A stretch of DNA of 64,000 bases, from the NCBI RefSeq assembly GCF_030652235.1, contig NZ_JAUSBA010000016.1, positions 1 through 64,000 on the forward strand, read 5' to 3'. Both the position numbers and the translations under genes were made by a program. Below, one piece after another: positions 1 through 64,000 of the stretch; within the stretch, counting starts at the first letter, position 1; every line of letters begins with the position of its first letter. Origin of the DNA: Cypionkella sp. GTDB lineage: Bacteria; Pseudomonadota; Alphaproteobacteria; Rhodobacterales; Rhodobacteraceae. The notes beneath the pieces were generated by a model, which did no database searches, was not told where the DNA came from, and was given only the letters and a program-made list of their open reading frames with translations.

Positions 1-507
1 CACAAAATAACCAGATCGCCCGAACTTCGGGCGTCTTGCCGTCGTGTATCCAAATTCTGTTACGAGCGTCTCATCTCGCTTCCGTCCGCGTCCCGTCTGC
101 ATCGCTGCGTCTGTTTCGCTTCGGTAAGGCGGTGTTTAGGGTTAGTCGCCGAAACCCGCAAGAGGAAAAATGCACAGCTTCGTCATTTTCTTGTCACGCT
201 CAATGTTTACAGGGGTTTTCCATACACGCTGCCGCCGCGCCAGGCAGAAGCGGCAAAGGCAGCCGCTTTTGGCGACAAGGCCTTGATAAGATCTGAACCG
301 AACCGATTTTGCCGATCTGTGCTGACCTTGGTTGTCCGACCCCAAACGGCCGAAATCCAGATCCGCATCGCACTGATGAACCGGTTCTTGGCCCTCGGAA
401 CGGCCGAAATCGTTCGCTTGGCCTGACCCCAAAGGGAAAGAGCCCATCATGCCTCAGACGTAAGTTACGCATCAACGCCGTTTAGAAGGCCCGTTTGCGA
501 GACCGGG
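1..507. other. Upstream region without a recognisable gene
   Basis: No gene can be supported here. A plus-strand frame is open from base 1 to a stop at 425, but it has no usable start and contains many codons the neighbours avoid (AGG, TTA, ATA, AGA), so it is either chance or a decayed gene end. A perfect 7-bp hairpin CGCCCGA-act-TCGGGCG lies at 17-33 without a T-run. The 12-mer ACGGCCGAAATC occurs twice (346-357 and 400-411), and GACCCCAAA occurs near 338 and 424. Confidence 0.4.
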
Positions 508-521
508 CTGATCTGAGTCAA
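508..521. promoter_or_regulatory. Degenerate FNR-type box upstream of cbpA
   Basis: The sequence CTGATctgaGTCAA resembles the FNR/FnrL consensus TTGAT-N4-ATCAA with one mismatch in each half. Its centre is about 61 bp before the cbpA start, a plausible place for an activator of a promoter with a short leader. Alone it would be weak evidence. It gains weight from four better copies upstream of the neighbouring transcription units. Confidence 0.4.
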
Positions 522-575
522 GGTGACGCAGCAGAACTGTTGTAGGCTTGGGCAAAATTCCGTTTCGGGGACCAG

Positions 576-1514
576 ATGAGCCAGGATCCGTATGCAGCCC
601 TTGGACTGAACAAATCCGCCACGGCGGCAGAGATCAAGACGGCTTACCGCAAGCTGGTGCGCAGCGCGCACCCTGATCTGCATCCCGATGATGCCGGGGC
701 CGAGGCGCGATTCAAGGTGATCACCGCGGCGCATGATTTGCTGAAAGACCCAGAACTGCGCGCGCGGTTTGATGCGGGCGAGATTGACGCGACCGGGGCT
801 GAACGCCCGCCTCGCACCTATTACCGCGATCATGCCGATGCTGGAGGACAAGGTTTTGGTCAAAAGTCAGGACCAACTTCGGGCTTCGGCGATTTCGGCG
901 ATCCCTCTGATATCTTCGCCCATATTCTGCGGCAGCGCGCGCGGGGTGGCGAGGGCGGTTACCCGCAACCGGGCCCGGATCTGCGCTATACGCTAGAGGT
1001 GGGGTTTCTGGATGCGGTGCGCGGCAGCAAGACTCGGATCAGCCTGCCCGACGGCGGCAATCTTGAGGTGCAGATCCCCAAAGGCATGCAAGACGGCCAA
1101 AGCCTGCGGCTGCGGGGGCGCGGCGGCGCGGGCTATGACGGCGGCCCTGCGGGAGACGCGCTTGTCACCGTGCAAATCCGCCCGCATCCGGTGTTCCGGC
1201 GGGAGGGCGATGACATTCTGATCACCCTGCCGATCACCATAGATGAGGCTGTCTTGGGCGGTAAAGTCACCGCGCCGACCATCGAAGGGCCCGTCAGTGT
1301 GAACATTCCCAAGGGGGCGAACAGCGGGCGTATCTTGCGCCTGCGCGGGCGCGGTGTCGCGCGCGCGCGTGGTCCTGCGGGCGACGCGCTGATCGAATTG
1401 CGCATCGTGATGCCGCACGCCATTGACGCCGCCCTTTCCGACTTCTTGGCTGAATGGCGCAAAAGCCATGCCGATGATCCGCGCAAGGCAATGATGCACG
1501 AGGCAGCAGAATGA
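576..1514 (+). CDS. cbpA: DnaJ-family co-chaperone CbpA
   Basis: This is a 312-residue J-domain protein of the CbpA class, a co-chaperone that stimulates DnaK and can bind DNA. The J domain fills about residues 4-70, with the HPD tripeptide at 32-34. A Gly/Phe-rich linker follows, then two DnaJ C-terminal beta domains (about 120-300) without the zinc-finger CXXCXGXG repeats of DnaJ itself, which is the CbpA arrangement. The ATG is preceded by GGGGA. The gene overlaps the next one (ATGA), so the two are translationally coupled. A degenerate FNR-type box lies about 60 bp upstream, suggesting induction at low oxygen; that is inference. Confidence 0.92.
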   Translation: MSQDPYAALGLNKSATAAEIKTAYRKLVRSAHPDLHPDDAGAEARFKVITAAHDLLKDPELRARFDAGEIDATGAERPPRTYYRDHADAGGQGFGQKSGPTSGFGDFGDPSDIFAHILRQRARGGEGGYPQPGPDLRYTLEVGFLDAVRGSKTRISLPDGGNLEVQIPKGMQDGQSLRLRGRGGAGYDGGPAGDALVTVQIRPHPVFRREGDDILITLPITIDEAVLGGKVTAPTIEGPVSVNIPKGANSGRILRLRGRGVARARGPAGDALIELRIVMPHAIDAALSDFLAEWRKSHADDPRKAMMHEAAE

Positions 1515-1867
1515 CTGAATATTTTAGCGAAACGCAGTATTTTAGTGAAATTCAGACCCTTGCCGCAGTGCCAAGCCTGTCCCGCGCGCAACTGGGCGTG
1601 TTTCTGGCAGAGGGCCTTATTGCCGCCCACCCCTCACCCGAAGGCGCAGTGTTTCGCGCCGTCGATGTGGCGCGTCTTGCGCTGCTCTGTGATCTTGCCG
1701 AGCATTTCGATCTGCAGGGCGATGCTTTGGCTGTGGTGATCGCGTTGATCGACCAGTTGCACATCACCCGCCAGCACCTGCGTGCCATGGCGCAGGCACT
1801 AGAGGTCGAACCACAAGATCTGCGTGCGCGTGTCGGCGCGCGATTTATCGGTTTGCTAGCTGTTTAA
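1511..1867 (+). CDS. cbpM: Chaperone modulator CbpM-like protein
   Basis: This is a 118-residue protein of the CbpM/MerR_2 type. In E. coli, CbpM binds the J domain of CbpA and blocks both its DnaK stimulation and its DNA binding. The first 65 residues look like a MerR-type winged helix (an LSRAQLGVFLAEGLI segment, then an FRAVDVARLALLCDL segment). The C-terminal half is helical and includes a region around IDQLHITRQHLRAM. Overlap with cbpA by 4 bp and the conserved cbpA-cbpM order support the call. The N-terminus contains a near repeat, YFSETQYFSEIQ, not seen in typical CbpM. Confidence 0.85.
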   Translation: MTEYFSETQYFSEIQTLAAVPSLSRAQLGVFLAEGLIAAHPSPEGAVFRAVDVARLALLCDLAEHFDLQGDALAVVIALIDQLHITRQHLRAMAQALEVEPQDLRARVGARFIGLLAV

Positions 1868-1879
1868 GGGCAGGCGCCG

Positions 1880-2119
1880 CTAGCGTCGGCGCACCGAATT
1901 GCCGCCAGCAAGGATGCCATCGATCAACTCGGCGACGGCCGCGTGCAATGCAGCGCTGTCAGTCTCGCCTTTTGGCGCGTGATGATGTGCCGCCGCCGCG
2001 TCTTCTAGAATCCCGATAATCTCGGATTCCGGCAGGATGTAGCGGTCATTCAGCGCCAGCAACAGGGATTCACATATGGCAAGCGCGGCGGTGCCGGAAA
2101 CATCGTTCGGTTGGGCCAT
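1880..2119 (-). CDS. Small conserved-looking hypothetical protein
   Basis: A 79-residue, mildly acidic, helical protein with no recognised domain. It has two predicted amphipathic helices (about 10-45 and 55-72) and a His-rich stretch AAAAHHHAP near the middle. Amino-acid composition and codon use match real genes here, and it fills the convergent gap behind cbpM. A good FNR-type box lies about 100 bp upstream of its ATG, so it may belong to the low-oxygen set. No signal peptide or membrane segment is visible. Function is unknown. Confidence 0.6.
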   Translation of the reverse strand: MAQPNDVSGTAALAICESLLLALNDRYILPESEIIGILEDAAAAHHHAPKGETDSAALHAAVAELIDGILAGGNSVRRR

Positions 2120-2213
2120 CTGAGATTATCTTTCCATTTGCTCTGCTAACCCGGACGGGGACGCCAAGGCTGCGGGCACTTCCTTCAATCTGACAGAGTT
2201 AAGGCGTGACGGA

Positions 2214-2227
2214 CTGATCAAGATCAG
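2214..2227. promoter_or_regulatory. FNR-type box upstream of the hypothetical gene
   Basis: CTGATcaagATCAG is a perfect palindrome differing from TTGAT-N4-ATCAA only at the outermost base of each half. Its centre lies about 101 bp before the minus-strand ATG at 2119. No gene begins on the other side, where the arcC 3' end lies. Confidence 0.55.
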
Positions 2228-2515
2228 CTTTGCCCTGAGATTCACCCGTCAAAAGGGCCTTCGCGGCAAACAATTAGGCGGGCGCGTGGCCTTTGCTGAT
2301 GTCGACAAGGCCTGTCTCGACCATGACGGGGTGCGCTTGCGCTAGGCCGACAGCCCGCCTGGCGCAGTTCGGAAAGATCACCTTCAGCGCCTATGGTCGC
2401 GGCAACATTGCCAAAGGTAGCATAGGCCTTTGGGATATCCCGCAGTTTGAAATGGGGGGGATCAACAGGGTGGGGTCGATCTTTTTAGCCGCAACCGTTT
2501 TGAACAATACGCGGA
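2228..2515. other. Non-coding gap between hypothetical gene and arcC end
   Basis: About 290 bp without a supportable gene. Short stretches in two plus-strand frames look protein-like (for example around 2230-2344, ending in a stop, and around 2360-2500), which would fit a decayed gene, but I recognise no family. No intrinsic terminator with a T-run was seen for arcC. Confidence 0.35.
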
Positions 2516-3469
2516 TTACTGGGGTACTGCGTGCTTGGCGCTTGCGCGGGTTGTCGCTGCGGCTGCGGTGATCTGGGTGCCAGCCCGGCCCTCCAGAATG
2601 GCGCGGGCATCCTGCAGGGTGCCGATCCCAGCCATCGCGCCGCCCGCGCGCACAAACGCACTGGCAGCGGCAATTTTGGGGCCCATCGAGCCTGCCGCAA
2701 AGCTGATTTTGTCCAGCGCGTCGGCGGTGATCGTGCGAATTGCAGCCTCGGCAGGGCCGCCCCAATCACGCATCACCGCCGCCACATCCGTCAGCATCAG
2801 CAGCGCATCGGCGTCAAGTTCCTGCGCCAACAAAGCCGCAGTGCGGTCTTTGTCGATCACCGCCTCGACGCCTTCCATGCCGCCCGTGTCATTGCGGATC
2901 ACCGGAATACCGCCACCGCCTGCGCAGATCACGCAGACGCCCGCTTCGACCAGCAGCTTGATCGCCGCCAGCCCCAGAATCCGCTGCGGTAGCGGCGAGG
3001 GCACGACACGACGCAACCCGCCTTTGGGGTCTGTCACCATCGACCAAAGATGTTCCGCTTTGATCAGCTTGCCTTCTGCCGCCGAATAGATCGGCCCAAT
3101 GGGTTTGGTCGGCTGATCAAAGGCGGGGTCACTGCGGTTCACTTCGACCCGAGTGAGCAAAGTCGCACATTCCACGCCCGCAGGCAGCGCGTTCATCAGT
3201 TCCTGCTCGATCAGATAGCCGATCATGCCTTCGGTTTCCGCCCCCAGCACATCCAGCGGCCACAGGGCTTGCGGCGCGTAAGAGGCGGCTTGCAACGCCA
3301 GCAGGCCCACTTGCGGCCCGTTGCCATGCGCCACGATGATCTGGTGATCGCGGGCCAGATCCGCCAAAGCCAGTGCCGCGATCCGCACATTGGTGCGCTG
3401 CGCCTGATAGGTCATCGGCTCGCCATGTTTCAGCAGGGCATTGCCGCCAAGGGCTACAACGATGCGCAT
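2516..3469 (-). CDS. arcC: Carbamate kinase ArcC
   Basis: Carbamate kinase, the last step of the arginine deiminase pathway: carbamoyl phosphate + ADP gives ATP + CO2 + NH3 in the cytoplasm. The 317-residue length fits the family. The amino-acid-kinase fold is shown by the N-terminal VVALGGNALL segment, a VAHGNGPQVG motif near residue 50 and the VICAGGGGIPV segment near 210. It is the last gene of the arcD-arcA-arcB-arcC run, 37 bp after arcB, so it is probably cotranscribed from the promoter in front of arcD. The fermentative role fits the FNR-type box there. Confidence 0.96.
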   Translation of the reverse strand: MRIVVALGGNALLKHGEPMTYQAQRTNVRIAALALADLARDHQIIVAHGNGPQVGLLALQAASYAPQALWPLDVLGAETEGMIGYLIEQELMNALPAGVECATLLTRVEVNRSDPAFDQPTKPIGPIYSAAEGKLIKAEHLWSMVTDPKGGLRRVVPSPLPQRILGLAAIKLLVEAGVCVICAGGGGIPVIRNDTGGMEGVEAVIDKDRTAALLAQELDADALLMLTDVAAVMRDWGGPAEAAIRTITADALDKISFAAGSMGPKIAAASAFVRAGGAMAGIGTLQDARAILEGRAGTQITAAAATTRASAKHAVPQ

Positions 3470-3506
3470 TTTTCAGGCTCCTTCCAATCATATCGGGCCA
3501 ATCTTA

Positions 3507-4505
3507 CTACCCCAACGTGGCGACAAGCACCGCCTTGATCGTATGCATCCGGTTTTCCGCCTGATCGAACACCACCGAAGCCCGCGAGCAGAACACCTCG
3601 TCCGTCACTTCCATGCAGTCGATGCCATGGGCTTGGAACATGGCCTCACCCACCTCGGTATCGCGGTTGTGGAAGGCGGGCAGGCAATGCATGAACTTGG
3701 TATGTGGATTACCCGAGGCGCCCATTACGGCGGACGTGACCCGGTAAGGTGTCAGCAGTTTGATCCGCTCGGCCCAAACCGTATCCGGCTCGCCCATCGA
3801 AACCCAGACATCGGTATAGATGAAATCGCAATCCGCGACAGCCTGCGCCACATCCTTGGTCAAAGTGATTTGGCCACCGTTGGTTTTGGCGATGGCTTCA
3901 CAATGTTGCAGCAAGATCTGATCGGGTGACAAGCCTTGCGGGCCACAGAGCCGGATATCCATCCCGATCAGCGCAGCCCCCACCATCAGCGAAGCTGCCA
4001 TATTGCCACCAATATCGCCCATGAAGCAAAAACTAATATCCGACAGATGCTTATGGGTGAATTCGTGCATCGTCATCAGATCGGCCAGCACTTGGGTCGG
4101 ATGGAAATCGTCGGTCAAACCGTTGTAGACCGGAACACCCGAAAACGCGGCCAGCGTCTCGGCATCCTTTTGCGCGAAACCGCGATATTCGATACCATCA
4201 TAGAACCGCCCCAGCACGCGGGCGGTGTCCTTCATACTTTCCTTATGGCCAATATGGCTACCAGCGGGGCCAATGTAGGTGACATGTGCGCCCTGATCAT
4301 AGGCCGCCACCTCAAAGCCCGACCGGGTGCGGGTGCTGTCTTTCTCAAAGATCAGCGCGATGTTTTTGCCGCGCAGCCTTGGCTGTTCAGTGCCCGCCGC
4401 CTTGTCCGCCTTGAGACTGGCAGCAAGCTGCAACAGGTGGCGGACCTCACTGGGGGTAAAGTCCAGCAGCTTCAGAAAGCTGCGACCATGCAGATTTTCG
4501 GGCAT
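3507..4505 (-). CDS. arcB: Ornithine carbamoyltransferase, catabolic (ArcB)
   Basis: Ornithine carbamoyltransferase, here working in the catabolic direction: citrulline + phosphate gives ornithine + carbamoyl phosphate. The 332-residue protein has the carbamoyl-phosphate site STRTR at 57-61, the VWVSMGE ornithine-site region around 230 and the HCLPA motif around 270-280. Placement between arcA and arcC makes the catabolic role far likelier than biosynthesis. The start is supported by an AGGAGG-type ribosome site just upstream (minus strand, about 4509-4516). The gap to arcA is only 9 bp. Confidence 0.96.
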
Positions 4506-4514
4506 GTTTTCCTC

Positions 4515-5738
4515 CTATACCGCGTCGCGGATCAGCGGGCAGGTCATGCAATGCGCGCCTCCCCTGCCCCGACCCAATTCAGCCCCCGGAATGGTGATCA
4601 CTTCGACCCCCGCTTTGCGCAGCAGGGTGTTGGAATGGGTGTTGCGTTCATAGCCAACCACCACGCCGGGGCTGATGCACAACAGGTTGTTGGCATCATC
4701 CCATTGTTCGCGCTGCGACTCATATGCATCCCCGCCAGTCGGCACCGTGCGCAGGGTTTTCAGGCCCAAAGCCTCGGCCACCACGGCCAGAAACGGCTGG
4801 GTCTCCTCGGTGACGTCAATCTTGCCCGCCTTGCCGGGACGCAGGGAATAGCTTTGGATCGCATCGGTGACTTCGGCAAACACCGTCACCAGATCGCGGT
4901 CGCAGAAGGTGAACACGGTATCCAAGTGCATGGCCGCGCGGCTGCGCGGAAACTGGCAGGCAATGACCCGCGTTGCCGCACCCTGCGCAAACAAGGCCCG
5001 CGCCACCTGCCCCACTGCCTGCGGCGTGCTGCGTTCGCCCATGCCAATCAGCACCACGCCATTGCCAACGGGCATCACATCGCCGCCTTCCAGCGTGGCC
5101 GGGCCGTGATCCAGCAGCGGATCGCCCCACCAGATCGGAAAGCCTGCGTCCTTGAAATCGGGGTGGAACCTGTAGATCGCGGCAAGGTTCAACGTCTCCA
5201 GCCGCCGTGCCGCCCAGTGCATCGGGTTCAGCGTGACGCCGCCGTAAATCCAACAGGTGGTGTCGCGGGTGAAGATATGGTTGGGCAGCGGGGCCAGCAC
5301 GAAATCCTGCGGCCGCAGCATCGGGATCAACACGCCAGCACGCGGGATCGGCAATTCAGCCCGGTTGATGCCGCCGATCAGGATAGACGACAGCGCATCC
5401 GCCTCCATCTCCATCAGGCAGGCGAACAGATCCTCCGACAGACCGACGCCCACCGTATTGTCACTGATCCGCGCGGACAGCAGCCATCTGCGCGCCTCGG
5501 TATCGCGCAGGGTTTCGGTCAGCAGGGCCCGCAGAAAGACCACCTCGACGCCGCGCTCGCGCAGCACATCGCAGAAGGTCATATGTTCGACCCGCGCCTG
5601 TTTCACCCAGATCACATCGTCGAACAGCAGTTCTTCGCGGTTTTCCGGCGTCAGCCGCGCCATCTCGGTGCCCGGACGATGCACCATGACGCGGCGCAAC
5701 AAGCCTGCTTCGGAATGAACGCCATAGGTAAGTGCCAT
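4515..5738 (-). CDS. arcA: Arginine deiminase ArcA
   Basis: Arginine deiminase: L-arginine + H2O gives L-citrulline + NH3, the first step of fermentative arginine breakdown. The length of 407 residues matches the family. Visible features are an N-terminal [17 protein letters not shown] segment, the FTRDTTCWI region, the [10 protein letters not shown] segment and the C-terminal GGAHCMTCP loop, whose first Cys (about residue 397) is the expected nucleophile. It lies 8 bp behind arcD and 9 bp ahead of arcB. Confidence 0.96.
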
Positions 5739-5746
5739 TCGGTTTC

Positions 5747-7195
5747 CTATGCTAAGACGACGGCTGCGCTGAGTGTCGCCATAATGATCAAGGTCAGGGC
5801 TGCCAGCAGCGGTGCGATGAAGCGCAGCCAGCGTTCATACGGCACCCGGCCGATGGCGAGGCCGCCCATAACAACGGCGGATGTGGGGGTGATCAGGTTG
5901 ACGATGCCGCTGCCGGTGGCAAAGGCGGTGACGACCAGTTCACGCTGCACCCCGGCGAAATCGGCGACCGGGGCAAGGATCGGCATCGACAACACCGCAA
6001 GGCCCGAAGTCGAGGGCACAAGGAACGACATGCCGACCTCGATCCAGTAAATCACATTGATGAAGGCGACCTTTGGCAACCCGGCCACCGTGGTTTCCGC
6101 CGCGTGCAAAATGGTGTCGGTGATATGGCCTGCGTCCATCACCACCACGATGCCGCGCGCCAGACCGATGATCAGCGCCACCCCCAGCAGATCCCGCGCG
6201 CCGGTCAGAAACGCCTCAACCAGCCGGGCTTCGCCAAGGCGGGCGATCAAGCCGATCAGAATGGCACCGATCAGGAACAGTCCTGACATCTGCGCCATCC
6301 ACCAGCCTTGGCTTGAGACGCCCCAGATCATCACGGCGAATGTCAGACCGAACAGGATCAGAACAATCTGATGCAGCCCGGTAAACGTGCCTCCCGCTGC
6401 GGCCTTGCCACCCAGAAAATGCGCTTCGTTCGCGGCTTTTTTGTCAAAGACAAATGACTTAGACGGGTCCGCCTTCACCCGTGCAGCATAGCGCATCACG
6501 AAGGCCACCGTGACAAGCCAGCACAGCCCCAGAATGATCAGCCGCAGGGCCAGCCCATCGGCAAACGTCACCCCCGCTGCATCCGACGCGATCACCGTGG
6601 AAAAGGCATTGATGGTAGAGCCCAGCACGCCAACCCCCGCCCCCAGCAAGATCACCGCCACCGCCACCACCGCGTCATAGCCCGCCGCAATCATCACCGG
6701 GATCAGCAGAACGTAAAATGCCAGCGTCTCCTCGGCCATACCGTAAGTAGTGCCGCCCAGCGCGAACAGCGCCATCAGGAACGGGATCATCCAGTTCTCG
6801 CGGCCCTGCAGCTTGACCATGGCGCGCGCAATCCCGGCATCTATCGCGCCAGTCGCCGTCACCACCCCGATAAAGCCCCCGATGATCAGCACGAACAGCG
6901 ACACGTCGATGGCATTGGCAGCATAGCTGTCGGGGTCGTAAAACCCGGCGATCGGGGCGAGTATCACATCAAGCACGCCCTGCGGATTGGCATCAGTCAG
7001 CGCATAAGTGCCAGCAACCGGCACATCCTTACCCAGAGCCTCCGAGGCGACGCGGGCATATTGCCCCGCCGGGATGATCCAAGTCAGCACCGCCACCAGA
7101 ACGATCAGCGCGAACAGGATGGTGAAGGCAGACGGAAAGCGCAAGCCCATGGCGGGCGGCGCTGGAACGGGTACAGGATCAGTTGTCTGTGGCAT
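5747..7195 (-). CDS. arcD: YfcC/DcuC-family carrier, probable arginine/ornithine exchanger
   Basis: A 482-residue integral membrane carrier of the YfcC branch of the C4-dicarboxylate anaerobic carrier family (PF03606), with about 12 hydrophobic segments. Members encoded in arginine deiminase operons are thought to exchange external arginine for internal ornithine, and first place in an arcDABC run supports that. It is not related in sequence to the classical APC-family ArcD, so the symbol reflects role rather than family. The ATG has a GGGGCGAG ribosome site. An FNR-type box is centred about 95 bp upstream. A short-chain peptide or fatty-acid carrier role cannot be excluded. Confidence 0.75.
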
Positions 7196-7282
7196 GAACT
7201 CGCCCCTTTACGTGCGCAGTGCAGGCCAACCGGCCCGTCTCGACGCTGCTTTAAGCCATAGCGCCACTGACCCCGGCCCGCT

Positions 7283-7296
7283 CTGATGCAGATCAA
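7283..7296. promoter_or_regulatory. FNR-type box in the arcD / P-type ATPase divergent promoter
   Basis: CTGATgcagATCAA matches TTGAT-N4-ATCAA at nine of ten fixed positions. It lies almost exactly midway between two divergent starts: about 95 bp from the arcD ATG and about 94 bp from the ATPase ATG. One bound regulator could therefore serve both. Anaerobic control of arginine deiminase operons by FNR/ANR proteins is well known in other proteobacteria. Confidence 0.65.
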
Positions 7297-7382
7297 GGCG
7301 TGGTCTGCAAAAAACCCGCATCGCTCGCCGCGATGCCGCCTATGTCCGACGCGTCGGTGGCCGTTCTTCGCGGAGACGATCT

Positions 7383-10001
7383 ATGGACAGCGCCCAGCCG
7401 AATCCCGCGACTTTGCCAAACCCAGCTGGTTTACCGGGGCTTTGCCCTGCTCAGGCCGCAAGCCGCCTGTCCGCCGATGGCCCCAACGCCCTGCCGCGCG
7501 CCAAACGCCGCGCGCCGTTGCGCATCGTGCTGAATGTGCTGCGCGAGCCGATGCTGGCGCTGCTGCTCGGCGGTGGCGTGGTTTATCTGTTGCTGGGCAG
7601 CCGGGCCGAGGCGCTGATCCTGCTGGCCTTTGCCTGCCTGTCGATCACCATCACCGCCGTGCAAGAGGCGCGCACGGAACGTGTGCTTGATGCGCTGCGC
7701 GATCTGACCAGCCCGCGCGCGCTGGTGATACGCGGTGGCGAACGGCTGCGCATCGCGGGCACCGAGGTGGTGCGCGGCGATCTGATCGTGTTGGCCGAGG
7801 GCGACCGCGTGCCCGCCGATGCGCGGCTGTTGCAGGCAGCAGACCTGTCGGCGGACGAATCCCTGCTGACAGGCGAGGCGGTGCCGGTGCGCAAGGCGGT
7901 GGGCGCGGCGGGGGCCACGGCCCGTCCGGGGGGCGAGGATCAACCGCTGGTGTTTTCGGGCACGCTGATCGTGCGCGGTCAGGGGCTGGCTGAAGTCATG
8001 GCAACCGGTGCAAACAGTGAAATCGGCAAGATCGGCACGTCGCTGAACCAATTGGAAACCGGCACGCCGCATTTGCAACGCCAGATGCGCAAGCTGGTGC
8101 TGGCCTTTGCGCTGATCGGCGGGACGGTGGCGCTGTTGGTCGTGGCGCTGCACGGCTGGCAGCGCGGCGACTGGCTGGACGGGGTGCTGGCAGGAATTGC
8201 AGTGGGCATGGCGATGCTGCCGGAAGAATTTCCGATGGTGCTGGCGGTGTTCATGGCGATGGGGGCGTGGCGGATTTCCAAGGCGCGGGTGCTGACGCGC
8301 CGGGCCTCGGCGATTGAATCGCTTGGGGCCGCCTCGGTGCTGTGCACCGACAAGACCGGCACGCTGACCGAAAACCGCATGACGCTTGCGGCACTGCATC
8401 TGCCGGAAGGCCAAGCGTTTCTGATCGGGCCTGACCCGGTGCCAGATGCCTTTCGCGAACTGGCGGCGGCGGGGGTGATGGCCTCGGCACCGCAGCCGCA
8501 TGACCCGATGGAAAAGGCGTTTCACAGCCTCGCAGCAAGCGATCTGCGCAAGGGCGAGACTCTGCCCGGCGAGGGCCGCACGCTGATCCGATCCTATCCG
8601 CTGTCGGCCAAACTGCTGGCAATGTCGCAAGTGTGGGACCGTGCTGATGGCAACGGCAGCCACATGGTCGCCGCCAAGGGCGCGCCCGAGGCGATTGCTG
8701 ATCTCTGCCATCTGTCGGACCTGACGCGGCAAGCGATGATGCAGGCCGTGAACAGCATGGCCGCCAAAGGCCTGCGCATCCTTGGCGTGGCCGAGGCGGC
8801 CTTTGCAGGCCCAAACCTGCCCGCCGATCAGCATGATTTCAACTTTCGCTTTCTGGGGCTTGTCGGGCTTGCCGACCCGCTGCGGGCCTCGGCCCCCGCA
8901 GCCGTTGCGCAATGCAGATCAGCAGGGATCAAAGTGATCATGATCACCGGGGATTATCCGGCCACTGCACTGGCGATTGCGAAAACTGCGGGGATTGGGG
9001 GGGATACGGTGATTGACGGCACAGCCTTGGCCGCGATGACCGACGCCGATCTGGCCCTGGCCATACAGACCGCCACCGTTTTCGCCCGCATCCAGCCAGA
9101 GCAAAAGCTGCGCATTGTGCGGGCGTTGCAGACCAGCGGCGCGATCGTGGCGATGACGGGTGACGGGGTGAATGATGCGCCCTCGCTGAAAGCCGCCGAT
9201 ATTGGCGTCGCGATGGGCGGGCGCGGCACCGATGTCGCGCGCGAGGCCGCAGCGATTGTGCTGCTTGACGATGATTTCGGCGCTATTGTCACCACGGTGC
9301 GGCTGGGGCGGCGCATCTATGACAACCTGCGCAAGGCGATGGCGTTCATTCTGGCGGTGCATGTGCCGATTGCGGGCCTTGCGCTGATCCCGCTGGCGTT
9401 TGGGATGCCGCTGCTGTTCGGCCCGGTGCATATCGCGTTTCTGGAAATGGTCATCGACCCGGTGTGTTCCTTGGTGTTCGAGGCGGAAACCGAAGAAGAC
9501 AACGTGATGACGCGCCCACCGCGTCCGGTGTCCGAGCCGCTATTTTCGCCGCCGACGATCCTTTGGGGCCTGCTGCAAGGCACGTTGGTGCTGGTGATTG
9601 TCACCACGATCCTGTTTCTTGCCCCAGATTATGGCTTTGACCCCGATCAGGTCCGCGCCTTGAGCTTTCACGCGCTGGTGCTTTGCGTGGTGGCGCTGAT
9701 CTTCGTGAACCGCTCGATTTCCTCCTCCATTATCACTGCGATCACCCGACCCAACCGCGCGTTGGCGGTGGCTTTGCCGATTGTGGCGGTGCTGCTGGCG
9801 GTGACGGTGTTCTGGGCCCCTGCCCGCGATCTGTTCAGCTTTGGCGCGCTAAAGCCGCAGTGGCTTGTGGTGCCTTTGGGTGCCGGGGTGCTGGTTTTGC
9901 TGATCTTGGAAATACTGAAGCCGCTCTGGCGGCACGCGGCGCGGCCGGGCGCTGCGGCGCGCAGGGCACCGCAGCTTTCTGCGGATCGCCCCGCTGCCTG
10001 A
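7383..10001 (+). CDS. Cation-translocating P-type ATPase
   Basis: An 872-residue P-type ATPase of the P2-like class, an inner-membrane cation pump. Seen in order: two N-terminal membrane helices (about 50-95), the actuator loop with TGE at 163-165, M3/M4 with a PEEFP motif at 280-284, the phosphorylation site DKTGT at 323-327, the hinge MTGDGVNDAP near 590-600 and a C-terminal membrane block with IDPVCSLVFE. There is no heavy-metal-binding N-terminus and no CPC motif, so copper or zinc export is unlikely. PEEFP differs from the PEGLP of typical Ca2+ pumps, so the ion is unknown. GGAG lies before the ATG. It shares an FNR-type box with arcD. Confidence 0.9.
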   Translation: MDSAQPNPATLPNPAGLPGLCPAQAASRLSADGPNALPRAKRRAPLRIVLNVLREPMLALLLGGGVVYLLLGSRAEALILLAFACLSITITAVQEARTERVLDALRDLTSPRALVIRGGERLRIAGTEVVRGDLIVLAEGDRVPADARLLQAADLSADESLLTGEAVPVRKAVGAAGATARPGGEDQPLVFSGTLIVRGQGLAEVMATGANSEIGKIGTSLNQLETGTPHLQRQMRKLVLAFALIGGTVALLVVALHGWQRGDWLDGVLAGIAVGMAMLPEEFPMVLAVFMAMGAWRISKARVLTRRASAIESLGAASVLCTDKTGTLTENRMTLAALHLPEGQAFLIGPDPVPDAFRELAAAGVMASAPQPHDPMEKAFHSLAASDLRKGETLPGEGRTLIRSYPLSAKLLAMSQVWDRADGNGSHMVAAKGAPEAIADLCHLSDLTRQAMMQAVNSMAAKGLRILGVAEAAFAGPNLPADQHDFNFRFLGLVGLADPLRASAPAAVAQCRSAGIKVIMITGDYPATALAIAKTAGIGGDTVIDGTALAAMTDADLALAIQTATVFARIQPEQKLRIVRALQTSGAIVAMTGDGVNDAPSLKAADIGVAMGGRGTDVAREAAAIVLLDDDFGAIVTTVRLGRRIYDNLRKAMAFILAVHVPIAGLALIPLAFGMPLLFGPVHIAFLEMVIDPVCSLVFEAETEEDNVMTRPPRPVSEPLFSPPTILWGLLQGTLVLVIVTTILFLAPDYGFDPDQVRALSFHALVLCVVALIFVNRSISSSIITAITRPNRALAVALPIVAVLLAVTVFWAPARDLFSFGALKPQWLVVPLGAGVLVLLILEILKPLWRHAARPGAAARRAPQLSADRPAA

Positions 10002-10011
10002 TCTTGATCAA
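9998..10011. promoter_or_regulatory. FNR-type box at the 3' end of the ATPase gene
   Basis: CTGATcttgATCAA matches the FNR/FnrL consensus at nine of ten fixed positions. It overlaps the ATPase stop codon and lies about 52 bp before the start of the decayed gene at 10056, in the position expected for activation of that gene's former promoter. Confidence 0.55.
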
Positions 10012-10055
10012 CGCACTGGTGCAGGTCATCGCAACACGGCAAAGGAGGCCCGTCC

Positions 10056-10560
10056 ATGCTAAACCCGTCCATGCTGAAGCGGCGCAATCTGCTGATCGCG
10101 GGCGAAGCGACCCTGATTGCAAAAGCACGTGCTGCCGGGTTTGGCCTGCGTCAGATCGGCTCGATGCCGGATTATACCGCGCGCGTGGCCGCCCAGCGCG
10201 CGCCGCCGCCACGTGCGGGATGCCGGGCGAGGTTCTGTTTGATCAAGGTGCTAGCGGTGCCTTCCGCTTTTCGCACGCGGGTGAAGCGACGACGGAAATC
10301 CAACAGCGCTTTTGCCCAGTCAGGGTGTGGTCTGGCAGGCGGTGGATGACAGCTCTGCCCGCGCCACGATCAAAGATGGCGGGGTCAGCCTGACCCTGCT
10401 GTTTCGGTTTGGCGCGGATGGGCTGGTGGCCGAGGTGCACGCTGACGCGCGCTGCGGCATGCTGGGCAACACCGTGGTGATGATGCCGTGGTTCTGCCGG
10501 ATGTCGCAGTATCGGCGGCAACACGGTATGCTAGTGCCTGTCATGGGCGAGGTGTTCTGA
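10056..10560 (+). pseudogene. Decayed DUF6544/DUF6920-like gene
   Basis: The ATG at 10056 has an excellent AAAGGAGG ribosome site, but the frame soon loses protein character and stops at 10349. A second frame (10312-10560, 82 residues) then reads like the core of the DUF6544/DUF6920 family: a VVWQAVDDSSARATIKDGGV segment, an FRFGADGLVAEV segment and a C-terminal GMLVPVMGEVF that stops where family members continue with a Trp and about 20-30 more residues. The likeliest reading is one gene broken by at least one frameshift and truncated at its end. Function of the intact family is unknown to me. An FNR-type box precedes it. Confidence 0.55.
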
Positions 10561-10669
10561 CAGACCCCGCACGGCGAGCGGTCGTATCATCGCGGCAGGA
10601 TCACGCGGTTGGCCTACAGCTTCGCACCGTGAACAACAGGTGGACTCTAATGACGCAACACACTGGCCC

Positions 10670-11350
10670 TCATCCTGTCACCACGCCCTCGCCCACCACG
10701 ATCTGCCGCCGACACGTCGCCGCGATCTTCTCATCATGCGTCGAGATCAGAAAGGTCGTGCCTTCATCGCGGTTGATCTGGCCGATCAACTTCATCACCT
10801 GAATCGCCGAGGCGCGGTCGAGGTTGCCAGTGGGCTCGTCCGCCAGCACCAACTCGGGGGAGTTCATCAGCGCGCGCGCAACGGCGACACGTTGTTTCTG
10901 GCCGCCTGACAGGTTGGTCGATGGAAAATCCACCCGGTCGGCCAGCCCCATCCGGCCCAGCAAATCGCGCCCCCGCGCCCGCGCCGCAGCGGTTTCGCGG
11001 CCCTCGCGCACGGCAGTGGGAAAGATCACGTTCTCCAGCGCAGTAAAGTCGGGCAGCAAGTTGTGAAACTGAAACACAAAGCCGATGTGGCGGTTGCGAA
11101 AATCGGTCAGCGCGCGGTCATTGGCCGTGGTCAGATCCACCCCCAGCATGGTGTGGCGGCCCGATGTCGGCTGCATCAGCGTGCCCAGAATGGTCAACAG
11201 CGTGCTTTTGCCCGAGCCGGACGGCCCCAGCAGCGCCGACAACTCGCCCTTGTCCATCCGCAGCGACAACCCGCGCAGCACGCGGGTTTCGGCTTCACCC
11301 GAGCCAAAAGTTTTCACCAAATCGCTGACCTGCAACAAAGCCTCGGTCAT
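10670..11350 (-). CDS. ABC exporter ATP-binding protein (MacB/LolD type)
   Basis: A 226-residue single-domain ABC ATPase. Walker A is GPSGSGKST (about residues 41-49), the signature is LSGGQKQRVAVARAL, and Walker B is LVLADEPTGNLD followed by the switch His in ISTHD. The signature and the length are those of LolD/MacB-like ATPases that drive FtsX-fold permeases. It is the third gene of an operon adaptor-permease-ATPase, overlapping the permease by 4 bp. The exported substrate cannot be read from sequence. Confidence 0.92.
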   Translation of the reverse strand: MTEALLQVSDLVKTFGSGEAETRVLRGLSLRMDKGELSALLGPSGSGKSTLLTILGTLMQPTSGRHTMLGVDLTTANDRALTDFRNRHIGFVFQFHNLLPDFTALENVIFPTAVREGRETAAARARGRDLLGRMGLADRVDFPSTNLSGGQKQRVAVARALMNSPELVLADEPTGNLDRASAIQVMKLIGQINRDEGTTFLISTHDEKIAATCRRQIVVGEGVVTG

Positions 11351-12555
11351 TGTCCGATGGCCGTGACAGGGTCCACCCGCGCCGCAGCACGCGCAGGCAG
11401 GATTGCGGCCAAGGTGGCGATGGTGACGGTCAACAGCACCGCCAACCCGAACGCGCCTTCGTGGATATCAATCGGCATCACAGAAGGGTGCGCCGCATCG
11501 CGCGGCGGAAACGCCTGTAGCACGATATAGCTCAACCCCGCACCCAACAGCCCACCCAGCAAGCCCACCAACGCGCCCTGACTGACGAACACGAACACCA
11601 CGAAGCGACGACTGGCCCCCATCGCCCGCATGATGCCAATCTCGGCCTTGCGGCGGTAGGTCGACAGCAACAGTGACGACGCGATGCCGATCACGATCGA
11701 CACCATGGCAAATGTCTTCAACAGCAGCCCGGTCTGGCCCTGCGCCTGCAGCGCTGACATCACCTGCGCACCTTGCTCGGTCCAAGACTTTGCCTTCAGC
11801 CCAGTGATCGCGCTGATCCGCAGCGCCGTGGCATCCGCCGTCATCAGATCGGCAAGCTTGATCTCGATCCGCGTCACCCCCTGCGGCAGTGCCATCAGGG
11901 TGCGGGCGGTATCAAGACTGACATAGGCAGTCGCGCGATCAAAGCCGCCCTGCCCGATCTTGTAGATGCCCGATACCGTCAGCAAAGCGTCGATGCCTTG
12001 GGCTGAATCAAGCCGGATGGTATCGCCCACCGTCAGATCAAGATCATCGGCCAGCGTTTGCCCGATGATGGTAAGCCCGGTGCCCAGCCGGACAGAGCCT
12101 GCGGTGATGTAGCTGTCCAGTTGCACAATCGCCGATTCCTTGCCCGGCTCGACGCCGTTGATCGCCACCTGCGCCACTTGGCCGCCGCGGGTGATGAACC
12201 CACTTCCGGTGATCTGCGGCGATACCGCCACCACGCCCGGCAAGGCGGCAATCATCGGCGCATAAATTGCCGCGTCGCGCAGAAAGGCTTGCCGCACTGC
12301 CGATTTTTCCTGTGCAAGCAGGATTTGCCCTGCATTTGGATCCAACAACAGCGCGGGGTCTTCGACCTCGGCGACAATGCTGACATGGCTCAGATCGCCC
12401 GCGATGCTGGCCAGGATGAAGTTCGCCAGACCGCCGATCAGCGCGCTCATAAAGATAAAGATGAACACGCCCAAGGCGACTCCCAGCACCAACAGCGCGG
12501 TCTGTGCCTTGCTGGACAGCAAATAGCGAAAGGCGATTTTAAGCGCGTACAGCAT
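11347..12555 (-). CDS. ABC exporter permease with FtsX domain
   Basis: A 402-residue permease of the MacB/LolC/DevC type. It has an N-terminal membrane anchor (residues about 10-35), a periplasmic MacB_PCD-like domain and a C-terminal FtsX domain with three further membrane helices. I chose the ATG at 12555, whose first residues MLYALKIAFRYLLSSK fit the family. A longer frame upstream reads through adaptor coding sequence and is not plausible. The start overlaps the adaptor stop as TGATG, and the stop overlaps the ATPase start. The encoded complex probably spans inner membrane to periplasm with the upstream adaptor. Confidence 0.9.
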   Translation of the reverse strand: MLYALKIAFRYLLSSKAQTALLVLGVALGVFIFIFMSALIGGLANFILASIAGDLSHVSIVAEVEDPALLLDPNAGQILLAQEKSAVRQAFLRDAAIYAPMIAALPGVVAVSPQITGSGFITRGGQVAQVAINGVEPGKESAIVQLDSYITAGSVRLGTGLTIIGQTLADDLDLTVGDTIRLDSAQGIDALLTVSGIYKIGQGGFDRATAYVSLDTARTLMALPQGVTRIEIKLADLMTADATALRISAITGLKAKSWTEQGAQVMSALQAQGQTGLLLKTFAMVSIVIGIASSLLLSTYRRKAEIGIMRAMGASRRFVVFVFVSQGALVGLLGGLLGAGLSYIVLQAFPPRDAAHPSVMPIDIHEGAFGLAVLLTVTIATLAAILPARAAARVDPVTAIGQ

Positions 12556-13745
12556 CAGGGGTCGGCCTTGGCGGCGGCGGGCACGCTGACGGCCAACCCG
12601 TCCGCCAGCCCAGTCGCATCGGTGATCACCAGCTCGCCCGCCGCAAGCCCCGAAGTCACTTGCACCCGGTCTGCCGGCCAATCCACCACGCTGACGTCCC
12701 GTCGAACGGCATGACCTGCCACCGCGACGAACACCGCCGCACCTGTGGCATCGGTGACCACTGCGGCACGCGGCACCGAGATTGCGGCCGCTTGGCGCCC
12801 GACAATGATGTTTGCCGTCACCGTCAGACCCACCGGAGCTGTGACCGGATCATCAAAGGCGATCTTCACCGCCAACCCGCCGGTGGCCGCATCAACCTGT
12901 GCTGCCACAAAGCTGACGCGGCCATCCCGCTTGGCGCTCTCGCCCTTCAATTGCAAGACGGCGGGCAACCCTAAAGTCATCCGCGCGGCATAGCCTTCAT
13001 CCACATCAGTCTCGACCACCAGCTTTCCAAGGTCAGCGATGGCAAACAACGCGGTTGCGATGTCAACGACTTGCCCGACTTCGGCGTTTCGGTTTAACAC
13101 TTTGCCCGCCACCGGGGCCGCAATCGTGTATTTTGCAAGGCCGATCTGCGCCTGATCCAGCAAGGCAGTCAGGCGGGCCACCTCTTGCACAGCGGTCTGC
13201 TGCGCAGTCCTGGCATCGCCCAGCGCCGTGCGGGTGATGTTACCGCCCAAAGCCGCCGCCCGTGCAAGATTTGCCTCGGCTTGCTCTTGCGCGGCCAAGC
13301 CTGCATCCAGCCCCGCTTTGAACTGACGCACCTGCGCCTGCTGTCCCGAGGCATCGATCTGCGCCAGAATCTCGCCTTGCCGAACCACCGCGCCCGCCTC
13401 GACGGGCACCGCTGTCACTGTGCCGGCAACCGTGGGTTTTACCGCAACCAGATGCTGCGGGGCCAATCGCCCGTTCACCGCCAGCACCAAGATCAGCGGC
13501 GCAGGCGTGGCCGTCTCAACCGTGACAGCCAGCCCCTTGCTCGCCCAAGGCTGAACATACCAAAGCGCCGCCGCACCAAGAACAAGTGCCACCAGACCCG
13601 CCCAGATCCACCCGTTGAAGCTTTGCCTCGGGCTAAGCGTCGGCGTCGGCGGTGGCGGCACCGTCAACTGACCGCCGATGTTGGGTGTCATAAGCTCGCC
13701 ACCCGTGCGCAGGGCTGCGCTGTTGGGTGTTTTGGCATCAGACAT
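12555..13745 (-). CDS. Periplasmic adaptor (HlyD/MacA family) of ABC exporter
   Basis: Membrane-fusion/adaptor subunit of about 396 residues that links an inner-membrane ABC exporter to the periplasm. It has one N-terminal membrane helix (WAGLVALVLGAAALWYV), a split lipoyl-like domain (VAGTVTAVPVEAGAVVRQGE and later IAAPVAGKVLNRNAEVGQVV), a coiled-coil hairpin rich in Ala/Gln between them, and a beta-barrel domain. The start at 13745 (MSDAKT) was preferred over one nine codons upstream. Neither has a strong ribosome site, so the start is uncertain. First gene of the three-gene operon. An FNR-type box lies about 160 bp upstream. Confidence 0.88.
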   Translation of the reverse strand: MSDAKTPNSAALRTGGELMTPNIGGQLTVPPPPTPTLSPRQSFNGWIWAGLVALVLGAAALWYVQPWASKGLAVTVETATPAPLILVLAVNGRLAPQHLVAVKPTVAGTVTAVPVEAGAVVRQGEILAQIDASGQQAQVRQFKAGLDAGLAAQEQAEANLARAAALGGNITRTALGDARTAQQTAVQEVARLTALLDQAQIGLAKYTIAAPVAGKVLNRNAEVGQVVDIATALFAIADLGKLVVETDVDEGYAARMTLGLPAVLQLKGESAKRDGRVSFVAAQVDAATGGLAVKIAFDDPVTAPVGLTVTANIIVGRQAAAISVPRAAVVTDATGAAVFVAVAGHAVRRDVSVVDWPADRVQVTSGLAAGELVITDATGLADGLAVSVPAAAKADP

Positions 13746-13900
13746 GCGCCCACCACTGCGACACCGCAACATGCGCCACCGCGACCATCCGCACGACAGA
13801 CGAGCAAAGCCGAAATGACAGCTGACTGGGTTTCAAGTGATCTGTCCTGCAGACAAAAGTTGCGCTTTGAACACCATAGCGAAGCCGAAGCTGAAGCGCG

Positions 13901-13914
13901 TTGATCTGGATCAG
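13901..13914. promoter_or_regulatory. FNR-type box upstream of the ABC exporter operon
   Basis: TTGATctggATCAG matches TTGAT-N4-ATCAA at nine of ten fixed positions. It lies about 160 bp before the adaptor start at 13745, on the side from which the exporter operon would be transcribed. The plus-strand side leads toward the candidate small RNA at 14.09 kb, so either unit could be the target. Confidence 0.55.
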
Positions 13915-14088
13915 CGCGCCACCGCAACACCGAAGGTACGGCCATTGCAGGATGCCAAGGCCCATGCGTTGCCGCTGGCTGATTCAGTTTGCACAACGAC
14001 CACAAGCACAAAAAATATTTGTCCTGCGGTTAAATACTAATCTGAAGCAGTGCCGAGACAACGCATCTGCGCGATGATGAACCACGAC

Positions 14089-14175
14089 TTGCCAACGCAT
14101 GTCTGTCCCCAGACGCGTTGGCACAAGACCCGCCCGGTGCGCCCACTCCTCCCTCGTTATAGTACCGGGCGGGCA
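14089..14175 (+). ncRNA. Candidate small RNA with anti-Shine-Dalgarno loop
   Basis: Two consecutive strong hairpins lie in an 800-bp gap. The first pairs TGCCAACGC (14090-14098) with GCGTTGGCA (14115-14123), extended inside by GTCT/AGAC. The second pairs CCCGCCCGGT (14129-14138) with ACCGGGCGGG (14164-14173), ten perfect base pairs, and its 25-nt loop contains CTCCTCCC (14146-14153). Loops with CUCCUCCC, able to pair with ribosome-binding sites, are a hallmark of alphaproteobacterial 'cuckoo'/CcsR and ar14-type sRNAs. There is no clear T-run terminator directly behind it, so the ends are guesses and the strand is inferred from the loop. Confidence 0.4.
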
Positions 14176-14550
14176 ACCTTGTTTATTGGGCTGTTCACGG
14201 CACGGCCTTTTGTCGGAATGAACAGGTCATATGCGCGATCTGATGCTGCGGGAACGCGGCGCATCTCTTTCATTCAGCAGATAGCTTATGTGAATTTTCC
14301 GCGATTTTCGCAGATTTCCCTGTGTGTTTGCGGTAACAATCGCCTTTCATAGCCTTAATTCTCGATTTCCTTTCCCCGTCCTCGGCGATTTGGGATGACG
14401 ACGCCCTGCAGCTCTGACACATTCGCTGTGATGATGCAGTGCGCGGTGGGGCTGTCGTCTTTGTCACCAGCGGATGTGGGTGGATCAAACCCTTGCCGTC
14501 TCGGTGGATCGGGCTTTGCGCCAGGGTCACGCAACAAAGGCAAGGCCCGC
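14176..14550. other. Non-coding gap before the GMC oxidoreductase
   Basis: About 375 bp. A plus-strand frame runs open into the GMC gene from 14395, but its first 52 codons lack family similarity and codon bias, so it is leader rather than protein. No terminator, operator or repeat was recognised apart from the hairpins described just upstream. Confidence 0.4.
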
Positions 14551-16038
14551 ATGACTTCCCCTGATATTCTGATCATCGGCTCTGGCATGGGCGGGGCAAC
14601 ACTGGCGGCGGCTTTGGCCCCTTCGGGGAAGCGGATTGTGATCTTGGAGCGCGGCGATTGGTTGAAAGACAGCCCGCAAACCCGCGAGCCGGGCGCAGTC
14701 TTTGGCGGCCATTTCAGCCCGGGCGAGACGTGGTATGATGCCAACGGCGGCACCTTCACGCCGAACAACTACTACCACCCCGGCGGCAATTCGAAATTCT
14801 ACGGCGCGGTGCTGATGCGCTACCGGGCGGAAGATTTTCGGCCTTTAAAGCACATGGGCGGCACCGCCCCCGGCTGGCCGATGCCGTATGAGGCGTTCGA
14901 GTCGGATTATCAGGCCGCCGAAGAGATGTATCAGGTGCGCGGCGCTTTAGGCGAAGACCCGACCGAGCCACATCATTCGCGCCCCTACCCTTTCCCCCCC
15001 GTGCCGCACGAGCCGGATATGGTGGACCTTTGCAACCGGCTGAAAGCACAGGGCCTACATCCGGGAGCGCTGCCCTTGGGCGTTGATATTGACCTCTGGC
15101 TGAAGGGCGGGCCGCTGACCTTTGACGGCTTCCCAAACACCCGTGGCGGCAAGATGGATGCCGAAACCATAGGGCTTGCCGCCGCGCTGAAGCACCCGAA
15201 TGTGACGCTGATCACCAAGGCCAAGGTGACACGGTTGATCGCTGAAGCTGGCCGCATTTCGACGGTAGAATATGACCAAGACGGCGCAACGCTGCGGATT
15301 TCGGCGAACCTTGTCTGCCTCTGCGCGGGTGCGGTGAAATCCGCCTGTTTGCTGTTGGCGTCCGCGGATGTCGATCACCCCACGGGCCTTGCCAATACCT
15401 CCGATCAGGTTGGCCGCAACTTTATGAACCACAACATCACCGCCGTGCTGGGGGTCAGCCCGTTCCGCCGCAACCGCTCGGTCTATGAAAAGACCATCCA
15501 GATGAACGACTGGTACTTGACCGGGGGGCCAAACGGCGAACCCTTGGGCAATGTGCAAATGCTGGGGCGGATCACTGGCGAGATCATGGCGGCGGAATCC
15601 GGCCTGCCTTTGCCCGTCTCGCGCTGGCTGGCGGATCATTCGGTGCATCTGATGACCATGTCAGAAGACCTGCCGAACCCCGAAAGCCGGGTGTTCTTGC
15701 GCGATGGTCAAATCGTGCTGAAATGGCAACGCTCCAACTGGCAGGCCCATGCGGCGCTGAACGCCAAGCTGAAAGCCACGCTGAAAAAGGCGGGCTGGCC
15801 ACTGGTGCTGACCAAGACCTTCGAGAAACGCACCCCAAGCCATCAATGTGGCACGGCCCGGATGGGGGTGGACCCGGCCAGCAGCGTGGTCAACCCGTTC
15901 TGCCGCAGCCATGATCTGGCGAACCTGTTCATCGTCGATGCCTCGGTGCTGCCGACGTCTGCCGCGGCCAATCCGTCACTGACCGTGGCGGCTTTGGCTT
16001 TGCGCACGGCACGGCATATCTTGCAGGACGGTGTCTGA
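14551..16038 (+). CDS. GMC-family FAD-dependent oxidoreductase
   Basis: A 495-residue GMC (glucose-methanol-choline) oxidoreductase that oxidises an alcohol or sugar with FAD. The N-terminal Rossmann fingerprint ILIIGSGMGGATLAAAL is followed by an acidic residue at the end of beta-2 (ILERGDW). The C-terminal catalytic region contains HQCGTARMG with the expected His, then LFIVDASVLPTSAAANPSLT, the GMC C-terminal signature. No signal peptide is visible and no partner gamma or cytochrome subunit gene is adjacent. The start at 14551 has AAGGC upstream and puts the FAD motif at residue 8. Substrate unknown. Confidence 0.85.
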   Translation: MTSPDILIIGSGMGGATLAAALAPSGKRIVILERGDWLKDSPQTREPGAVFGGHFSPGETWYDANGGTFTPNNYYHPGGNSKFYGAVLMRYRAEDFRPLKHMGGTAPGWPMPYEAFESDYQAAEEMYQVRGALGEDPTEPHHSRPYPFPPVPHEPDMVDLCNRLKAQGLHPGALPLGVDIDLWLKGGPLTFDGFPNTRGGKMDAETIGLAAALKHPNVTLITKAKVTRLIAEAGRISTVEYDQDGATLRISANLVCLCAGAVKSACLLLASADVDHPTGLANTSDQVGRNFMNHNITAVLGVSPFRRNRSVYEKTIQMNDWYLTGGPNGEPLGNVQMLGRITGEIMAAESGLPLPVSRWLADHSVHLMTMSEDLPNPESRVFLRDGQIVLKWQRSNWQAHAALNAKLKATLKKAGWPLVLTKTFEKRTPSHQCGTARMGVDPASSVVNPFCRSHDLANLFIVDASVLPTSAAANPSLTVAALALRTARHILQDGV

Positions 16039-16064
16039 GTAAGGCGCCTCCGCTAACCCCTACG

Positions 16065-16361
16065 TCATCGCCACGACCAAAGCCGCCACTTCATCTTGCG
16101 ACTGATCGCGCGGGGGGCCACGAACGGCGCGGTCAGCGTCACTAAACCATACACGGCGGCAAAAACACTCAGCACGCGTTGGCGCAACGCCGCCCCCAGC
16201 CGCGCCAAAATGCGCGCGTTCACCTGCAGGATCAACCAATCCAGATCCTCAAACGCGGTATACATCGCGCCCAAAGCACACCCCGCATCCGCCGTCACAT
16301 TGCGCGCCTTTGCGCCCCGATGCGGCATCAGTTTTGCAATGCCTGAAGGCCCGCGCAGCAT
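16065..16361 (-). CDS. Possible small membrane protein, hypothetical
   Basis: A 98-residue minus-strand frame starting at ATG 16361. It has a helical middle (GCALGAMYTAFEDLDWLILQ), a hydrophobic stretch near the end (VLSVFAAVYGLVTLTAPFVA) and a very basic C-terminus. It resembles no family I know. The reading is protein-like, but no good ribosome site is seen, so it may be a decayed or spurious gene. A twin-palindrome element lies 30-90 bp upstream of the start. Confidence 0.3.
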   Translation of the reverse strand: MLRGPSGIAKLMPHRGAKARNVTADAGCALGAMYTAFEDLDWLILQVNARILARLGAALRQRVLSVFAAVYGLVTLTAPFVAPRAISRKMKWRLWSWR

Positions 16362-16390
16362 AAGCCGCTTTGCCCTAATCCCACCAATAA

Positions 16391-16454
16391 CCACAACATA
16401 TTGTGCTTTCTTCGCTAAAATCCGCCCGATTACACAATTCACTCCCAGCTGGGA
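16391..16454 (-). repeat. Twin-palindrome element, copy A
   Basis: Read on the minus strand, this is the 12-bp palindrome TCCCAGCTGGGA (16443-16454), 36 bp, then a near-palindrome whose core CACAATATGTTGTG is the complement of 16392-16405. The same two palindromes, in the same order and with centres exactly 50 bp apart, recur at 58015-58078. The bases between them are only weakly similar, so spacing and palindromes are what is conserved. That points to a protein-binding element rather than a recent duplication. Confidence 0.55.
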
Positions 16455-16534
16455 ACGCGTTCAAGGCCGAAAGCCTGGGCACGGCAGATAAAATCAACGC
16501 GCGACAATCGCAACCAAACCCAAGGATTATCAAA

Positions 16535-16845
16535 ATGAACGACGTGCTCGCCGCCAAACCCGCGTCCGAGTGGGTCATGTTGGTCCTGGCGCGATTTGGT
16601 GCTGCTCCTTTGACACCGGCGAACACACCAGCCAGATCTTTGAACCGCTAGAGACGGAAATCGTTTATCGCGGCCAGTTCAATGCAAAGAACGGCGGCAC
16701 GATCAAGAACGCGCCCGAGAATTGTATCGTTAAGCCCCCCGGTTTTGTCGTCGGTTTCGGCATCAATATGGTCGAAGGCGTCACTCTGCCCGATGCCGGT
16801 GCGGCCAGCTTCAACGTCTCGGTTCCGGTGCAACGGCTGGATTGA
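16535..16845 (+). pseudogene. Frameshifted remnant of a small gene
   Basis: An ATG at 16535 has a good AAGGAT ribosome site at a normal distance. It opens MNDVLAAKPASEWVMLVLAR and then ends at a stop at 16649-16651. From about 16600 the neighbouring frame continues as believable protein (FEPLETEIVYRGQFNAK and later GFVVGFGINMVEGVTLPDAG) to a stop at 16845. Together they would make a protein of about 100 residues, suggesting a frameshift near 16595-16615. The family was not recognised. Confidence 0.4.
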
Positions 16846-16962
16846 AGGCCACGGCTTGGGCAACAAGGGAATGGGGTAAACCTAAGACTTATCTAAAACT
16901 GTCATCCTCTGCGCGCAGATATCCCGCGGGGGAGAGCGCCGCGAGAGGGGCCTGAAGCCTCT

Positions 16963-17802
16963 CTACCCGGCCAGCCCATAGACGCGTCGCGCGTTTTTAT
17001 GGCCGATCATCGCCTGCTCGTCCGCTGACAACCCGGCCAGCAACGCCCGGCTAAGGTCAATCCATGCAGGCAAGCCCACGGCCAAATCCACCACCGGCCA
17101 ATCGCCGCCCCAGATCATCCGCGCCGGACCAAACAACTCCAGCATCGCATCGGTGTAACGTTGCAACAGCATCACGGATGCCGTCCCCGGCGCGCAATTC
17201 ACGGCAATCCCAGAGAATTTCAGCCAGACATGCGGCAGCGCCGCCATTTCCTGCATCCCGGCAAACCAAGCCTCAAAGCCATCCCCCGACACATCCGGGT
17301 TGCCGCAATGGTCCAGCACCAACACCTGATCCGGGCAAGCCCGCGCCAAATCCGCAGCAATGCGCAACTGGCGGGCATGAAACACCATGTCATAAGTGTA
17401 ACCCGCCGCCCCGATCTTGCGGATATTGTGGCGAAAACCGTCCGTTTGGCTCATCGCATCGTCAACGACATGCAAAAGCCGCCGGAACCCCACCACCGAC
17501 AACCCGCGACATTCATCCAGCCAACCGTCAAACCCCAAATCCAGCTCAGGCCGACACGAAGCGATCTGCGCCAGCATCCCGCCCTTGCCCACCAGCCCCG
17601 CGATCAGTCGCGCCTCGGCCTGATAGTCGGCGTCATCCACCCCGGTTTCCATGAAAATCGTGCCGATCACGCCTTTGCCCGCCACCAGCCGCGCATAGTC
17701 CGCAGGGGTGAAATCGCCCTGCAAGGCGGGCATGCCTGTCGTCCAAGCATAGCCCAATTTAGCGCGCAAAATCAGATGCTGATGGGTGTCGATCAGATCC
17801 AT
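16963..17802 (-). CDS. Amidohydrolase-family lactonase (L-fuconolactonase type)
   Basis: A 279-residue amidohydrolase of the COG3618/Amidohydro_2 type, which includes L-fuconolactone, L-rhamnonolactone and 2-pyrone-4,6-dicarboxylate hydrolases. The N-terminal DTHQHL (residues 5-10) supplies the HxH metal-type pair. LVLDHCGNPD lies mid-protein and WGGDWPVVD near the end. In this context it would open the sugar lactone to the aldonate. I chose ATG 17802 because GGGGAGGGG precedes it and the DTHQH motif then sits at the N-terminus as usual. Last gene of the minus-strand arm of the sugar locus. Confidence 0.82.
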   Translation of the reverse strand: MDLIDTHQHLILRAKLGYAWTTGMPALQGDFTPADYARLVAGKGVIGTIFMETGVDDADYQAEARLIAGLVGKGGMLAQIASCRPELDLGFDGWLDECRGLSVVGFRRLLHVVDDAMSQTDGFRHNIRKIGAAGYTYDMVFHARQLRIAADLARACPDQVLVLDHCGNPDVSGDGFEAWFAGMQEMAALPHVWLKFSGIAVNCAPGTASVMLLQRYTDAMLELFGPARMIWGGDWPVVDLAVGLPAWIDLSRALLAGLSADEQAMIGHKNARRVYGLAG

Positions 17803-17853
17803 TTCACCCCTCCCCAAAGGCAAAAGACCCGACGTTGCCGCCGGGCCCTATAC

Positions 17854-18693
17854 TCAATCCGCGATCACGTCTTGCCGCTGCTGGCCCAAACCTTCGATCC
17901 CCAACTCCACCACATCCCCGGCTTTCAGGTATTTCGGCGGCTTCATCCCCAAGCCGACACCTGGAGGCGTCCCAGTCGAAATCACATCGCCCGGATGCAG
18001 GGTCATGAACTGGCTGAGGTAGCTGACCAGATATTTCACCCCATAGACCATGGTTTTGGTGCTGCCATTTTGCATCTTGGTGCCATTAACGGTCAACCAC
18101 ATGCCCAAATTCTGCGGATCGGCCACTTCATCCCGCGTCACCAAATATGGCCCGATCTGACCGAAGTTGTCGCAGGATTTGCCCTTGGTCCATTGGCCCG
18201 AACGCTCGGTCTGGAACGCGCGCTCCGAGACATCATTGGTCACCGCATAGCCCGCAACGTAGTCCATCGCCTCGGCTTCCGAGACATACTTGGCCTTTTT
18301 GCCGATGATCACCGCCAGTTCCACCTCCCAATCGGTCTTTTCCGAAGTGCGGGGAATGATGATGGGATCGTTCGGGCCACAAATCGCACTGGTAGCCTTC
18401 ATAAATATGATCGGCTCGGGCGGCACAGTCGCGCCGGTTTCGGCGGCATGATCAGAGTAATTCAGCCCGATGCAGATGAATTTGCCGGTGCCCGCCACGC
18501 AAGGCCCCAGCCGCGCCCCCTGCACAATCGGCAGCCGCGCCGGGTCTGCCGCGCGAATTTTGGCGATGCCGGCATCCGACAAAACGTCGCCGCCAATGTC
18601 CGACACAATGGCCGACAGATCGCGCACCGTGCCATCGCTGTGCAAAATACCGGGTTTTTCAGCGCCCGAAGGCCCATGACGAAGCAGTTTCAT
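17854..18693 (-). CDS. Fumarylacetoacetate-hydrolase-family lyase (diketo-deoxy-sugar acid hydrolase type)
   Basis: A 279-residue FAH-superfamily protein. The signature region FICIGLNYSDHAAETG is followed by an acidic metal-binding DWEVELAVIIG segment, GYAVTNDVSERAFQ, and STGTPPGVGLGMKPPKYL near the C-terminus. Close relatives act on 2,4-diketo-3-deoxy-L-fuconate or -rhamnonate, splitting it to pyruvate and L-lactate, or as ureidoglycolate lyases. Neighbouring lactonase, dehydratase and BDH2-like SDR favour the deoxysugar role. It lies 9 bp behind the SDR upstream and 51 bp before the lactonase. Confidence 0.85.
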   Translation of the reverse strand: MKLLRHGPSGAEKPGILHSDGTVRDLSAIVSDIGGDVLSDAGIAKIRAADPARLPIVQGARLGPCVAGTGKFICIGLNYSDHAAETGATVPPEPIIFMKATSAICGPNDPIIIPRTSEKTDWEVELAVIIGKKAKYVSEAEAMDYVAGYAVTNDVSERAFQTERSGQWTKGKSCDNFGQIGPYLVTRDEVADPQNLGMWLTVNGTKMQNGSTKTMVYGVKYLVSYLSQFMTLHPGDVISTGTPPGVGLGMKPPKYLKAGDVVELGIEGLGQQRQDVIAD

Positions 18694-18702
18694 AATTATT
18701 CC

Positions 18703-19437
18703 TTATGCATTGGCCCAACCGCCGTCGATCACATGCGCGACGCCGGTGGTATAGGTGGATTCGTCGGAAGCGAGATAGGTCACCAAAGCCGCAATTTCCT
18801 CGGCGCGGCCAATCCGGCCAATCGGTTGCCGGGCGATGAATGCAGCCTTCGCAGCCGCGTAATCACCGGTGTCGCGCAGGCGCTGTTCCAGCGAGGGGCT
18901 TTCCACCGTGCCGGGGCAGATCGCGTTGCAGCGGATGCCCTTGGCGATGAAATCCACCGCGATGGACTTGGTCAGGCCGATCACACCGGCTTTGGTCGCC
19001 CCATAAACAAAGCGGTTGGGTGCCGCGATCACGCTTGAGGCCACCGAGGCCATATTGATGATCGACCCGCCGCCGTTTTCAATCATTCCTGGCAGAAACG
19101 CCTTACACATCCGGTACATAGCCGTCATGTTTAGATCCAGTGAGAACGCCCATTGATCCTCATCACAATCCAGAATCGAGCCCGCCGCCACAAACCCCGC
19201 GCAGTTGAACAGCACCTCAAACGGCCCCAGCGCCGCCGCTGCCGCAATGGAACCCGGATCGCGCACGTTCAAAACCCGCGTCTCGATGCCCTCTGCTGCC
19301 AGTTCCGCCAAAGCCTTTTCGTTCACATCGGTGGCGAGAACCTTCGCCCCCTCGCGCGCCATCATCACTGCCGAGGCCCGCCCGATGCCCTGCCCCGCCG
19401 CCGTGACCAGTGCACGTTTGCCTTGAAGCCGTCCCAT
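18703..19437 (-). CDS. SDR dehydrogenase, 2-keto-3-deoxy-L-fuconate dehydrogenase type
   Basis: A 244-residue classical short-chain dehydrogenase using NAD. The cofactor motif TAAGQGIG is near residue 13, NCAG near 84, and the catalytic Ser with YGATK about residues 150-155. The sequence strongly resembles the BDH2/DHRS6 group (long shared stretches such as VLFNCAGF, INMASVASS, CNAICPGTV and DGGW). In bacteria this group includes 2-keto-3-deoxy-L-fuconate 4-dehydrogenase, whose product is the substrate of the FAH-type enzyme encoded next door. The start at 19437 is unambiguous. Confidence 0.85.
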   Translation of the reverse strand: MGRLQGKRALVTAAGQGIGRASAVMMAREGAKVLATDVNEKALAELAAEGIETRVLNVRDPGSIAAAAALGPFEVLFNCAGFVAAGSILDCDEDQWAFSLDLNMTAMYRMCKAFLPGMIENGGGSIINMASVASSVIAAPNRFVYGATKAGVIGLTKSIAVDFIAKGIRCNAICPGTVESPSLEQRLRDTGDYAAAKAAFIARQPIGRIGRAEEIAALVTYLASDESTYTTGVAHVIDGGWANA

Positions 19438-19485
19438 ATAATCCTCCGGTTTGCCCGCACCCCGATTTTTTGCACCATGCCCCGC

Positions 19486-20247
19486 TCAGGCGGGCAGGTC
19501 CATCATCTTGGTGAAAATTTCCTGCCGCACGTCGAGCAAAACTTCCTCAACGTCGCGCGCCTGCGGCCCACACATCCATGCCATCACCGATGCCGGAACC
19601 GCCGGGCGTACCAGCTTATCCTGCGGGATTTTGGAAACAGGGTTAAACCCCGCATCACGAATAGCCCCCTGCATCGCGGTATCGGTCGGCGGAATGCCGA
19701 CGAAAAACGTTTTTACATCTGGCGCCAGTTCCATAGCCATCATTTGGCTCAGCATCCGCATCCCGGCTTTAGTGGCGCAATACACCGTCCAGCCCTCCAT
19801 CGGTGTGGTGGCCGCCCCGGTGCCTGCGTTGACGATAACTCCCTTTGAGGCCCGCAGCATCGGCAGCGCCGCAATCGCCATCCGATGCACCCCGATCACA
19901 TTGACCGCAAACGCCGGAGCCAGCGCATCGCTCGCCAATTCCGCCAGCGGCCCAATCGGCGTGATCATGCCCGCATTGTTCACCAGCACATCCAGCCGCC
20001 CCGATTCGGCGGCAATGCATGCCATCGCGGCATCTACATCCGCCTGTTTGGTCACATCCAGTGCCAGCACGGTGGCCGCCGCAGGCAGGTTTTCGACGCT
20101 TTCGCCCGAGAACACTCCAGCGAACACCTTTGCCCCGTTAGCCACCAGAATTCTTACCAATTCCGCACCAATCCCCTTGCCCGCACCTGTCACTAAGACG
20201 GTGCGGCCACTCAGATCTGGCACGGGAACAGGGCTCAGGTTGAACAT
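19486..20247 (-). CDS. SDR-family oxidoreductase, possible sugar dehydrogenase
   Basis: A 253-residue short-chain dehydrogenase with VTGAGKGIG near residue 18, NNAG near 87, and YCATK as the catalytic Tyr/Lys. It is not close to its SDR neighbour, so it probably does a different step, such as oxidation of the sugar or lactol. That is inference. ATG 20247 was chosen because GAGG lies upstream; a start nine codons earlier is possible. It is the first gene of the minus-strand arm and faces the operator at 20278-20296. A C-terminal extension after residue 200 is Cys/Met/Asp-rich and unlike typical SDRs. Confidence 0.75.
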   Translation of the reverse strand: MFNLSPVPVPDLSGRTVLVTGAGKGIGAELVRILVANGAKVFAGVFSGESVENLPAAATVLALDVTKQADVDAAMACIAAESGRLDVLVNNAGMITPIGPLAELASDALAPAFAVNVIGVHRMAIAALPMLRASKGVIVNAGTGAATTPMEGWTVYCATKAGMRMLSQMMAMELAPDVKTFFVGIPPTDTAMQGAIRDAGFNPVSKIPQDKLVRPAVPASVMAWMCGPQARDVEEVLLDVRQEIFTKMMDLPA

Positions 20248-20277
20248 TTTTCTTGACCTCAGATTGCTAAACATTGC

Positions 20278-20296
20278 TAATTGGCCTTACCAATTA
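20278..20296. promoter_or_regulatory. Palindromic operator, probably for the FadR/GntR regulator
   Basis: TAATTGG-cctta-CCAATTA is a perfect 7-bp inverted repeat with a 5-bp spacer. Its inner part TTGG-N5-CCAA resembles the TGGT-N-ACCA style of FadR-subfamily GntR operators. It lies between the divergent SDR (20247) and dehydratase (20358) starts and so could control both arms. The locus encodes one FadR-type regulator (27828-28556), the natural candidate to bind it. Confidence 0.55.
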
Positions 20297-20357
20297 TCGA
20301 AGTATCGCGATCTGGTGGCCAAGTCAAAGATAAAGCCAAACGCGGTGAGGGGGGAAT

Positions 20358-21485
20358 ATGACGAAAATAGCGCGGATCGAGCCGATCCCGATTGAGTACC
20401 CCGATCCGAACGATTTCGGCACGATCAGACGTACGGTTTTGGTGCGGGTTGAAACGGATGACGGTATTGTCGGCTGGGGCGAAAGCATCGCCATGTGGCC
20501 CGAGGCTTGTAAGGCGACCGCGCTGGTGATCCGCGAAGGCTTGACGCCGATCTTGCTGGGTGAAGCGATTGATATCGAAACACTTTGGCTCAAGATGCGC
20601 CGTCATGTTTGGTGGTATGGCGAGGGCGGCGTGGCCTCCTTGGCGATCTCGGGCGTCGATATGGCTTTGTGGGATATTCGCGGCAAACTGGAAGGCAAGC
20701 CACTGTATGAGTTGTTCGGCGGCTTGAAGCATGATCGCCTTCTCGCCAACGCCTCGAGCCATGTCAACAAAAAGGGCGAGGCCGCTTGCGTTGCCGATGT
20801 GGAAGGCTTTTTCGCTAATGGATTCCGCTCCACCAAGCTGGGCTTTGCGAAAAAGGGCGAAAGCAATATCGGCGGCGACCCGGATGTGGATGTCTCCTTC
20901 ATCCGCGCTCTACGCTCTGCGCTTGGCCCCGATGCGGGAATTTTGGTCGATATCGGCAACGGCGTGCGCTGGGATGTGGATACAGCCATCAGCGTCGCCA
21001 ACCGGATGCACGATCTTGGCATCGGCTGGTACGAAGAGCCGCTCTATGTCACCGATGATGCGGGCTACCGCAAACTTCGCGCCAATACCAAAGTCCGGTT
21101 GGCCTCAGGCGAGCGCGAATTCACCGAAGCAGGCTACCGCCGCCAGATGGAATTCGTGCAAGCGGTGGACGTCTACGGCATAGACCCTGCCCGCGTTGAA
21201 GGGATCACAGGATTCCGCCGCGTCGATGCTTTGGCGTCGCAATACGGCAAAACCGTCAATGCCCATGCTTGGTCTACCGGCATCACAACGGCAGCGTCTT
21301 TGCATCTTTCCTTGGCATCCCCCAACACCGAAGTGTTTGAATTCAAGCCCTTCCCGGTGATCGTGCAAGACGAGCTTTTAGCCCAGAAAATCTGGCACAA
21401 AGACGGCTGGGCCTATCCAATCCACGCCCCCGGCCTTGGCATCGAAGTGCAGGAAGACGTCGTGCGCCGGATTGCGATGCAATGA
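20358..21485 (+). CDS. Enolase-superfamily (mandelate racemase type) sugar-acid dehydratase
   Basis: A 375-residue member of the mandelate racemase/muconate lactonizing group, proposed to dehydrate the aldonate (such as L-fuconate) to its 2-keto-3-deoxy form. Likely catalytic positions: Lys160, metal ligands Asp198, Glu226/227 (YEEP) and Glu252 (SGERE), and the His-Asp dyad Asp276/His303 (HAWSTG). The second-strand motif is KLG (160-162), where most mandelate-racemase-group dehydratases have KxK. First gene of the plus-strand operon. It overlaps the next gene by ATGA. Confidence 0.85.
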   Translation: MTKIARIEPIPIEYPDPNDFGTIRRTVLVRVETDDGIVGWGESIAMWPEACKATALVIREGLTPILLGEAIDIETLWLKMRRHVWWYGEGGVASLAISGVDMALWDIRGKLEGKPLYELFGGLKHDRLLANASSHVNKKGEAACVADVEGFFANGFRSTKLGFAKKGESNIGGDPDVDVSFIRALRSALGPDAGILVDIGNGVRWDVDTAISVANRMHDLGIGWYEEPLYVTDDAGYRKLRANTKVRLASGEREFTEAGYRRQMEFVQAVDVYGIDPARVEGITGFRRVDALASQYGKTVNAHAWSTGITTAASLHLSLASPNTEVFEFKPFPVIVQDELLAQKIWHKDGWAYPIHAPGLGIEVQEDVVRRIAMQ

Positions 21486-22246
21486 CTTTAACGCCCCCCA
21501 CTGAGGACGATATCCGCAAAGGCGGCTTTTCCACCCCGTGGGATGCGCCGATGATTCCGCCGTTTCCGTTTCGGTTTCGCAATGCGGAAATCCTAACGGT
21601 GTATTGGCGCACAGACCCAGCCGCGATGGCTTTCCTTTTGCCGCCGCCGCTGTGCCCAGAAGGCGATATCGCCTGCTGCCATATCTATAAGATGAACGAC
21701 ACCGATTGGCTTGGCCCCTATGCCGAGGCCAATGTGATGTTCGGCGCGTCTTTTGGCGCTCGGCAGGGCGCCTATTCGCCCTATCTGGTGCTCTCGTCTG
21801 ATGTTGGCGTGACCCATGGCCGCGAGATCCATGGCCAACCAAAAAAGCTGGGGAAACCCACGCTTGATGTACGCGGCGATCTGTTTGTCGGCACCGTTGA
21901 ACGCAACGGCATCGACGTGCTTACCGCAACCCTGCCCTACAAACAGCGGCCCTGCGACCCGGCCCGTCTGAAGCCCTATTTCGACTTCGCCACCAACCTG
22001 AACCTCAAGGCCATCGACCATATTGACGGTACCCCGGCGATCCGACAACTCACCTCGCGTAAGCTGTCAGACGTGGTGGTGCATGAATGTTGGCAAGGCC
22101 CCTGCACGGTGGAGCTGCGCGCCAATGCACAGATGCCGATCTTCCGCCTGCCCGTGCGGGAGCCTTTGCAAGGGTTCTACTGGCGCGCCGATTTCACCCT
22201 CGTCCCCGGCGAGATCATTCACGACTACCTAAAGGTTTCACCATGA
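21482..22246 (+). CDS. Acetoacetate-decarboxylase-family protein
   Basis: A 254-residue protein of the acetoacetate decarboxylase superfamily. The motif GREIHGQPKKLGKP (113-126) holds the adjacent lysines (121, 122) that form the Schiff-base site in true decarboxylases, so it is probably catalytic. Family members also include aldolase-dehydratases, so decarboxylation of acetoacetate itself is not assured. It overlaps both neighbours (ATGA at each end), so it is tightly coupled to sugar-acid catabolism. Its step in the pathway is not explained by the known L-fucose route. Confidence 0.8.
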   Translation: MTLTPPTEDDIRKGGFSTPWDAPMIPPFPFRFRNAEILTVYWRTDPAAMAFLLPPPLCPEGDIACCHIYKMNDTDWLGPYAEANVMFGASFGARQGAYSPYLVLSSDVGVTHGREIHGQPKKLGKPTLDVRGDLFVGTVERNGIDVLTATLPYKQRPCDPARLKPYFDFATNLNLKAIDHIDGTPAIRQLTSRKLSDVVVHECWQGPCTVELRANAQMPIFRLPVREPLQGFYWRADFTLVPGEIIHDYLKVSP

Positions 22247-23196
22247 AAGTCGTCGTTACCGACTACACCTTCCCCGCGCTGGAGCAGGAAACCGCCGCTG
22301 CCCGCGCCGCTGGAGCCGCGATTGCGTCCTATCAATGCAAATCCGCCGAGGAAGTCGCCGCAGCCGTTGCCGGGGCCGATGTCGTCGTCGTGCAATTTTC
22401 CAGCTTCGGCCCCGCCGCCGCTGCCGCCGTCAATCCCGGCGCCACGGTGATCCGCTACGGCGTCGGCTATAACAACATCGACCTCGCCGCCTGCGCACAG
22501 CATGGCCTGAAGGTCGGCTACGTCCCCGACTACTGCGCTGACGAGGTCGCCGACCACACCGCCGCCGCCGCTTTGACCTTGCTGCGCAAACTGGTGGCGA
22601 TGGACAATTCGGTGCGGGTGGGCGAATGGGCCGCAGTTAAAATCGCCAAGCCAATGAAACCCTTCAACAAAACAAACTTCGGTTTCTTCGGTCTGGGCAA
22701 CATTGGCCGCGCCGTTCACACCCGCTTGAAAGGCTTTGGCTTTCAATTTCTCGCCGCCGATCCCGGCCTGACCGAAGCGCAAGCGGCAGAACTGGGCGTC
22801 CGTAAAGTCACCCCCGACGCCCTGTTGCGCGAGGCCGATATCATCAGCCTGCACGCCCCGGCCACCGTCGAGACTACCGGGTATTTCAACGCCACCCGGC
22901 TGAAAACCATGCAACCGCATGCGATGCTGGTAAACTCTGCCCGGGGTCAGTTGATCAACGAGACCGATTTGGCGCAGGCGCTGACCGCAGGCACCATCGC
23001 AGCCGCCGCACTCGACGTATTCCATGTCGAGCCGCTGCCCGCCGACAGCCCGCTGCGCGCGGCCCCCAATCTGCTGCTGACCCCGCACGCCGCTTGGTAT
23101 TCCGAAGCTGCGATCCATCAGCTGCAGCACCTTGTTGCAGGCGACATTGCCCGTGCGCTTGCAGGCCACGACCCGCGCAAACCAGTTCCACACTAA
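22243..23196 (+). CDS. D-isomer-specific 2-hydroxyacid dehydrogenase
   Basis: A 317-residue NAD(P)-dependent 2-hydroxyacid dehydrogenase. The Rossmann motif [17 protein letters not shown] is near residue 150. Catalytic Arg lies in VNSARGQL, the Glu region in FHVEPLP, and the His in [11 protein letters not shown] reducing role, such as hydroxypyruvate or glyoxylate reductase or interconversion of a keto and hydroxy sugar acid, is possible. The start at 22243 overlaps the preceding stop (ATGA). A much longer frame upstream is only read-through of the previous gene. Confidence 0.85.
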
Positions 23197-23261
23197 CCTG
23201 CGGGAAACCAAGGGAAATAACCCGGCACGGGGTTCGTGCCACCAAATCTGGGAGGATTACA

Positions 23262-24302
23262 ATGAAACACGTTCTACTTGGTGCAGCAGCCGCGATGATG
23301 CTGACCACCGCCAATTTCGCCTATGCCGACACCATCAAACTCGAGCCCGGCAAAGAAACCAACATGGTTTTGCTGCCGAAATTCCTTGGTATTCTGGTGT
23401 TCGATCAGGCCAATGAGGGCGCGCAGGAAGCCCATAAAGAACTCGGCAACCCCGGCAAGCTGGAATTCACCGGCCCAACCCCGGAAAACTCCACCGCTGG
23501 CCAGATTGAGATCATGACCACTGCTGGCACCCAAAAACAGGGCGCAGTGATGCTGTCGAACAACGCGGGCGACCAGATCGTGCCCGCCGCCGAAGCCGCG
23601 CAAGCCGCTGGCACCAAGGTTGTGACATGGGACAGCCCGATCCCGGGTGGCAAGGGCGAAAGCGTGTTCGTGGCTCAGGTCGATTTCGGCTCGATCGGCA
23701 CCGTGATGGCCGATATGGCGCTGAACATCCTTGGCGGCAAAGGCCAGATGGCTGTGCTGTCGGCCACGCCGGATGCCTCGAACCAGAACGCTTGGATCGA
23801 GTCGATGAAGGCCGCTCTCGCCGCCGATCCGAAGTATAAAGACATTGAACTGGTCGACGTGGTATATGGCGATGACCAAGCGGAAGTGTCCTACAACCGC
23901 GCGCTGGCTTTGGTCGATAAATACCCCGATCTTGGCCTGATCATGTCGCCGACCACCGTCGGCATTCAAGCTTCGGCAAAAGCCATGCAGGACGAGGGGT
24001 TGTGCGACAAAGTTAAAGTGTCTGGCCTTGGGTTGCCGTCCGAAATGGTCAGCTACACGATGAACGGTTGCGCGCCAGAATTCGCTTTGTGGGACTTCCG
24101 CGATCTGGGATATTTGACCTATTTCACCGCCTATGGCCTCGCAACTGGGCAGCTCAAGGGCGAAATCGGCGAGACGTTCACCGCTGGCCGCATGGGCGAC
24201 TACGCGATTGAGGCCGATCCGGGCCGCGAAGGGGCCAAGCGCATCCTGATGGGGCCATTCACCGTCTATAACAAAGACAACGTCGAAGCCGCTGCAAAGT
24301 AA
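23262..24302 (+). CDS. Sugar ABC transporter periplasmic binding protein
   Basis: A 346-residue periplasmic sugar-binding protein (peripla_BP_4, ribose/rhamnose-type). The N-terminus [22 protein letters not shown] is a Sec signal peptide with cleavage likely after AYA. The mature protein has [13 protein letters not shown], an LSNNAGDQ segment and [14 protein letters not shown], typical of RhaS/RbsB-like proteins. The start has GGAGG at 23251-23255. A hairpin follows the stop, which often lets the binding-protein mRNA accumulate over the downstream transporter mRNA. Substrate is probably the same deoxysugar the locus degrades. Confidence 0.88.
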
Positions 24303-24312
24303 GGCTTTTTCA

Positions 24313-24337
24313 CGCGGCCGGGGTCCCTCCGGCCGCG
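24313..24337 (+). terminator. Intercistronic hairpin after the binding-protein gene
   Basis: CGCGGCCGG pairs with CCGGCCGCG around a 7-nt loop, with no T-run behind. It lies in the 57-bp gap between the binding-protein and ATPase genes. It more likely protects the upstream mRNA or partly attenuates transcription than ends it. Confidence 0.6.
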
Positions 24338-24359
24338 TCCTTCCCTGTGGATTGACCCT

Positions 24360-25859
24360 ATGACCTTAGCCCCCACGCTCGCGCTGCGCGGCATCTCGAA
24401 GAATTTCGGGATGACCGCCGCCTTGACCGACATGACGCTGGAACTGTTTCCCGGCGAAGTTCATGCCATTGCCGGCGAAAACGGTGCGGGCAAATCCACC
24501 ATGATCAAGATCATGACCGGGATTCATCAACCTTCGTCTGGTGTGCTGGACGTTGATGGCGAGCCCGTTGTGCTGAACGGCTCAAAAGCTGCCCGAATGC
24601 GCGGGATTGCGGCGATTTACCAAGAGCCGATGGTGTTTCCCGATCTTGATGTCACCGAAAACATCTTCATTTCGGCCACTTCCGGCCTGTTCCTCAACCG
24701 CCCCGCCATGCGCCGCGCCGCGAAGGAGTTAATCGCCCGCATCGGTATGACGCTAGATGTCGACCGTATCGCCTCGGGTCTGTCCTTGGCCGAACAGCAG
24801 GCCGTGGAAATCGCCCGCGCCCTCAGCCAAGACGTGCGCGTGCTGATCATGGATGAGCCCACCGCCAGCCTTTCAGCGCATGAGGCCTCTGAGTTGCGCC
24901 GCATCGCCCGCGCTTTGGCCGATGATGGGGTGTCTGTGGTCTATATCTCGCACCGGTTGGAGGAAGTCTTTCAACTCGCCAACCGGGTCTCGGTGATCCG
25001 CGACGGCAAGCACATCTCGACCAAATTGATCACCGAAACCGATCCGCAAACCCTGATCGCCGAGATGGTGGGTCGCGAGGTTGGCAATTATTTCACCAAG
25101 ATGCCCTCCACCGCCACCTCGGAAACTCTGCTGTCCGTGCAGAGCCTCAGCGTCGACGGTGTGTTTGAAGACATCTCCTTCGACATCAAACGCGGCGAGA
25201 TCCTTGCCATGGCCGGTCTGATCGGCGCGCGCCGGACTGATGTTGCCCTCGCGCTGTTTGGCATGCTGAAAACCAGCGCCGGGGCCGTCACTTACAAAGG
25301 CCAACCGCTGAAAGTCACCTCCTCGCGGCAAGCGATTGATGCTGGCATCGCCTATGTCTCGGAAGACCGCCGCAAGCTGGGTCTTGCCATGGCGCTACCG
25401 ATCCGCTGGAATATCAGCCTTGCGACTTTGCAGAAATACCTCACGCCCCTAGGACTGATCAACACCAGTGCCGAGATCGCAACCGCTTGGGATTACAAGA
25501 AAAAGCTGAACATCCGCACCCCGAACACCGATATTGCCGTCGGCAATCTTTCGGGCGGCAATCAGCAAAAGGTGATGCTGGCGAAATGGCTGAATATGGC
25601 GCCTGACCTGCTGATTGTCGATGAACCCACCCGTGGCATCGATGTCGGTGCGAAAGCCGAGGTCCACGCCCTGATCCGCGCCTTCACAGCCGCGGGTGGC
25701 ACCGCTTTGGTGATTTCTTCAGATTTGCCCGAAGTCCTCGCCCTTGGCGACCGCATTCTGGTGATGCGCGAAGGCCGCCAAATGGCGATCCTTAATCACG
25801 CCGATGCCTCTCAAGAATCCATCATGGCGCTTGCCACCGGACAAAAGGACGCCGCCTGA
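24360..25859 (+). CDS. Sugar ABC transporter ATP-binding protein (RbsA type)
   Basis: A 499-residue duplicated ABC ATPase of the carbohydrate uptake CUT2 class. The N-terminal half has Walker A GENGAGKST, signature LSLAEQQAVEIARAL and Walker [12 protein letters not shown]. The C-terminal half has the degenerate Walker A region GLIGARRTDV usual in RbsA-type proteins, then LSGGNQQKVMLAKWL and LLIVDEPTRGID. Its stop overlaps the permease start (TGATG). It works with the two permeases and the binding protein of this operon. Confidence 0.93.
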   Translation: MTLAPTLALRGISKNFGMTAALTDMTLELFPGEVHAIAGENGAGKSTMIKIMTGIHQPSSGVLDVDGEPVVLNGSKAARMRGIAAIYQEPMVFPDLDVTENIFISATSGLFLNRPAMRRAAKELIARIGMTLDVDRIASGLSLAEQQAVEIARALSQDVRVLIMDEPTASLSAHEASELRRIARALADDGVSVVYISHRLEEVFQLANRVSVIRDGKHISTKLITETDPQTLIAEMVGREVGNYFTKMPSTATSETLLSVQSLSVDGVFEDISFDIKRGEILAMAGLIGARRTDVALALFGMLKTSAGAVTYKGQPLKVTSSRQAIDAGIAYVSEDRRKLGLAMALPIRWNISLATLQKYLTPLGLINTSAEIATAWDYKKKLNIRTPNTDIAVGNLSGGNQQKVMLAKWLNMAPDLLIVDEPTRGIDVGAKAEVHALIRAFTAAGGTALVISSDLPEVLALGDRILVMREGRQMAILNHADASQESIMALATGQKDAA

Positions 25860-26875
25860 TGGGCCTACTTTCCCGCCTTTCCCCGGCCGCTTTGCGGATC
25901 CTCGCGCTGCTGGTAGTGCTTGCCATCGTCATACTGTTCTTCGCCTCCCAGATCGAAGGCTACCTGAACGGCCGCCTGTTCAACCGGATTTCATCCTCGG
26001 TCGCGATCATGGCACTGATCGCGACCGGCCAAACACTGGTGATCCTGACCCGCAATATCGACCTGTCAGTCGGCTCTGTCGTGGGCTTTTCTGCCTTCGC
26101 CACAGGCTCCATCATCACAAACCATCCCGATCTTAACCCCTTGCTGTTGTTGCTTTACGCTGCCCTTGTCGGCACCGGCTTTGGCATCATCAACGGCCTT
26201 TTGGTCGCCTACGCCCGCGTGCCGTCGATCATCGTCACCCTCGCCACCATGGCGCTGTTCCGCTCGTTCCTTGTCGAATATTCCAACGCCAAATCCATCA
26301 CCTCCGACAGCCTGCCGGCATGGCTCACCGATTTTCCCAACCTTCCGGTGTTCTCGATCGGAGCGCTGGAATTCCGCGCCGGCTTCACCGCCAGCCTATT
26401 GGTGGTGATCCTCGTCCACCTCTGCCTCACACGCCTGCGCCCCGCCCGTGCTTTGTTCGCAGTCGGCTCCAATCCCGAAGCCGCGGACATGGCAGGCATT
26501 GACGCCAAGCGCGTGGTGTTTGCCGCTTTCGCTTTGTCGGGACTGATGGCGGGCCTTGCGGGCTTCATGTTCCTCGCCCGTTTCGGCAATATCACCGTCG
26601 TCGCGGGCCTCGGGTTTGAGTTGAAATCCGTGGCCTCCAGCGTCGTTGGCGGCGTCAATATCTTCGGCGGTTCCGGCTCGGTGATCGGCGCATTCCTCGG
26701 CGCAATCTTGGTTGACCTCTTGGAAACCTCCCTCGTTCGCTGGGCCGTCGTCTCTGAATTCTGGCGCGAAGCCATCCTTGGTGCGCTGATCCTGCTCGCC
26801 GTCGCCACCGACACCATCCTGTCGCGCCGCCTCACCAAACTCCGCACCAAGAAATCCAAGGAGGCTGCGCAATGA
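25859..26875 (+). CDS. Sugar ABC transporter permease (RbsC type), first
   Basis: A 338-residue membrane permease of the BPD_transp_2 (CUT2) family with about nine hydrophobic segments. It contains the family hallmark [17 protein letters not shown] near residue 65 and GGVNIFGGSGSVIGAFLGA near the C-terminal third. The next gene encodes a second, non-identical permease, so the channel is probably a heterodimer. Overlap with both neighbours indicates translational coupling. Confidence 0.92.
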   Translation: MGLLSRLSPAALRILALLVVLAIVILFFASQIEGYLNGRLFNRISSSVAIMALIATGQTLVILTRNIDLSVGSVVGFSAFATGSIITNHPDLNPLLLLLYAALVGTGFGIINGLLVAYARVPSIIVTLATMALFRSFLVEYSNAKSITSDSLPAWLTDFPNLPVFSIGALEFRAGFTASLLVVILVHLCLTRLRPARALFAVGSNPEAADMAGIDAKRVVFAAFALSGLMAGLAGFMFLARFGNITVVAGLGFELKSVASSVVGGVNIFGGSGSVIGAFLGAILVDLLETSLVRWAVVSEFWREAILGALILLAVATDTILSRRLTKLRTKKSKEAAQ

Positions 26876-27831
26876 GCCGTCTGTTCAGCTGGGAAGGCTT
26901 CCTGTTCGTCTGCCTTTTGGGGGTCTTCACCTTCAATGCCATCGCCGTCCCAGATTTTCTTGGCATCTCCAATCAAATCAACCTGTTCCAGCTTTCCATC
27001 GAGAAAATCATCCTCGCTCTTGTGATGACCTTCGTGATCATCAATGCCGAGATTGATCTCTCGGTTGGCTCGATGATGGGCCTTTCCGCCTGCACTTTCG
27101 GCTATCTTTTCCAAATGGGCGTCCCTGCGCCCTTGATCATCCTGATCTGCCTGACTATCGGCATTGCGGGCGGCCTGTTCAACGGCTGGTTCGTCGCCCG
27201 CCTAGGCCTGCCCAGCCTCGTCGTCACCCTCGCCACCCTGATCGGCTTTCGCGGCCTCGCCCGCGTCATGCTGGAAGATCGCGGCATCGGCAGCTTCCCC
27301 GATTGGTTCGCCGCTTTGGGTCAAAAGGGCCTGATCGGCCCGGTGCCCTTCGCGCTGATCGCTTTCTTGGTGCTGTTCGCCGTGCTCTATATCCTGCTCG
27401 AACGCTCCGGTTTCGGCCGCAAAACCTATGTCATCGGCTCGAACCGAGACGTCGCCGACTTTGCTGGCATCGACACCGCCCGCCACAAGATCATCATCTT
27501 CACCATGTCCGGGGTATGCGCCGCCTTCGCAGGCCTGCTCTACGCCGCCCGCGTCGGGGCCGTGCGCGGTGATGTGGCTTCTGGCTTTGAGCTTGACGTG
27601 ATCACCATCGTTTTGCTCGGCGGCGTCAGCATTTTCGGCGGCAAAGGCACCTTGGTCGGCACCCTGCTTTCAATCCTGATCGTTCTAAACCTGCGCAACG
27701 GCATGGCGCTGCTTAGCATCACTGGCCATATCCAAACCGGGGTGATTGGCCTATTGCTGATCGCATCGGTAGTGATCCCGCGCATCAAACTCCCTACCCC
27801 TAGGTCACTCAAGCCCGAGGTTGCAACATGA
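26872..27831 (+). CDS. Sugar ABC transporter permease (RbsC type), second
   Basis: A 319-residue CUT2-family permease with [17 protein letters not shown] (around residue 58) and [19 protein letters not shown] (around 255). It pairs with the permease encoded immediately before it. Two-permease CUT2 systems are common for rhamnose- and fucose-type sugars (compare RhaPQ), which agrees with the rest of the locus. The last four bases overlap the regulator gene. Confidence 0.92.
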
Positions 27832-28556
27832 CCGACCCGATCCGCATCGAATTTGAAACCCCGATCCAGCGCGAATCCGTCGCCGAAATGGTGGTCCGCC
27901 GCATCCTTGACATGGTGAAATCCGGCGTTCTGAAAGCCGGAGACGCCCTGCCGCCCGAGCGTGATCTGGCGCTATCGCTGGACGTTTCGCGCCCCTCGGT
28001 GCGCGAGGCGATGCGGGGTTTGGCGGTGCTCGGTGTGGTGAAATCGCGCCAAGGCGGAGGCGCCTATATCTCTGATCTTGGCCCCGATGCGCTGCTTGGC
28101 CCGATCCAGTTCTATCTGTCACTCGAACAAATGAACATCCGCGAGCTTTATGACGCCCGCAGCTTGATCGAATCCGATGTCGCCCGCCGCGCCGCCGTCA
28201 ACATCACCGATGCGGATCTGGCGCGGCTGGAATTGGTTCTGACAGCCCAGCACGACACCATCGGCGACGCGCTGGCCTTCCGAAAATCCGATTTTGAGTT
28301 CCACGAAATCATCTGGATCGGTTCCGGCAATGCCTTTCTGAAGCGCATCGGCGAAACCCTGAACGTGATCGGGTTAGAGTTCCGCAAACGCGCCTCGGAA
28401 CGCCCCGGCGTGCTGGATCAATCGCTGCAAGACCACCGCCGCCTGCTGGAAGCGCTAAAGGCCCGCGACCCCGCCGCAGCCGCAAGCGCAGCCGAGGCGC
28501 ATATGCAAAACGTCTACCAATCCACCATCCAATCCACCGTTGCGCAGGAAAATTAA
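27828..28556 (+). CDS. GntR-family (FadR subfamily) transcriptional regulator
   Basis: A 242-residue regulator. The N-terminal GntR winged helix covers about 14-75 ([28 protein letters not shown]), followed by a helical FCD ligand-binding domain with metal-type residues ([17 protein letters not shown] and DHRRLLEAL). It overlaps the permease gene by ATGA and lies one base from the next gene, so it is inside the operon it probably represses. The perfect inverted repeat at 20278-20296 is the best candidate operator. The inducer is presumably a sugar acid of the pathway. Confidence 0.9.
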
Positions 28557-28557
28557 C

Positions 28558-29607
28558 ATGGCCAAAATCGGAATAGTCGGCATCGGCTGGTGGGCCTGCT
28601 TCAATCACATACCAGCCTTGCAAGCCTTGGGAGACGTTGATAAAATCGCCATATGTGATCTTGATCCAGCGCGCCTCGTCCAAGTCGGCGACCAATTCGG
28701 CATCACCGCCCGCTACAGCGATGTGGCCGAAATGATCAAAACCGAAGCCCTCGACGGCGTGATCATTTCCACTCCCCACATCGCCCACACCCGCCCCGCC
28801 CTCGCCGCGCTGCAAGCGGGCGCGCATGTGCTGGTCGAAAAACCGATGGCCACCACTGCCGCCGACGGTCGCGCGATAGCCGCCGCTGGTATCGCTGCGG
28901 GCCGCGAAGTGCTGATCGCCACCGGCCTCAACTACACAAACTTCACCGCGCAAGCCGCCGCGTGGGTGCGCAGCGGCAGAATCGGCCAGATCCGCCACGC
29001 CGCCTGTCAAATGGGCAGCGCTTTGGATGATCTGATGGCCGGCGAGCCGATGTTAGAGACCGCAAACCACCTGTTCCGTCCGCCAGCATCGACATGGTCC
29101 GATCCGGCGAAAGCCGGCGGCTATGCCTGGGGCCAGATGAGCCATTCTCTGGCGTGGCTCTGTCATGTCGCGGATGTGAAGTTCCAGTCGATCTACTGTC
29201 TTGATGGCAAGTCAAAAACCGGAGTCGATTACTACGACGCCGCCGTCGGCCGTTGCACCAATGGCGCAACCGTCGCACTTTCCGGTGCCTCCACCGTGCC
29301 AAAACAGCGCGGCATGCATACCGATATCCGCCTTTACGGCACCGAAGGCGTGATCTGGTTTGATTGCGAATCCGGTCGCGCCCGACTGGAACTGTCGCGT
29401 CTCGACGGCAGCAATGAAACCTATGCAATGGCGCCCGGAGAGGCCAATTATGACGGTACACTCCCCGTCACGCATTTTGCCGCTCTCTGCGCCGGAAAAC
29501 CCGTCGGCAACCCCGCCAACGGCGAAAACGGCGCCCGCGTCACCGAAGCCATCGCCGCGATGTATGCTTCTGCGACCACAGGCGCTGCCATACAGATCGA
29601 AGCTTAA
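28558..29607 (+). CDS. Gfo/Idh/MocA-family oxidoreductase
   Basis: A 349-residue NAD(P)-dependent oxidoreductase of the glucose-fructose oxidoreductase / inositol dehydrogenase family. It begins AKIGIVGIGWWACFNHIPAL (nucleotide-binding fold) and contains the EKPMATTAADG motif with the catalytic Lys near residue 98. The start at 28558 follows one base after the regulator stop. Family members commonly oxidise the hydroxyl of a pyranose, so this is a candidate for the first sugar-oxidising step, in competition with the SDR at 19486-20247. Confidence 0.85.
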   Translation: MAKIGIVGIGWWACFNHIPALQALGDVDKIAICDLDPARLVQVGDQFGITARYSDVAEMIKTEALDGVIISTPHIAHTRPALAALQAGAHVLVEKPMATTAADGRAIAAAGIAAGREVLIATGLNYTNFTAQAAAWVRSGRIGQIRHAACQMGSALDDLMAGEPMLETANHLFRPPASTWSDPAKAGGYAWGQMSHSLAWLCHVADVKFQSIYCLDGKSKTGVDYYDAAVGRCTNGATVALSGASTVPKQRGMHTDIRLYGTEGVIWFDCESGRARLELSRLDGSNETYAMAPGEANYDGTLPVTHFAALCAGKPVGNPANGENGARVTEAIAAMYASATTGAAIQIEA

Positions 29608-29608
29608 G

Positions 29609-30418
29609 ATGAAACTGTCCCTTACATCATGGTCTTTCCCCGCCTGTAACTTGCAAGAATGTGCCGCCATCAGCCGCGCTTTGGGCATCGGCGCGTTGGA
29701 CGTCGGTTTATTTTACCGCTCAGGTCTTAACAAATCGGAAATTCTCGCTGATCCGAAGGCTGCGGCAGAGCCGCTGCGCAGCCTCGGCGTCAGCATCCCG
29801 AACTATTACCATCTGTTTGGCGCAGGCGTTAGCGGCCAAAACCTATCTCTGCCTGGCACAATCTCTCAAAATATCAAAGACATCGACTCCGTCCTGACCT
29901 TCGCCGATGCCGCCAACATCGCCTCGGTTTTCATCCTGCCCGGCATCATCAATCCCGGCCAATCTCGCGATCAAGCAGCCCAGCAAGCCACCGAATCGCT
30001 CAAAGCCCTGCTGGAAGTCGCCACCCACCACCGCGCCCGCCTTTGCATTGAACCGCATGTGCAAAGCTGGGCCGAAAGCCCCGCCCTGACCCAACTTTTG
30101 ATCGACCAAACCGGCATCGGATTGGCGTTAGATTACAGCCACTTCACCTGCCTTGGCTACCGTCAGGATGAGATCGACCCGCTGGCCAAACACGCCACCC
30201 ACATCCATCTGCGCCAAACCAAAATGGGCGCGCTGCAGACCAAATTCGCCCATGGCACGCTGAATTTCCCCGCGTTGTTCGCCACCCTGCGCGATGTGGG
30301 CTATTATGGCCATCTGGCGCTTGAGGCCGTGCATCAAGATTACATGAACACCCTCACCGAAGACGTTCTGACGGAAACCATCCTGCTGCGCGATTGTTTC
30401 CAAAACTGGAAAGGTTAA
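29609..30418 (+). CDS. Sugar isomerase/epimerase, AP-endonuclease-2 TIM barrel
   Basis: A 269-residue protein of the xylose-isomerase-like TIM-barrel family (sugar phosphate isomerase/epimerase). Visible metal-site stretches are LCIEPHVQSW, LALDYSHF, HIHLRQ and LALEAVHQDY. The start at 29609 follows two bases after the preceding stop. Together with the Gfo/Idh enzyme next door it recalls pairs acting on keto-sugars (inosose or 3-keto-hexose type). Exact reaction unknown. Confidence 0.8.
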   Translation: MKLSLTSWSFPACNLQECAAISRALGIGALDVGLFYRSGLNKSEILADPKAAAEPLRSLGVSIPNYYHLFGAGVSGQNLSLPGTISQNIKDIDSVLTFADAANIASVFILPGIINPGQSRDQAAQQATESLKALLEVATHHRARLCIEPHVQSWAESPALTQLLIDQTGIGLALDYSHFTCLGYRQDEIDPLAKHATHIHLRQTKMGALQTKFAHGTLNFPALFATLRDVGYYGHLALEAVHQDYMNTLTEDVLTETILLRDCFQNWKG

Positions 30419-30420
30419 CT

Positions 30421-30735
30421 ATGCCCGGATACGCTTGGGTGCTGGAAGTCCGCCCCGGATACGAGGTTGAATACCTCAAACGCCATGATGAAATCTGGCC
30501 CGAAATGCTGGAGGCGCTGCGCGCAGCCGGCATCCGCAACTACAATATTTTCCGCCACGGACTGACCCTGTTCGGCTTCTTTGAAACCGATGACCTAGAC
30601 GCCACCAAGGCCTATCTACGGACATCGCCCGTCGATAAACGCTGGGGCGAATGGATGGCACCGATCATGAAAATCGAAATCGACGCCACCACAAACTACC
30701 CATATTTGCTGCCAAAACAGTTCTTTATGGCGTGA
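30421..30735 (+). CDS. rhaM: L-rhamnose/L-fucose-type mutarotase (RhaM family)
   Basis: A 104-residue protein of the RhaM family (ferredoxin-like fold) that interconverts alpha and beta anomers of a 6-deoxysugar. His22 in the YLKRHDEIWPEM segment corresponds in position to the catalytic His22 of E. coli RhaM. IRNYNIFRHG and the C-terminal KRWGEWMAPIM segments also match. ATG 30421 was chosen over a frame extension nine codons upstream. It is the last gene of the operon and the best pointer to a 6-deoxy-L-sugar substrate. Confidence 0.88.
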   Translation: MPGYAWVLEVRPGYEVEYLKRHDEIWPEMLEALRAAGIRNYNIFRHGLTLFGFFETDDLDATKAYLRTSPVDKRWGEWMAPIMKIEIDATTNYPYLLPKQFFMA

Positions 30736-30766
30736 ATGCCTGTCACTTCATGAAATGCTGTTTTAA

Positions 30767-30785
30767 AAATACTCCCGCCGGAGGC
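30767..30785 (-). repeat. Short 3'-end repeat, copy 1
   Basis: The minus strand reads GCCTCCGGCGGGAGTATTT, a 19-mer identical to the one at 44002-44020. It lies in the 84-bp gap between the convergent mutarotase and flavoprotein genes. I recall this kind of element (GC-rich head, then GGGAGTATTT) as common behind genes in Rhodobacteraceae. Its role may be mRNA 3' processing or termination. Confidence 0.5.
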
Positions 30786-30819
30786 TTCTGCCACAACCTG
30801 CCAAGCCTCCGGTTCCAGC

Positions 30820-33252
30820 TTACGCCTTAATCCGTGCGCCCGTCGGATCATAGAGCGCGCCCAGATGCAGTTTGGCCGCGACCCGCTCTGACGCCACCTC
30901 CAGCTCATAGCTGCCGCTCGTCATGAACGCCGCATCCACCGCCTCGCGCCGGACATAGCCATAGCCAATCGGCTGGTTAATAGTGTGGCCAAACCCGCCA
31001 GATGACAGCCAGCCAACCCGCTCGCCATTGCGGTAGATTGTTTCCCGCCCAAGCAAAATCACCGAAGGATCATCCACGGTAAACGCCGCCAACCGCTTCT
31101 TCACGCCGCCCAAAAGTTGCGCCTGAAGCGCTGCACGGCCCAGGAAATCCACCCCGGATTTCATCTTGCAGGCCCAAAGCAAGCCTGACTCAACCGGCGT
31201 ATGATCCGGCCCAATATCTGCGCCCCAAGCCCGATACCCCTTCTCCAACCGCAGGGTTTCAATCGCGCGGTAGCCTGCGTTCACCACATCGCCGCCCGCC
31301 ATCAGCGCCTCATACACCGTCACCGCCACATCGGTCGGCATGTGCAATTCCCAGCCAAGCTCGCCCACATAGGTCACCCGCAACGCCAGAACCGGGCAAC
31401 CCGCGACCGAAATCCGCCGCGCGGTACCAAATTTGAACCCCTCATTCGACAAGTCATCCGAGCAAACCCGCGCCAAAATGCGGCGCGCCTCCGGCCCCAT
31501 CAGCGACAGCACCGCCGAGCCTGAGGTCACATCAACCAACTGGCAATTCCCGGTCAGATTGCGTGAAATCCAGTCGAAATCATGCGTCGCAAAACCGGTG
31601 CCGGTGACAATGTAAAACTCATCCCAAGCCGTCCGAGCCACAGTTACATCCGCCTCAATCCCGCCGCGCGCGTTCAACATCTGCGTATAGGTCAGTGCCC
31701 CCACCGCCCGATCTACATTCCCCGCCGCAACATAATTCAACGCCTTAGCCGCATCCGGCCCCTTCAGCACAAACTTAGCAAACGACGACTGATCAATCAG
31801 CACCGCCGCTTCCCGACACGCCAAATGCTCGCGTCGCACCTGATCCCACCAGCCGGGGCGCTGGTAGGAGTAGCGATCAACCGCGACTTCCCCAACTGAC
31901 AAATCGGCGAACCAGTTCGGGCGCTCCCAGCCCAATTTCTCGCCAAAACACGCCCCCGCCGCCTGCAAATGCCCATACAAAGCCGAGCGCCGGGTCGGTC
32001 GCGCCGAGGTCATCTCCTCTGACGGCCAAGCAATCGTGTAATGTTTGCCATAAGCCTCCAGTGTCCGCGTCCGCACCCAATCGGTCGACTGATGCACGCG
32101 GCCAAAGCGGCGAATATCCACCGGCCATAGATCATAAGGCGCCTCGCCCTTCGCCGCCCATTCCGCCAAAGCCATGCCCGCACCACCAGCGCTGGCGATG
32201 CCAAAGGCGTTAAACCCAGCGCCCACATAGAAATTCTTCAACTCTGGTGCTTCGCCCAAGATGAAATTGCCATCCGGCGTGAAGCTTTCTGGCCCGTTCA
32301 AAAGCTGCTTCACCCCCGCCGTTGCCAGCGCAGGCACCCGCGCAATCGCATCCTCCATAAACTGGCTGTAGTGGTCAAAATCCGATGTCAGCAAATCGAA
32401 ATGAAACCCCTCCGGTATGCCTTTCACCGCCCAAGGCTTCGGGTTTGGCTCATAGCCACCCCAAACCAAACCGCCGACATCTTCCTTCCAATAGGTCAGC
32501 CGATCCGGGTCGCGCAGAGTTGGCAGACCCGGTGTAACCCCTTCAATACGCTCGGTAATCATATACTGATGCTCGACCGAGACCAGCGGCACATTCACCC
32601 CCACTGATGCCGCCAGCACCCGCGTCCACTGCCCCGCACAGCAGATTACCTTCTCACATTCAATCGTCCCGAACGGCGTTTCCACCCCGCGAATCCGGCC
32701 ACCTTCGACGATCACCCGCGTCACCGGGGTGTCTTCAAAAATCTTCACCCCCGCCATCCGCGCGCCTTTCGCGAGGCTTTGGGTGATATCTGAGGGGTTC
32801 GCCTGCCCATCGGTCGGCAGGTAAGCTGCCCCCACAAGGTCATCGATCGTCATCAACGGCCATAAATCTTGCGCCTCTTGCGGCGTCAAAAGGTGCATCT
32901 CAAGCCCGAAGGATTTCGCCGTCGTCGCCTGCCGTTTCACCTCGGTCCAGCGCGCCTCATTACAGGCCAAACGCAAGCCACCGTTCATTTTCCAACCGGT
33001 TTGCAAGCCAGTCTCGGCTTCAAGACGTTTGTACAACTCTACCGAGTAGCCGAGTAACTGAGTGATGTTAGCCGAGGTTCTAAGTTGCCCCACCAACCCC
33101 GCGGCATGAAACGTTGTCCCCGACGTCAGCTTTTTCCGCTCCAGCAAAACCGTGTCGGTCCAGCCCAATTTCCCCATGTGATAGGCGGTGGAGCAGCCAA
33201 TAATCCCGCCGCCAATGATGACAGTGCGCGCGGTCGTGGGTAGATCAACCAT
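30820..33252 (-). CDS. Dimethylglycine/sarcosine-dehydrogenase-like flavoprotein with folate-binding domain
   Basis: An 810-residue flavoprotein that oxidatively removes a methyl group from a secondary or tertiary amine and passes it to tetrahydrofolate. The N-terminal DAO domain has GGGIIG at 14-19 and SGTTFHAAG, with His49 at the place where FAD is covalently bound in dimethylglycine dehydrogenase. A central FAO_M-like region and C-terminal GcvT/GcvT_C aminomethyltransferase domains follow. ATG 33252 has AGGA upstream. The gene follows a kinase-like gene by 7 bp and ends the long minus-strand taurine run, which raises the question whether the substrate is an N-methylated taurine rather than dimethylglycine. 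Confidence 0.87.
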   Translation of the reverse strand: MVDLPTTARTVIIGGGIIGCSTAYHMGKLGWTDTVLLERKKLTSGTTFHAAGLVGQLRTSANITQLLGYSVELYKRLEAETGLQTGWKMNGGLRLACNEARWTEVKRQATTAKSFGLEMHLLTPQEAQDLWPLMTIDDLVGAAYLPTDGQANPSDITQSLAKGARMAGVKIFEDTPVTRVIVEGGRIRGVETPFGTIECEKVICCAGQWTRVLAASVGVNVPLVSVEHQYMITERIEGVTPGLPTLRDPDRLTYWKEDVGGLVWGGYEPNPKPWAVKGIPEGFHFDLLTSDFDHYSQFMEDAIARVPALATAGVKQLLNGPESFTPDGNFILGEAPELKNFYVGAGFNAFGIASAGGAGMALAEWAAKGEAPYDLWPVDIRRFGRVHQSTDWVRTRTLEAYGKHYTIAWPSEEMTSARPTRRSALYGHLQAAGACFGEKLGWERPNWFADLSVGEVAVDRYSYQRPGWWDQVRREHLACREAAVLIDQSSFAKFVLKGPDAAKALNYVAAGNVDRAVGALTYTQMLNARGGIEADVTVARTAWDEFYIVTGTGFATHDFDWISRNLTGNCQLVDVTSGSAVLSLMGPEARRILARVCSDDLSNEGFKFGTARRISVAGCPVLALRVTYVGELGWELHMPTDVAVTVYEALMAGGDVVNAGYRAIETLRLEKGYRAWGADIGPDHTPVESGLLWACKMKSGVDFLGRAALQAQLLGGVKKRLAAFTVDDPSVILLGRETIYRNGERVGWLSSGGFGHTINQPIGYGYVRREAVDAAFMTSGSYELEVASERVAAKLHLGALYDPTGARIKA

Positions 33253-33259
33253 GATATCC

Positions 33260-34132
33260 TCAGGAGTTTTCAAAGGCGGCAAACGCCGCCCGATAGGTGG
33301 AAAGATTTTGCGCAGTGTAGGTGGCATAGTCGAAATCAATCTCGGAATAGATCTCCGATACCATGCTCCAGAGCGTCTCGCGCAGCGCCGCTGCAGCCTT
33401 CATCGCCTTGTATTTGTGCCATAAATCGCCTTCTGGTGCCCTATCAAAATAGGCCCCCAGCATCCGCGTCTCTTGGCGCTCGCTCAGCCCCGTGTTCGCG
33501 GCCAAGCCGCCCAGATCAAACAGCGGTGAGTTGAAACCTGCGTAATCCCAGTCAATCAACCACATCCGCGTGCCATCATGCAGAAAATTCGCCGCAAGCA
33601 GGTCGTTATGGCCAAACACCAAGTCAATCTGCCCCACCGCCGCCTCTAGCAGCACGGCCTGCGCCAGCAATTCTGGCAGCGCCGAGCTATACCCCGATCC
33701 CGCATCCCGCAGCGTTCCGGCATAGTCGCGAAGCACATGAAACACCCAGAACACCAGCGCGGGCCCCCGTAAATGCTGCGGAATTTCGCGATGCGCCCGC
33801 GCCACCAAGTCCAGTGCCTGATCCAGCACCGCATCCTCGGCAAAATCCGCAGGCGTCATGGTGCGGCCCTGAATATAGGTTATCACCAAGGCCCCCGGCG
33901 CGTGGTAAATCACCGCGGGCGACACCCCTGCCGCATGGGCCGCACGGCTGGCCGACAATTCATTAAATCGCAAGATCTGGTGCAGCGGAATGTCATCGCC
34001 GATCCGCACCACCACCTTTTGTGCATCATCTTCCACAACAAAATTCACATTGGTGATGCCGCCGCCGAGGGGTTTAATCCGCGCCGCGCCCTGCCAGATC
34101 GGCAGATTTTGCACCTTTTGCAGCGGACTCAT
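33260..34132 (-). CDS. Choline/ethanolamine-kinase-like phosphotransferase
   Basis: A 290-residue protein of the choline kinase/APH fold. Kinase motifs: GGGITNVNFVV near the N-terminus (nucleotide loop), FGHNDLLAANFL (catalytic Brenner-type motif with the Asp) and LIDWDYAGFNSPLFDL (metal-binding Asp). It should phosphorylate a small amino alcohol or related molecule in the cytoplasm. ATG 34132 has a strong AGGAGGTG site that overlaps the soeC stop codon. It is thus coupled to the sulfite dehydrogenase genes upstream and to the flavoprotein downstream, an association I cannot explain. Confidence 0.82.
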   Translation of the reverse strand: MSPLQKVQNLPIWQGAARIKPLGGGITNVNFVVEDDAQKVVVRIGDDIPLHQILRFNELSASRAAHAAGVSPAVIYHAPGALVITYIQGRTMTPADFAEDAVLDQALDLVARAHREIPQHLRGPALVFWVFHVLRDYAGTLRDAGSGYSSALPELLAQAVLLEAAVGQIDLVFGHNDLLAANFLHDGTRMWLIDWDYAGFNSPLFDLGGLAANTGLSERQETRMLGAYFDRAPEGDLWHKYKAMKAAAALRETLWSMVSEIYSEIDFDYATYTAQNLSTYRAAFAAFENS

Positions 34133-34140
34133 CGCACCTC

Positions 34141-35010
34141 CTAGCGTTTTCCGTAGAACAAGCCTACCACATGCTCGGCTTGTGCAAAGAACAACCAGCG
34201 GGCCGTCAAAGCGCCGATCAGATGGCATATTGCAGCCAAAGCAAAGGTCCAAACCTCGCCCGAAATCACCAGCAACGCCGCCGGAATCACCGCCGCCAGT
34301 GCCAATGCAATCGCCCGCAGCTTTTGCGCATGTTTGCGCCCCACCACGAAAATCATCTCACGCAGCAGGTAATTTCCCGCCGTATGCGCCTGCTCAAACA
34401 CCGTTACCTCGCCGATCCGATCAAGCCCGGTCGCGGTGCCCAAAGTCTGTGCCCGACGCGCAAACTGTCCATCACCGACCTGCCATATCGCCAGCAAGAC
34501 CGCCGCTAAGGCCGAAAGCAACACTGCAGCAAAGCTTTGCCCCGCCAACACCGCGCCCCCTGCCAGCGCAAAGCTTAAAAACATCACAGGTGTTAACCAA
34601 TGGTGCCAGCGCGGCACCGCTTTGATCTGGGCATAGATCATCGAAGTAGTGAACACGGTGACCAGCGCCAACGCCGCACCAAGCCAGCCGAACGGGCGCG
34701 GCAGACCCAAATCCAACCAATCCGACAGCGCCATCGGAGCCAACAAAACCAAGGCCGCTACCGAAGCCCAAGCCTCACGCGAAAGCCAGCTTGTCTGCCA
34801 TTGCGTGAACGCCCGCCATGCCCGCTTAGGATTTCCCAAATGGAAGGTCGAGGCCAAAAGCCCAATCACCGCAAGACCATAGCCCAAGCCCCACCATAGA
34901 AAGGCCACCAGCCCGGACGGATGTACAAATCCCAGACCAAGAAAAAACAGCAGGCCAAACCCCGCGCCAGACAGCACCGAAAACACAATAACCGAAGGTG
35001 CCGGATGCAT
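34141..35010 (-). CDS. soeC: Sulfite dehydrogenase membrane subunit SoeC (DmsC-like)
   Basis: A 289-residue membrane anchor of the DmsC family with about eight hydrophobic segments. It begins without a signal peptide and carries GLLASTFHLGNPKRAWRAF, the DmsC-type segment. Its role is to anchor the molybdenum and iron-sulfur subunits to the cytoplasmic face and pass electrons to quinone. It is contiguous with soeB. The complex SoeABC is assigned from subunit order and the xsc-tpa context; a DMSO or polysulfide reductase is the alternative. Confidence 0.78.
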   Translation of the reverse strand: MHPAPSVIVFSVLSGAGFGLLFFLGLGFVHPSGLVAFLWWGLGYGLAVIGLLASTFHLGNPKRAWRAFTQWQTSWLSREAWASVAALVLLAPMALSDWLDLGLPRPFGWLGAALALVTVFTTSMIYAQIKAVPRWHHWLTPVMFLSFALAGGAVLAGQSFAAVLLSALAAVLLAIWQVGDGQFARRAQTLGTATGLDRIGEVTVFEQAHTAGNYLLREMIFVVGRKHAQKLRAIALALAAVIPAALLVISGEVWTFALAAICHLIGALTARWLFFAQAEHVVGLFYGKR

Positions 35011-35747
35011 CAGATCTTCCCCAACACGCGGTCAAGCCATCCGGCGAAACCACTGGCCTTGATGTCCAACAGGGGTGCCAAAATGCTGGCATCCTGCCGC
35101 ACATCTTTCTTGCGCGGCGGCAGATAGCGGTTAACCGGCTTGGTTCCCAGATCGGGCATCAGGGCATAACCACTGCGCTCGGCACTCAAACGGCTTACCT
35201 TGCTATCTGGGTCGGCAAAATCGCCAAAATGCCGCGCGCCTGTCGGGCAACCGCGCACGCAGGCGGGCTCTCGGTCTTCTTCGGGCAGGTTTTCGTTATA
35301 GATCCGATCCACACAGAGCGTGCATTTCTTCATCACCCCGGCCTCCGCATCCATCTCGCGCGCGCCGTAAGGGCAGGCCCAAGCGCAAAGACCGCAGCCA
35401 ATACAGGCATCCTCGTTGACCAAAACAATGCCATCCTCACTGCGCTTATAGCTTGCACCCGTAGGGCAAACCGTGACGCAAGGCGCATCTTCGCAATGGA
35501 GACAGGAGCGAGGGAAATTGATCGTTTGTGCCTCACCTTCAATGGGTTGCACGGCATAGCTGTGAACTCGGTTTAAGAACACCCCGGAAGGCTCTGCCCC
35601 ATATGGGTTTTGGTCGGACAACGGTACGCCGTAGCCTTGATCATTCCAACCCTTACACGCCGTCACGCAAGCCTGACAACCAACGCAAGTGTCCAGATCA
35701 ATCGCCAGACCTAGCCGCTTTTCCGTGGAAACTGGTAAACAGGTCAT
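35010..35747 (-). CDS. soeB: Sulfite dehydrogenase iron-sulfur subunit SoeB
   Basis: A 245-residue ferredoxin-type electron-transfer subunit of the DmsB/NrfC family. Its four cysteine clusters begin with DTCVGCQACVTACKGW, followed by CLHCEDAPCVTVCPTGA, ACIGCGLCAWACPYG and a cluster around KCTLCVDRI. It should carry four [4Fe-4S] centres from the molybdenum site to the membrane subunit. No Tat or Sec signal, so it is cytoplasmic. It overlaps soeA by 4 bp and abuts soeC. Confidence 0.85.
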   Translation of the reverse strand: MTCLPVSTEKRLGLAIDLDTCVGCQACVTACKGWNDQGYGVPLSDQNPYGAEPSGVFLNRVHSYAVQPIEGEAQTINFPRSCLHCEDAPCVTVCPTGASYKRSEDGIVLVNEDACIGCGLCAWACPYGAREMDAEAGVMKKCTLCVDRIYNENLPEEDREPACVRGCPTGARHFGDFADPDSKVSRLSAERSGYALMPDLGTKPVNRYLPPRKKDVRQDASILAPLLDIKASGFAGWLDRVLGKI

Positions 35748-38527
35748 GCGCGCTCCCCCCCTTGCGGCACCACGCGCGGGATCGGAGCAAAGGCAGGTTC
35801 AGACTGCGCCTTTGCCCCCACCCGCTCAATCCGCACCCGCAGATCAAACCACGCCGCCTGCCCTGTCACCGGATCAGAGTTCGACAGCCGCGCGCCATCG
35901 CCCTTGTCTGGCAGCAGTTCCGAGATCAGGTGGTTCAGCAAGAACCCCGTTGTCGCCTCCGACGCGCCATCGTCAAGCGCCCAAGCCCCCTTGCGTTTGC
36001 CAATCGCATTCCACGTCCAAACCGTATTTTCGTTCAGCGCCGCCATATGCGCGACGGGCACGGTGATGCCGCCATTGGGCGAGATTACGCGGGCATAGTC
36101 GCCCTCGCTAAAACCATGTTCCGCCCATATTTTTGTTGGTAAATACAAATAGTTAGTCCCACGAATTTGCCGCAACCACGCGTTCTGACTGCCCCAGGAG
36201 TGATACATGTCCATCGGCCGCTGGGTGATCGCGTGGACAGGATAGCCCCAACCCGTCGCCTCCAGATCGCCAAACGGCGGATACCAGATCGGCAGCGGAT
36301 CCATCGCCTGTTTCAACCGCGCGCGCAGATGATCGGGCGGCTGGATCGGCCCCAGCCCTTCGGCGGCCATCTGGAATTTGCGCATAGGCTCCGACCAGAT
36401 CGAGAACAGATATGGCTGCGGGCTCTCATAGAACGAGGTTTTCACTGCCCAGTCCTGATAGGCCATATTCCACGGCTTGTAGAAGGCCCCCTCCTCCGGC
36501 ACATGGGCTTGATAAAACCCGCCATTTTCGATGTAGCGCGCCATCTGGTCGGGGTTGGCATCGCCGCGCCCTTCCGCCGTACCATCGCCGCGAAAGCCGA
36601 TCAGCGGCCCGACTCCGGGGCGGCGAATATGGTTCACGATGTAATCGGCGTAGTCCTTATACTTCGCCGTTCCGTCCGCGTTAACCATCGGCGCCAACCC
36701 CAACCGCGCGCCCAGATCCAGCAGCACCGATTGGAACGGCCGCACATCGCGGTCCGGCTCCACCACCGGCCAGCGGATTGAATCCCCCGCCGCATCCGGT
36801 TCCGAGATCGGACGGTCGAGCAGGCTGATACAATCGTGGCGTTCCAGATAGGTGGTATCCGGCAAGATCAGATCGGCATAAGCCACCATTTCCGACGCAT
36901 AAGCATCGGAATAGATGATCCGGGGGATGATGTATTCTCCATCCGGCGCTTTATCTGTCAGCATTTCCATGACCTTAGTCGAATTCATCGAAGAATTCCA
37001 CGCCATGTTGGCCATATACAAAAACAGCGTATCAATCTTGTAGGGATCACCGGCATGGGCATTTGGGATCAGCATATGCATCAGCCCATGCGCCGAAAAT
37101 GGGTTCTCCCACGTAAAGGCTTTGTCGATCCGCACAGGCGAGCCGTCTTCCTTCAGCGCCAGATTTTCCGGGCCGCGCACATAGCCCAAATGCGGCCCAG
37201 ACAACGGCTTGCCCGGAGCGGTAACAAAATGCGGCGTCGGATGCGCCTCCATCGGTTTCGGATAGGGCGGCTTTAGGCGGTAGCCACCCGGCACCTCGAC
37301 CGTGCCCAGAACGATCTGCAACAGATGCAAAGCGCGGGCGGTTTGAAAGCCGTTAGAATGGGCCGAAATCCCGCGCATGGCGTGAAACGACACAGGCCGC
37401 CCCGGCATGGTTGCATGGAAATCGCCACGAAAATCCGTCCAGGATTGCTTAATCTCAATCGCCTGCTCAAACGCCACATGCGCCAGTTCAGCAGCCAAAG
37501 CCCGGATACGATCCGCCGCAATGCCACAGCGCGCAGCAACCGCTTCGGGGGCATAGTCATCCGACAGATATTTCTCAGCCATATGCTGAAACACCGTCCG
37601 GTTGCCCTGATATGTCGCCCCCAGATCAGGCTGCACGCCTTTGCCATCCCAAGGCGCCGGCGCGCCGGTTCTGCGATCAATCACAAAGGGTTGGCTTTCG
37701 GCGTTCTTCGCGATCAGCCCTTTTTCCGGCCCATCTTCCACCACCAGCAACGGCGCATTGGTGTAGCGCGCGAGATACTCCAGATCGACCTTGCCCGCCT
37801 GCAACAAGCAATGGATCAGCGACAGGATCAGCAGCCCATCCGTCCCCGGTGTGATGCCCAGCCAGTCATCGGCCACAGCATTATACCCGGTGCGAATAGG
37901 GTTAACGCCAATCACCCGCGCGCCGCGCGCCTTCAGCTTGCCCAGCCCGATTTTGATCGGGTTGCTGTCATGATCTTCCGCCACCCCAAACAGCACGAAC
38001 AGCTTGGTGCGCTCCCAATCCGGCGCGCCAAACTCCCAGAACGCACCGCCGATGGTGTAAATCCCGCCCGCCGCCATGTTCACCGAACAAAACCCACCAT
38101 GCGCCGCATAATTCGGCGTGCCAAACGCCTGCGCCCACCAACCGGTAAAGCTTTGCGACTGATCGCGCCCGGTGAAAAACGCCAGCTTTTCGGGGGCTGT
38201 TTCGCGCAATGGCTTCATCCAGGACACCGCCAAAGCCAAAGCCTCATCCCAGGAAATCTCCTCAAACGCGCCGGACCCACGCGGCCCCACCCGCTTCAAC
38301 GGCGCGCGCAGCCGCGACGGCGCCGTCACCTGCATGATACCGCTCGCGCCCTTGGCACAGAGCACGCCCTTGTTGATCGGATGGTCGCGATTGCCCTCGA
38401 TATAGCTGACCCGGCCCTCTTTCAGATGCACATTGATGCCGCAGCGGCAGGCGCACATATAGCAGGTGGTCTTGCGGATTTCGTCCGAAACCGGGGGCGA
38501 GGTGTCAATCTTCGGCTGAACTCTCAT
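35744..38527 (-). CDS. soeA: Sulfite dehydrogenase molybdopterin subunit SoeA
   Basis: A 927-residue molybdopterin-guanine-dinucleotide oxidoreductase. The N-terminal [4Fe-4S] motif is Cys22-x2-Cys25-x3-Cys29 with a fourth Cys in GVLCAKG. There is no twin-arginine signal, so the enzyme is cytoplasmic, unlike periplasmic DMSO or thiosulfate reductases. Cytoplasmic SoeABC oxidises sulfite to sulfate with electrons to quinone, and roseobacters use it for the sulfite released by Xsc. Placement 150 bp behind ackA in the taurine run supports this. Polysulfide or thiosulfate reduction is a less likely alternative. Confidence 0.8.
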   Translation of the reverse strand: MRVQPKIDTSPPVSDEIRKTTCYMCACRCGINVHLKEGRVSYIEGNRDHPINKGVLCAKGASGIMQVTAPSRLRAPLKRVGPRGSGAFEEISWDEALALAVSWMKPLRETAPEKLAFFTGRDQSQSFTGWWAQAFGTPNYAAHGGFCSVNMAAGGIYTIGGAFWEFGAPDWERTKLFVLFGVAEDHDSNPIKIGLGKLKARGARVIGVNPIRTGYNAVADDWLGITPGTDGLLILSLIHCLLQAGKVDLEYLARYTNAPLLVVEDGPEKGLIAKNAESQPFVIDRRTGAPAPWDGKGVQPDLGATYQGNRTVFQHMAEKYLSDDYAPEAVAARCGIAADRIRALAAELAHVAFEQAIEIKQSWTDFRGDFHATMPGRPVSFHAMRGISAHSNGFQTARALHLLQIVLGTVEVPGGYRLKPPYPKPMEAHPTPHFVTAPGKPLSGPHLGYVRGPENLALKEDGSPVRIDKAFTWENPFSAHGLMHMLIPNAHAGDPYKIDTLFLYMANMAWNSSMNSTKVMEMLTDKAPDGEYIIPRIIYSDAYASEMVAYADLILPDTTYLERHDCISLLDRPISEPDAAGDSIRWPVVEPDRDVRPFQSVLLDLGARLGLAPMVNADGTAKYKDYADYIVNHIRRPGVGPLIGFRGDGTAEGRGDANPDQMARYIENGGFYQAHVPEEGAFYKPWNMAYQDWAVKTSFYESPQPYLFSIWSEPMRKFQMAAEGLGPIQPPDHLRARLKQAMDPLPIWYPPFGDLEATGWGYPVHAITQRPMDMYHSWGSQNAWLRQIRGTNYLYLPTKIWAEHGFSEGDYARVISPNGGITVPVAHMAALNENTVWTWNAIGKRKGAWALDDGASEATTGFLLNHLISELLPDKGDGARLSNSDPVTGQAAWFDLRVRIERVGAKAQSEPAFAPIPRVVPQGGERA

Positions 38528-38677
38528 CTTCCCCCCTTACGTCTGACCGTCAATCTGGACGGAAGCTTTTCGCCAAACAAGCCTGATTGCGACACACCGT
38601 TGCGACATTCACCGCAATCTCGGAAAAACTTCCGCCCCAGTGCCGGAAACCCAGAAAAACCCACGCGCGCCATACGC

Positions 38678-39748
38678 TTACAAACCAACCCCCAGCAGCG
38701 CCAAAGCCTCGGTCGCGATCGAACGCTCCTCCTCGGCAGGCACGATATGCACGGGAACATTGCCAGCCCAAGCCAAGCCCGCCACAATCCGCCCGCGTAC
38801 AAAAGCGTCATTCTCGCCAATCCCGCCGGTGAAGGCGATACCGTCTAGCCCGCCCATCGCCGCGATCATGTTGCCTGCATGTCGCACCGCCCAATAGCAG
38901 AAATGCTCCACCGCAAACGCCGCCTCTGGCGTCCCCGCCGCGTGCAAGGCCCGCATATCGCTATGGCCACCCAACGCCAGCAGACCGCTTTCGCGGTTCA
39001 AAATCCGCCCAGCGCCCGCAACGCCATGCAACTCGGCCAGCCGCAAAACCGCATTGCCATCAATGCCGCCCGTCCGCGTGCCCATAGTGATGCCATCCAG
39101 CGGCGAATAGCCCATTGTCGTCGCCACCGACACGCCCGCCTTGATCGCGCACAGCGAGGCCCCGTTGCCCAGATGCAGCGCCAGCAATCGCTCGGGCAGC
39201 GCCTCCAAACCCCGCAAATGCCGCACCAAACCGCCATAACTGATGCCATGAAAGCCATAGCGCCGCAGCCCGCGCGCCCGCTCCGCCAAAGGCAAAGCAT
39301 AAGTCACCGCCACCTCTGGGTTCGTGCTGTGAAACGCCGTATCAAAGCTGACATACTGCGGCAGATCGGGCGCCAAGGCCTGCAAAGCGAGAATAGCGGT
39401 CAGATTGCCGGGGTTGTGCAACGGGGCCAGCGGCACACACGCCTCAATCCCTGCAATCACCGCAGCCGTCACCCGCGCAGGCCGCACCAAAGCCTCGCCG
39501 CCATGTACCACGCGGTGCGCCGCCGCCGTCAGATCCGCCAGCGCCACGCCCTGCGCCGCCATCGCCTCAAACGCCAGCGCCAATGCCGCCTGATGATCCG
39601 CCGCTGCACAATCGCGATCCACCGCGCCAAGGCGCAGGCACCCCACGCCACCAATCTCGGTAACAGACCCAGCCAGAATCTGCCGCAAACCACCGTCAAA
39701 CACCGCCAGCTTGACCGAGGATGACCCGGCATTGACCACCAGCAACAT
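38678..39748 (-). CDS. ackA: Acetate kinase AckA
   Basis: Acetate kinase, 356 residues: acetyl phosphate + ADP gives acetate + ATP. It begins LLVVNAGSSSVKLAVFDGG and contains VSFDTAFHST, YGFHGISYGG, LALHLGNGASLCAI and FTGGIGEND, all family signatures. It is about 40 residues shorter than the E. coli enzyme. Position next to xsc indicates that acetyl phosphate from sulfoacetaldehyde is used for ATP. No pta gene is present in the window, unlike many taurine loci. It directly abuts tauE. Confidence 0.92.
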   Translation of the reverse strand: MLLVVNAGSSSVKLAVFDGGLRQILAGSVTEIGGVGCLRLGAVDRDCAAADHQAALALAFEAMAAQGVALADLTAAAHRVVHGGEALVRPARVTAAVIAGIEACVPLAPLHNPGNLTAILALQALAPDLPQYVSFDTAFHSTNPEVAVTYALPLAERARGLRRYGFHGISYGGLVRHLRGLEALPERLLALHLGNGASLCAIKAGVSVATTMGYSPLDGITMGTRTGGIDGNAVLRLAELHGVAGAGRILNRESGLLALGGHSDMRALHAAGTPEAAFAVEHFCYWAVRHAGNMIAAMGGLDGIAFTGGIGENDAFVRGRIVAGLAWAGNVPVHIVPAEEERSIATEALALLGVGL

Positions 39749-40492
39749 CTAAAGCACCGCCTTGATCAGCCCCATCACCGCCAGCCCACCCAGCAGCAAA
39801 ATCGCAAAACGGCGAAAATCCTGCGGATCGGTGTGCAAAAAATGCCGCGATCCCAGCCAATTGCCCAGAAACGTCAGTGGCAAAGCCACCAATGACGCCG
39901 ACAATGTATCCCATGTCACCAGCCCGTGCCACCAATACAAAGGTGCCGAATAGATATCCAGCAGCGGGAAAAACGCGATCAACGTGGCGCGAAACGTCGC
40001 CGCCTGCATTGGTTGTGCTGCAAAGAAAGCCGCCACCGGCAAGCCCCCCATCCCCGGCGCATTGGCCAGACCCGAAACCACGCCAACCGCCAGATTACCC
40101 GCGCCGCGCACCTCAGACCTCAGCCGCCAGCCCGCCAGCAACACGCAACACATCACTAGGATATAGACCGAGATCGCCGCCCGCGCCGCTTCTTCACTGA
40201 TCCCGGTCAACGCCCACAGCCCCAGCGGCAGGCCCACGGCCGCCCCCGCCAGCATCAGCCAAACCCTGCGCCAATCGACATCGCCGCCGATGCCGCGCGC
40301 GGCTTGCAGGCTCATCGCGGTCTCTAGGATCACCACCACCGCCACGAAATGCAGCGGATTGGTGACCACGCCCGAGGCCGCAATCACCATCGCCGAATAG
40401 CCAAAGCCAGAATAGCCCCGGATGAAAGCCGCGACCAGAATGGCGCAACCCATCCAGATCGAGGCACCCAGCCCCAGCTCAAACGGCATCAA
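39749..40492 (-). CDS. tauE: Sulfite exporter TauE/TauZ (TSUP family)
   Basis: A 247-residue membrane protein of the TauE/SafE (TSUP) family with about eight hydrophobic segments and the internal pseudo-repeat typical of the family (FIRGYSGFGYSAMV near the start). Such proteins next to xsc are proposed to export sulfite from taurine degradation. Here both an exporter and a sulfite dehydrogenase are encoded, giving two ways to dispose of toxic sulfite. It overlaps xsc by 4 bp and abuts ackA. Confidence 0.85.
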   Translation of the reverse strand: MMPFELGLGASIWMGCAILVAAFIRGYSGFGYSAMVIAASGVVTNPLHFVAVVVILETAMSLQAARGIGGDVDWRRVWLMLAGAAVGLPLGLWALTGISEEAARAAISVYILVMCCVLLAGWRLRSEVRGAGNLAVGVVSGLANAPGMGGLPVAAFFAAQPMQAATFRATLIAFFPLLDIYSAPLYWWHGLVTWDTLSASLVALPLTFLGNWLGSRHFLHTDPQDFRRFAILLLGGLAVMGLIKAVL

Positions 40493-42261
40493 ACCACCTG
40501 CTTGCGCATATCAGAGGCAGAAATCCCCGCCACCGCCACCGGCTTTTTCATCGCATCGCGGCGGAACGGCTCACCCAGTTCCTGATTGATCATCGCCTCA
40601 ATCAGTGTGGTCTTGCCCGCCTTCTGGTCGATGATCGCTTGGCGCAATGCCGCCGTCAGCTCGTCCATAGTTCGCGCCACAACGCCTTGCAGCCCGCAAG
40701 CCTTTGCAATCCCAGCATAAGACACCTGCGTGTCCAACTCGGTGCCGACAAAGTTATCGTCATACCACAGGGTCGAGTTGCGCTTCTCCGCGCCCCACTG
40801 GTAATTGCGGAACACCACTTGAGTGATCGCAGGCCATTCGCCCCGGCCAATCGCGGTCAATTCGGTCACCGCAATGCCAAACGCCCCATCACCCGAAAAG
40901 CCCACCACCGGCACATCCGGGCAACCGATTTTCGCGCCCACCACCGCAGGCAAACCGTAGCCACACGGCCCGAACAGCCCCGGAGCCAGATATTTTCGCC
41001 CTTGCTCAAACGTCGGATAAGCGTTGCCAATCGCGCAGTTGTTGCCAATGTCCGAAGAAATAATCGCCTCTTTCGGCAAAGCGGCCTGTATAGCCCGCCA
41101 CGCCATCCGGGGGCTCATCCAGTTTGGCTTGTCCGCCCGCGCACGGCTGTTCCATGTGGTGCCCGCGTCGTCGTCCTCATGATCCATCGAGGACAAAGCC
41201 TGCGCCCAAGCGGATTTGGTCTGTGCGATCTTGGCTTTGCGTTCGCTGCGCCCATGGTCACCAGCGGTAGAGGCCAACCGCGCCAAAACCGCCTCGGCGA
41301 CCTTTTTCGAGTCGCCGACAATGCCAACAGTCACCTTCTTCGTTAACCCGATCCGATCAGGGTTAATATCGACTTGGATGATCTTGGCCTGTTTAGGCCA
41401 ATAGTCCAGCGCGTATCCGGGAAGCGTTGAAAACGGATTCAATCGGGTACCCAGACAGAATACCACATCCGCCGCAGAAATCAACTCCATTGCCGCCTTG
41501 CTGCCATTGTAGCCCAAAGGCCCGGCAAACAGCGGGTGGCTGCCCGGAAATGCATCGTTATGCTGATAGCCCACACAGACCGGCGCATCCAACCGCTCGG
41601 CCAATGCCATGCTTGCCGGAATTGCCCCGCCCAGCACCACGCCCGCGCCGTTCAGGATCACCGGAAACTTCGCCGACGACAGCAATTCCGCAGCCGCATG
41701 AACAGCCGCCTCGCCACCCGAAGGCCGCTCAAATTCGACAATCGCGGGCAGATCAATGTCGATCACCTGCGTCCAGTAATCGCGCGGCATGTTGATTTGC
41801 GCAGGCGCGCTCAAACGCTTGGCGTTGATGATCACCCGGTTCAGCACCTCTGCCACGCGGGAAGGATCACGCACTTCTTCCTGATAGGCGACCATATCGG
41901 CGAACAAAGCCATCTGTTCCACCTCTTGGAACCCGCCCATCCCAATGGTCTTATTCGCCGCCTGCGGTGTCACCAACACCAAGGGCGTGTGGTTCCAATA
42001 GGCCGTCTTCACCGCCGTCACAAAGTTGGTAATCCCCGGCCCATTCTGCGCAATCATCATGCTCATCTTGCCGGTGGCCCGCGTGTAGCCATCCGCCATC
42101 ATCCCGCCCGAGCCTTCATGCGCACAGTCCCAAAAGGTAATTCCCGCGCGCGGAAACAGATCGGAAATCGGCATGAACGCCGAGCCGATGATGCCAAACG
42201 CATGCTCAATCCCATGCATTTGCAGCACTTTGACAAAGGCTTCTTCCGTGGTCATCCGCAT
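40489..42261 (-). CDS. xsc: Sulfoacetaldehyde acetyltransferase Xsc
   Basis: A 590-residue thiamine-diphosphate enzyme converting sulfoacetaldehyde + phosphate to acetyl phosphate + sulfite. Length and sequence match Xsc. The N-terminal Pyr domain starts MTTEEAFVKVLQMHGIEHAFGIIGSAFMP-like (shown only in part), the central domain has FCLGTRLNPF, and the C-terminal domain has the cofactor motif GFSGDGAFGIAVTELTA and the NYQWGAEKRN segment. First gene of the run xsc-tauE-ackA-soeABC. I found no TauR-type box directly upstream, so its promoter control is unclear. Confidence 0.95.
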   Translation of the reverse strand: MRMTTEEAFVKVLQMHGIEHAFGIIGSAFMPISDLFPRAGITFWDCAHEGSGGMMADGYTRATGKMSMMIAQNGPGITNFVTAVKTAYWNHTPLVLVTPQAANKTIGMGGFQEVEQMALFADMVAYQEEVRDPSRVAEVLNRVIINAKRLSAPAQINMPRDYWTQVIDIDLPAIVEFERPSGGEAAVHAAAELLSSAKFPVILNGAGVVLGGAIPASMALAERLDAPVCVGYQHNDAFPGSHPLFAGPLGYNGSKAAMELISAADVVFCLGTRLNPFSTLPGYALDYWPKQAKIIQVDINPDRIGLTKKVTVGIVGDSKKVAEAVLARLASTAGDHGRSERKAKIAQTKSAWAQALSSMDHEDDDAGTTWNSRARADKPNWMSPRMAWRAIQAALPKEAIISSDIGNNCAIGNAYPTFEQGRKYLAPGLFGPCGYGLPAVVGAKIGCPDVPVVGFSGDGAFGIAVTELTAIGRGEWPAITQVVFRNYQWGAEKRNSTLWYDDNFVGTELDTQVSYAGIAKACGLQGVVARTMDELTAALRQAIIDQKAGKTTLIEAMINQELGEPFRRDAMKKPVAVAGISASDMRKQVV

Positions 42262-42360
42262 CGGCTTGCTCCTGAAATTCCGTGGTTAAATCTGTTCTAT
42301 CCCTCTGCCCAAGCCTGCCTTAGGGCCAGAGCCTCCCCCGTCATAAGGCCAGTTCTCCAA

Positions 42361-42386
42361 TTTCATCTTGGCGAAAATACTCCGGG
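42361..42386 (-). repeat. Short 3'-end repeat, divergent copy
   Basis: On the minus strand this stretch reads CCGGAGTATTTTCGCC then AAGATGAAA, a variant of the GGAGTATTT element found exactly at 30767-30785 and 44002-44020. It lies behind the tauR stop and before xsc, again a 3'-end position. Confidence 0.4.
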
Positions 42387-42458
42387 TGCCGATTGAGTCT
42401 GCCATTGGTTCAAAGACCCAATCGGCGGGGGCCGGCCCCGGCGGCCGGCTCCAAGCCC

Positions 42459-43919
42459 CTACATCCCCCGAATAGCCCGCCCAATCCGCGCAATCCCCTC
42501 AGGTATCTTTGCTGGAGAAATCGAGGAATACCCCAGCCGATAGAAATTCCGTGGCGCCTGAGCCGGATCAAAAAACGCCCGCCCCGGCTCGATCAACACG
42601 CCTTCCGCCCGCAACCCTTCGGCCAAAACCTCGGCGTCCACCCCAGCAGGCGCGCGCATCCAGAAACTCGATCCGCCAAAGCCGCCCTGCCCGGCCACCG
42701 CCAAGCCATTGTCGCGAATGGCTTCTTCCATCACCTGCCGACGCCTGCGATAGGCATTTCGCATCCGGTTGATCAACGCATCATAATGCCCAAGGCTTAG
42801 AAAATATGCCACCGTGCGCTGAATATGCCCCGGCGGATGCCGCAGCATCATCAGCCGCAACGCCCGCGCCTCGCGGATAAAACTCGCAGGCCCCACCAGA
42901 TAGCCGAGCCGCATCCCCGGAAACACAGACTTGGAAAACGACCCCGCATAGATCACCCGCCCCTCGCTATCCAAAGACTTCAAGGCGGGTGACACCGGCT
43001 TCAGAAACGACATCTCAAACTCGTAATCATCCTCCACAATTACGAAATCCTCGCGCGACGCCGCCTCCAACAGGGCCAGTCGCCGCTCAAGCGGCATCGT
43101 CGCATTGGTCGGGCATTGATGGCTGGCGGTGGTGAACACCACATCCACCCCTTTCGGCAAACGGTCCGGCGGCAACCCATCGGCATCGACATCGACTGAG
43201 ATCACCTCCGTTCCCGAAGGCTCCAACACCCCGCGTAGGCCGGAGTATCCCGGATTCTCCACCACCGCCCGCCGCCCCGGCCCAAGCAGGGTCGCGACTG
43301 TGATCCACAGCGCGTTCTGCGCCCCCAAGGTCAGCAACACCTCATCCTCGCGCGCCGCAATGCCGCGCCGGGGCAGGATCGAACGCAACAGATGCTCGAT
43401 CAAAAGCGGATCATCGCGGTCGTACATATCGCTTGTCAGCGCCGCAAAATCCTTTCGCCCCAGCGCGCGCAAAGCACAAAGCCGCCAGTTCTGATGATCA
43501 AACAAACTCGCATCTGCTTGGCCATAAATGAACGGATAAGCATAATTTTCCCAATCCAGCGGCCGCTTTACCGTGGCGAGATCAGAAAACCGCCGCCCCG
43601 TCAGCCGCGCAAAATCGACGCCCTCAGCCCGCGGTGCCCGCGCCTGCAACTCCGGCGCGCGCGGCGCGTTTTCAGAGATGAAATACCCCGACCGCCCCCG
43701 CGCCATCAGATAGTCCGCACTGACCAGCTCAGCATAAGACAAAGTCACCGTGATCCGCGAAATCCCCAAATGCTCCGCCAGACCCCGAGACGACGGCATC
43801 TTCTGCCCGGCGCGAAACCGGCCCGACAACACGCCTTCCGTCACCATCTGCCGGATACGTTGCTGCAAAGTGCCGCGTACGGCAGGTGGCAGCACAAAGG
43901 CTTCAGCGGGGATCGACAT
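42459..43919 (-). CDS. tauR: MocR/PdxR-type transcriptional regulator TauR
   Basis: A 486-residue MocR regulator. The N-terminal GntR winged helix spans about 15-80 (MPSSRGLAEHLGISRITVTL), joined to a fold-type-I aminotransferase domain with the PLP-Lys region YAGSFSKSVFPGMRLGYLV. In Rhodobacter capsulatus, TauR of this type activates taurine genes. Two matching CTGGAC-type boxes precede tpa and one precedes tauR itself. It sits between tpa and xsc on the same strand, not divergent as in many relatives. Confidence 0.88.
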   Translation of the reverse strand: MSIPAEAFVLPPAVRGTLQQRIRQMVTEGVLSGRFRAGQKMPSSRGLAEHLGISRITVTLSYAELVSADYLMARGRSGYFISENAPRAPELQARAPRAEGVDFARLTGRRFSDLATVKRPLDWENYAYPFIYGQADASLFDHQNWRLCALRALGRKDFAALTSDMYDRDDPLLIEHLLRSILPRRGIAAREDEVLLTLGAQNALWITVATLLGPGRRAVVENPGYSGLRGVLEPSGTEVISVDVDADGLPPDRLPKGVDVVFTTASHQCPTNATMPLERRLALLEAASREDFVIVEDDYEFEMSFLKPVSPALKSLDSEGRVIYAGSFSKSVFPGMRLGYLVGPASFIREARALRLMMLRHPPGHIQRTVAYFLSLGHYDALINRMRNAYRRRRQVMEEAIRDNGLAVAGQGGFGGSSFWMRAPAGVDAEVLAEGLRAEGVLIEPGRAFFDPAQAPRNFYRLGYSSISPAKIPEGIARIGRAIRGM

Positions 43920-43943
43920 TCTGGCCTCATTTCGGCGGCATTG

Positions 43944-43953
43944 CTGGACTTAT
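43944..43953 (+). promoter_or_regulatory. TauR-type box upstream of tauR
   Basis: CTGGACTTAT on the plus strand, 25-34 bp before the tauR ATG. It is identical to one of the two boxes before tpa. Its closeness to the start suggests autorepression or a very short leader. No clear second copy was found beside it. Confidence 0.5.
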
Positions 43954-44001
43954 AGGCCCGCGACCCTAGGGCAAAGTCAAGCGCTCTGGGCCACCCGAAG
44001 G

Positions 44002-44020
44002 GCCTCCGGCGGGAGTATTT
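44002..44020 (+). repeat. Short 3'-end repeat, copy 2
   Basis: GCCTCCGGCGGGAGTATTT on the plus strand, a 19-base exact match to the complement of 30767-30785. It directly adjoins the intrinsic terminator of tpa. Its last eight bases, GAGTATTT, pair with AAATACTC at 44057-44064, so the element lengthens the terminator stem. Confidence 0.5.
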
Positions 44021-44021
44021 C

Positions 44022-44054
44022 AAAAAAGAGCAACTGCAAGGGAATTGCTCTTTT
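44022..44054 (-). terminator. Intrinsic terminator of tpa
   Basis: On the minus strand AAAAGAGCAA (complement of 44045-44054) pairs with TTGCTCTTTT across an 11-nt loop, and the descending arm ends in six T. It lies about 115 bp behind the tpa stop. A classic Rho-independent form; the A/T symmetry means it could also act on plus-strand transcripts. Confidence 0.75.
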
Positions 44055-44166
44055 CTAAATACTCAATTCTGCGCCGCAACCCGCGCGGCACGCCCAAGAA
44101 AAACCCCGCGCCAGTCAAGGCACGGGCTCAATCAGAAAGCACAAATTTTAGATAAATCCGCAGGAT

Positions 44167-45549
44167 TTAGCCAAACACCGTCGTCAGCGCGTTATCAATC
44201 GCCCCGGTGATCTGGTCGATATCATCCGGAGTTGCAATCAGTGCAGGCGAGAGGCACAGCGTGTTGTTCAGCCCTGGAATCGAGCGGTTGGTCATGCCGA
44301 TAATCACGCCCTGCGCGTTGCAGGCGGCCACAACGGCTGCGACTTTCTTTTCGTCCATCGGTTCTTTGGTGACACGATCCGCCACCAATTCCGCACCGCA
44401 AAACAGCCCCTTGCCGCGCACATCGCCGATGACTTTGTGCTTTTCCATCAAGGCGTTGAGGTTATCCAGCACCCGCGCACCCATCTTCAGGGTGTTATCC
44501 AGCAGACCCTCATCCTCGATGATCCGCATGTTCTCCAGCGCCGCCGCAGGCCCCGCCGTGCAGCCACCAAAGGTCGAAATGTCGCGGAAATACGACATGT
44601 GATCGCCCGAATCCTTGAACATGTCGAACACGGCCTCAGTCGTCACTGTGCAGGAAATCGCCGCATAGCCCGAGGCCACACCCTTCGCCATCGTCACGAA
44701 ATCGGGCTTGATGCCATAGTGCTGATAGCCGAACCAAGTCCCGGTGCGGCCCACACCGCAAACCACTTCATCAATGTGCAGCAAGATGTTGTATTTCTTG
44801 CAGATTTCCTGAACCCGCTCCCAATACCCAGTCGGGGGAGTAATAACCCCACCGCCTGCGGTCACTGGCTCCAGCACCAGCGCGCCAATGGTATCGGCGC
44901 CTTCGCGCAAGATCACTTCTTCAATCGCATCCGCCGCGCGCTCGCCGTAGTTCTCAACGTCCCATTGCTTGCGATACTCGAGGCAATGCGGCACCATCAC
45001 GAAGCCATCGGGATAGGGCCCATATTGCGCCGCCCGCTCCAACTGACCCGAAGTCGCAAGCGTGCCAATTGTGGTGCCATGGTAATCCCGCTCGCGGTAC
45101 AGAATTTTCCACTTCTTGCCGCCGTGATGCTTGTGCGCGATCTGGCGCACCATCTTATAGACCTTCTCGTTCGCCTCGGAGCCCGAGTTCGAATAATACA
45201 CCCGGCTTAGCCCCGGCATCTTCGAAATCAGCCGTTCGGCAAACAAAGCCCCCGGGATCGAGCCGCCAACCCCGGCAAAATAGTTCATTTTCAGCAAAGT
45301 ATCGCGCACCGCATTGGCGATGCTTTCGCGGCCATACCCGACGTTCACCGTCCAGACAGCGCCCGACACCGCGTCGATATACTCTTTGCCGCGCGCATCC
45401 CAGACACGCAGACCCTTGCCCTCAACGATGATCCGAGGGTCGACATCCGGGCTTTCATAGCCCTTGTGCTGGCTCAGATGGTGCCAAACATGCGCCTTGT
45501 CGGCGGCGACCACCGCAGAAATATCATTGGCGTTTGTATAGCCGTCCAT
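44167..45549 (-). CDS. tpa: Taurine-pyruvate aminotransferase Tpa
   Basis: A 460-residue class-III PLP aminotransferase: taurine + pyruvate gives sulfoacetaldehyde + alanine. Typical features are NSGSEANEKVYKM (phosphate-binding), the YHGTTIGTLATSG region, LHIDEVVCGVGRTG with the cofactor Asp, and TMAKGVASGYA with the PLP-Lys. Sequence and xsc/tauR neighbours make Tpa much more likely than other omega-transaminases. A ribosome site with GAGG precedes the ATG, two TauR-type boxes lie 77-109 bp upstream, and an intrinsic terminator follows. Confidence 0.94.
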   Translation of the reverse strand: MDGYTNANDISAVVAADKAHVWHHLSQHKGYESPDVDPRIIVEGKGLRVWDARGKEYIDAVSGAVWTVNVGYGRESIANAVRDTLLKMNYFAGVGGSIPGALFAERLISKMPGLSRVYYSNSGSEANEKVYKMVRQIAHKHHGGKKWKILYRERDYHGTTIGTLATSGQLERAAQYGPYPDGFVMVPHCLEYRKQWDVENYGERAADAIEEVILREGADTIGALVLEPVTAGGGVITPPTGYWERVQEICKKYNILLHIDEVVCGVGRTGTWFGYQHYGIKPDFVTMAKGVASGYAAISCTVTTEAVFDMFKDSGDHMSYFRDISTFGGCTAGPAAALENMRIIEDEGLLDNTLKMGARVLDNLNALMEKHKVIGDVRGKGLFCGAELVADRVTKEPMDEKKVAAVVAACNAQGVIIGMTNRSIPGLNNTLCLSPALIATPDDIDQITGAIDNALTTVFG

Positions 45550-45625
45550 GGCTGAACCTCACTTTGCATCGGCCGCACCGCGCGAACCCCGTTTGGCACA
45601 TAATCCGGGAAACCGCCGCTTCTTC

Positions 45626-45658
45626 TTATGTCCAGACCGCATGGGCCGATAAGTCCAG
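45626..45658 (-). promoter_or_regulatory. Pair of TauR-type direct repeats upstream of tpa
   Basis: On the minus strand CTGGACTTAT (45649-45658) and CTGGACATAA (45626-45635) form direct repeats with starts 23 bp apart, about two helical turns. As I recall, the Rhodobacter capsulatus TauR target is a pair of CTGGAC(T/C)TAA-like direct repeats. They lie in the 204-bp divergent promoter shared with the E1-fusion gene at 45754, so they may affect both. Confidence 0.7.
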
Positions 45659-45753
45659 CCGCCTCTATGCCGATTTTGCATAGTCCCATGCTGTCTTCTC
45701 AATATCTTAGCCGGGCTGTTTCGGCTAAAAATGCGGCAAATCGGGAGAAGATC

Positions 45754-47934
45754 ATGGGCCGCTCTGTCATCGTGCACGAAAACTTCCTGCGCCGAATAGC
45801 CGCCCGCGACTTCCCCGAGGGTGCCGCCCCCGCTGGCCCGCTCACCCCCGAAGACGCCGTGGCGATTTACCGCGCCGCCTGCACCAGCCGCGCGCTGGAC
45901 CGCACCTCGCGCGAAATGCAGCGCCAAGGCACCGGATTCTACACCATCGGCTCGTCCGGCCACGAGGGGCTGGCGGCGGTTGCCGTCGCCCTGCGCCCCA
46001 CCGATATGGCCTTCCTGCACTACCGCGATGCTGCTTTTCAAATCGCCCGCGCGGGCCAAGTGCCGGGGCAAACCATCGCTTATGACATGCTTTTGTCCTT
46101 CGCAGCCTCTTCTGATGACCCGATCTCGGGCGGTCGCCACAAGGTTCTGGGCAGCAAAGCGCTGAACATCCCGCCGCAAACCTCGACCATCGCTTCCCAC
46201 CTGCCCAAAGCCGTCGGCGCTGCCTATGCCATTGGCGCTGCCAAGAAAAACCGCCCCGATCACGCCCAGCTTCCAGATGATGCCATTATCTACTGCAGCT
46301 TTGGCGACGCCTCGGCCAACCATTCCACCGCGCAAGGGGCGTTCAACGCTGCGGGCTGGACGGCTTACCAAAACCTCCCCCTGCCGCTGCTGTTCGTCTG
46401 CGAGGACAACGGCATCGGCATCTCGACCAAAACCCCCACCGGCTGGATCGCCAATTCCTTCAAACACCGCCCCGGCCTGAAGTATTTCCACGCCAACGGC
46501 CTTGATATCTACGAGACATATAAAGTCGCGCAAGAGGCCGCCCAGTATGTCCGCACCCGCCGCAAACCCGTCTTCCTGCACCTGAAAACCATCCGCCTCT
46601 ACGGCCATGCGGGCGCGGATATGCCCACCACCTATCTGCCGCGCGAGGAGGTCGAAGCCGAAGAAGCCCATGATCCCCTGCTGCACATGGTCCGCCAACT
46701 CGACCAAGCCCAGGCCCTTCCCGCTGCCCAAGCGCTTGAGCTCTACACCGATACCGCCCGGCGCGTCACCCGCATCGCAGCCGAGGCCACCACCCACCCC
46801 CACCTGAAAACCGCCGCCCAAGTCATGGCCGCCATCATCCCGCCCCTCCGCCCGTGCAAACCTAGCAACGGCCCCAGCCCCGATGCCCGAGCCGCCGCTT
46901 TCGGCAGCGACCTGAAGCAGATGGACGAACCGCAAATCATGTCGCGCCTGATCAACTGGGCGCTGACCGATCTGATGCTGACCCACCCCGAGATCGTGAT
47001 GATGGGCGAAGACGTGGGCCGCAAAGGTGGCGTCTACGGCGTCACCCAAAAGCTGACCCAACGCTTCGGCCCCTCGCGCATGATCGACACCCTGCTGGAT
47101 GAGCAAAGCATCCTCGGCCTTGCCATCGGCATGGCGCAAAACGGCTTCATCCCGTTCCCGGAAATCCAATTCCTCGCCTATCTGCACAACGCCGAGGATC
47201 AGTTGCGCGGTGAAGCCGCCACCCTGCCGTTCTTCTCCAACGGCCAGTATTCCAACCCAATGGTGCTGCGCATCGCGGGCCTTGGCTATCAAAAGGGCTT
47301 CGGCGGCCATTTCCACAATGACAACTCGGTTGCCGTGCTGCGCGACATTCCCGGCCTGATCCTTGCCGTGCCCTCAAACGGCGCCGACGCGGCCAAAATG
47401 CTGCGCGAATGTGCCCGGCTTGCCCGCGAAGAACAGCGGCTCGTGGTGTTCTTGGAGCCCATCGCCCTCTACCCGATGCGTGACCTGCACAGCGACAAAG
47501 ACGGCCTCTGGATGCAACGCTACCCCGCCCCCGATCAAAGCATTGCCTTCGGTGAAGTTGGCCAGCAAGGTGACGGCACCGACCTCGCCATCGTCACCTT
47601 CGGCAACGGAAATTACCTTTCGCATCAAGCACTTCCGGCCATAAATTCATCCGGCATCAAGACCCGCATCATCGACACTCGCTGGCTTTCTCCACTGCCC
47701 GTCGAGGCCCTTCTCGCCGCCACCGCGCCTTGCAAAAACATCCTGATCGTCGATGAAACCCGCCATTCCGGCGGCGTCGCCGAGGCGCTGATGGCGCTGT
47801 TCCACGAAGGCCCCCCCACCAATCTCGCCCGCCTGACGGCAACTGACAGCTTCATCGCCACCGGCCCCGCCTATGCCGCCACCATGCCATCAGCCGCCAG
47901 TATCACCGCCGCCGCCATGGAGCTTTGCAAATGA
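45754..47934 (+). CDS. Fused 2-oxoacid dehydrogenase E1 alpha-beta (thiamine-diphosphate enzyme)
   Basis: A 726-residue fusion of E1 alpha and E1 beta of a branched-chain 2-oxoacid/acetoin dehydrogenase type. The alpha part (about 1-370) has the thiamine-diphosphate motif from GDASANHS (184-191) to EDNGIGIS (217-224). A Pro/Ser-rich linker follows around 360-385. The beta part (about 390-726) has EDVGRKGGVYGVT, RMIDTLLDEQSILGLAIGMA and GGHFHNDNSVA. ATG 45754 has GGGAGAAG upstream. No E2 acyltransferase or E3 gene is near. The ATGA overlap with the malonyltransferase-like gene suggests a joint task. Substrate unknown. Confidence 0.85.
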   Translation: MGRSVIVHENFLRRIAARDFPEGAAPAGPLTPEDAVAIYRAACTSRALDRTSREMQRQGTGFYTIGSSGHEGLAAVAVALRPTDMAFLHYRDAAFQIARAGQVPGQTIAYDMLLSFAASSDDPISGGRHKVLGSKALNIPPQTSTIASHLPKAVGAAYAIGAAKKNRPDHAQLPDDAIIYCSFGDASANHSTAQGAFNAAGWTAYQNLPLPLLFVCEDNGIGISTKTPTGWIANSFKHRPGLKYFHANGLDIYETYKVAQEAAQYVRTRRKPVFLHLKTIRLYGHAGADMPTTYLPREEVEAEEAHDPLLHMVRQLDQAQALPAAQALELYTDTARRVTRIAAEATTHPHLKTAAQVMAAIIPPLRPCKPSNGPSPDARAAAFGSDLKQMDEPQIMSRLINWALTDLMLTHPEIVMMGEDVGRKGGVYGVTQKLTQRFGPSRMIDTLLDEQSILGLAIGMAQNGFIPFPEIQFLAYLHNAEDQLRGEAATLPFFSNGQYSNPMVLRIAGLGYQKGFGGHFHNDNSVAVLRDIPGLILAVPSNGADAAKMLRECARLAREEQRLVVFLEPIALYPMRDLHSDKDGLWMQRYPAPDQSIAFGEVGQQGDGTDLAIVTFGNGNYLSHQALPAINSSGIKTRIIDTRWLSPLPVEALLAATAPCKNILIVDETRHSGGVAEALMALFHEGPPTNLARLTATDSFIATGPAYAATMPSAASITAAAMELCK

Positions 47935-48950
47935 GAACCGCCGTCCTGATTTGCCCCGGTCGTGGCAGCTATACCAAGACCGAACTGGGCTCCCTTACCC
48001 GTTTCCCCGACCGCATACTGCTGGCGCATTTCGACGCCCGCCGCACGGCCCTGAACCAAGAAACCCTGACCGCCCTCGACAGCGCGCCCACTTACTCCGT
48101 CTCAAAACACACAAGGGGCGACAACGCCTCCGCCCTGATCTATGCCTGCACGCTGGGCGACGCACTGTCCCTGCAAAACGTTGAAATCACAGCCGTAACC
48201 GGCAATTCGATGGGCTGGTATTCCGCCCTCGCCTGTGCCGGCGCGCTCACGCCCGAAAACGGTTTTGAAGTCGTCAACACCATGGGCACGTTGATGCAGC
48301 AAAGCCTGATCGGCGGCCAGATCATTCACCCCTTCATGGATGAAAACTGGCACCGCAACCCGAGCCGCCGCGCCGAACTTCTCGCGATAGTGGCAGACAT
48401 CAACACCCGCCCCGACCACATCCTAAGCTTGTCGATCGACCTTGGTGGTATGTTGGTCCTCGCAGGCAACGAATCCGGCCTGAAAGCCTTCGAGGCAATC
48501 GTCTCGCCCGAGCAATCCCGCTTCCCGATGCGTCTGGCCAATCACGCCGCCTTCCACACCGCCCTGCAAGCCCCTGTGGCCGCCCAAGGCCGCGCAGCCC
48601 TGCCTGCAACCCTGTTCCAACAACCGCAAAAACCGCTGATCGACGGGCGCGGCCAGATCTGGTGGCCCGGCTCAACCCGCACTGCCGATCTTTACGACTA
48701 CACCCTCGGCCACCAAGTCACCGAGCCCTACGATTTCACCGCCGCCATCCGCACATGCGCCCGCGAATTTGCCCCCGACCTGTTCATCATCGCGGGCCCC
48801 GGCACCACACTTGGGGGTGCTGTCGCGCAAAGCCTGATCCTCGCCCACTGGCAGGGCCTCTCCAGCAAAGCAGATTTTCAATCGCGCCAAGCCGCCAATC
48901 CGCTGCTGATCTCAATGGGGCTGCCCGAGCAACGCAGCCTCGTCACCTGA
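47931..48950 (+). CDS. Malonyl-CoA:ACP transacylase-like (FabD-type) acyltransferase
   Basis: A 339-residue protein with the FabD/acyltransferase fold. The nucleophile Ser93 lies in TGNSMGWYSAL (FabD has GHSLG), and His205 in RLANHAAFH aligns with the FabD catalytic His region. The Arg that selects malonyl groups is not obvious to me, so the acyl group may not be malonyl. It overlaps the E1 fusion by ATGA and is followed by an intrinsic terminator, so the two genes form a complete operon. It is unlikely to be the housekeeping FabD, since no fab genes adjoin. Confidence 0.8.
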   Translation: MRTAVLICPGRGSYTKTELGSLTRFPDRILLAHFDARRTALNQETLTALDSAPTYSVSKHTRGDNASALIYACTLGDALSLQNVEITAVTGNSMGWYSALACAGALTPENGFEVVNTMGTLMQQSLIGGQIIHPFMDENWHRNPSRRAELLAIVADINTRPDHILSLSIDLGGMLVLAGNESGLKAFEAIVSPEQSRFPMRLANHAAFHTALQAPVAAQGRAALPATLFQQPQKPLIDGRGQIWWPGSTRTADLYDYTLGHQVTEPYDFTAAIRTCAREFAPDLFIIAGPGTTLGGAVAQSLILAHWQGLSSKADFQSRQAANPLLISMGLPEQRSLVT

Positions 48951-48970
48951 GCAAAGCGTTAACACCAAGT

Positions 48971-49000
48971 AAACAAGGCCCCGCTAAGGCCTTGTTTTTA
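48971..49000 (+). terminator. Intrinsic terminator of the E1-fusion operon
   Basis: AAACAAGGCC (48971-48980), loop ccgctaa, GGCCTTGTTT then more T (48988-48999). Nine to ten base pairs followed by a T-run, 20 bp behind the stop at 48950. Confidence 0.85.
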
Positions 49001-49033
49001 CACGCACCGGCTCTTTGTCCACGCGTGGACACC

Positions 49034-50251
49034 TCACCGCGCCGCGATATGCCCCGCCAAATAATCGGCATCATGCCAGACCCCCCAGATGAACGGAGAC
49101 GCCCGCCGAGACAGCCACGGCAGCCCGAGAAAATACAGCCCCGACACCCCCGACACCCCCCGATCATGCGCAGGCCGACCCTTTTCATCGAAAGCCTCAA
49201 CCTTCAACCAACCATAATCCAGCCCAAACCCGGTCGCCCAAATGATCGACGTCACCCCCGCCGCCTTCAAATCCAGCGCCAAAATCGGATGCGTCACACA
49301 ATCCGGGTCTGGCCCAATCAGTCGCGCCTCCGGCTCCAACGGCATATCCAACCCCTCAGCCGCCGCGTAAGCATCCGCCAGGTCCAGCGTCGCGAGATAA
49401 TTTTCATCCCCGCGCCGGATGTTCTCCCCCAGATCCCCGCCCACCTGCAACACCCCGTCGCGATATGCCCCAACACGTCCCAGCAAGGTCATCCCCCCCG
49501 CCGCCAGCCGTCGAAAATCCACCGTATGCCCGCCCCGCGCTCCGGAAACCGCGATCGTGATATGCTCGGTCCCCGGCGCCTTCACCCGTGCATCCCACTG
49601 CCCCAAAACCCCCAGCCACCAGACAAAATCACGGCCCCGGTACGCGCGCGGCGGCCGATCATGCGGCCCAACCGACAGGTAAACCTTCTTGCCCGCCCGC
49701 ATCAATTCGTCGGCGATCTGCGCCCCCGAAGACCCCGCCCCCACCACCAGCACCGCCCCCTCTGGCAACTGGCCCGGATTGCGATAGGCATTGGAATGCA
49801 TCTGCACGAGGCCAGCACTGTCCGGCACCAAGGTCGGGATCAACGGCTTCTGAAACGGCCCCGTCGCCACCACCACATTGCGCGCCTCAACCCGGCCCGC
49901 CGAGGTTTCGGCCACAAACCCCTCTCCCGATGGCTGCAACGACGTCACCTCGACCCCACAGCGGATCGGCGCTGCGATCTTCTCGGCCACCGCCTCAAAA
50001 TACGCCGCAATCTGTTCTTTTGGCGCGAAAGCATCCGGGTCGATTTCATCAAAGGTCAGGATCGGGAAGCGGTCATGCCAAGCCGGTCCATTCGCCACCA
50101 ACGAATCCCAGCGCTCTGATCGCCACCGCTCGGCAATCCGGTGCCGCTCCAGCACCAGATGCGGCACCCCGCGTTCCCGTAACTGTGCGCTCATCGCCAG
50201 CCCCGCCTGTCCGCCGCCAATGATCAGCGTGTCAATATGTTCAACGGGCAT
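49034..50251 (-). CDS. Flavin-containing monooxygenase-like NAD(P)/FAD oxidoreductase
   Basis: A 405-residue single-component flavoprotein. It has an N-terminal FAD motif IIGGGQAGLAMSAQL, an internal second Rossmann motif VVGAGSSGAQIADEL (about residue 170) for NAD(P)H, and an ATG-type segment VVVATGPFQKP. The set is that of FMO/CzcO-like monooxygenases acting on amines, ketones or sulfur compounds. It stands alone on the minus strand between plus-strand genes. Given the methylated-amine genes next door, an N-oxygenation role is possible but unproven. Confidence 0.8.
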   Translation of the reverse strand: MPVEHIDTLIIGGGQAGLAMSAQLRERGVPHLVLERHRIAERWRSERWDSLVANGPAWHDRFPILTFDEIDPDAFAPKEQIAAYFEAVAEKIAAPIRCGVEVTSLQPSGEGFVAETSAGRVEARNVVVATGPFQKPLIPTLVPDSAGLVQMHSNAYRNPGQLPEGAVLVVGAGSSGAQIADELMRAGKKVYLSVGPHDRPPRAYRGRDFVWWLGVLGQWDARVKAPGTEHITIAVSGARGGHTVDFRRLAAGGMTLLGRVGAYRDGVLQVGGDLGENIRRGDENYLATLDLADAYAAAEGLDMPLEPEARLIGPDPDCVTHPILALDLKAAGVTSIIWATGFGLDYGWLKVEAFDEKGRPAHDRGVSGVSGLYFLGLPWLSRRASPFIWGVWHDADYLAGHIAAR

Positions 50252-50478
50252 CGCGGCGTCCTTTTCTGTGGCTGGCCCCTGGGGCGGTTGCGTTTGGTGT
50301 AGGCCAGACGCAGGCCGTCAGAAATAAGGATTTCACGCAGCACTGATTAGGCTGCACCCAAAGCCACCTCGCAGATTGGCTTAACCCCCGCCTAAGCAAA
50401 GCTGAGCAAAACACTGATAGCCTGCAGCGCCGCTTTCGGGCAAAGATCAGTCATCAAGCCCTCAGCCGCGAGCACGCC

Positions 50479-51612
50479 ATGAACCAGCATCACAGCCTCA
50501 CCCCCGCCGCCGAGTTGCACGCCAATGTCTCGGTGCCGTTTACCCAAGCCCATGCGATGCCGAAATCGCTCTACACCAGCGATGCCTTTCTGGCGCAGGA
50601 GCAGAAACACATCTTCGCGCAAGACTGGCTTTGTGCGGGCCGCGCAGAAACCCTCGCCAATCCCGGCGATTATCTGACCATGCAGATCGCAGGCGAGCCG
50701 GTGATCGTGCTGCGCGACCGCGACGGTGCCATCCGCGCGATGTCCAACGTCTGCCGCCACCGGATGTCCACCCTGCTACAAGGCCGTGGCAACACTCGCG
50801 CCATCGTCTGCCCCTATCACGCCTGGACCTATAACCTTGACGGCAGTTTGCGCGGTGCCCCCGCTATGGCACAGAACGAAGGCTTCTGCAAAACCGACAT
50901 CGCGCTGCCGCAAATCCGCTGCGAGGTCTGGCTGGGCTGGATCATGGTTTCATTGAACCCAGAGGCCGCTTCTCTCGCTACCAGCTTGCAAGGTGTCGAG
51001 AATCTGGTCGGTTATCTTGATATGTCGACCTATACCGAAACCTTCCGCGAGGAATTTCGCTGGGCGACCAACTGGAAGGTTCTGGCCGAGAATTTCATGG
51101 AATCCTACCACCTGCCGGTTTGCCATTCTGGCACCATCGGCGGCTCGTGCGATCTCAATCTGATGACCTGTCCAGAGGGCGATCCGGCCTTCAACTACCA
51201 CTGGATCATCAAGAATGACACCGTGCCGCTGGCGCTCGCGCACCCCAGCAACACCACGTTGCAAGACGATCAGCGCCGCATCACTTGGCTTTTGGCGATC
51301 TACCCATCGCTGCTGATCACCCTGACGCCGGGTTATTTTTGGTATCTGTCGCTGACACCCGACGGCCCCGGCCATGTCAACGTGCTGTTCGGCGGTGGGA
51401 TGTCCGCCGACTGGATCGCCGACCCCGACGCGCAGACCCATCTCGCCACCGTCAAGGCGCTGCTGGATGACGTGAACATCGAAGACAAAGGTTGCACCGA
51501 GAAAGTCTATCGCGGCCTGTTGTCCCGCATGGCTAGCCCCGGCCCGCTGTCGCATCTAGAGCGGCCAAATTTTGAATTCGCCCAATATCTCGCCAGCCGC
51601 ATCCCGGCCTGA
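50479..51612 (+). CDS. Rieske non-heme iron oxygenase, alpha subunit
   Basis: A 377-residue ring-hydroxylating-type oxygenase. The Rieske [2Fe-2S] ligands are Cys92, His94 (CRHR) and Cys111, His114 (CPYH). The catalytic domain has NWKVLAENFMESYHLPVCH, with the two iron-binding His. Relatives of this size include stachydrine, carnitine and glycine-betaine monooxygenases that remove or split N-methyl groups. The following RidA, DUF1028 and TMADH-like genes support an N-demethylation pathway. No dedicated reductase gene is adjacent. Confidence 0.88.
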   Translation: MNQHHSLTPAAELHANVSVPFTQAHAMPKSLYTSDAFLAQEQKHIFAQDWLCAGRAETLANPGDYLTMQIAGEPVIVLRDRDGAIRAMSNVCRHRMSTLLQGRGNTRAIVCPYHAWTYNLDGSLRGAPAMAQNEGFCKTDIALPQIRCEVWLGWIMVSLNPEAASLATSLQGVENLVGYLDMSTYTETFREEFRWATNWKVLAENFMESYHLPVCHSGTIGGSCDLNLMTCPEGDPAFNYHWIIKNDTVPLALAHPSNTTLQDDQRRITWLLAIYPSLLITLTPGYFWYLSLTPDGPGHVNVLFGGGMSADWIADPDAQTHLATVKALLDDVNIEDKGCTEKVYRGLLSRMASPGPLSHLERPNFEFAQYLASRIPA

Positions 51613-51642
51613 CTCGAAAACGCTCCAACCCAGCAGGACAAA

Positions 51643-52059
51643 ATGACCATCACCCGCTACCGTAAATTCAATACCAAAGTCACCTACCCCGAGCAGAACC
51701 TTGACAACGACCTCTGCCATCTCGTCGCCACCCGTGGCGGCACCACGCTGTATTTCCGTGGCGCTTGCCCGCAAGACCTGGATACCGCCGAGAACCTCGG
51801 CAGTCACGATCCCGCTGAACAAACCCATAAAGTCATGAGCAATATCAAACAGATGATCGAAGAAGCTGGCGGGCGGATGGAGCATCTGGTCAAGCTGGTG
51901 GTCTACCTCACCGACGTGCGCCACCGCGAACCCGTCTACCGCGTGATGGGCGAATATATTAAAGGCGTGCATCCGGTTTGCACGGGGCTGACGGTTGTGG
52001 CCCTCGCCCGACCCGACTGGCTAGTCGAGATTGACGCAACTGCCGTGATCCCGGACTAA
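51643..52059 (+). CDS. RidA/YjgF-family enamine/imine deaminase
   Basis: A 138-residue RidA-fold protein. RidA proteins hydrolyse reactive enamine/imine intermediates. The C-terminal VHPVCTGLTVVALARPDWLVEIDATAV segment (given here in part: LTVVALARPDWLVEIDA) and YLTDVRHREPVY are family-like. The usual catalytic Arg region is shifted (ALARPDW). It lies 30 bp after the Rieske gene, so it may clear imines made during demethylation. That is inference. Confidence 0.85.
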   Translation: MTITRYRKFNTKVTYPEQNLDNDLCHLVATRGGTTLYFRGACPQDLDTAENLGSHDPAEQTHKVMSNIKQMIEEAGGRMEHLVKLVVYLTDVRHREPVYRVMGEYIKGVHPVCTGLTVVALARPDWLVEIDATAVIPD

Positions 52060-52114
52060 TCCAAACCTATCAATCCCTAATACTTTCACCTTGGTGTAAT
52101 TACTCCACAGGGGT

Positions 52115-52135
52115 CCGGGGGTTTGAAACCCCCGG
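52115..52135. terminator. Hairpin between RidA and DUF1028 genes
   Basis: CCGGGGGTTT-g-AAACCCCCGG is a perfect 10-bp inverted repeat without a T-run, 56 bp behind the RidA stop and 22 bp before the DUF1028 start. It could be a partial terminator or mRNA stabiliser inside the operon. Confidence 0.5.
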
Positions 52136-52157
52136 CACTTGGCCAAAAGGATGACAT

Positions 52158-52829
52158 ATGACCTTCTCCCTAATCGCCCGCTGCGCCAAAACCGGACAAT
52201 TTGGCATGGTGATCGCGTCCTCCTCCCCCGCCGTCGCCGCCCGCTGCGCGCATGTGCGGGCGGGCGTAGGGGCGGTGGCCAGCCAGAATATCACCGACCC
52301 GGCTTTAGGCGCGCTGCTGCTGGACGAACTGGCCAAGGGCAAATCGGCATATCTGGCTTTGGCGGACATCACCGTAGACCGTCAACACATTGATTACAGA
52401 CAACTTCTGGTGATAGACGCTCAAGGAAAAACCGCCATCCACTCTGGCACCCAAGTCCTTGGCATCTGGGGCGAAGTCCAAGGCAAAGACTGCGCCGCAG
52501 GCGGCAATCTGCTGGCCAATCCGACCATCCCAGTCGCAATGATAGGTGCGTTTGAAGGCGCAAAAGGCCATCTCGGCGACCGTCTGCTAGCAGCCCTCGC
52601 CGCAGGTCTGGCGGCAGGCGGTGAGGCTGGCCCTGTGCATTCCGCTGGCATGAAAATTGCCGACACACTCGACTGGCCCTTGGTCGATCTGCGCATCGAC
52701 TGGTCCGATACCCCGATCCAAGCACTCGAAGCCGCTTGGCAAATCTACCGCCCGCAGATGGCCGCCTATGTGCAGCGCGCGCAAGACCCCACCCAGGCCC
52801 CGTCTTACGGTGTCCCCGGCGACGAATAG
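52158..52829 (+). CDS. DUF1028 family protein
   Basis: A 223-residue DUF1028 protein of the Ntn-hydrolase-like fold. The mature-type N-terminus MTFSLIARCAKTGQFGMVIAS, GVGAVASQNITDP and AGGNLLANP are characteristic. Members occur often beside RidA and amino-acid or amine catabolic genes, but the reaction is not established. AAGGATGACAT precedes the ATG. It lies in the run Rieske-RidA-DUF1028-LysR-TMADH-like. Confidence 0.88.
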   Translation: MTFSLIARCAKTGQFGMVIASSSPAVAARCAHVRAGVGAVASQNITDPALGALLLDELAKGKSAYLALADITVDRQHIDYRQLLVIDAQGKTAIHSGTQVLGIWGEVQGKDCAAGGNLLANPTIPVAMIGAFEGAKGHLGDRLLAALAAGLAAGGEAGPVHSAGMKIADTLDWPLVDLRIDWSDTPIQALEAAWQIYRPQMAAYVQRAQDPTQAPSYGVPGDE

Positions 52830-52891
52830 ATTTGCCGCAGGTATCGCGAATGCTTAGGCTGCCCCTAATCCAAAGCCGGGAACAGCCCCAG

Positions 52892-53836
52892 ATGCCGCTT
52901 CACTTCACGCTTCGTCAGTTGGAATATCTCGTCGCCGTCGGCGACAGCGGCTCGATCGCACTTGCGGCCGAAAAGGTTAACGTCTCCAGCCCCTCGATCT
53001 CGGCCGCGATCTCACAGCTAGAGGCAGAATTCGGCCTCGCCCTGTTTGTGCGCAAACACGCGCATGGCATGTCCCTGACGCAAGGCGGCAAGCAATTCGT
53101 CGCCCAAGCCAAGCAAGTGCTGACCGAGGCCGGCAGGCTGAACGAACTGGCGAACCAAATCACCGGCAAGGTGCGCGGCCCCCTCAGCGTCGGCTGCCTT
53201 GTTACCTTCGCGCAAATGGTTTTACCGCAACTGCGCCACAGTTTCGTGCAGGCCTACCCCGAGGTGGATTTCACCCAAGTCGAACTCAACCAGGTCGAAA
53301 TCTTCGCAGCACTGCGTTCGGCCCATCTCGACATTGCGCTGACCTATGATCTTGATATTCCGTCTGATCTCAGCTTCATCCCGCTGGTCACCCTGCCCCC
53401 GTATGCAGTGATGCCGCCCAGCCATACGCTAGCCAACCGCGATCACGTCACCCCGCGCGATCTGGCGGAATATCCGATGATCCTGCTCGATCTGCCACTG
53501 TCATCGGACTATTTCCTGTCGCATTTCACCGCCAACAATCTGCGCCCCAACATCGTCGAGCGCACCCGCGATATGGGCGTCATGCAGTCAATGGTCGCCA
53601 ATGGCTTTGGCTATTCCATCGCCAATATCCGCCCCCTGACCGACGCTGCCCCCGATGGCCGCCGCCTGCGCTATGTGCCCCTCACAGGTGCCGTACGCCC
53701 GATGAAACTTGGCCTTGCCTTGGCTGAAGGTGCGGGGATTTCGTTAACCGTGCAAGCCTTCATCGACCACGCCCGCGCCGAGATCACACTGGATTCCACG
53801 CCCGGCCTGCATTTGAAAGTGCCGCGCAGCAGCTAA
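52892..53836 (+). CDS. LysR-family transcriptional regulator
   Basis: A 314-residue LysR regulator. The N-terminal winged helix occupies about 4-62 (FTLRQLEYLVAVGDSGSIALAAE then VSSPSISAAISQLE), followed by the periplasmic-binding-like effector domain. ATG 52892 places the helix in the usual position; a start at 52850 is possible. Unlike most LysR genes it lies in the same direction as its probable targets, between DUF1028 and the TMADH-like gene, and may activate the Rieske-TMADH set in response to the amine substrate. Confidence 0.88.
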   Translation: MPLHFTLRQLEYLVAVGDSGSIALAAEKVNVSSPSISAAISQLEAEFGLALFVRKHAHGMSLTQGGKQFVAQAKQVLTEAGRLNELANQITGKVRGPLSVGCLVTFAQMVLPQLRHSFVQAYPEVDFTQVELNQVEIFAALRSAHLDIALTYDLDIPSDLSFIPLVTLPPYAVMPPSHTLANRDHVTPRDLAEYPMILLDLPLSSDYFLSHFTANNLRPNIVERTRDMGVMQSMVANGFGYSIANIRPLTDAAPDGRRLRYVPLTGAVRPMKLGLALAEGAGISLTVQAFIDHARAEITLDSTPGLHLKVPRSS

Positions 53837-53925
53837 GGCGCAACCTAACTTACGCTTCACCTTTGCGTCCTTTACGCTAAAGCCGATCCAGCCAAAGTGC
53901 TGCCACCCACCCGAAAGGCATCCCC

Positions 53926-55989
53926 GTGCGCGATCCTCGCTATGACATTCTGTTTCAGCCGCTGGCCATCGGCCCGCTTGTCGCCAAAAACCGCTTCTAT
54001 CAGGTGCCACATTGCAACGGCGCGGGCTACCGTGACCCCTCCGCGGCGGCCGCGATGCGTGGCATCAAGGCCGAGGGTGGCTGGGGCGTGATTTTCACCG
54101 AACAGACCGAGATGCACCATAGCTCTGAAATCACGCCGTTTATCGAACTGCGGCTGTGGGAAGACCAGGACATTCCCGCCATCGCCAAGATGGCAGCAGC
54201 AATGAAAACCCATGGCGGGCTTGCTGGCATCCAACTCGCCTATTCCGGCATAAACGGCCCGAATTTCTACTCCAAAGAGGTGCCAATGGCGGTGTCGCCC
54301 GGCCCCATTCGCACCTTCACTAATGATCCGGTACAGGCGCGCGGGCTTGATAAAACCGACATCAAGAACCTGCGGCGCTGGTTTGTGAACGCGGCCAAGC
54401 GTAGCCAGATCGCGGGCTTTGATCTGATCTGCCTCTACGGCGCGCATGGCTTTGGAATATTTCAACATTTCCTAAGCCGCGCCACCAATCAGCGCAGCGA
54501 TGAATATGGCGGCAGCTTGGAAAACCGTTCGCGTTTCGCCCGCGAAGTGCTGTCCGATATGCGCGAAGCGGTCGGCGATACCATGGCTTTGACCATGCGG
54601 GTCTCCTTGGATGAACAGATTGGAAAGCTTGGCTTTTCCAACGCCGAGTTGCGCGATTTCATCGCGATGAACGGCGATCTGCCCGACCTGTGGGATCTGG
54701 CCCAAGGCACCTGGGAGGAGTGCTCGGGGCCAAGCCGCTTCAAGGAAGAAGCAGCACAGGAAACCCTTGTCACAGGCATCCGCGAGCTGACCAACCGCCC
54801 TGTGGTCGGCGTCGGTCGTTTCACCAGCCCCGATGTGATGGCGAAAATGATCCGCCAAGGCACGCTTGATTTCATCGGCTGCGCCCGGCCTTCCATTGCC
54901 GATCCGTTCCTGCCGAAAAAGATCGAAGAAGGCCGGATTGAGGATATCCGCGAATGTATCGGCTGCAATATCTGTGTCACGGGCGACATGACGCAAAGCA
55001 TTTCACGCTGCACGCAGAACCCGACCTTCATGGAGGAATGGCGCAAGGGCTGGCACCCGGAAAAGATGAACGCCAAAGGCCCCAGCCAAAACGTGCTGAT
55101 CGTCGGCGCTGGTCCGGCAGGTCTGGAAGCCGCCCGCGCGCTGTCTCTAAGGGGCTATGATGTGGCCTTGGCCGAAGCCACCACGACACTTGGTGGCCGC
55201 GTCGCCAAGGAACGCCTGCTGCCCGGGCTGTCGGCTTGGGGTCGCGTGGCCGATTACCGCGCCTATCAGATCAGCCAGCGCCCGAATGTCGAAACCTATT
55301 TCGACAGCCGCCTCAGCGCCGAAGACATCCTCGGCTTTGGCTTTCAGCATGTAGCCATCGCCACAGGAGCACTCTGGCGCGCCGATGGCGTGGCCCGGAT
55401 GCATGTCGAACCAATCCCGAACCAAGGTCTGCCCGTTTACACTCCGGATGATCTCATGGCAGGGCGTTTGCCGAAAGGCCAAGTCACGGTATTTGATGAC
55501 GATCACTACTATATGGGCGGGGTTTTGGCGGAACTTCTGGCGCAAAACGGCTGCGATGTAACGCTGATCACCCCCTCAGCCTATGTCTCGGATTGGACGC
55601 TGAACACCCTCGAACAAGCTTCGATCCATCGCAAACTGGCAGCGGCTGGCGTCAAGATCGTACTTAACACTGGCGTGGTTTCGCTGAGTGATCAAGGCGT
55701 TACCACCGCCTGCGTCTACACTGGCATCGAAGGCCATATCGACGCGGAATCCGTCGTGATGGTTGCCAGCCGAATCGCCCAAGACCAGCTTTACCGCGAT
55801 CTGCAAACGCGCGCCGCGGATTGGGCCGATGCGGGCATCCTGTCGGTCAAGCTGATCGGCGATGCCTGCGCCCCTGGCCCGATTGCTTGGGCAACCTATG
55901 CCGGCCACCGCTATGCCCGCGAATTGGATATGCCCGATCTCGGTGACGCTTTGCCGTTCCGCCGCGAAGTCACGGCGTTGCAGGACTAA
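53926..55989 (+). CDS. TMADH-family iron-sulfur flavoprotein (N-methylproline demethylase-like)
   Basis: A 687-residue FMN/[4Fe-4S]/nucleotide-binding dehydrogenase of the trimethylamine/dimethylamine dehydrogenase group. The N-terminal FMN barrel (about 1-340) is followed by Cys344-x2-Cys347-x2-Cys350-x11-Cys362 for the cluster. A C-terminal Rossmann part begins NVLIVGAGPAGLEAARAL near residue 388. StcD-type N-methylproline demethylases belong to this family, and pairing with a Rieske oxygenase recalls stachydrine (proline betaine) breakdown. The start is GTG with GAAAGG upstream. Confidence 0.85.
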   Translation: MRDPRYDILFQPLAIGPLVAKNRFYQVPHCNGAGYRDPSAAAAMRGIKAEGGWGVIFTEQTEMHHSSEITPFIELRLWEDQDIPAIAKMAAAMKTHGGLAGIQLAYSGINGPNFYSKEVPMAVSPGPIRTFTNDPVQARGLDKTDIKNLRRWFVNAAKRSQIAGFDLICLYGAHGFGIFQHFLSRATNQRSDEYGGSLENRSRFAREVLSDMREAVGDTMALTMRVSLDEQIGKLGFSNAELRDFIAMNGDLPDLWDLAQGTWEECSGPSRFKEEAAQETLVTGIRELTNRPVVGVGRFTSPDVMAKMIRQGTLDFIGCARPSIADPFLPKKIEEGRIEDIRECIGCNICVTGDMTQSISRCTQNPTFMEEWRKGWHPEKMNAKGPSQNVLIVGAGPAGLEAARALSLRGYDVALAEATTTLGGRVAKERLLPGLSAWGRVADYRAYQISQRPNVETYFDSRLSAEDILGFGFQHVAIATGALWRADGVARMHVEPIPNQGLPVYTPDDLMAGRLPKGQVTVFDDDHYYMGGVLAELLAQNGCDVTLITPSAYVSDWTLNTLEQASIHRKLAAAGVKIVLNTGVVSLSDQGVTTACVYTGIEGHIDAESVVMVASRIAQDQLYRDLQTRAADWADAGILSVKLIGDACAPGPIAWATYAGHRYARELDMPDLGDALPFRREVTALQD

Positions 55990-55998
55990 ACGCAGCGC

Positions 55999-56463
55999 TT
56001 AAGACGCCAAAGGCTCGCTTAGCACTTGGGCAGCCACCGCACCCGAGCGCAGCATATCCGCCAAGGTCAGCGATTCGATCAGCAGCAGGTAAGACCAGAA
56101 AATATCGGCAAACACCTTGCGGATCCGGCAGCTTTCCTCATCCGCGCAATCCTCGCAGCGCTGATAGGCGCGGCGCGACAGGCACGGCAAGGGCGCAATC
56201 GGCCCGTCAATCAGCCGCAGCAGTTCCGAAATCGAAATCTCGGCAGGCGGTTTGATCAACTGATAGCCGCCCGAGCGCCCACGGGTCGAGGCGATGATGC
56301 CCACGTTGCGCACTTCCAAAAGGATATGCTCCAAAAATCGCTTCGGCGTGCCAGAGCGCTTGGCGATCACTTCGATCGTCAAGGCCTCGGGCGCGGGCAT
56401 CGCTGCCGCATCCGCCAACACCAACAGCGCTTTCAACGCATATTTCATCTTTTGTGTAATCAT
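55999..56463 (-). CDS. Rrf2-family regulator with four C-terminal cysteines
   Basis: A 154-residue Rrf2 regulator (IscR/NsrR/RirA group). The winged helix is at about 1-80 (ITQKMKYALKALLVLADAA, then GRSGGYQLIKPP). The effector region has Cys94-x8-Cys103-x2-Cys106-x5-Cys112, consistent with an iron-sulfur cluster sensing iron, NO or redox state. ATG 56463 was taken; a TTG two codons upstream is possible. It is convergent with the TMADH-like gene, which itself needs an iron-sulfur cluster, but no target site was identified. Confidence 0.85.
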   Translation of the reverse strand: MITQKMKYALKALLVLADAAAMPAPEALTIEVIAKRSGTPKRFLEHILLEVRNVGIIASTRGRSGGYQLIKPPAEISISELLRLIDGPIAPLPCLSRRAYQRCEDCADEESCRIRKVFADIFWSYLLLIESLTLADMLRSGAVAAQVLSEPLAS

Positions 56464-56763
56464 CTCCAAGACCTAACTGGCGTGGAAAAAGGAATCAATC
56501 CGCGCGAAGCGGGATTGTAAAAAAACTTGACACCAAAGCCCCTGCGTGACGGTTTCGCAGGGGATTGCCGCCTGAGCCAGCCGCAAGCCAACTATCGCCG
56601 ATGGATCAACAGCTCTGAAACTCCAGAAATCACTGCGAAAACCGCCTTTTTCCGCCGTCAGAATCAATCACGATATATTTGATAGATTAATAATGCTTTC
56701 GCGACTCACAAAAGCTTGATAATGTATCGACACGATCCATCCAAAGCTGCACAGGATGTTCAA
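56464..56763. other. Intergenic region upstream of the Rrf2 and small-protein genes
   Basis: About 300 bp holding the promoters of two divergent genes. CCCCTGCG (56539-56546) and CGCAGGGG (56556-56563) form a perfect 8-bp hairpin. An AT-rich stretch at about 56670-56705 may hold the promoter of the small plus-strand gene. No Rrf2-type operator was recognised. Confidence 0.4.
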
Positions 56764-56922
56764 ATGACTCAGACCATGTCTCAGCGCCCGTCTCGGCGCG
56801 CTACTTATCTTGCTCTGGTTGTGTTTGGTTTGGCCTATATCGGGGTTATGGTGATCATTTTTGCCCCCGAAGGCAGCCTTTCAAGCCGCAACCCGCTGAT
56901 GTCGGCAGAGCAGGCCAAATAA
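56764..56922 (+). CDS. Small single-pass membrane protein, hypothetical
   Basis: A 52-residue protein with a basic start (MTQTMSQRPSRRATYLALVV) and one membrane helix (about 14-36, ending FGLAYIGVMVIIF), then a short Ser/Pro tail. Positive residues before the helix predict the N-terminus inside. AGGA lies before ATG 56764; an extension of up to 16 codons upstream is possible. It is a one-gene unit with its own intrinsic terminator, which supports its being real. Function unknown. Confidence 0.65.
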   Translation: MTQTMSQRPSRRATYLALVVFGLAYIGVMVIIFAPEGSLSSRNPLMSAEQAK

Positions 56923-56938
56923 GCTGATCCATCACGAA

Positions 56939-56964
56939 AGGCAGGCCAACGCGGCCTGCCTTTT
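56939..56964 (+). terminator. Intrinsic terminator of the small membrane-protein gene
   Basis: AGGCAGGCC (56939-56947), loop aacgc, GGCCTGCCT (56953-56961) with TTTT at the end of the arm, 17 bp behind the stop codon. Confidence 0.85.
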
Positions 56965-57060
56965 GCGTTCTGGGCCCGCTTGACGCTCTGGCTAAAACAA
57001 TGACCCCGCTTGAAACTCCGCCGCCGCGATGCAACTCTGCCCCAAACATTGGGGGCGAGT

Positions 57061-57948
57061 ATGGCACAGGCGCGAGTGGGATTTGTTGGGTTGGGGCTGA
57101 TGGGTCAGGGCATGGCGGCGAATATCGTGGCCAAGGGCTATCCGCTGTCGGTCTACGCGCATCGCAACCGTGCCCCGGTTGAGGATTTGGTTGGGCGCGG
57201 GGCTGCTGAGGCAGCATCGCTGGGCGATCTGGCCAGTGGATCTGATGTGATTTTTCTGTGTCTGTCCGGCTCGCCGCAGGTGGAGGAAGTGGTGGCTGCG
57301 TTGAAACCGGGGCTTTCGCGCGGCGCGGTGATTGTGGATTGCTCAACCTCTGATCCGGTGGTGACGGAACGGTTGGCGCGCGAATTGGCCGCCATTGGGG
57401 TTGATTTTGCCGACGCGCCGCTGTCGCGCACGCCGAAAGAGGCTTGGGCAGGGACGCTGGATTGCATGGTAGGGGCCGACGCGAAGGTGTTCGAGCGCGT
57501 CCAACCGATCATCGCGACTTGGGCGGGCAAGATCGTGCATATCGGCGGCGTAGGTGATGGCCATCGCATGAAACTTCTGAACAATTTTATCTCGCTGGGC
57601 TATGCGGCAATCTATGCCGAAGCGATTGCGCTGTCGGAAAAGGTTGGCATCCCGATTGCCAAGTTTGACAGCGTTATTCGCGGCGGGCGGATGGATTGCG
57701 GGTTTTACCAAACCTTCATGGCCTGCGCGTTAGAGGGCAACCGCGAAGCGCACCGCTTTACCATCAGCAATGCCTACAAAGACCTGCGGTATCTGGAGTC
57801 GATGGCGAATGATGCCAAGGTCGTCACCAGCATGTCGTCGGCTGCGAAAAACGCCTTTGCCTATGCGATGGCGAATGGCGGTGATGGCGCAGAGGATTAT
57901 GTGCCGCATCTGGCGGATTTCACCGCCAAGCTGAATGGCGGGTCATAA
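57061..57948 (+). CDS. Beta-hydroxyacid dehydrogenase (3-hydroxyisobutyrate / tartronate-semialdehyde type)
   Basis: A 295-residue NAD(P)-dependent dehydrogenase. The N-terminal Rossmann motif VGFVGLGLMGQGMAANIVAKG is followed by the VDCSTSDP substrate region, DAPLSRTPKEAWAGTLDCMVG, and catalytic Lys in GHRMKLLNNFISLG. The usual second-helix SGG loop is replaced by SRT, so the substrate may not be 3-hydroxyisobutyrate or tartronate semialdehyde. ATG 57061 has GGGGGCGAG upstream. It stands alone with no clear partner. Confidence 0.85.
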   Translation: MAQARVGFVGLGLMGQGMAANIVAKGYPLSVYAHRNRAPVEDLVGRGAAEAASLGDLASGSDVIFLCLSGSPQVEEVVAALKPGLSRGAVIVDCSTSDPVVTERLARELAAIGVDFADAPLSRTPKEAWAGTLDCMVGADAKVFERVQPIIATWAGKIVHIGGVGDGHRMKLLNNFISLGYAAIYAEAIALSEKVGIPIAKFDSVIRGGRMDCGFYQTFMACALEGNREAHRFTISNAYKDLRYLESMANDAKVVTSMSSAAKNAFAYAMANGGDGAEDYVPHLADFTAKLNGGS

Positions 57949-58014
57949 AATCTGAACAGAATGACGTGCGATATTGTGAGCGGTGCCGTTGATGAATTGT
58001 AGTCAAATTGGTTC

Positions 58015-58078
58015 TCCCAGCTGGGATGCATTTGTGGTTTTGGATCACTTTGTTGGGGTTTTCCACAACATGTTGTGG
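58015..58078 (+). repeat. Twin-palindrome element, copy B
   Basis: TCCCAGCTGGGA (58015-58026), then 36 bp, then the 16-bp perfect palindrome CCACAACATGTTGTGG (58063-58078), with centres exactly 50 bp apart, as in copy A at 16391-16454. It lies in the 154-bp gap between two converging genes, so it cannot be an ordinary promoter element of either. TTTTCCACA at 58060-58068 also resembles a DnaA box with one mismatch. Confidence 0.6.
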
Positions 58079-58102
58079 CTAAATCTTGTCGCCCGTTAAA
58101 AA

Positions 58103-59380
58103 TTACTGCGCGGCCATCTCGCGCGGCGCGGTCAAAATCCGCTCGGTCACCGCAGACAATGCCAAGGCAGCCGCGCCATGCGCCCACAAAAGATCGCCCC
58201 AAGCGTGGATCTCAATCGGCGGACGCGGACGCCCGGTGTTGATCACCAAATTGTCCATCTCGGCCAAGGTTTCGGCGGCATAAAGGTAGTCAAACTTCAG
58301 CCGCTCACCGGACAGAATGATCAGCGCCGGATCAAACAAATTGACCACATTCGCCAAGCCCACCGCCAGATACCGCCCGGCACGGCGAAAAATGCTGCGT
58401 GCCGTGGCATCGCCGGCCTGCGCGTGATCATAGAGACTCTCCAGCAGCACCGAAATCGACTGCCCATCACGATGCCCCCAATTCAGCGCCGTGGTCGCCT
58501 CGCGCGCCAAAGCATAGTCAGCGACATAAGCCTCCAAACACCCCCTTTGGCCGCAGCGGCACAAGGCACCATCCAACTGCACCTTGGTATGGCCCAATTC
58601 CATGCCCAAGCGCTGCGATCCGCGATAGATCCGGTGGTTCATCACAAAGCCCATGCCGACGCCGTGCTCAAACGTCACCACCGCGAAATCGGCCAAACTG
58701 CGCCCCGCGCCGAACCACAATTCGGCCAATGCCACCAGATTGGCGTCATTGTCGATGCTGACGGGCAGGCCCAGCCGCGCCTGCGCGGCCTCGGCCAAAG
58801 GCACCGCCCGCTCGGTCAGGGTCGATGACCACAGCACCACCCCCTCGGTCTGATCGACAAAACCCGGCAGGCCAATGCCAACCCCGGCCAGACCTGCGCG
58901 CGCGATCCCGGCCTTCTGGCAGACCCGGTCCAGCAGTGCCTCTATCGCGTTGAGCATGTCTGACAACGGCATCGGGCCCGGCCCGCGCGGCACCACCTCA
59001 TTCGCCAACAGATTGCCCGCGAAATCCACCACCACCGCCGAATGCTCGCGGTCGGACATCTTCATCCCCGCCACCAGATGCGCCCCGGCCCGCACCCCCA
59101 AAGCCACCGCAGGCCGCCCGCGCCCCAGTTCAGGATCACGCGGCGCGCTGACCTCTTCGATCAAGCCAGCCTCGATCAATTCCGAGGTGATCGTGGTCAC
59201 CGAAGCAGGCGAGACGCCAAGATCCTTCGCCACCTGCACCCGCGCAATCAGCCCCGAGGCCCGCACCCGTTCAAACACCTGCTGGCGCAAAGGCCGCATC
59301 GATTCGGACAAGGGCGGAATCAATGGGCCACAGCCCATGCTCGCCATATCCGGCTCTGCTGCACCGCCAAAACCAGCCAT
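58103..59380 (-). CDS. ROK-family transcriptional repressor (XylR/NagC type)
   Basis: A 425-residue ROK protein. The N-terminal winged helix is about residues 28-85 (ARVQVAKDLGVSPASVTTIT), followed by a sugar-kinase-like domain with VSIDNDANLVALAE, LGMELGHTKV and the zinc motif CRCGQRGCLEAY. A GGAG site precedes ATG 59380. It diverges from the xylFHG-type transporter with a 213-bp gap, the classic setting of a local sugar-responsive repressor. The ligand is probably the transported pentose or a similar sugar. Confidence 0.88.
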   Translation of the reverse strand: MAGFGGAAEPDMASMGCGPLIPPLSESMRPLRQQVFERVRASGLIARVQVAKDLGVSPASVTTITSELIEAGLIEEVSAPRDPELGRGRPAVALGVRAGAHLVAGMKMSDREHSAVVVDFAGNLLANEVVPRGPGPMPLSDMLNAIEALLDRVCQKAGIARAGLAGVGIGLPGFVDQTEGVVLWSSTLTERAVPLAEAAQARLGLPVSIDNDANLVALAELWFGAGRSLADFAVVTFEHGVGMGFVMNHRIYRGSQRLGMELGHTKVQLDGALCRCGQRGCLEAYVADYALAREATTALNWGHRDGQSISVLLESLYDHAQAGDATARSIFRRAGRYLAVGLANVVNLFDPALIILSGERLKFDYLYAAETLAEMDNLVINTGRPRPPIEIHAWGDLLWAHGAAALALSAVTERILTAPREMAAQ

Positions 59381-59499
59381 TTATTTGATCTCCGAACAAA
59401 AACAAGGCGAAATTGTTCTCACACGATCTATTATTGCTGCAATGCAGCGCAGATTTGCAAGATATTCCGGCCGTTCCGTTCTCGCGCATCAGTTTTATT

Positions 59500-59528
59500 T
59501 TGACAACTGAATTTATTCGCGGCAATTT
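59500..59528 (+). promoter_or_regulatory. Possible promoter of the xylFHG-type operon
   Basis: TTGACA at 59500-59505, a 17-bp spacer and a weak CAATTT at 59523-59528, about 65 bp before the binding-protein start. The -35 is exact, the -10 poor, as often seen in regulated promoters. Confidence 0.35.
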
Positions 59529-59593
59529 TCCGTCAGTTCTAGCGAATCTGCGGAACAGGTCATACGCTGGCCGAATCCATAGGGAGGATAAAA

Positions 59594-60619
59594 ATGCGTA
59601 AGGTCATTATGCTTGCGGTCATCGCCGCAGCGGGTTTCTCGTCGGCTGCTTTGGCAGAAGGCAAGAAAATTGGCGTGTCTTGGGCGCAGTTCCAAGAAGA
59701 GCGTTGGAAGATCGACGAAGCCGCAATGAAGGCCGCGATCGAAGCCGCTGGCGACGAATATATTTCGGCGGACGCGCAATCGTCGTCGGAAAAACAACTG
59801 TCGGACGTTGACGCGCTGATCGCTCAGGGCGCCAATGTTCTGATCATCAACGCGTGGGACAAAGACGCGATTGGTCCGGCCATCGAGAAAGCCGTGGCCG
59901 AAGGCATCCCGGTTGTAGGCTACGACCGTCTGATCGAAGACGCCCGCGCCTTCTACCTGACCTTCGACAACGTTGGCGTTGGCAAGATCATCGCGGAAGA
60001 AGTCATGAAGGCCAAACCCGATGGCAACTACGCCATCATCAAGGGCGACCCCGGTGATCCGAACGCTGACTTCCTGCGCGCAGGGATGGAGCAGGTCATT
60101 GGTGAGGCTGTGAAAGCCGGCACCATCAAGATCGTCGGCGAAGTCTACACCGATGGTTGGAAGCCGGAGAATGCTCAGAAGAACATGGAGCAGATCCTGA
60201 CCGCCAACAACAACGCCGTGGACGCCGTTCTGGCTGAAAACGACGGTATGGCGGGCGGTGCTTCGGCAGCTTTGTCGGCTCAGGGCATTGTGGTTCCGCT
60301 TGGCGGCCAAGACGGCGATTTGGCGGCAATCAACCGTGTGGCACGTGGCACCCAGACCGTTTCGGTGTGGAAAGACTCGCGTCAACTTGGCAAAGCGGCT
60401 GGCGAAATCGCGGCACAACTGGCAGCAGGCACCGCGATTGACGCGATTGCTGGCGCGACCAAGTTCAGCGATGGCGAAAAAGGCGTTGAAATGAACGCAA
60501 TCCTGCTGACGCCCACCGCGATCACCAAAGACACGCTGAACCTCGCCATCGACGGCGGCCACATCAGCAAAGAAGAAGCCTGCGAAGGCGCTATGGAAGG
60601 CGTTGCTGCCTGCCAATAA
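59594..60619 (+). CDS. xylF: Xylose-type ABC transporter binding protein XylF
   Basis: A 341-residue periplasmic sugar-binding protein. A Sec signal peptide covers about 1-21 (MLAVIAAAGFSSAALA). The mature part reads KKIGVSWAQFQEERWKIDEA, then SSSEKQLSDVDALIAQGANVL, VVGYDRLIEDA and LTFDNVGVG, matching E. coli XylF closely in pattern. A GGGAGGA site precedes the ATG. A strong hairpin follows the gene, separating it from the permease by about 190 bp. Relatives bind D-xylose or glucose, so the sugar is not certain. Confidence 0.9.
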   Translation: MRKVIMLAVIAAAGFSSAALAEGKKIGVSWAQFQEERWKIDEAAMKAAIEAAGDEYISADAQSSSEKQLSDVDALIAQGANVLIINAWDKDAIGPAIEKAVAEGIPVVGYDRLIEDARAFYLTFDNVGVGKIIAEEVMKAKPDGNYAIIKGDPGDPNADFLRAGMEQVIGEAVKAGTIKIVGEVYTDGWKPENAQKNMEQILTANNNAVDAVLAENDGMAGGASAALSAQGIVVPLGGQDGDLAAINRVARGTQTVSVWKDSRQLGKAAGEIAAQLAAGTAIDAIAGATKFSDGEKGVEMNAILLTPTAITKDTLNLAIDGGHISKEEACEGAMEGVAACQ

Positions 60620-60630
60620 TCGGCACAGCA

Positions 60631-60657
60631 GGCAGACCTGCCCCGCGCGGGTCTGCC
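60631..60657 (+). terminator. Intercistronic hairpin behind xylF
   Basis: GGCAGACC (60631-60638) pairs with GGTCTGCC (60650-60657) around an 11-nt loop, no T-run. Probably stabilises xylF mRNA or attenuates transcription into xylH. Confidence 0.6.
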
Positions 60658-60812
60658 AACGCAAGAAACCAATGGTCCGGCGTCAGATTTTGTGCTGACG
60701 TCGGGCTTTTCCCAAGACGCAAGGCATCAGCCTGATCAAAGGCCTGTTCGCATAGGGTCAAAGCCAGATTTGGCAGCCCGCGTCGCCCCCCTCTTACAAG
60801 CCGGACGAGGAT

Positions 60813-62168
60813 ATGACAGACACCCCCACCCACGCCCCTCAGGGCAGCGATGCCAAACTTGGCCCCATCGCGCGTTTTATCCGCGACACCGAACTTGACA
60901 CCAGGATGCTTGGCATGGTCGGCGCGCTGCTGCTGATCTGGTCAGCGTTTCACTTTTATCCGATTATCGCGGGCCTGTTCAGCGGCAACGGCCTGAACAT
61001 GGGCGCGGGCTTGTTCATCACCCCGCGCAACCTGTGGAACCTGTCGGTGCAAACCTCGATGACCGGGATCATGGCGACGGGGATGGTGCTGGTGATCATC
61101 ACCCGCAATATTGATCTCTCGGTCGGCTCGATTGTTGGCGTCACGGGCATGGTGATGGGCATCGTGCAGGTCAACATCCTGCCGCCCATGCTGGGCCTTG
61201 GCAGCCCGGTGATCTGGATCATCACCGCGATCATCGGCATCATTCTGGGGGCAATGATCGGCGCCCTGCACGGCTGGCTGATCGCCTATCGCGCGATCCC
61301 GTCGTTCATCGTCACCTTGGGCGGTATGTTGGTCTGGCGCGGGGCTGCCTTTCTGACCGCAGACGGCAAAACCATCGCGCCGATGGACACCACCTTCGCT
61401 TTGCTTGGCGGCGGTCCAACCGGATCGGTCGGCGCGGTTGGCAGCTGGATCGTAGGCTTGCTTGGCTGCATCGCAGTGCTGTGGATTATGCAAGCGGGCC
61501 GCAAATCCCGCACCAAACACGGCTTCCCGCAGCGCCCGATGTGGGCCGAAACCGTGTTGGCGATCCTCGGTTGCGGCGTGCTGATTGGTGCGGTTCTGGT
61601 GGTTAATGCCTATACTTGGCCGAAGGGCATCGTCGATGCCTATGTCAAGGCCAACCCCGACGTCGTCGTCCCCGAAGGCGGTCTGCAAATCTCGACCGGC
61701 TTTGCGATCCCGGTGCTGATCCTGATCGTCGTCGGCATCCTGATGACCATCCTGATGACCCGCACCCGTTTTGGCCGCTATGTCTTTGCCATCGGTGGCA
61801 ACCCCGAGGCCGCAGCTTTGTCCGGCATCAACACCAAATGGATGACGCTGAAAATCTTCGCGCTGATGGGCCTGCTGTCGGGTCTTGCCGCTGTCGTCGC
61901 CTCTGCCCGCCTGAACGCCGCGACCAACGCGCTTGGAACGCTGGATGAATTGTATGTCATCGCCTCGGCGGTCGTCGGCGGCACGTCGCTTGCGGGCGGT
62001 GTCGGCACCATTTACGGCGCGATCATCGGCGCTTTGGTGATGCAAAGCTTGCAAACCGGCATGGTGCTGATCGGTTATGGCGATGGATCGTACCGGATGA
62101 TCGCCGTTGGCGTGGCGCTGGTGCTGGCCGTCTATCTTGACAACCTTTACCGTCAGAAAACCAAGTGA
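60813..62168 (+). CDS. xylH: Xylose-type ABC transporter permease XylH
   Basis: A 451-residue CUT2 permease, longer than RbsC because of an internal insertion (about 200-280), as in XylH. It has [18 protein letters not shown] near residue 95 and the [19 protein letters not shown] segment near 390. An N-terminal cytoplasmic stretch of about 30 residues precedes the first helix. Only one permease gene is present, so it would work as a homodimer. The gap to xylG is 11 bp. Confidence 0.9.
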
Positions 62169-62179
62169 GGGGTGACACC

Positions 62180-62938
62180 ATGGCAAACACAGGCACTCCT
62201 CTGGTCGAGATGCGCGACATTTCCATCGCGTTCGGCGGCATCAAGGCCGTTGATCATGTCAGCATTGATCTGCATCCCGGTGAAGTCGTCGGGCTCTTGG
62301 GCCACAACGGCGCGGGCAAATCGACGCTGATCAAATGTCTTTCCGGCGCGTATAAAGCAGATGCGGGCGAGATCTACATCAACGGCGCGAAGGTCGATAT
62401 CAATAACCCCCGCGACGCGCGCGAATATAACATCGAGACGATCTACCAAACCCTGGCGCTGGCCGATAACCTCAACGCCGCCTCGAACCTGTTTCTGGGT
62501 CGCGAAATTGTCAGCGCGGGCGGCTTCCTCGACGATTCGGCGATGGAGGCCGAAACCCGCAAGATCATGGCCCGGCTGAACCCGAACTTCCGCAAGTTCA
62601 ACGTGCCGGTGTCGGCGCTTTCGGGGGGGCAGCGTCAATCCGTCGCCATCGCCCGGGCGGTGTATTTCAACGCCAAAATCCTGATCATGGACGAACCGAC
62701 CGCCGCCTTGGGTCCGCAAGAAACCCAGATGGTGGCCGAGCTGATCCAAGAGCTGAAAAAGCAAGGTCTTGGCATATTCTTGATCGAACACGATATTCAC
62801 GCCGTGATGGATCTGTGCGACCGCGCTGTGGTGATGAAGAACGGCCATCGCGTCGGGACAGTGAACGTCAATGAAGTCACCGATGAAGACATTCTTGGCA
62901 TGATCATCATGGGCAAAAAACCGCCGCAAGCTGTGTAA
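62180..62938 (+). CDS. xylG: Xylose-type ABC transporter ATP-binding protein (single domain)
   Basis: A 252-residue ABC ATPase with Walker [12 protein letters not shown], signature [15 protein letters not shown], Walker [13 protein letters not shown] and switch His in LIEHD. It has one nucleotide-binding domain, about half the size of E. coli XylG or RbsA, so a homodimer should drive the permease, as in FrcA-type systems. ATG 62180 follows the preceding stop by 11 bp. Last gene of the operon in this window. Confidence 0.88.
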
Positions 62939-63010
62939 GATCAGGGCGCGGGGGTAGCCTTGCGCCCCATCTTTCTTACGCCCCTTCACGATCCCGGATC
63001 AGGAGCCCCC

Positions 63011-64000
63011 ATGCAGCGCCGTCATTTCCTCGCCCTGACCGGGGCCGCTTTCGCCCTTCCCGCTCTGCCTTTGCACGCGGCCACCAATCCCAGCGATACC
63101 CTGCTGACATGGTATAAACTGGTTTTGGAACTGGTCCGCCACACCGCCACCTACACCCCGCCGGTCGCCGCCCGCGCCTTTGGTTATCTTGGGCTGGCGG
63201 CTTACGAATCCCTCGCCTCGGCCACCGGGGCCACCAGCCTTGCAGGCCAGATCAACGGCCTCACCGCCCTGCCCGCGCGCGTGTCGGGCACCTACGACGA
63301 CTCCCTCGTCGTGCATGCTGTGATGTCCGAAGCCGTCGAGACCTTCTTCGGCAACACCGGCCCCACCGGCCAACGCGCGATGGCCGCGATGCGCAATAAA
63401 CTGGGCGCGAAGCTTTCCGAAGGTGTGGCCAAGGATGTGGCCGCCCGTTCCGCCGCCTATGGCCTAGCTGTCGCCCAACATATTGAAAAATATAGCACAT
63501 CCGACGGTGGCCATGATGTGAAAAACATGGGCTTCCCGATGCAATGGACTCTGCAAAAAGGCCCCGAATTCTGGGTGCCGACCAGCGTGATCGTCCAGCA
63601 ACAAGCCCCCCTGCTGCCCGAATGGGGCAAAAATCGCCCCTTCGCGATGCCCGCGGACGCGCCCTGCACCGCAGGCGATCCGCCCGCCTATTCCGAAGAC
63701 CCGACTTCTGAATTCTACAAACAGGCGATGGAGGTCTATGAGGTCTCCAAAACCCTGACTGATGAGCAGAAAGCCATCGCGCGGTTCTGGTCGGATGACC
63801 CGATGCTGTCGCCCACCCCGCCCGGCCATTGGATTTCGATCACCCTGCAAATCCTGCACCGCGACGGCACCGACGCTTTGCACGCAGCCGACGCGTTGGC
63901 GCGGGTTGGCATGGCGGTGAACGACGCTTTCATCGCCTGCTGGGGCGATAAAATCCACTACAACCGCCTGCGCCCGGTCACCTATATCAAGCGGGTGATT
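63011..64000 (+). CDS. Vanadium-haloperoxidase/PAP2-type secreted protein, partial
   Basis: An open frame from ATG 63011, with AGGAG upstream, runs off the window end after 330 codons. The N-terminus MQRRHFLALTGAAFALPA looks like a secretion signal, with a weak twin-Arg motif (RRHF). The sequence resembles vanadium-dependent haloperoxidase-type PAP2 proteins: a helical VAARAFGYLGLAAYESLAS start, PPGHWISITLQIL, and near the cut end KIHYNRLRPV, which is the K-x6-R-P motif of the vanadate/phosphate site. The remaining GH and R-x5-H motifs would lie beyond the window. Phosphatase or haloperoxidase activity cannot be decided. Confidence 0.75.
   Translation, partial: MQRRHFLALTGAAFALPALPLHAATNPSDTLLTWYKLVLELVRHTATYTPPVAARAFGYLGLAAYESLASATGATSLAGQINGLTALPARVSGTYDDSLVVHAVMSEAVETFFGNTGPTGQRAMAAMRNKLGAKLSEGVAKDVAARSAAYGLAVAQHIEKYSTSDGGHDVKNMGFPMQWTLQKGPEFWVPTSVIVQQQAPLLPEWGKNRPFAMPADAPCTAGDPPAYSEDPTSEFYKQAMEVYEVSKTLTDEQKAIARFWSDDPMLSPTPPGHWISITLQILHRDGTDALHAADALARVGMAVNDAFIACWGDKIHYNRLRPVTYIKRVI

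Follow-up and report, generated by a model that had tools for sequence, protein, structure and literature searches.

Among the closest described systems is the human 2-oxoadipate dehydrogenase, which forms glutaryl-CoA from 2-oxoadipate in lysine catabolism and whose E1 component, E1a (DHTKD1), works on an E2o core common to another complex according to the available text of PMC10003691; the same reaction and a likewise borrowed E2 are proposed here for a bacterial E1. A second enzyme that consumes 2-oxoadipate is HglS, which belongs to the unrelated family PF07063 and yields a different product, D-2-hydroxyglutarate (available text of PMC7286885). The accessible part of PMC4334477 gives a functional annotation for lysdh and aasadh of R. 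pomeroyi. In Phaeobacter 2-oxoadipate could not be detected according to PMC5653290, whose accessible text does not contain the term 'dehydrogenase complex', and the accessible texts of PMC9602339 and PMC9007349 do not mention oxoadipate. If correct, the assignment made below would supply an enzyme for a lysine-catabolism step for which the literature searched, in its accessible parts, names none in these bacteria.

The window analysed here, 64,000 nucleotides of a Cypionkella sp. contig (NZ_JAUSBA010000016.1), contains a two-gene operon that probably encodes a 2-oxoadipate dehydrogenase E1 together with a dedicated acyl-handling partner, termed MT in the following, for lysine catabolism. Pair conservation, gene context, fold, intact active sites and a mutual exclusion with HglS in our genome sample are observed, whereas we infer which 2-oxoacid E1 uses, which lipoyl donor serves it and what MT catalyses.

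Architecture and conservation of the gene pair

The E1 alpha-beta fusion is encoded on the forward strand at 45754–47934 (726 aa; ATG at 45754, stop at 47934) and MT on the same strand at 47931–48950 (339 aa; ATG at 47931), with E1 stop and MT start sharing an ATGA at 47931–47934. Re-deriving the gene coordinates reproduced the operon, its lengths and its overlap exactly as the first-pass annotation had given them, and the 726-aa form of E1 was preferred over a longer 768-aa frame because alignments with homologues begin at residue 1 of the shorter form. A strong terminator had also been claimed to close the operon. A palindrome does exist at 48971–48997 between two convergent genes and may serve as a two-way terminator; only its minus-strand reading is scored as a terminator, and the region's three terminator-like sites are no excess over a shuffle mean of 3.5, which bears out the claim only in part. 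A Pfam scan of the nine window proteins at 40489–52829 detected none of the domains of an E2, an E3, a carrier or a ketosynthase, which bears out the stated lack of such genes at the locus, and lipoyl/E2 genes are present elsewhere in the same genome.

At least 564 relatives of MT were found, the best 80 of which were used as loci and make 81 together with the window, with genes called by codon usage and the E1 of one locus (L076) miscalled. In 79 of these 80 best relatives the gene immediately before MT is the E1 fusion, the 80th starting at a contig edge; counting the window, 73 of the 79 called pairs have a gap of −4 between both genes. Failure of the pair to recur in other genomes had been named as grounds for giving up the module; these loci instead support a conserved module of an E1 and an acyltransferase-fold protein without local E2/E3. 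We also sampled 292 genomes evenly from the host's order; these are related and hence not independent. Of them, 98 carry E1 and 67 carry MT. As MT never occurs without E1 (67/67), yet is missing from 31 of the 98 E1 genomes, we regard it as an accessory of E1. The E1 tree shows 15 changes of MT, of which 11 or more fall on well-supported branches; MT is therefore not needed everywhere. A regex search for lipoyl motifs, which is a weak test, gave no hit among the genes called at L184, L185 and L220–L231, and no description of the pair appeared among the papers listed in the literature searches on pathway and pair, which covered few subscription journals.

An E1 fusion of the PDH/BCKDH type

The Pfam domains E1_dh, Transket_pyr and Transketolase_C follow each other in E1 in the order of the PDH/BCKDH (alpha2beta2) type, and the predicted structure reaches a pLDDT of 90.9. 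Residues G184, D185, N219, H285, E450, H519 and H521 are invariant among 141 homologues; we assign them to the ThDP/Mg site and the catalytic Glu/His, a second hallmark of PDH/BCKDH-type E1 enzymes. Domain order and invariant ThDP-site residues thus confirm the 726-residue alpha-beta fusion proposed by the first reading.

Solved BCKDH/PDH E1 alpha and beta chains (Thermus 1um9, human 1dtw; also 1w85) share these domains and ThDP residues and are the best PDB sequence matches of the fusion, with an E of 4e-40 for its beta half. In Foldseek, transketolases rank first for the whole fused model, and PDH/BCKDH E1 beta compared as single chains reaches a TMt up to 0.92. The E1 of the window differs from these enzymes in being fused, in lacking an adjoining E2, in the invariant, family-specific basic residues H89, H129 and K130, which are absent from the comparators examined and count in favour of the 2-oxoadipate assignment, and in scoring far under the curated NCBIfam PDH-E1 models (117.9 vs. 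411 bits and 116.1 vs. 321). It also scores far under the curated OGDH E1 model (17 vs. 764 bits). DHTKD1, an OGDH-type E1 whose human system is not known to include a FabD-fold partner, contrasts with the PDH/BCKDH-type alpha-beta fusion and its FabD-fold partner in the window. Loci with and without MT differ in a single E1 residue, Leu/Ile at position 537, which is a weak difference.

Lysine-catabolism genes around the pair

Neighbours were compiled from five genes upstream to four genes downstream of the pair in the 80 loci, the identity of each neighbour cluster resting on one representative. An ALDH of the P6CDH (piperideine-6-carboxylate dehydrogenase) cluster, whose representative scores 823 bits against a cutoff of 730, lies near the pair in 54/80 loci. 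The GCDH (glutaryl-CoA dehydrogenase) cluster is found in 34/80, its representative matching a solved glutaryl-CoA dehydrogenase with an E of 8e-185, although one entry, named acyl-CoA dehydrogenase, ranks above that match. A LYSDH-like gene is present in 29/80 loci and matches 3abi, which the database entry calls uncharacterized and which we take to be a lysine dehydrogenase; an aminotransferase (26/80) and a pipecolate-oxidase-like gene (12/80) also occur, and the lysine set is complete in ten loci. A LysR gene, which is divergent, accompanies the pair in 54/80 loci. As this neighbour set lacks the step from 2-oxoadipate to glutaryl-CoA, we propose that step for E1, which is most likely a PDH/BCKDH-type 2-oxoadipate dehydrogenase E1 using the E2/E3 of other complexes, an activity predicted from gene context.

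The association extends beyond these loci. In the 292-genome sample P6CDH, identified by its curated model, occurs in 45/67 MT genomes compared to 28/225 others (P=1e-17), within 200 bases of MT in 14 of the 45 and within 10 kb in 19. Of the 31 E1 genomes without MT, 21 have GCDH upstream of E1 at a distance of 1 kb or less. The same neighbourhood recurs in far-apart lineages, as Shewanella shows the order GCDH-E1-MT (GCDH 73%) and in Legionella E1 and GCDH overlap (51%); in a phylum scan of 20 loci a GCDH-like gene (48–73% identity) was found upstream of E1 in 12 and within about 0.3 kb in 7. In the genome of the window itself, GCDH (87%) adjoins a LysR gene on contig C29 and P6CDH is found on contig C3.

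HglS adds further evidence. None of the 98 E1 genomes of the order encodes HglS and none of the 11 HglS genomes encodes E1 (one-sided P=0.010), and the 73 P6CDH genomes comprise 46 with E1, six with HglS and none with both (P=0.0017). In those six, 60–1353 bases separate HglS and P6CDH. HglS and E1, which would both consume 2-oxoadipate, never occur together in the 292 genomes.

Several observations count against the lysine reading. The pair of the window is itself not beside lysine genes, 18/80 loci have none nearby, GCDH is missing upstream in 10 of the 31 MT-less loci and in 8 of the 20 loci of the phylum scan, and it is absent within 1 kb in 8 of 9 MT genomes without P6CDH (9 of 22 such genomes examined). 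P6CDH is lacking in 52/98 E1 genomes and occurs in only 1 of the 31 E1 genomes of the host's order without MT, whose source of 2-oxoadipate is therefore not accounted for; furthermore, both E1 and HglS are lacking in 21 of the 73 P6CDH genomes. Together with the kinship of E1 to PDH/BCKDH E1, the loci without lysine genes and the E1 genomes without P6CDH could mean that the substrate of E1 is a different 2-oxoacid, such as 2-oxoglutarate or one with a branched chain, the link to GCDH and lysine being indirect. The recurrence of GCDH adjacency in distant lineages and the mutual exclusion of HglS and E1 in the sample speak against this, and we consider it unlikely.

The sequence had further been read as an acyl-transfer or carboligation system with sulfoacetaldehyde among its candidate substrates. 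Putative taurine genes, so named with the help of their Pfam domains, adjoin the pair in the window. Across the 81 loci they directly flank E1 only in the window and in L007–L009, an arrangement limited to close relatives, whereas GCDH and lysine genes are the neighbours that recur; a module for carboligation or carrier loading with no relation to lysine, perhaps in sulfoacetaldehyde/taurine metabolism, is thus highly improbable and was rejected.

A connection of MT to the P6CDH branch was likewise dropped. Among E1 genomes of the order it is suggested by 45/67 compared to 1/31, but outside the order P6CDH occurs in 7/13 genomes with MT beside E1 and in 8/10 without MT there (23 of 25 genomes; in L220–L222 and L225–L231 MT was sought at the loci only), which does not bear it out.

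The FabD-fold partner and a proposed mechanism

The model of MT is a confident FabD fold (pLDDT 96.5; VIA Z of about 32–34 to solved FabD), and a profile comparison of MT with E1 revealed no relation. MT shares fold and Ser-His dyad with the FabD malonyl-CoA:ACP transacylase and with MdcH. Ser93 is invariant in 102 homologues, in agreement with the first reading, which had paired it with His205; that residue is kept in 101/102, but the dyad histidine is His209, which aligns with FabD His201 and is invariant in all 102. With residue roles taken from the available texts of PMC10054515 and PMC11775670, MT departs from FabD at three sites: the malonate-binding arginine, Arg117 in E. coli FabD, is replaced by an invariant Met118, Gln11 by an invariant Arg11, and the histidine before the serine by an invariant Asn (GNS for GHS). 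Scores remain below cutoff for the curated FabD (48.6 vs. 260.9 bits) and MdcH (52.5 vs. 297.9 bits) models as well as for Pfam Acyl_transf_1 (16.2 vs. 32.7).

The proposed pathway would lead from lysine via aminoadipate semialdehyde, aminoadipate and 2-oxoadipate to glutaryl-CoA and crotonyl-CoA. E1 would decarboxylate 2-oxoadipate on thiamine diphosphate, as its context and intact ThDP site suggest, and then reductively glutarylate a lipoyl domain that belongs to a housekeeping complex, proposed because none is encoded beside E1. In the least certain step, MT would take up the glutaryl group on Ser93 and pass it on to CoA, replacing the E2 catalytic domain in trans; the lipoyl group would be reoxidised by the housekeeping E3 and glutaryl-CoA handed to GCDH. 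It is a tentative suggestion that an unrelated FabD-fold serine acyltransferase, coupled to the E1 gene, takes over the lipoyl-to-CoA transfer which the E2 catalytic domain normally performs; if MT does stand in for E2, the picture of acyl release by these complexes would change.

We infer acyl transfer for MT with hydrolytic editing as a close rival. In the latter case pathway and E1 would be as proposed, and MT would clear glutaryl or other stuck acyl groups that E1 places on the lipoyl domains of E2s unable to hand them to CoA, much as acyl hydrolases such as PksD and PedC act in trans-AT polyketide synthases. The available text of PMC11775670 describes the absent malonate arginine as diagnostic of these hydrolases and their residue before the serine as often differing from the histidine of transferases, both of which apply to MT, and the repeated changes of MT on the E1 tree and its absence from a third of the E1 genomes fit an accessory repair enzyme. 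Yet the oxyanion residue is strictly Gln/His in the set of PMC11775670, as far as its text is available, so that MT with its invariant Arg11 and its context of lysine catabolism is unlike those hydrolases too, and an invariant arginine near the serine would point to a negatively charged acyl group, for instance glutaryl. Editing is a possible function, close behind transfer. An improbable alternative is that MT hands the glutaryl group of glutaryl-CoA over to acyl carrier protein, to supply biotin synthesis (BioZ) or some other product bound to a carrier. The FabD fold would suit such a transfer, and lysine catabolism is where BioZ of alphaproteobacteria obtains its glutaryl units, but BioZ uses glutaryl-CoA itself, according to the available text of PMC7645780, and therefore needs no glutaryl-ACP; moreover, MT tracks E1 in all 67 MT genomes of the sample.

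The proposed acyl-handling function would give a role to the MT family as a whole. In the few plasmid records at hand, MT is named only 'ACP S-malonyltransferase' (3/3) and E1 mostly 'thiamine pyrophosphate-dependent enzyme' (3/5).

The E1 fusion and its FabD-like partner

The E1 fusion (45754-47934, + strand, 726 aa) and the FabD-like gene (47931-48950, + strand, 339 aa) are joined by an ATGA overlap of stop and start codon. All three domains of PDH/BCKDH-type E1 enzymes were found in E1 by a Pfam scan, and its closest solved structures are the alpha and beta chains of BCKDH and PDH; against curated pyruvate-specific PDH-E1 models it scores far under the cutoffs. A structure model and its comparison with solved FabD make the FabD fold of the second protein confident, and its scores lie under the cutoffs of FabD, MdcH and Pfam Acyl_transf_1.

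A protein scan confirmed at least 564 relatives of the FabD-like protein. Among the best 80 of these, an E1 fusion lies directly upstream of the FabD-like gene in 79 loci, with E1 clipped by the contig end in a few, while in the remaining one (L036) the FabD-like gene begins 30 bases into its contig. The gap between the two genes is -4 in 73 of the 79 called pairs, the window included. True relatives occur in 5/385 genomes of an even class sample, all at 334 bits or more, and the next match, at 38.7 bits, scores as ordinary FabD-like proteins do. Within the order, 292 genomes were sampled evenly (FabD-like E<=1e-40, E1 E<=1e-100): 67 contain the FabD-like gene, all of which encode E1, and 98 contain E1, of which 31 lack the FabD-like gene. 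The pair is a real, conserved variant of a 2-oxoacid dehydrogenase system, and the literature searched on the pathway and the gene pair yielded no description of it.

Lysine genes around the pair

Genes of the 80 loci were called by codon usage, and neighbours were counted over five genes upstream and four downstream. The recurrent order is a divergent LysR gene (54 loci), aminotransferase (26), GCDH (34), E1, the FabD-like gene and aldehyde dehydrogenase (54), followed by a LYSDH-like (29) or pipecolate-oxidase-like (12) gene. GCDH or aldehyde dehydrogenase is near the pair in 59 loci and the complete lysine-gene set in 10; 18 loci carry no gene of the set except LysR in this span. Identities were checked on one representative per gene cluster. 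The aldehyde dehydrogenase exceeds the curated P6CDH cutoff (823 vs 730 bits) and matches solved aminoadipic semialdehyde dehydrogenases, the GCDH matches solved glutaryl-CoA dehydrogenases, the aminotransferase is aspartate-aminotransferase-like, the LYSDH-like protein matches 3abi and a putative saccharopine dehydrogenase, and the FAD oxidase is nearest L-pipecolate oxidase, yet below its cutoff (414 vs 600). Jointly, these neighbours would cover the conversion of lysine to 2-oxoadipate and of glutaryl-CoA to crotonyl-CoA, which leaves the step between for E1. The best reading of the pair is a putative 2-oxoadipate dehydrogenase of lysine catabolism, and we regard the assignment to this pathway as fairly strong.

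In the genome of the window itself the lysine genes are scattered, with GCDH adjoining a LysR gene on contig C29 and P6CDH on contig C3. The pair is flanked by an FAD oxidoreductase on one side and, on the other, by genes for a ThDP enzyme, a MocR-type regulator and a class III aminotransferase (40489-45549), which we take to be taurine genes; they are divergent to E1 in the window and in loci L007-L009, and the 204-base intergenic region that they share with E1 may co-regulate them. Also beside the operon is a group of Rieske oxygenase, RidA-like and DUF1028 genes (50479-52829), found again in L007 and, in part, in L008.

E1 without its partner and HglS as an alternative

GCDH lies within 1 kb upstream of E1 in 21 of the 31 order genomes without the FabD-like gene (L143-L173); several carry an ABC transporter set after E1. 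A phylum sample contained E1 (E<=1e-110) in 29/398 genomes. The window's family accounts for 7, and 20 loci were fetched from the 22 others. A GCDH-like gene is upstream of E1 in 12 of these 20, within about 0.3 kb and at 68-73% identity in seven, and at 1.4 to 6.5 kb in five, which are GCDH-like by identity alone (48-52%); the FabD-like gene is present in 10. A Shewanella plasmid shows the order GCDH-E1-FabD-like, Legionella adelaidensis has E1 and GCDH overlapping and no FabD-like gene, and the Nonomuraea E1 has neither gene within 7 kb. Because GCDH adjoins E1 in partner-less genomes and distant lineages, the E1-GCDH link is the deepest, and the FabD-like protein is an accessory of E1.

Among order genomes with E1, P6CDH is encoded in 45/67 with the FabD-like gene vs 1/31 without, so that the 2-oxoadipate source of the latter is not obvious. 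Outside the order, P6CDH was found in 17 of 25 E1 genomes tested. An association of the FabD-like gene with P6CDH fails there: among the 23 genomes whose E1 locus was read, P6CDH occurs in 7/13 with the FabD-like gene beside E1 vs 8/10 without. In one sampled order genome, a P6CDH frame (G406:C2:904215-905627) contains two in-frame stops and adjoins a FabD-like gene that is free of them; decay of a lysine operon or a sequencing error may be the cause.

HglS is known to consume 2-oxoadipate (PMC7286885). It occurs in 11/292 order genomes, none of which has E1 (one-sided Fisher P=0.010), and the 73 P6CDH genomes divide into 46 with E1, 6 with HglS, none with both and 21 with neither (P=0.0017, same test). 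In the six genomes where HglS accompanies P6CDH, the two genes are 60 to 1353 bases apart. E1 and HglS look like replacements at the same step, judged from small numbers and related genomes, and the 21 genomes with neither may hold a further 2-oxoadipate enzyme or route.

Active sites and putative chemistry

The ThDP-site residues of E1 are invariant in an alignment of 141 homologues, as are H89, H129 and K130. At these three positions the BCKDH chains of Thermus and human carry other residues, as do the two other E1 fusions of the window's genome; from the alignment, the three are candidate binders of the far carboxylate.

The first-pass annotation had named Ser93 and His205 as intact-looking residues of the FabD-like protein; Ser93 stands, while the dyad histidine is His209, and both Ser93 and His209 are retained. 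FabD Arg117 is replaced by Met118 and Gln11 by Arg11 in 102/102 homologues. In trans-AT systems, the absence of the malonate Arg marks acyl hydrolases, according to PMC11775670, but Arg11 at the oxyanion position fits neither these nor transferases. The FabD-like protein may act in the E1 reaction itself by acyl transfer. Slightly behind stands a role as an editing hydrolase, which is favoured by repeated loss of the gene: its presence or absence changes 15 times on a FastTree phylogeny of 141 E1s, at least 11 changes being forced by well-supported branches. The gene overlap favours a part in the E1 reaction itself. Putative acyl transfer is slightly preferred over hydrolysis.

Lipoyl-type domains are encoded away from the pair in the window's genome; judged by eye, they include those of the OGDH E2, of the PDH genes and of two more pairs of an E1 fusion with an E2. 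Two loci of this genome, L189 (6186-9403 of the locus, on contig C58) and L190 (6671-9873 of the locus, on contig C69), hold very similar operons, with an E1 fusion (663 aa) and a lipoyl E2-like gene.
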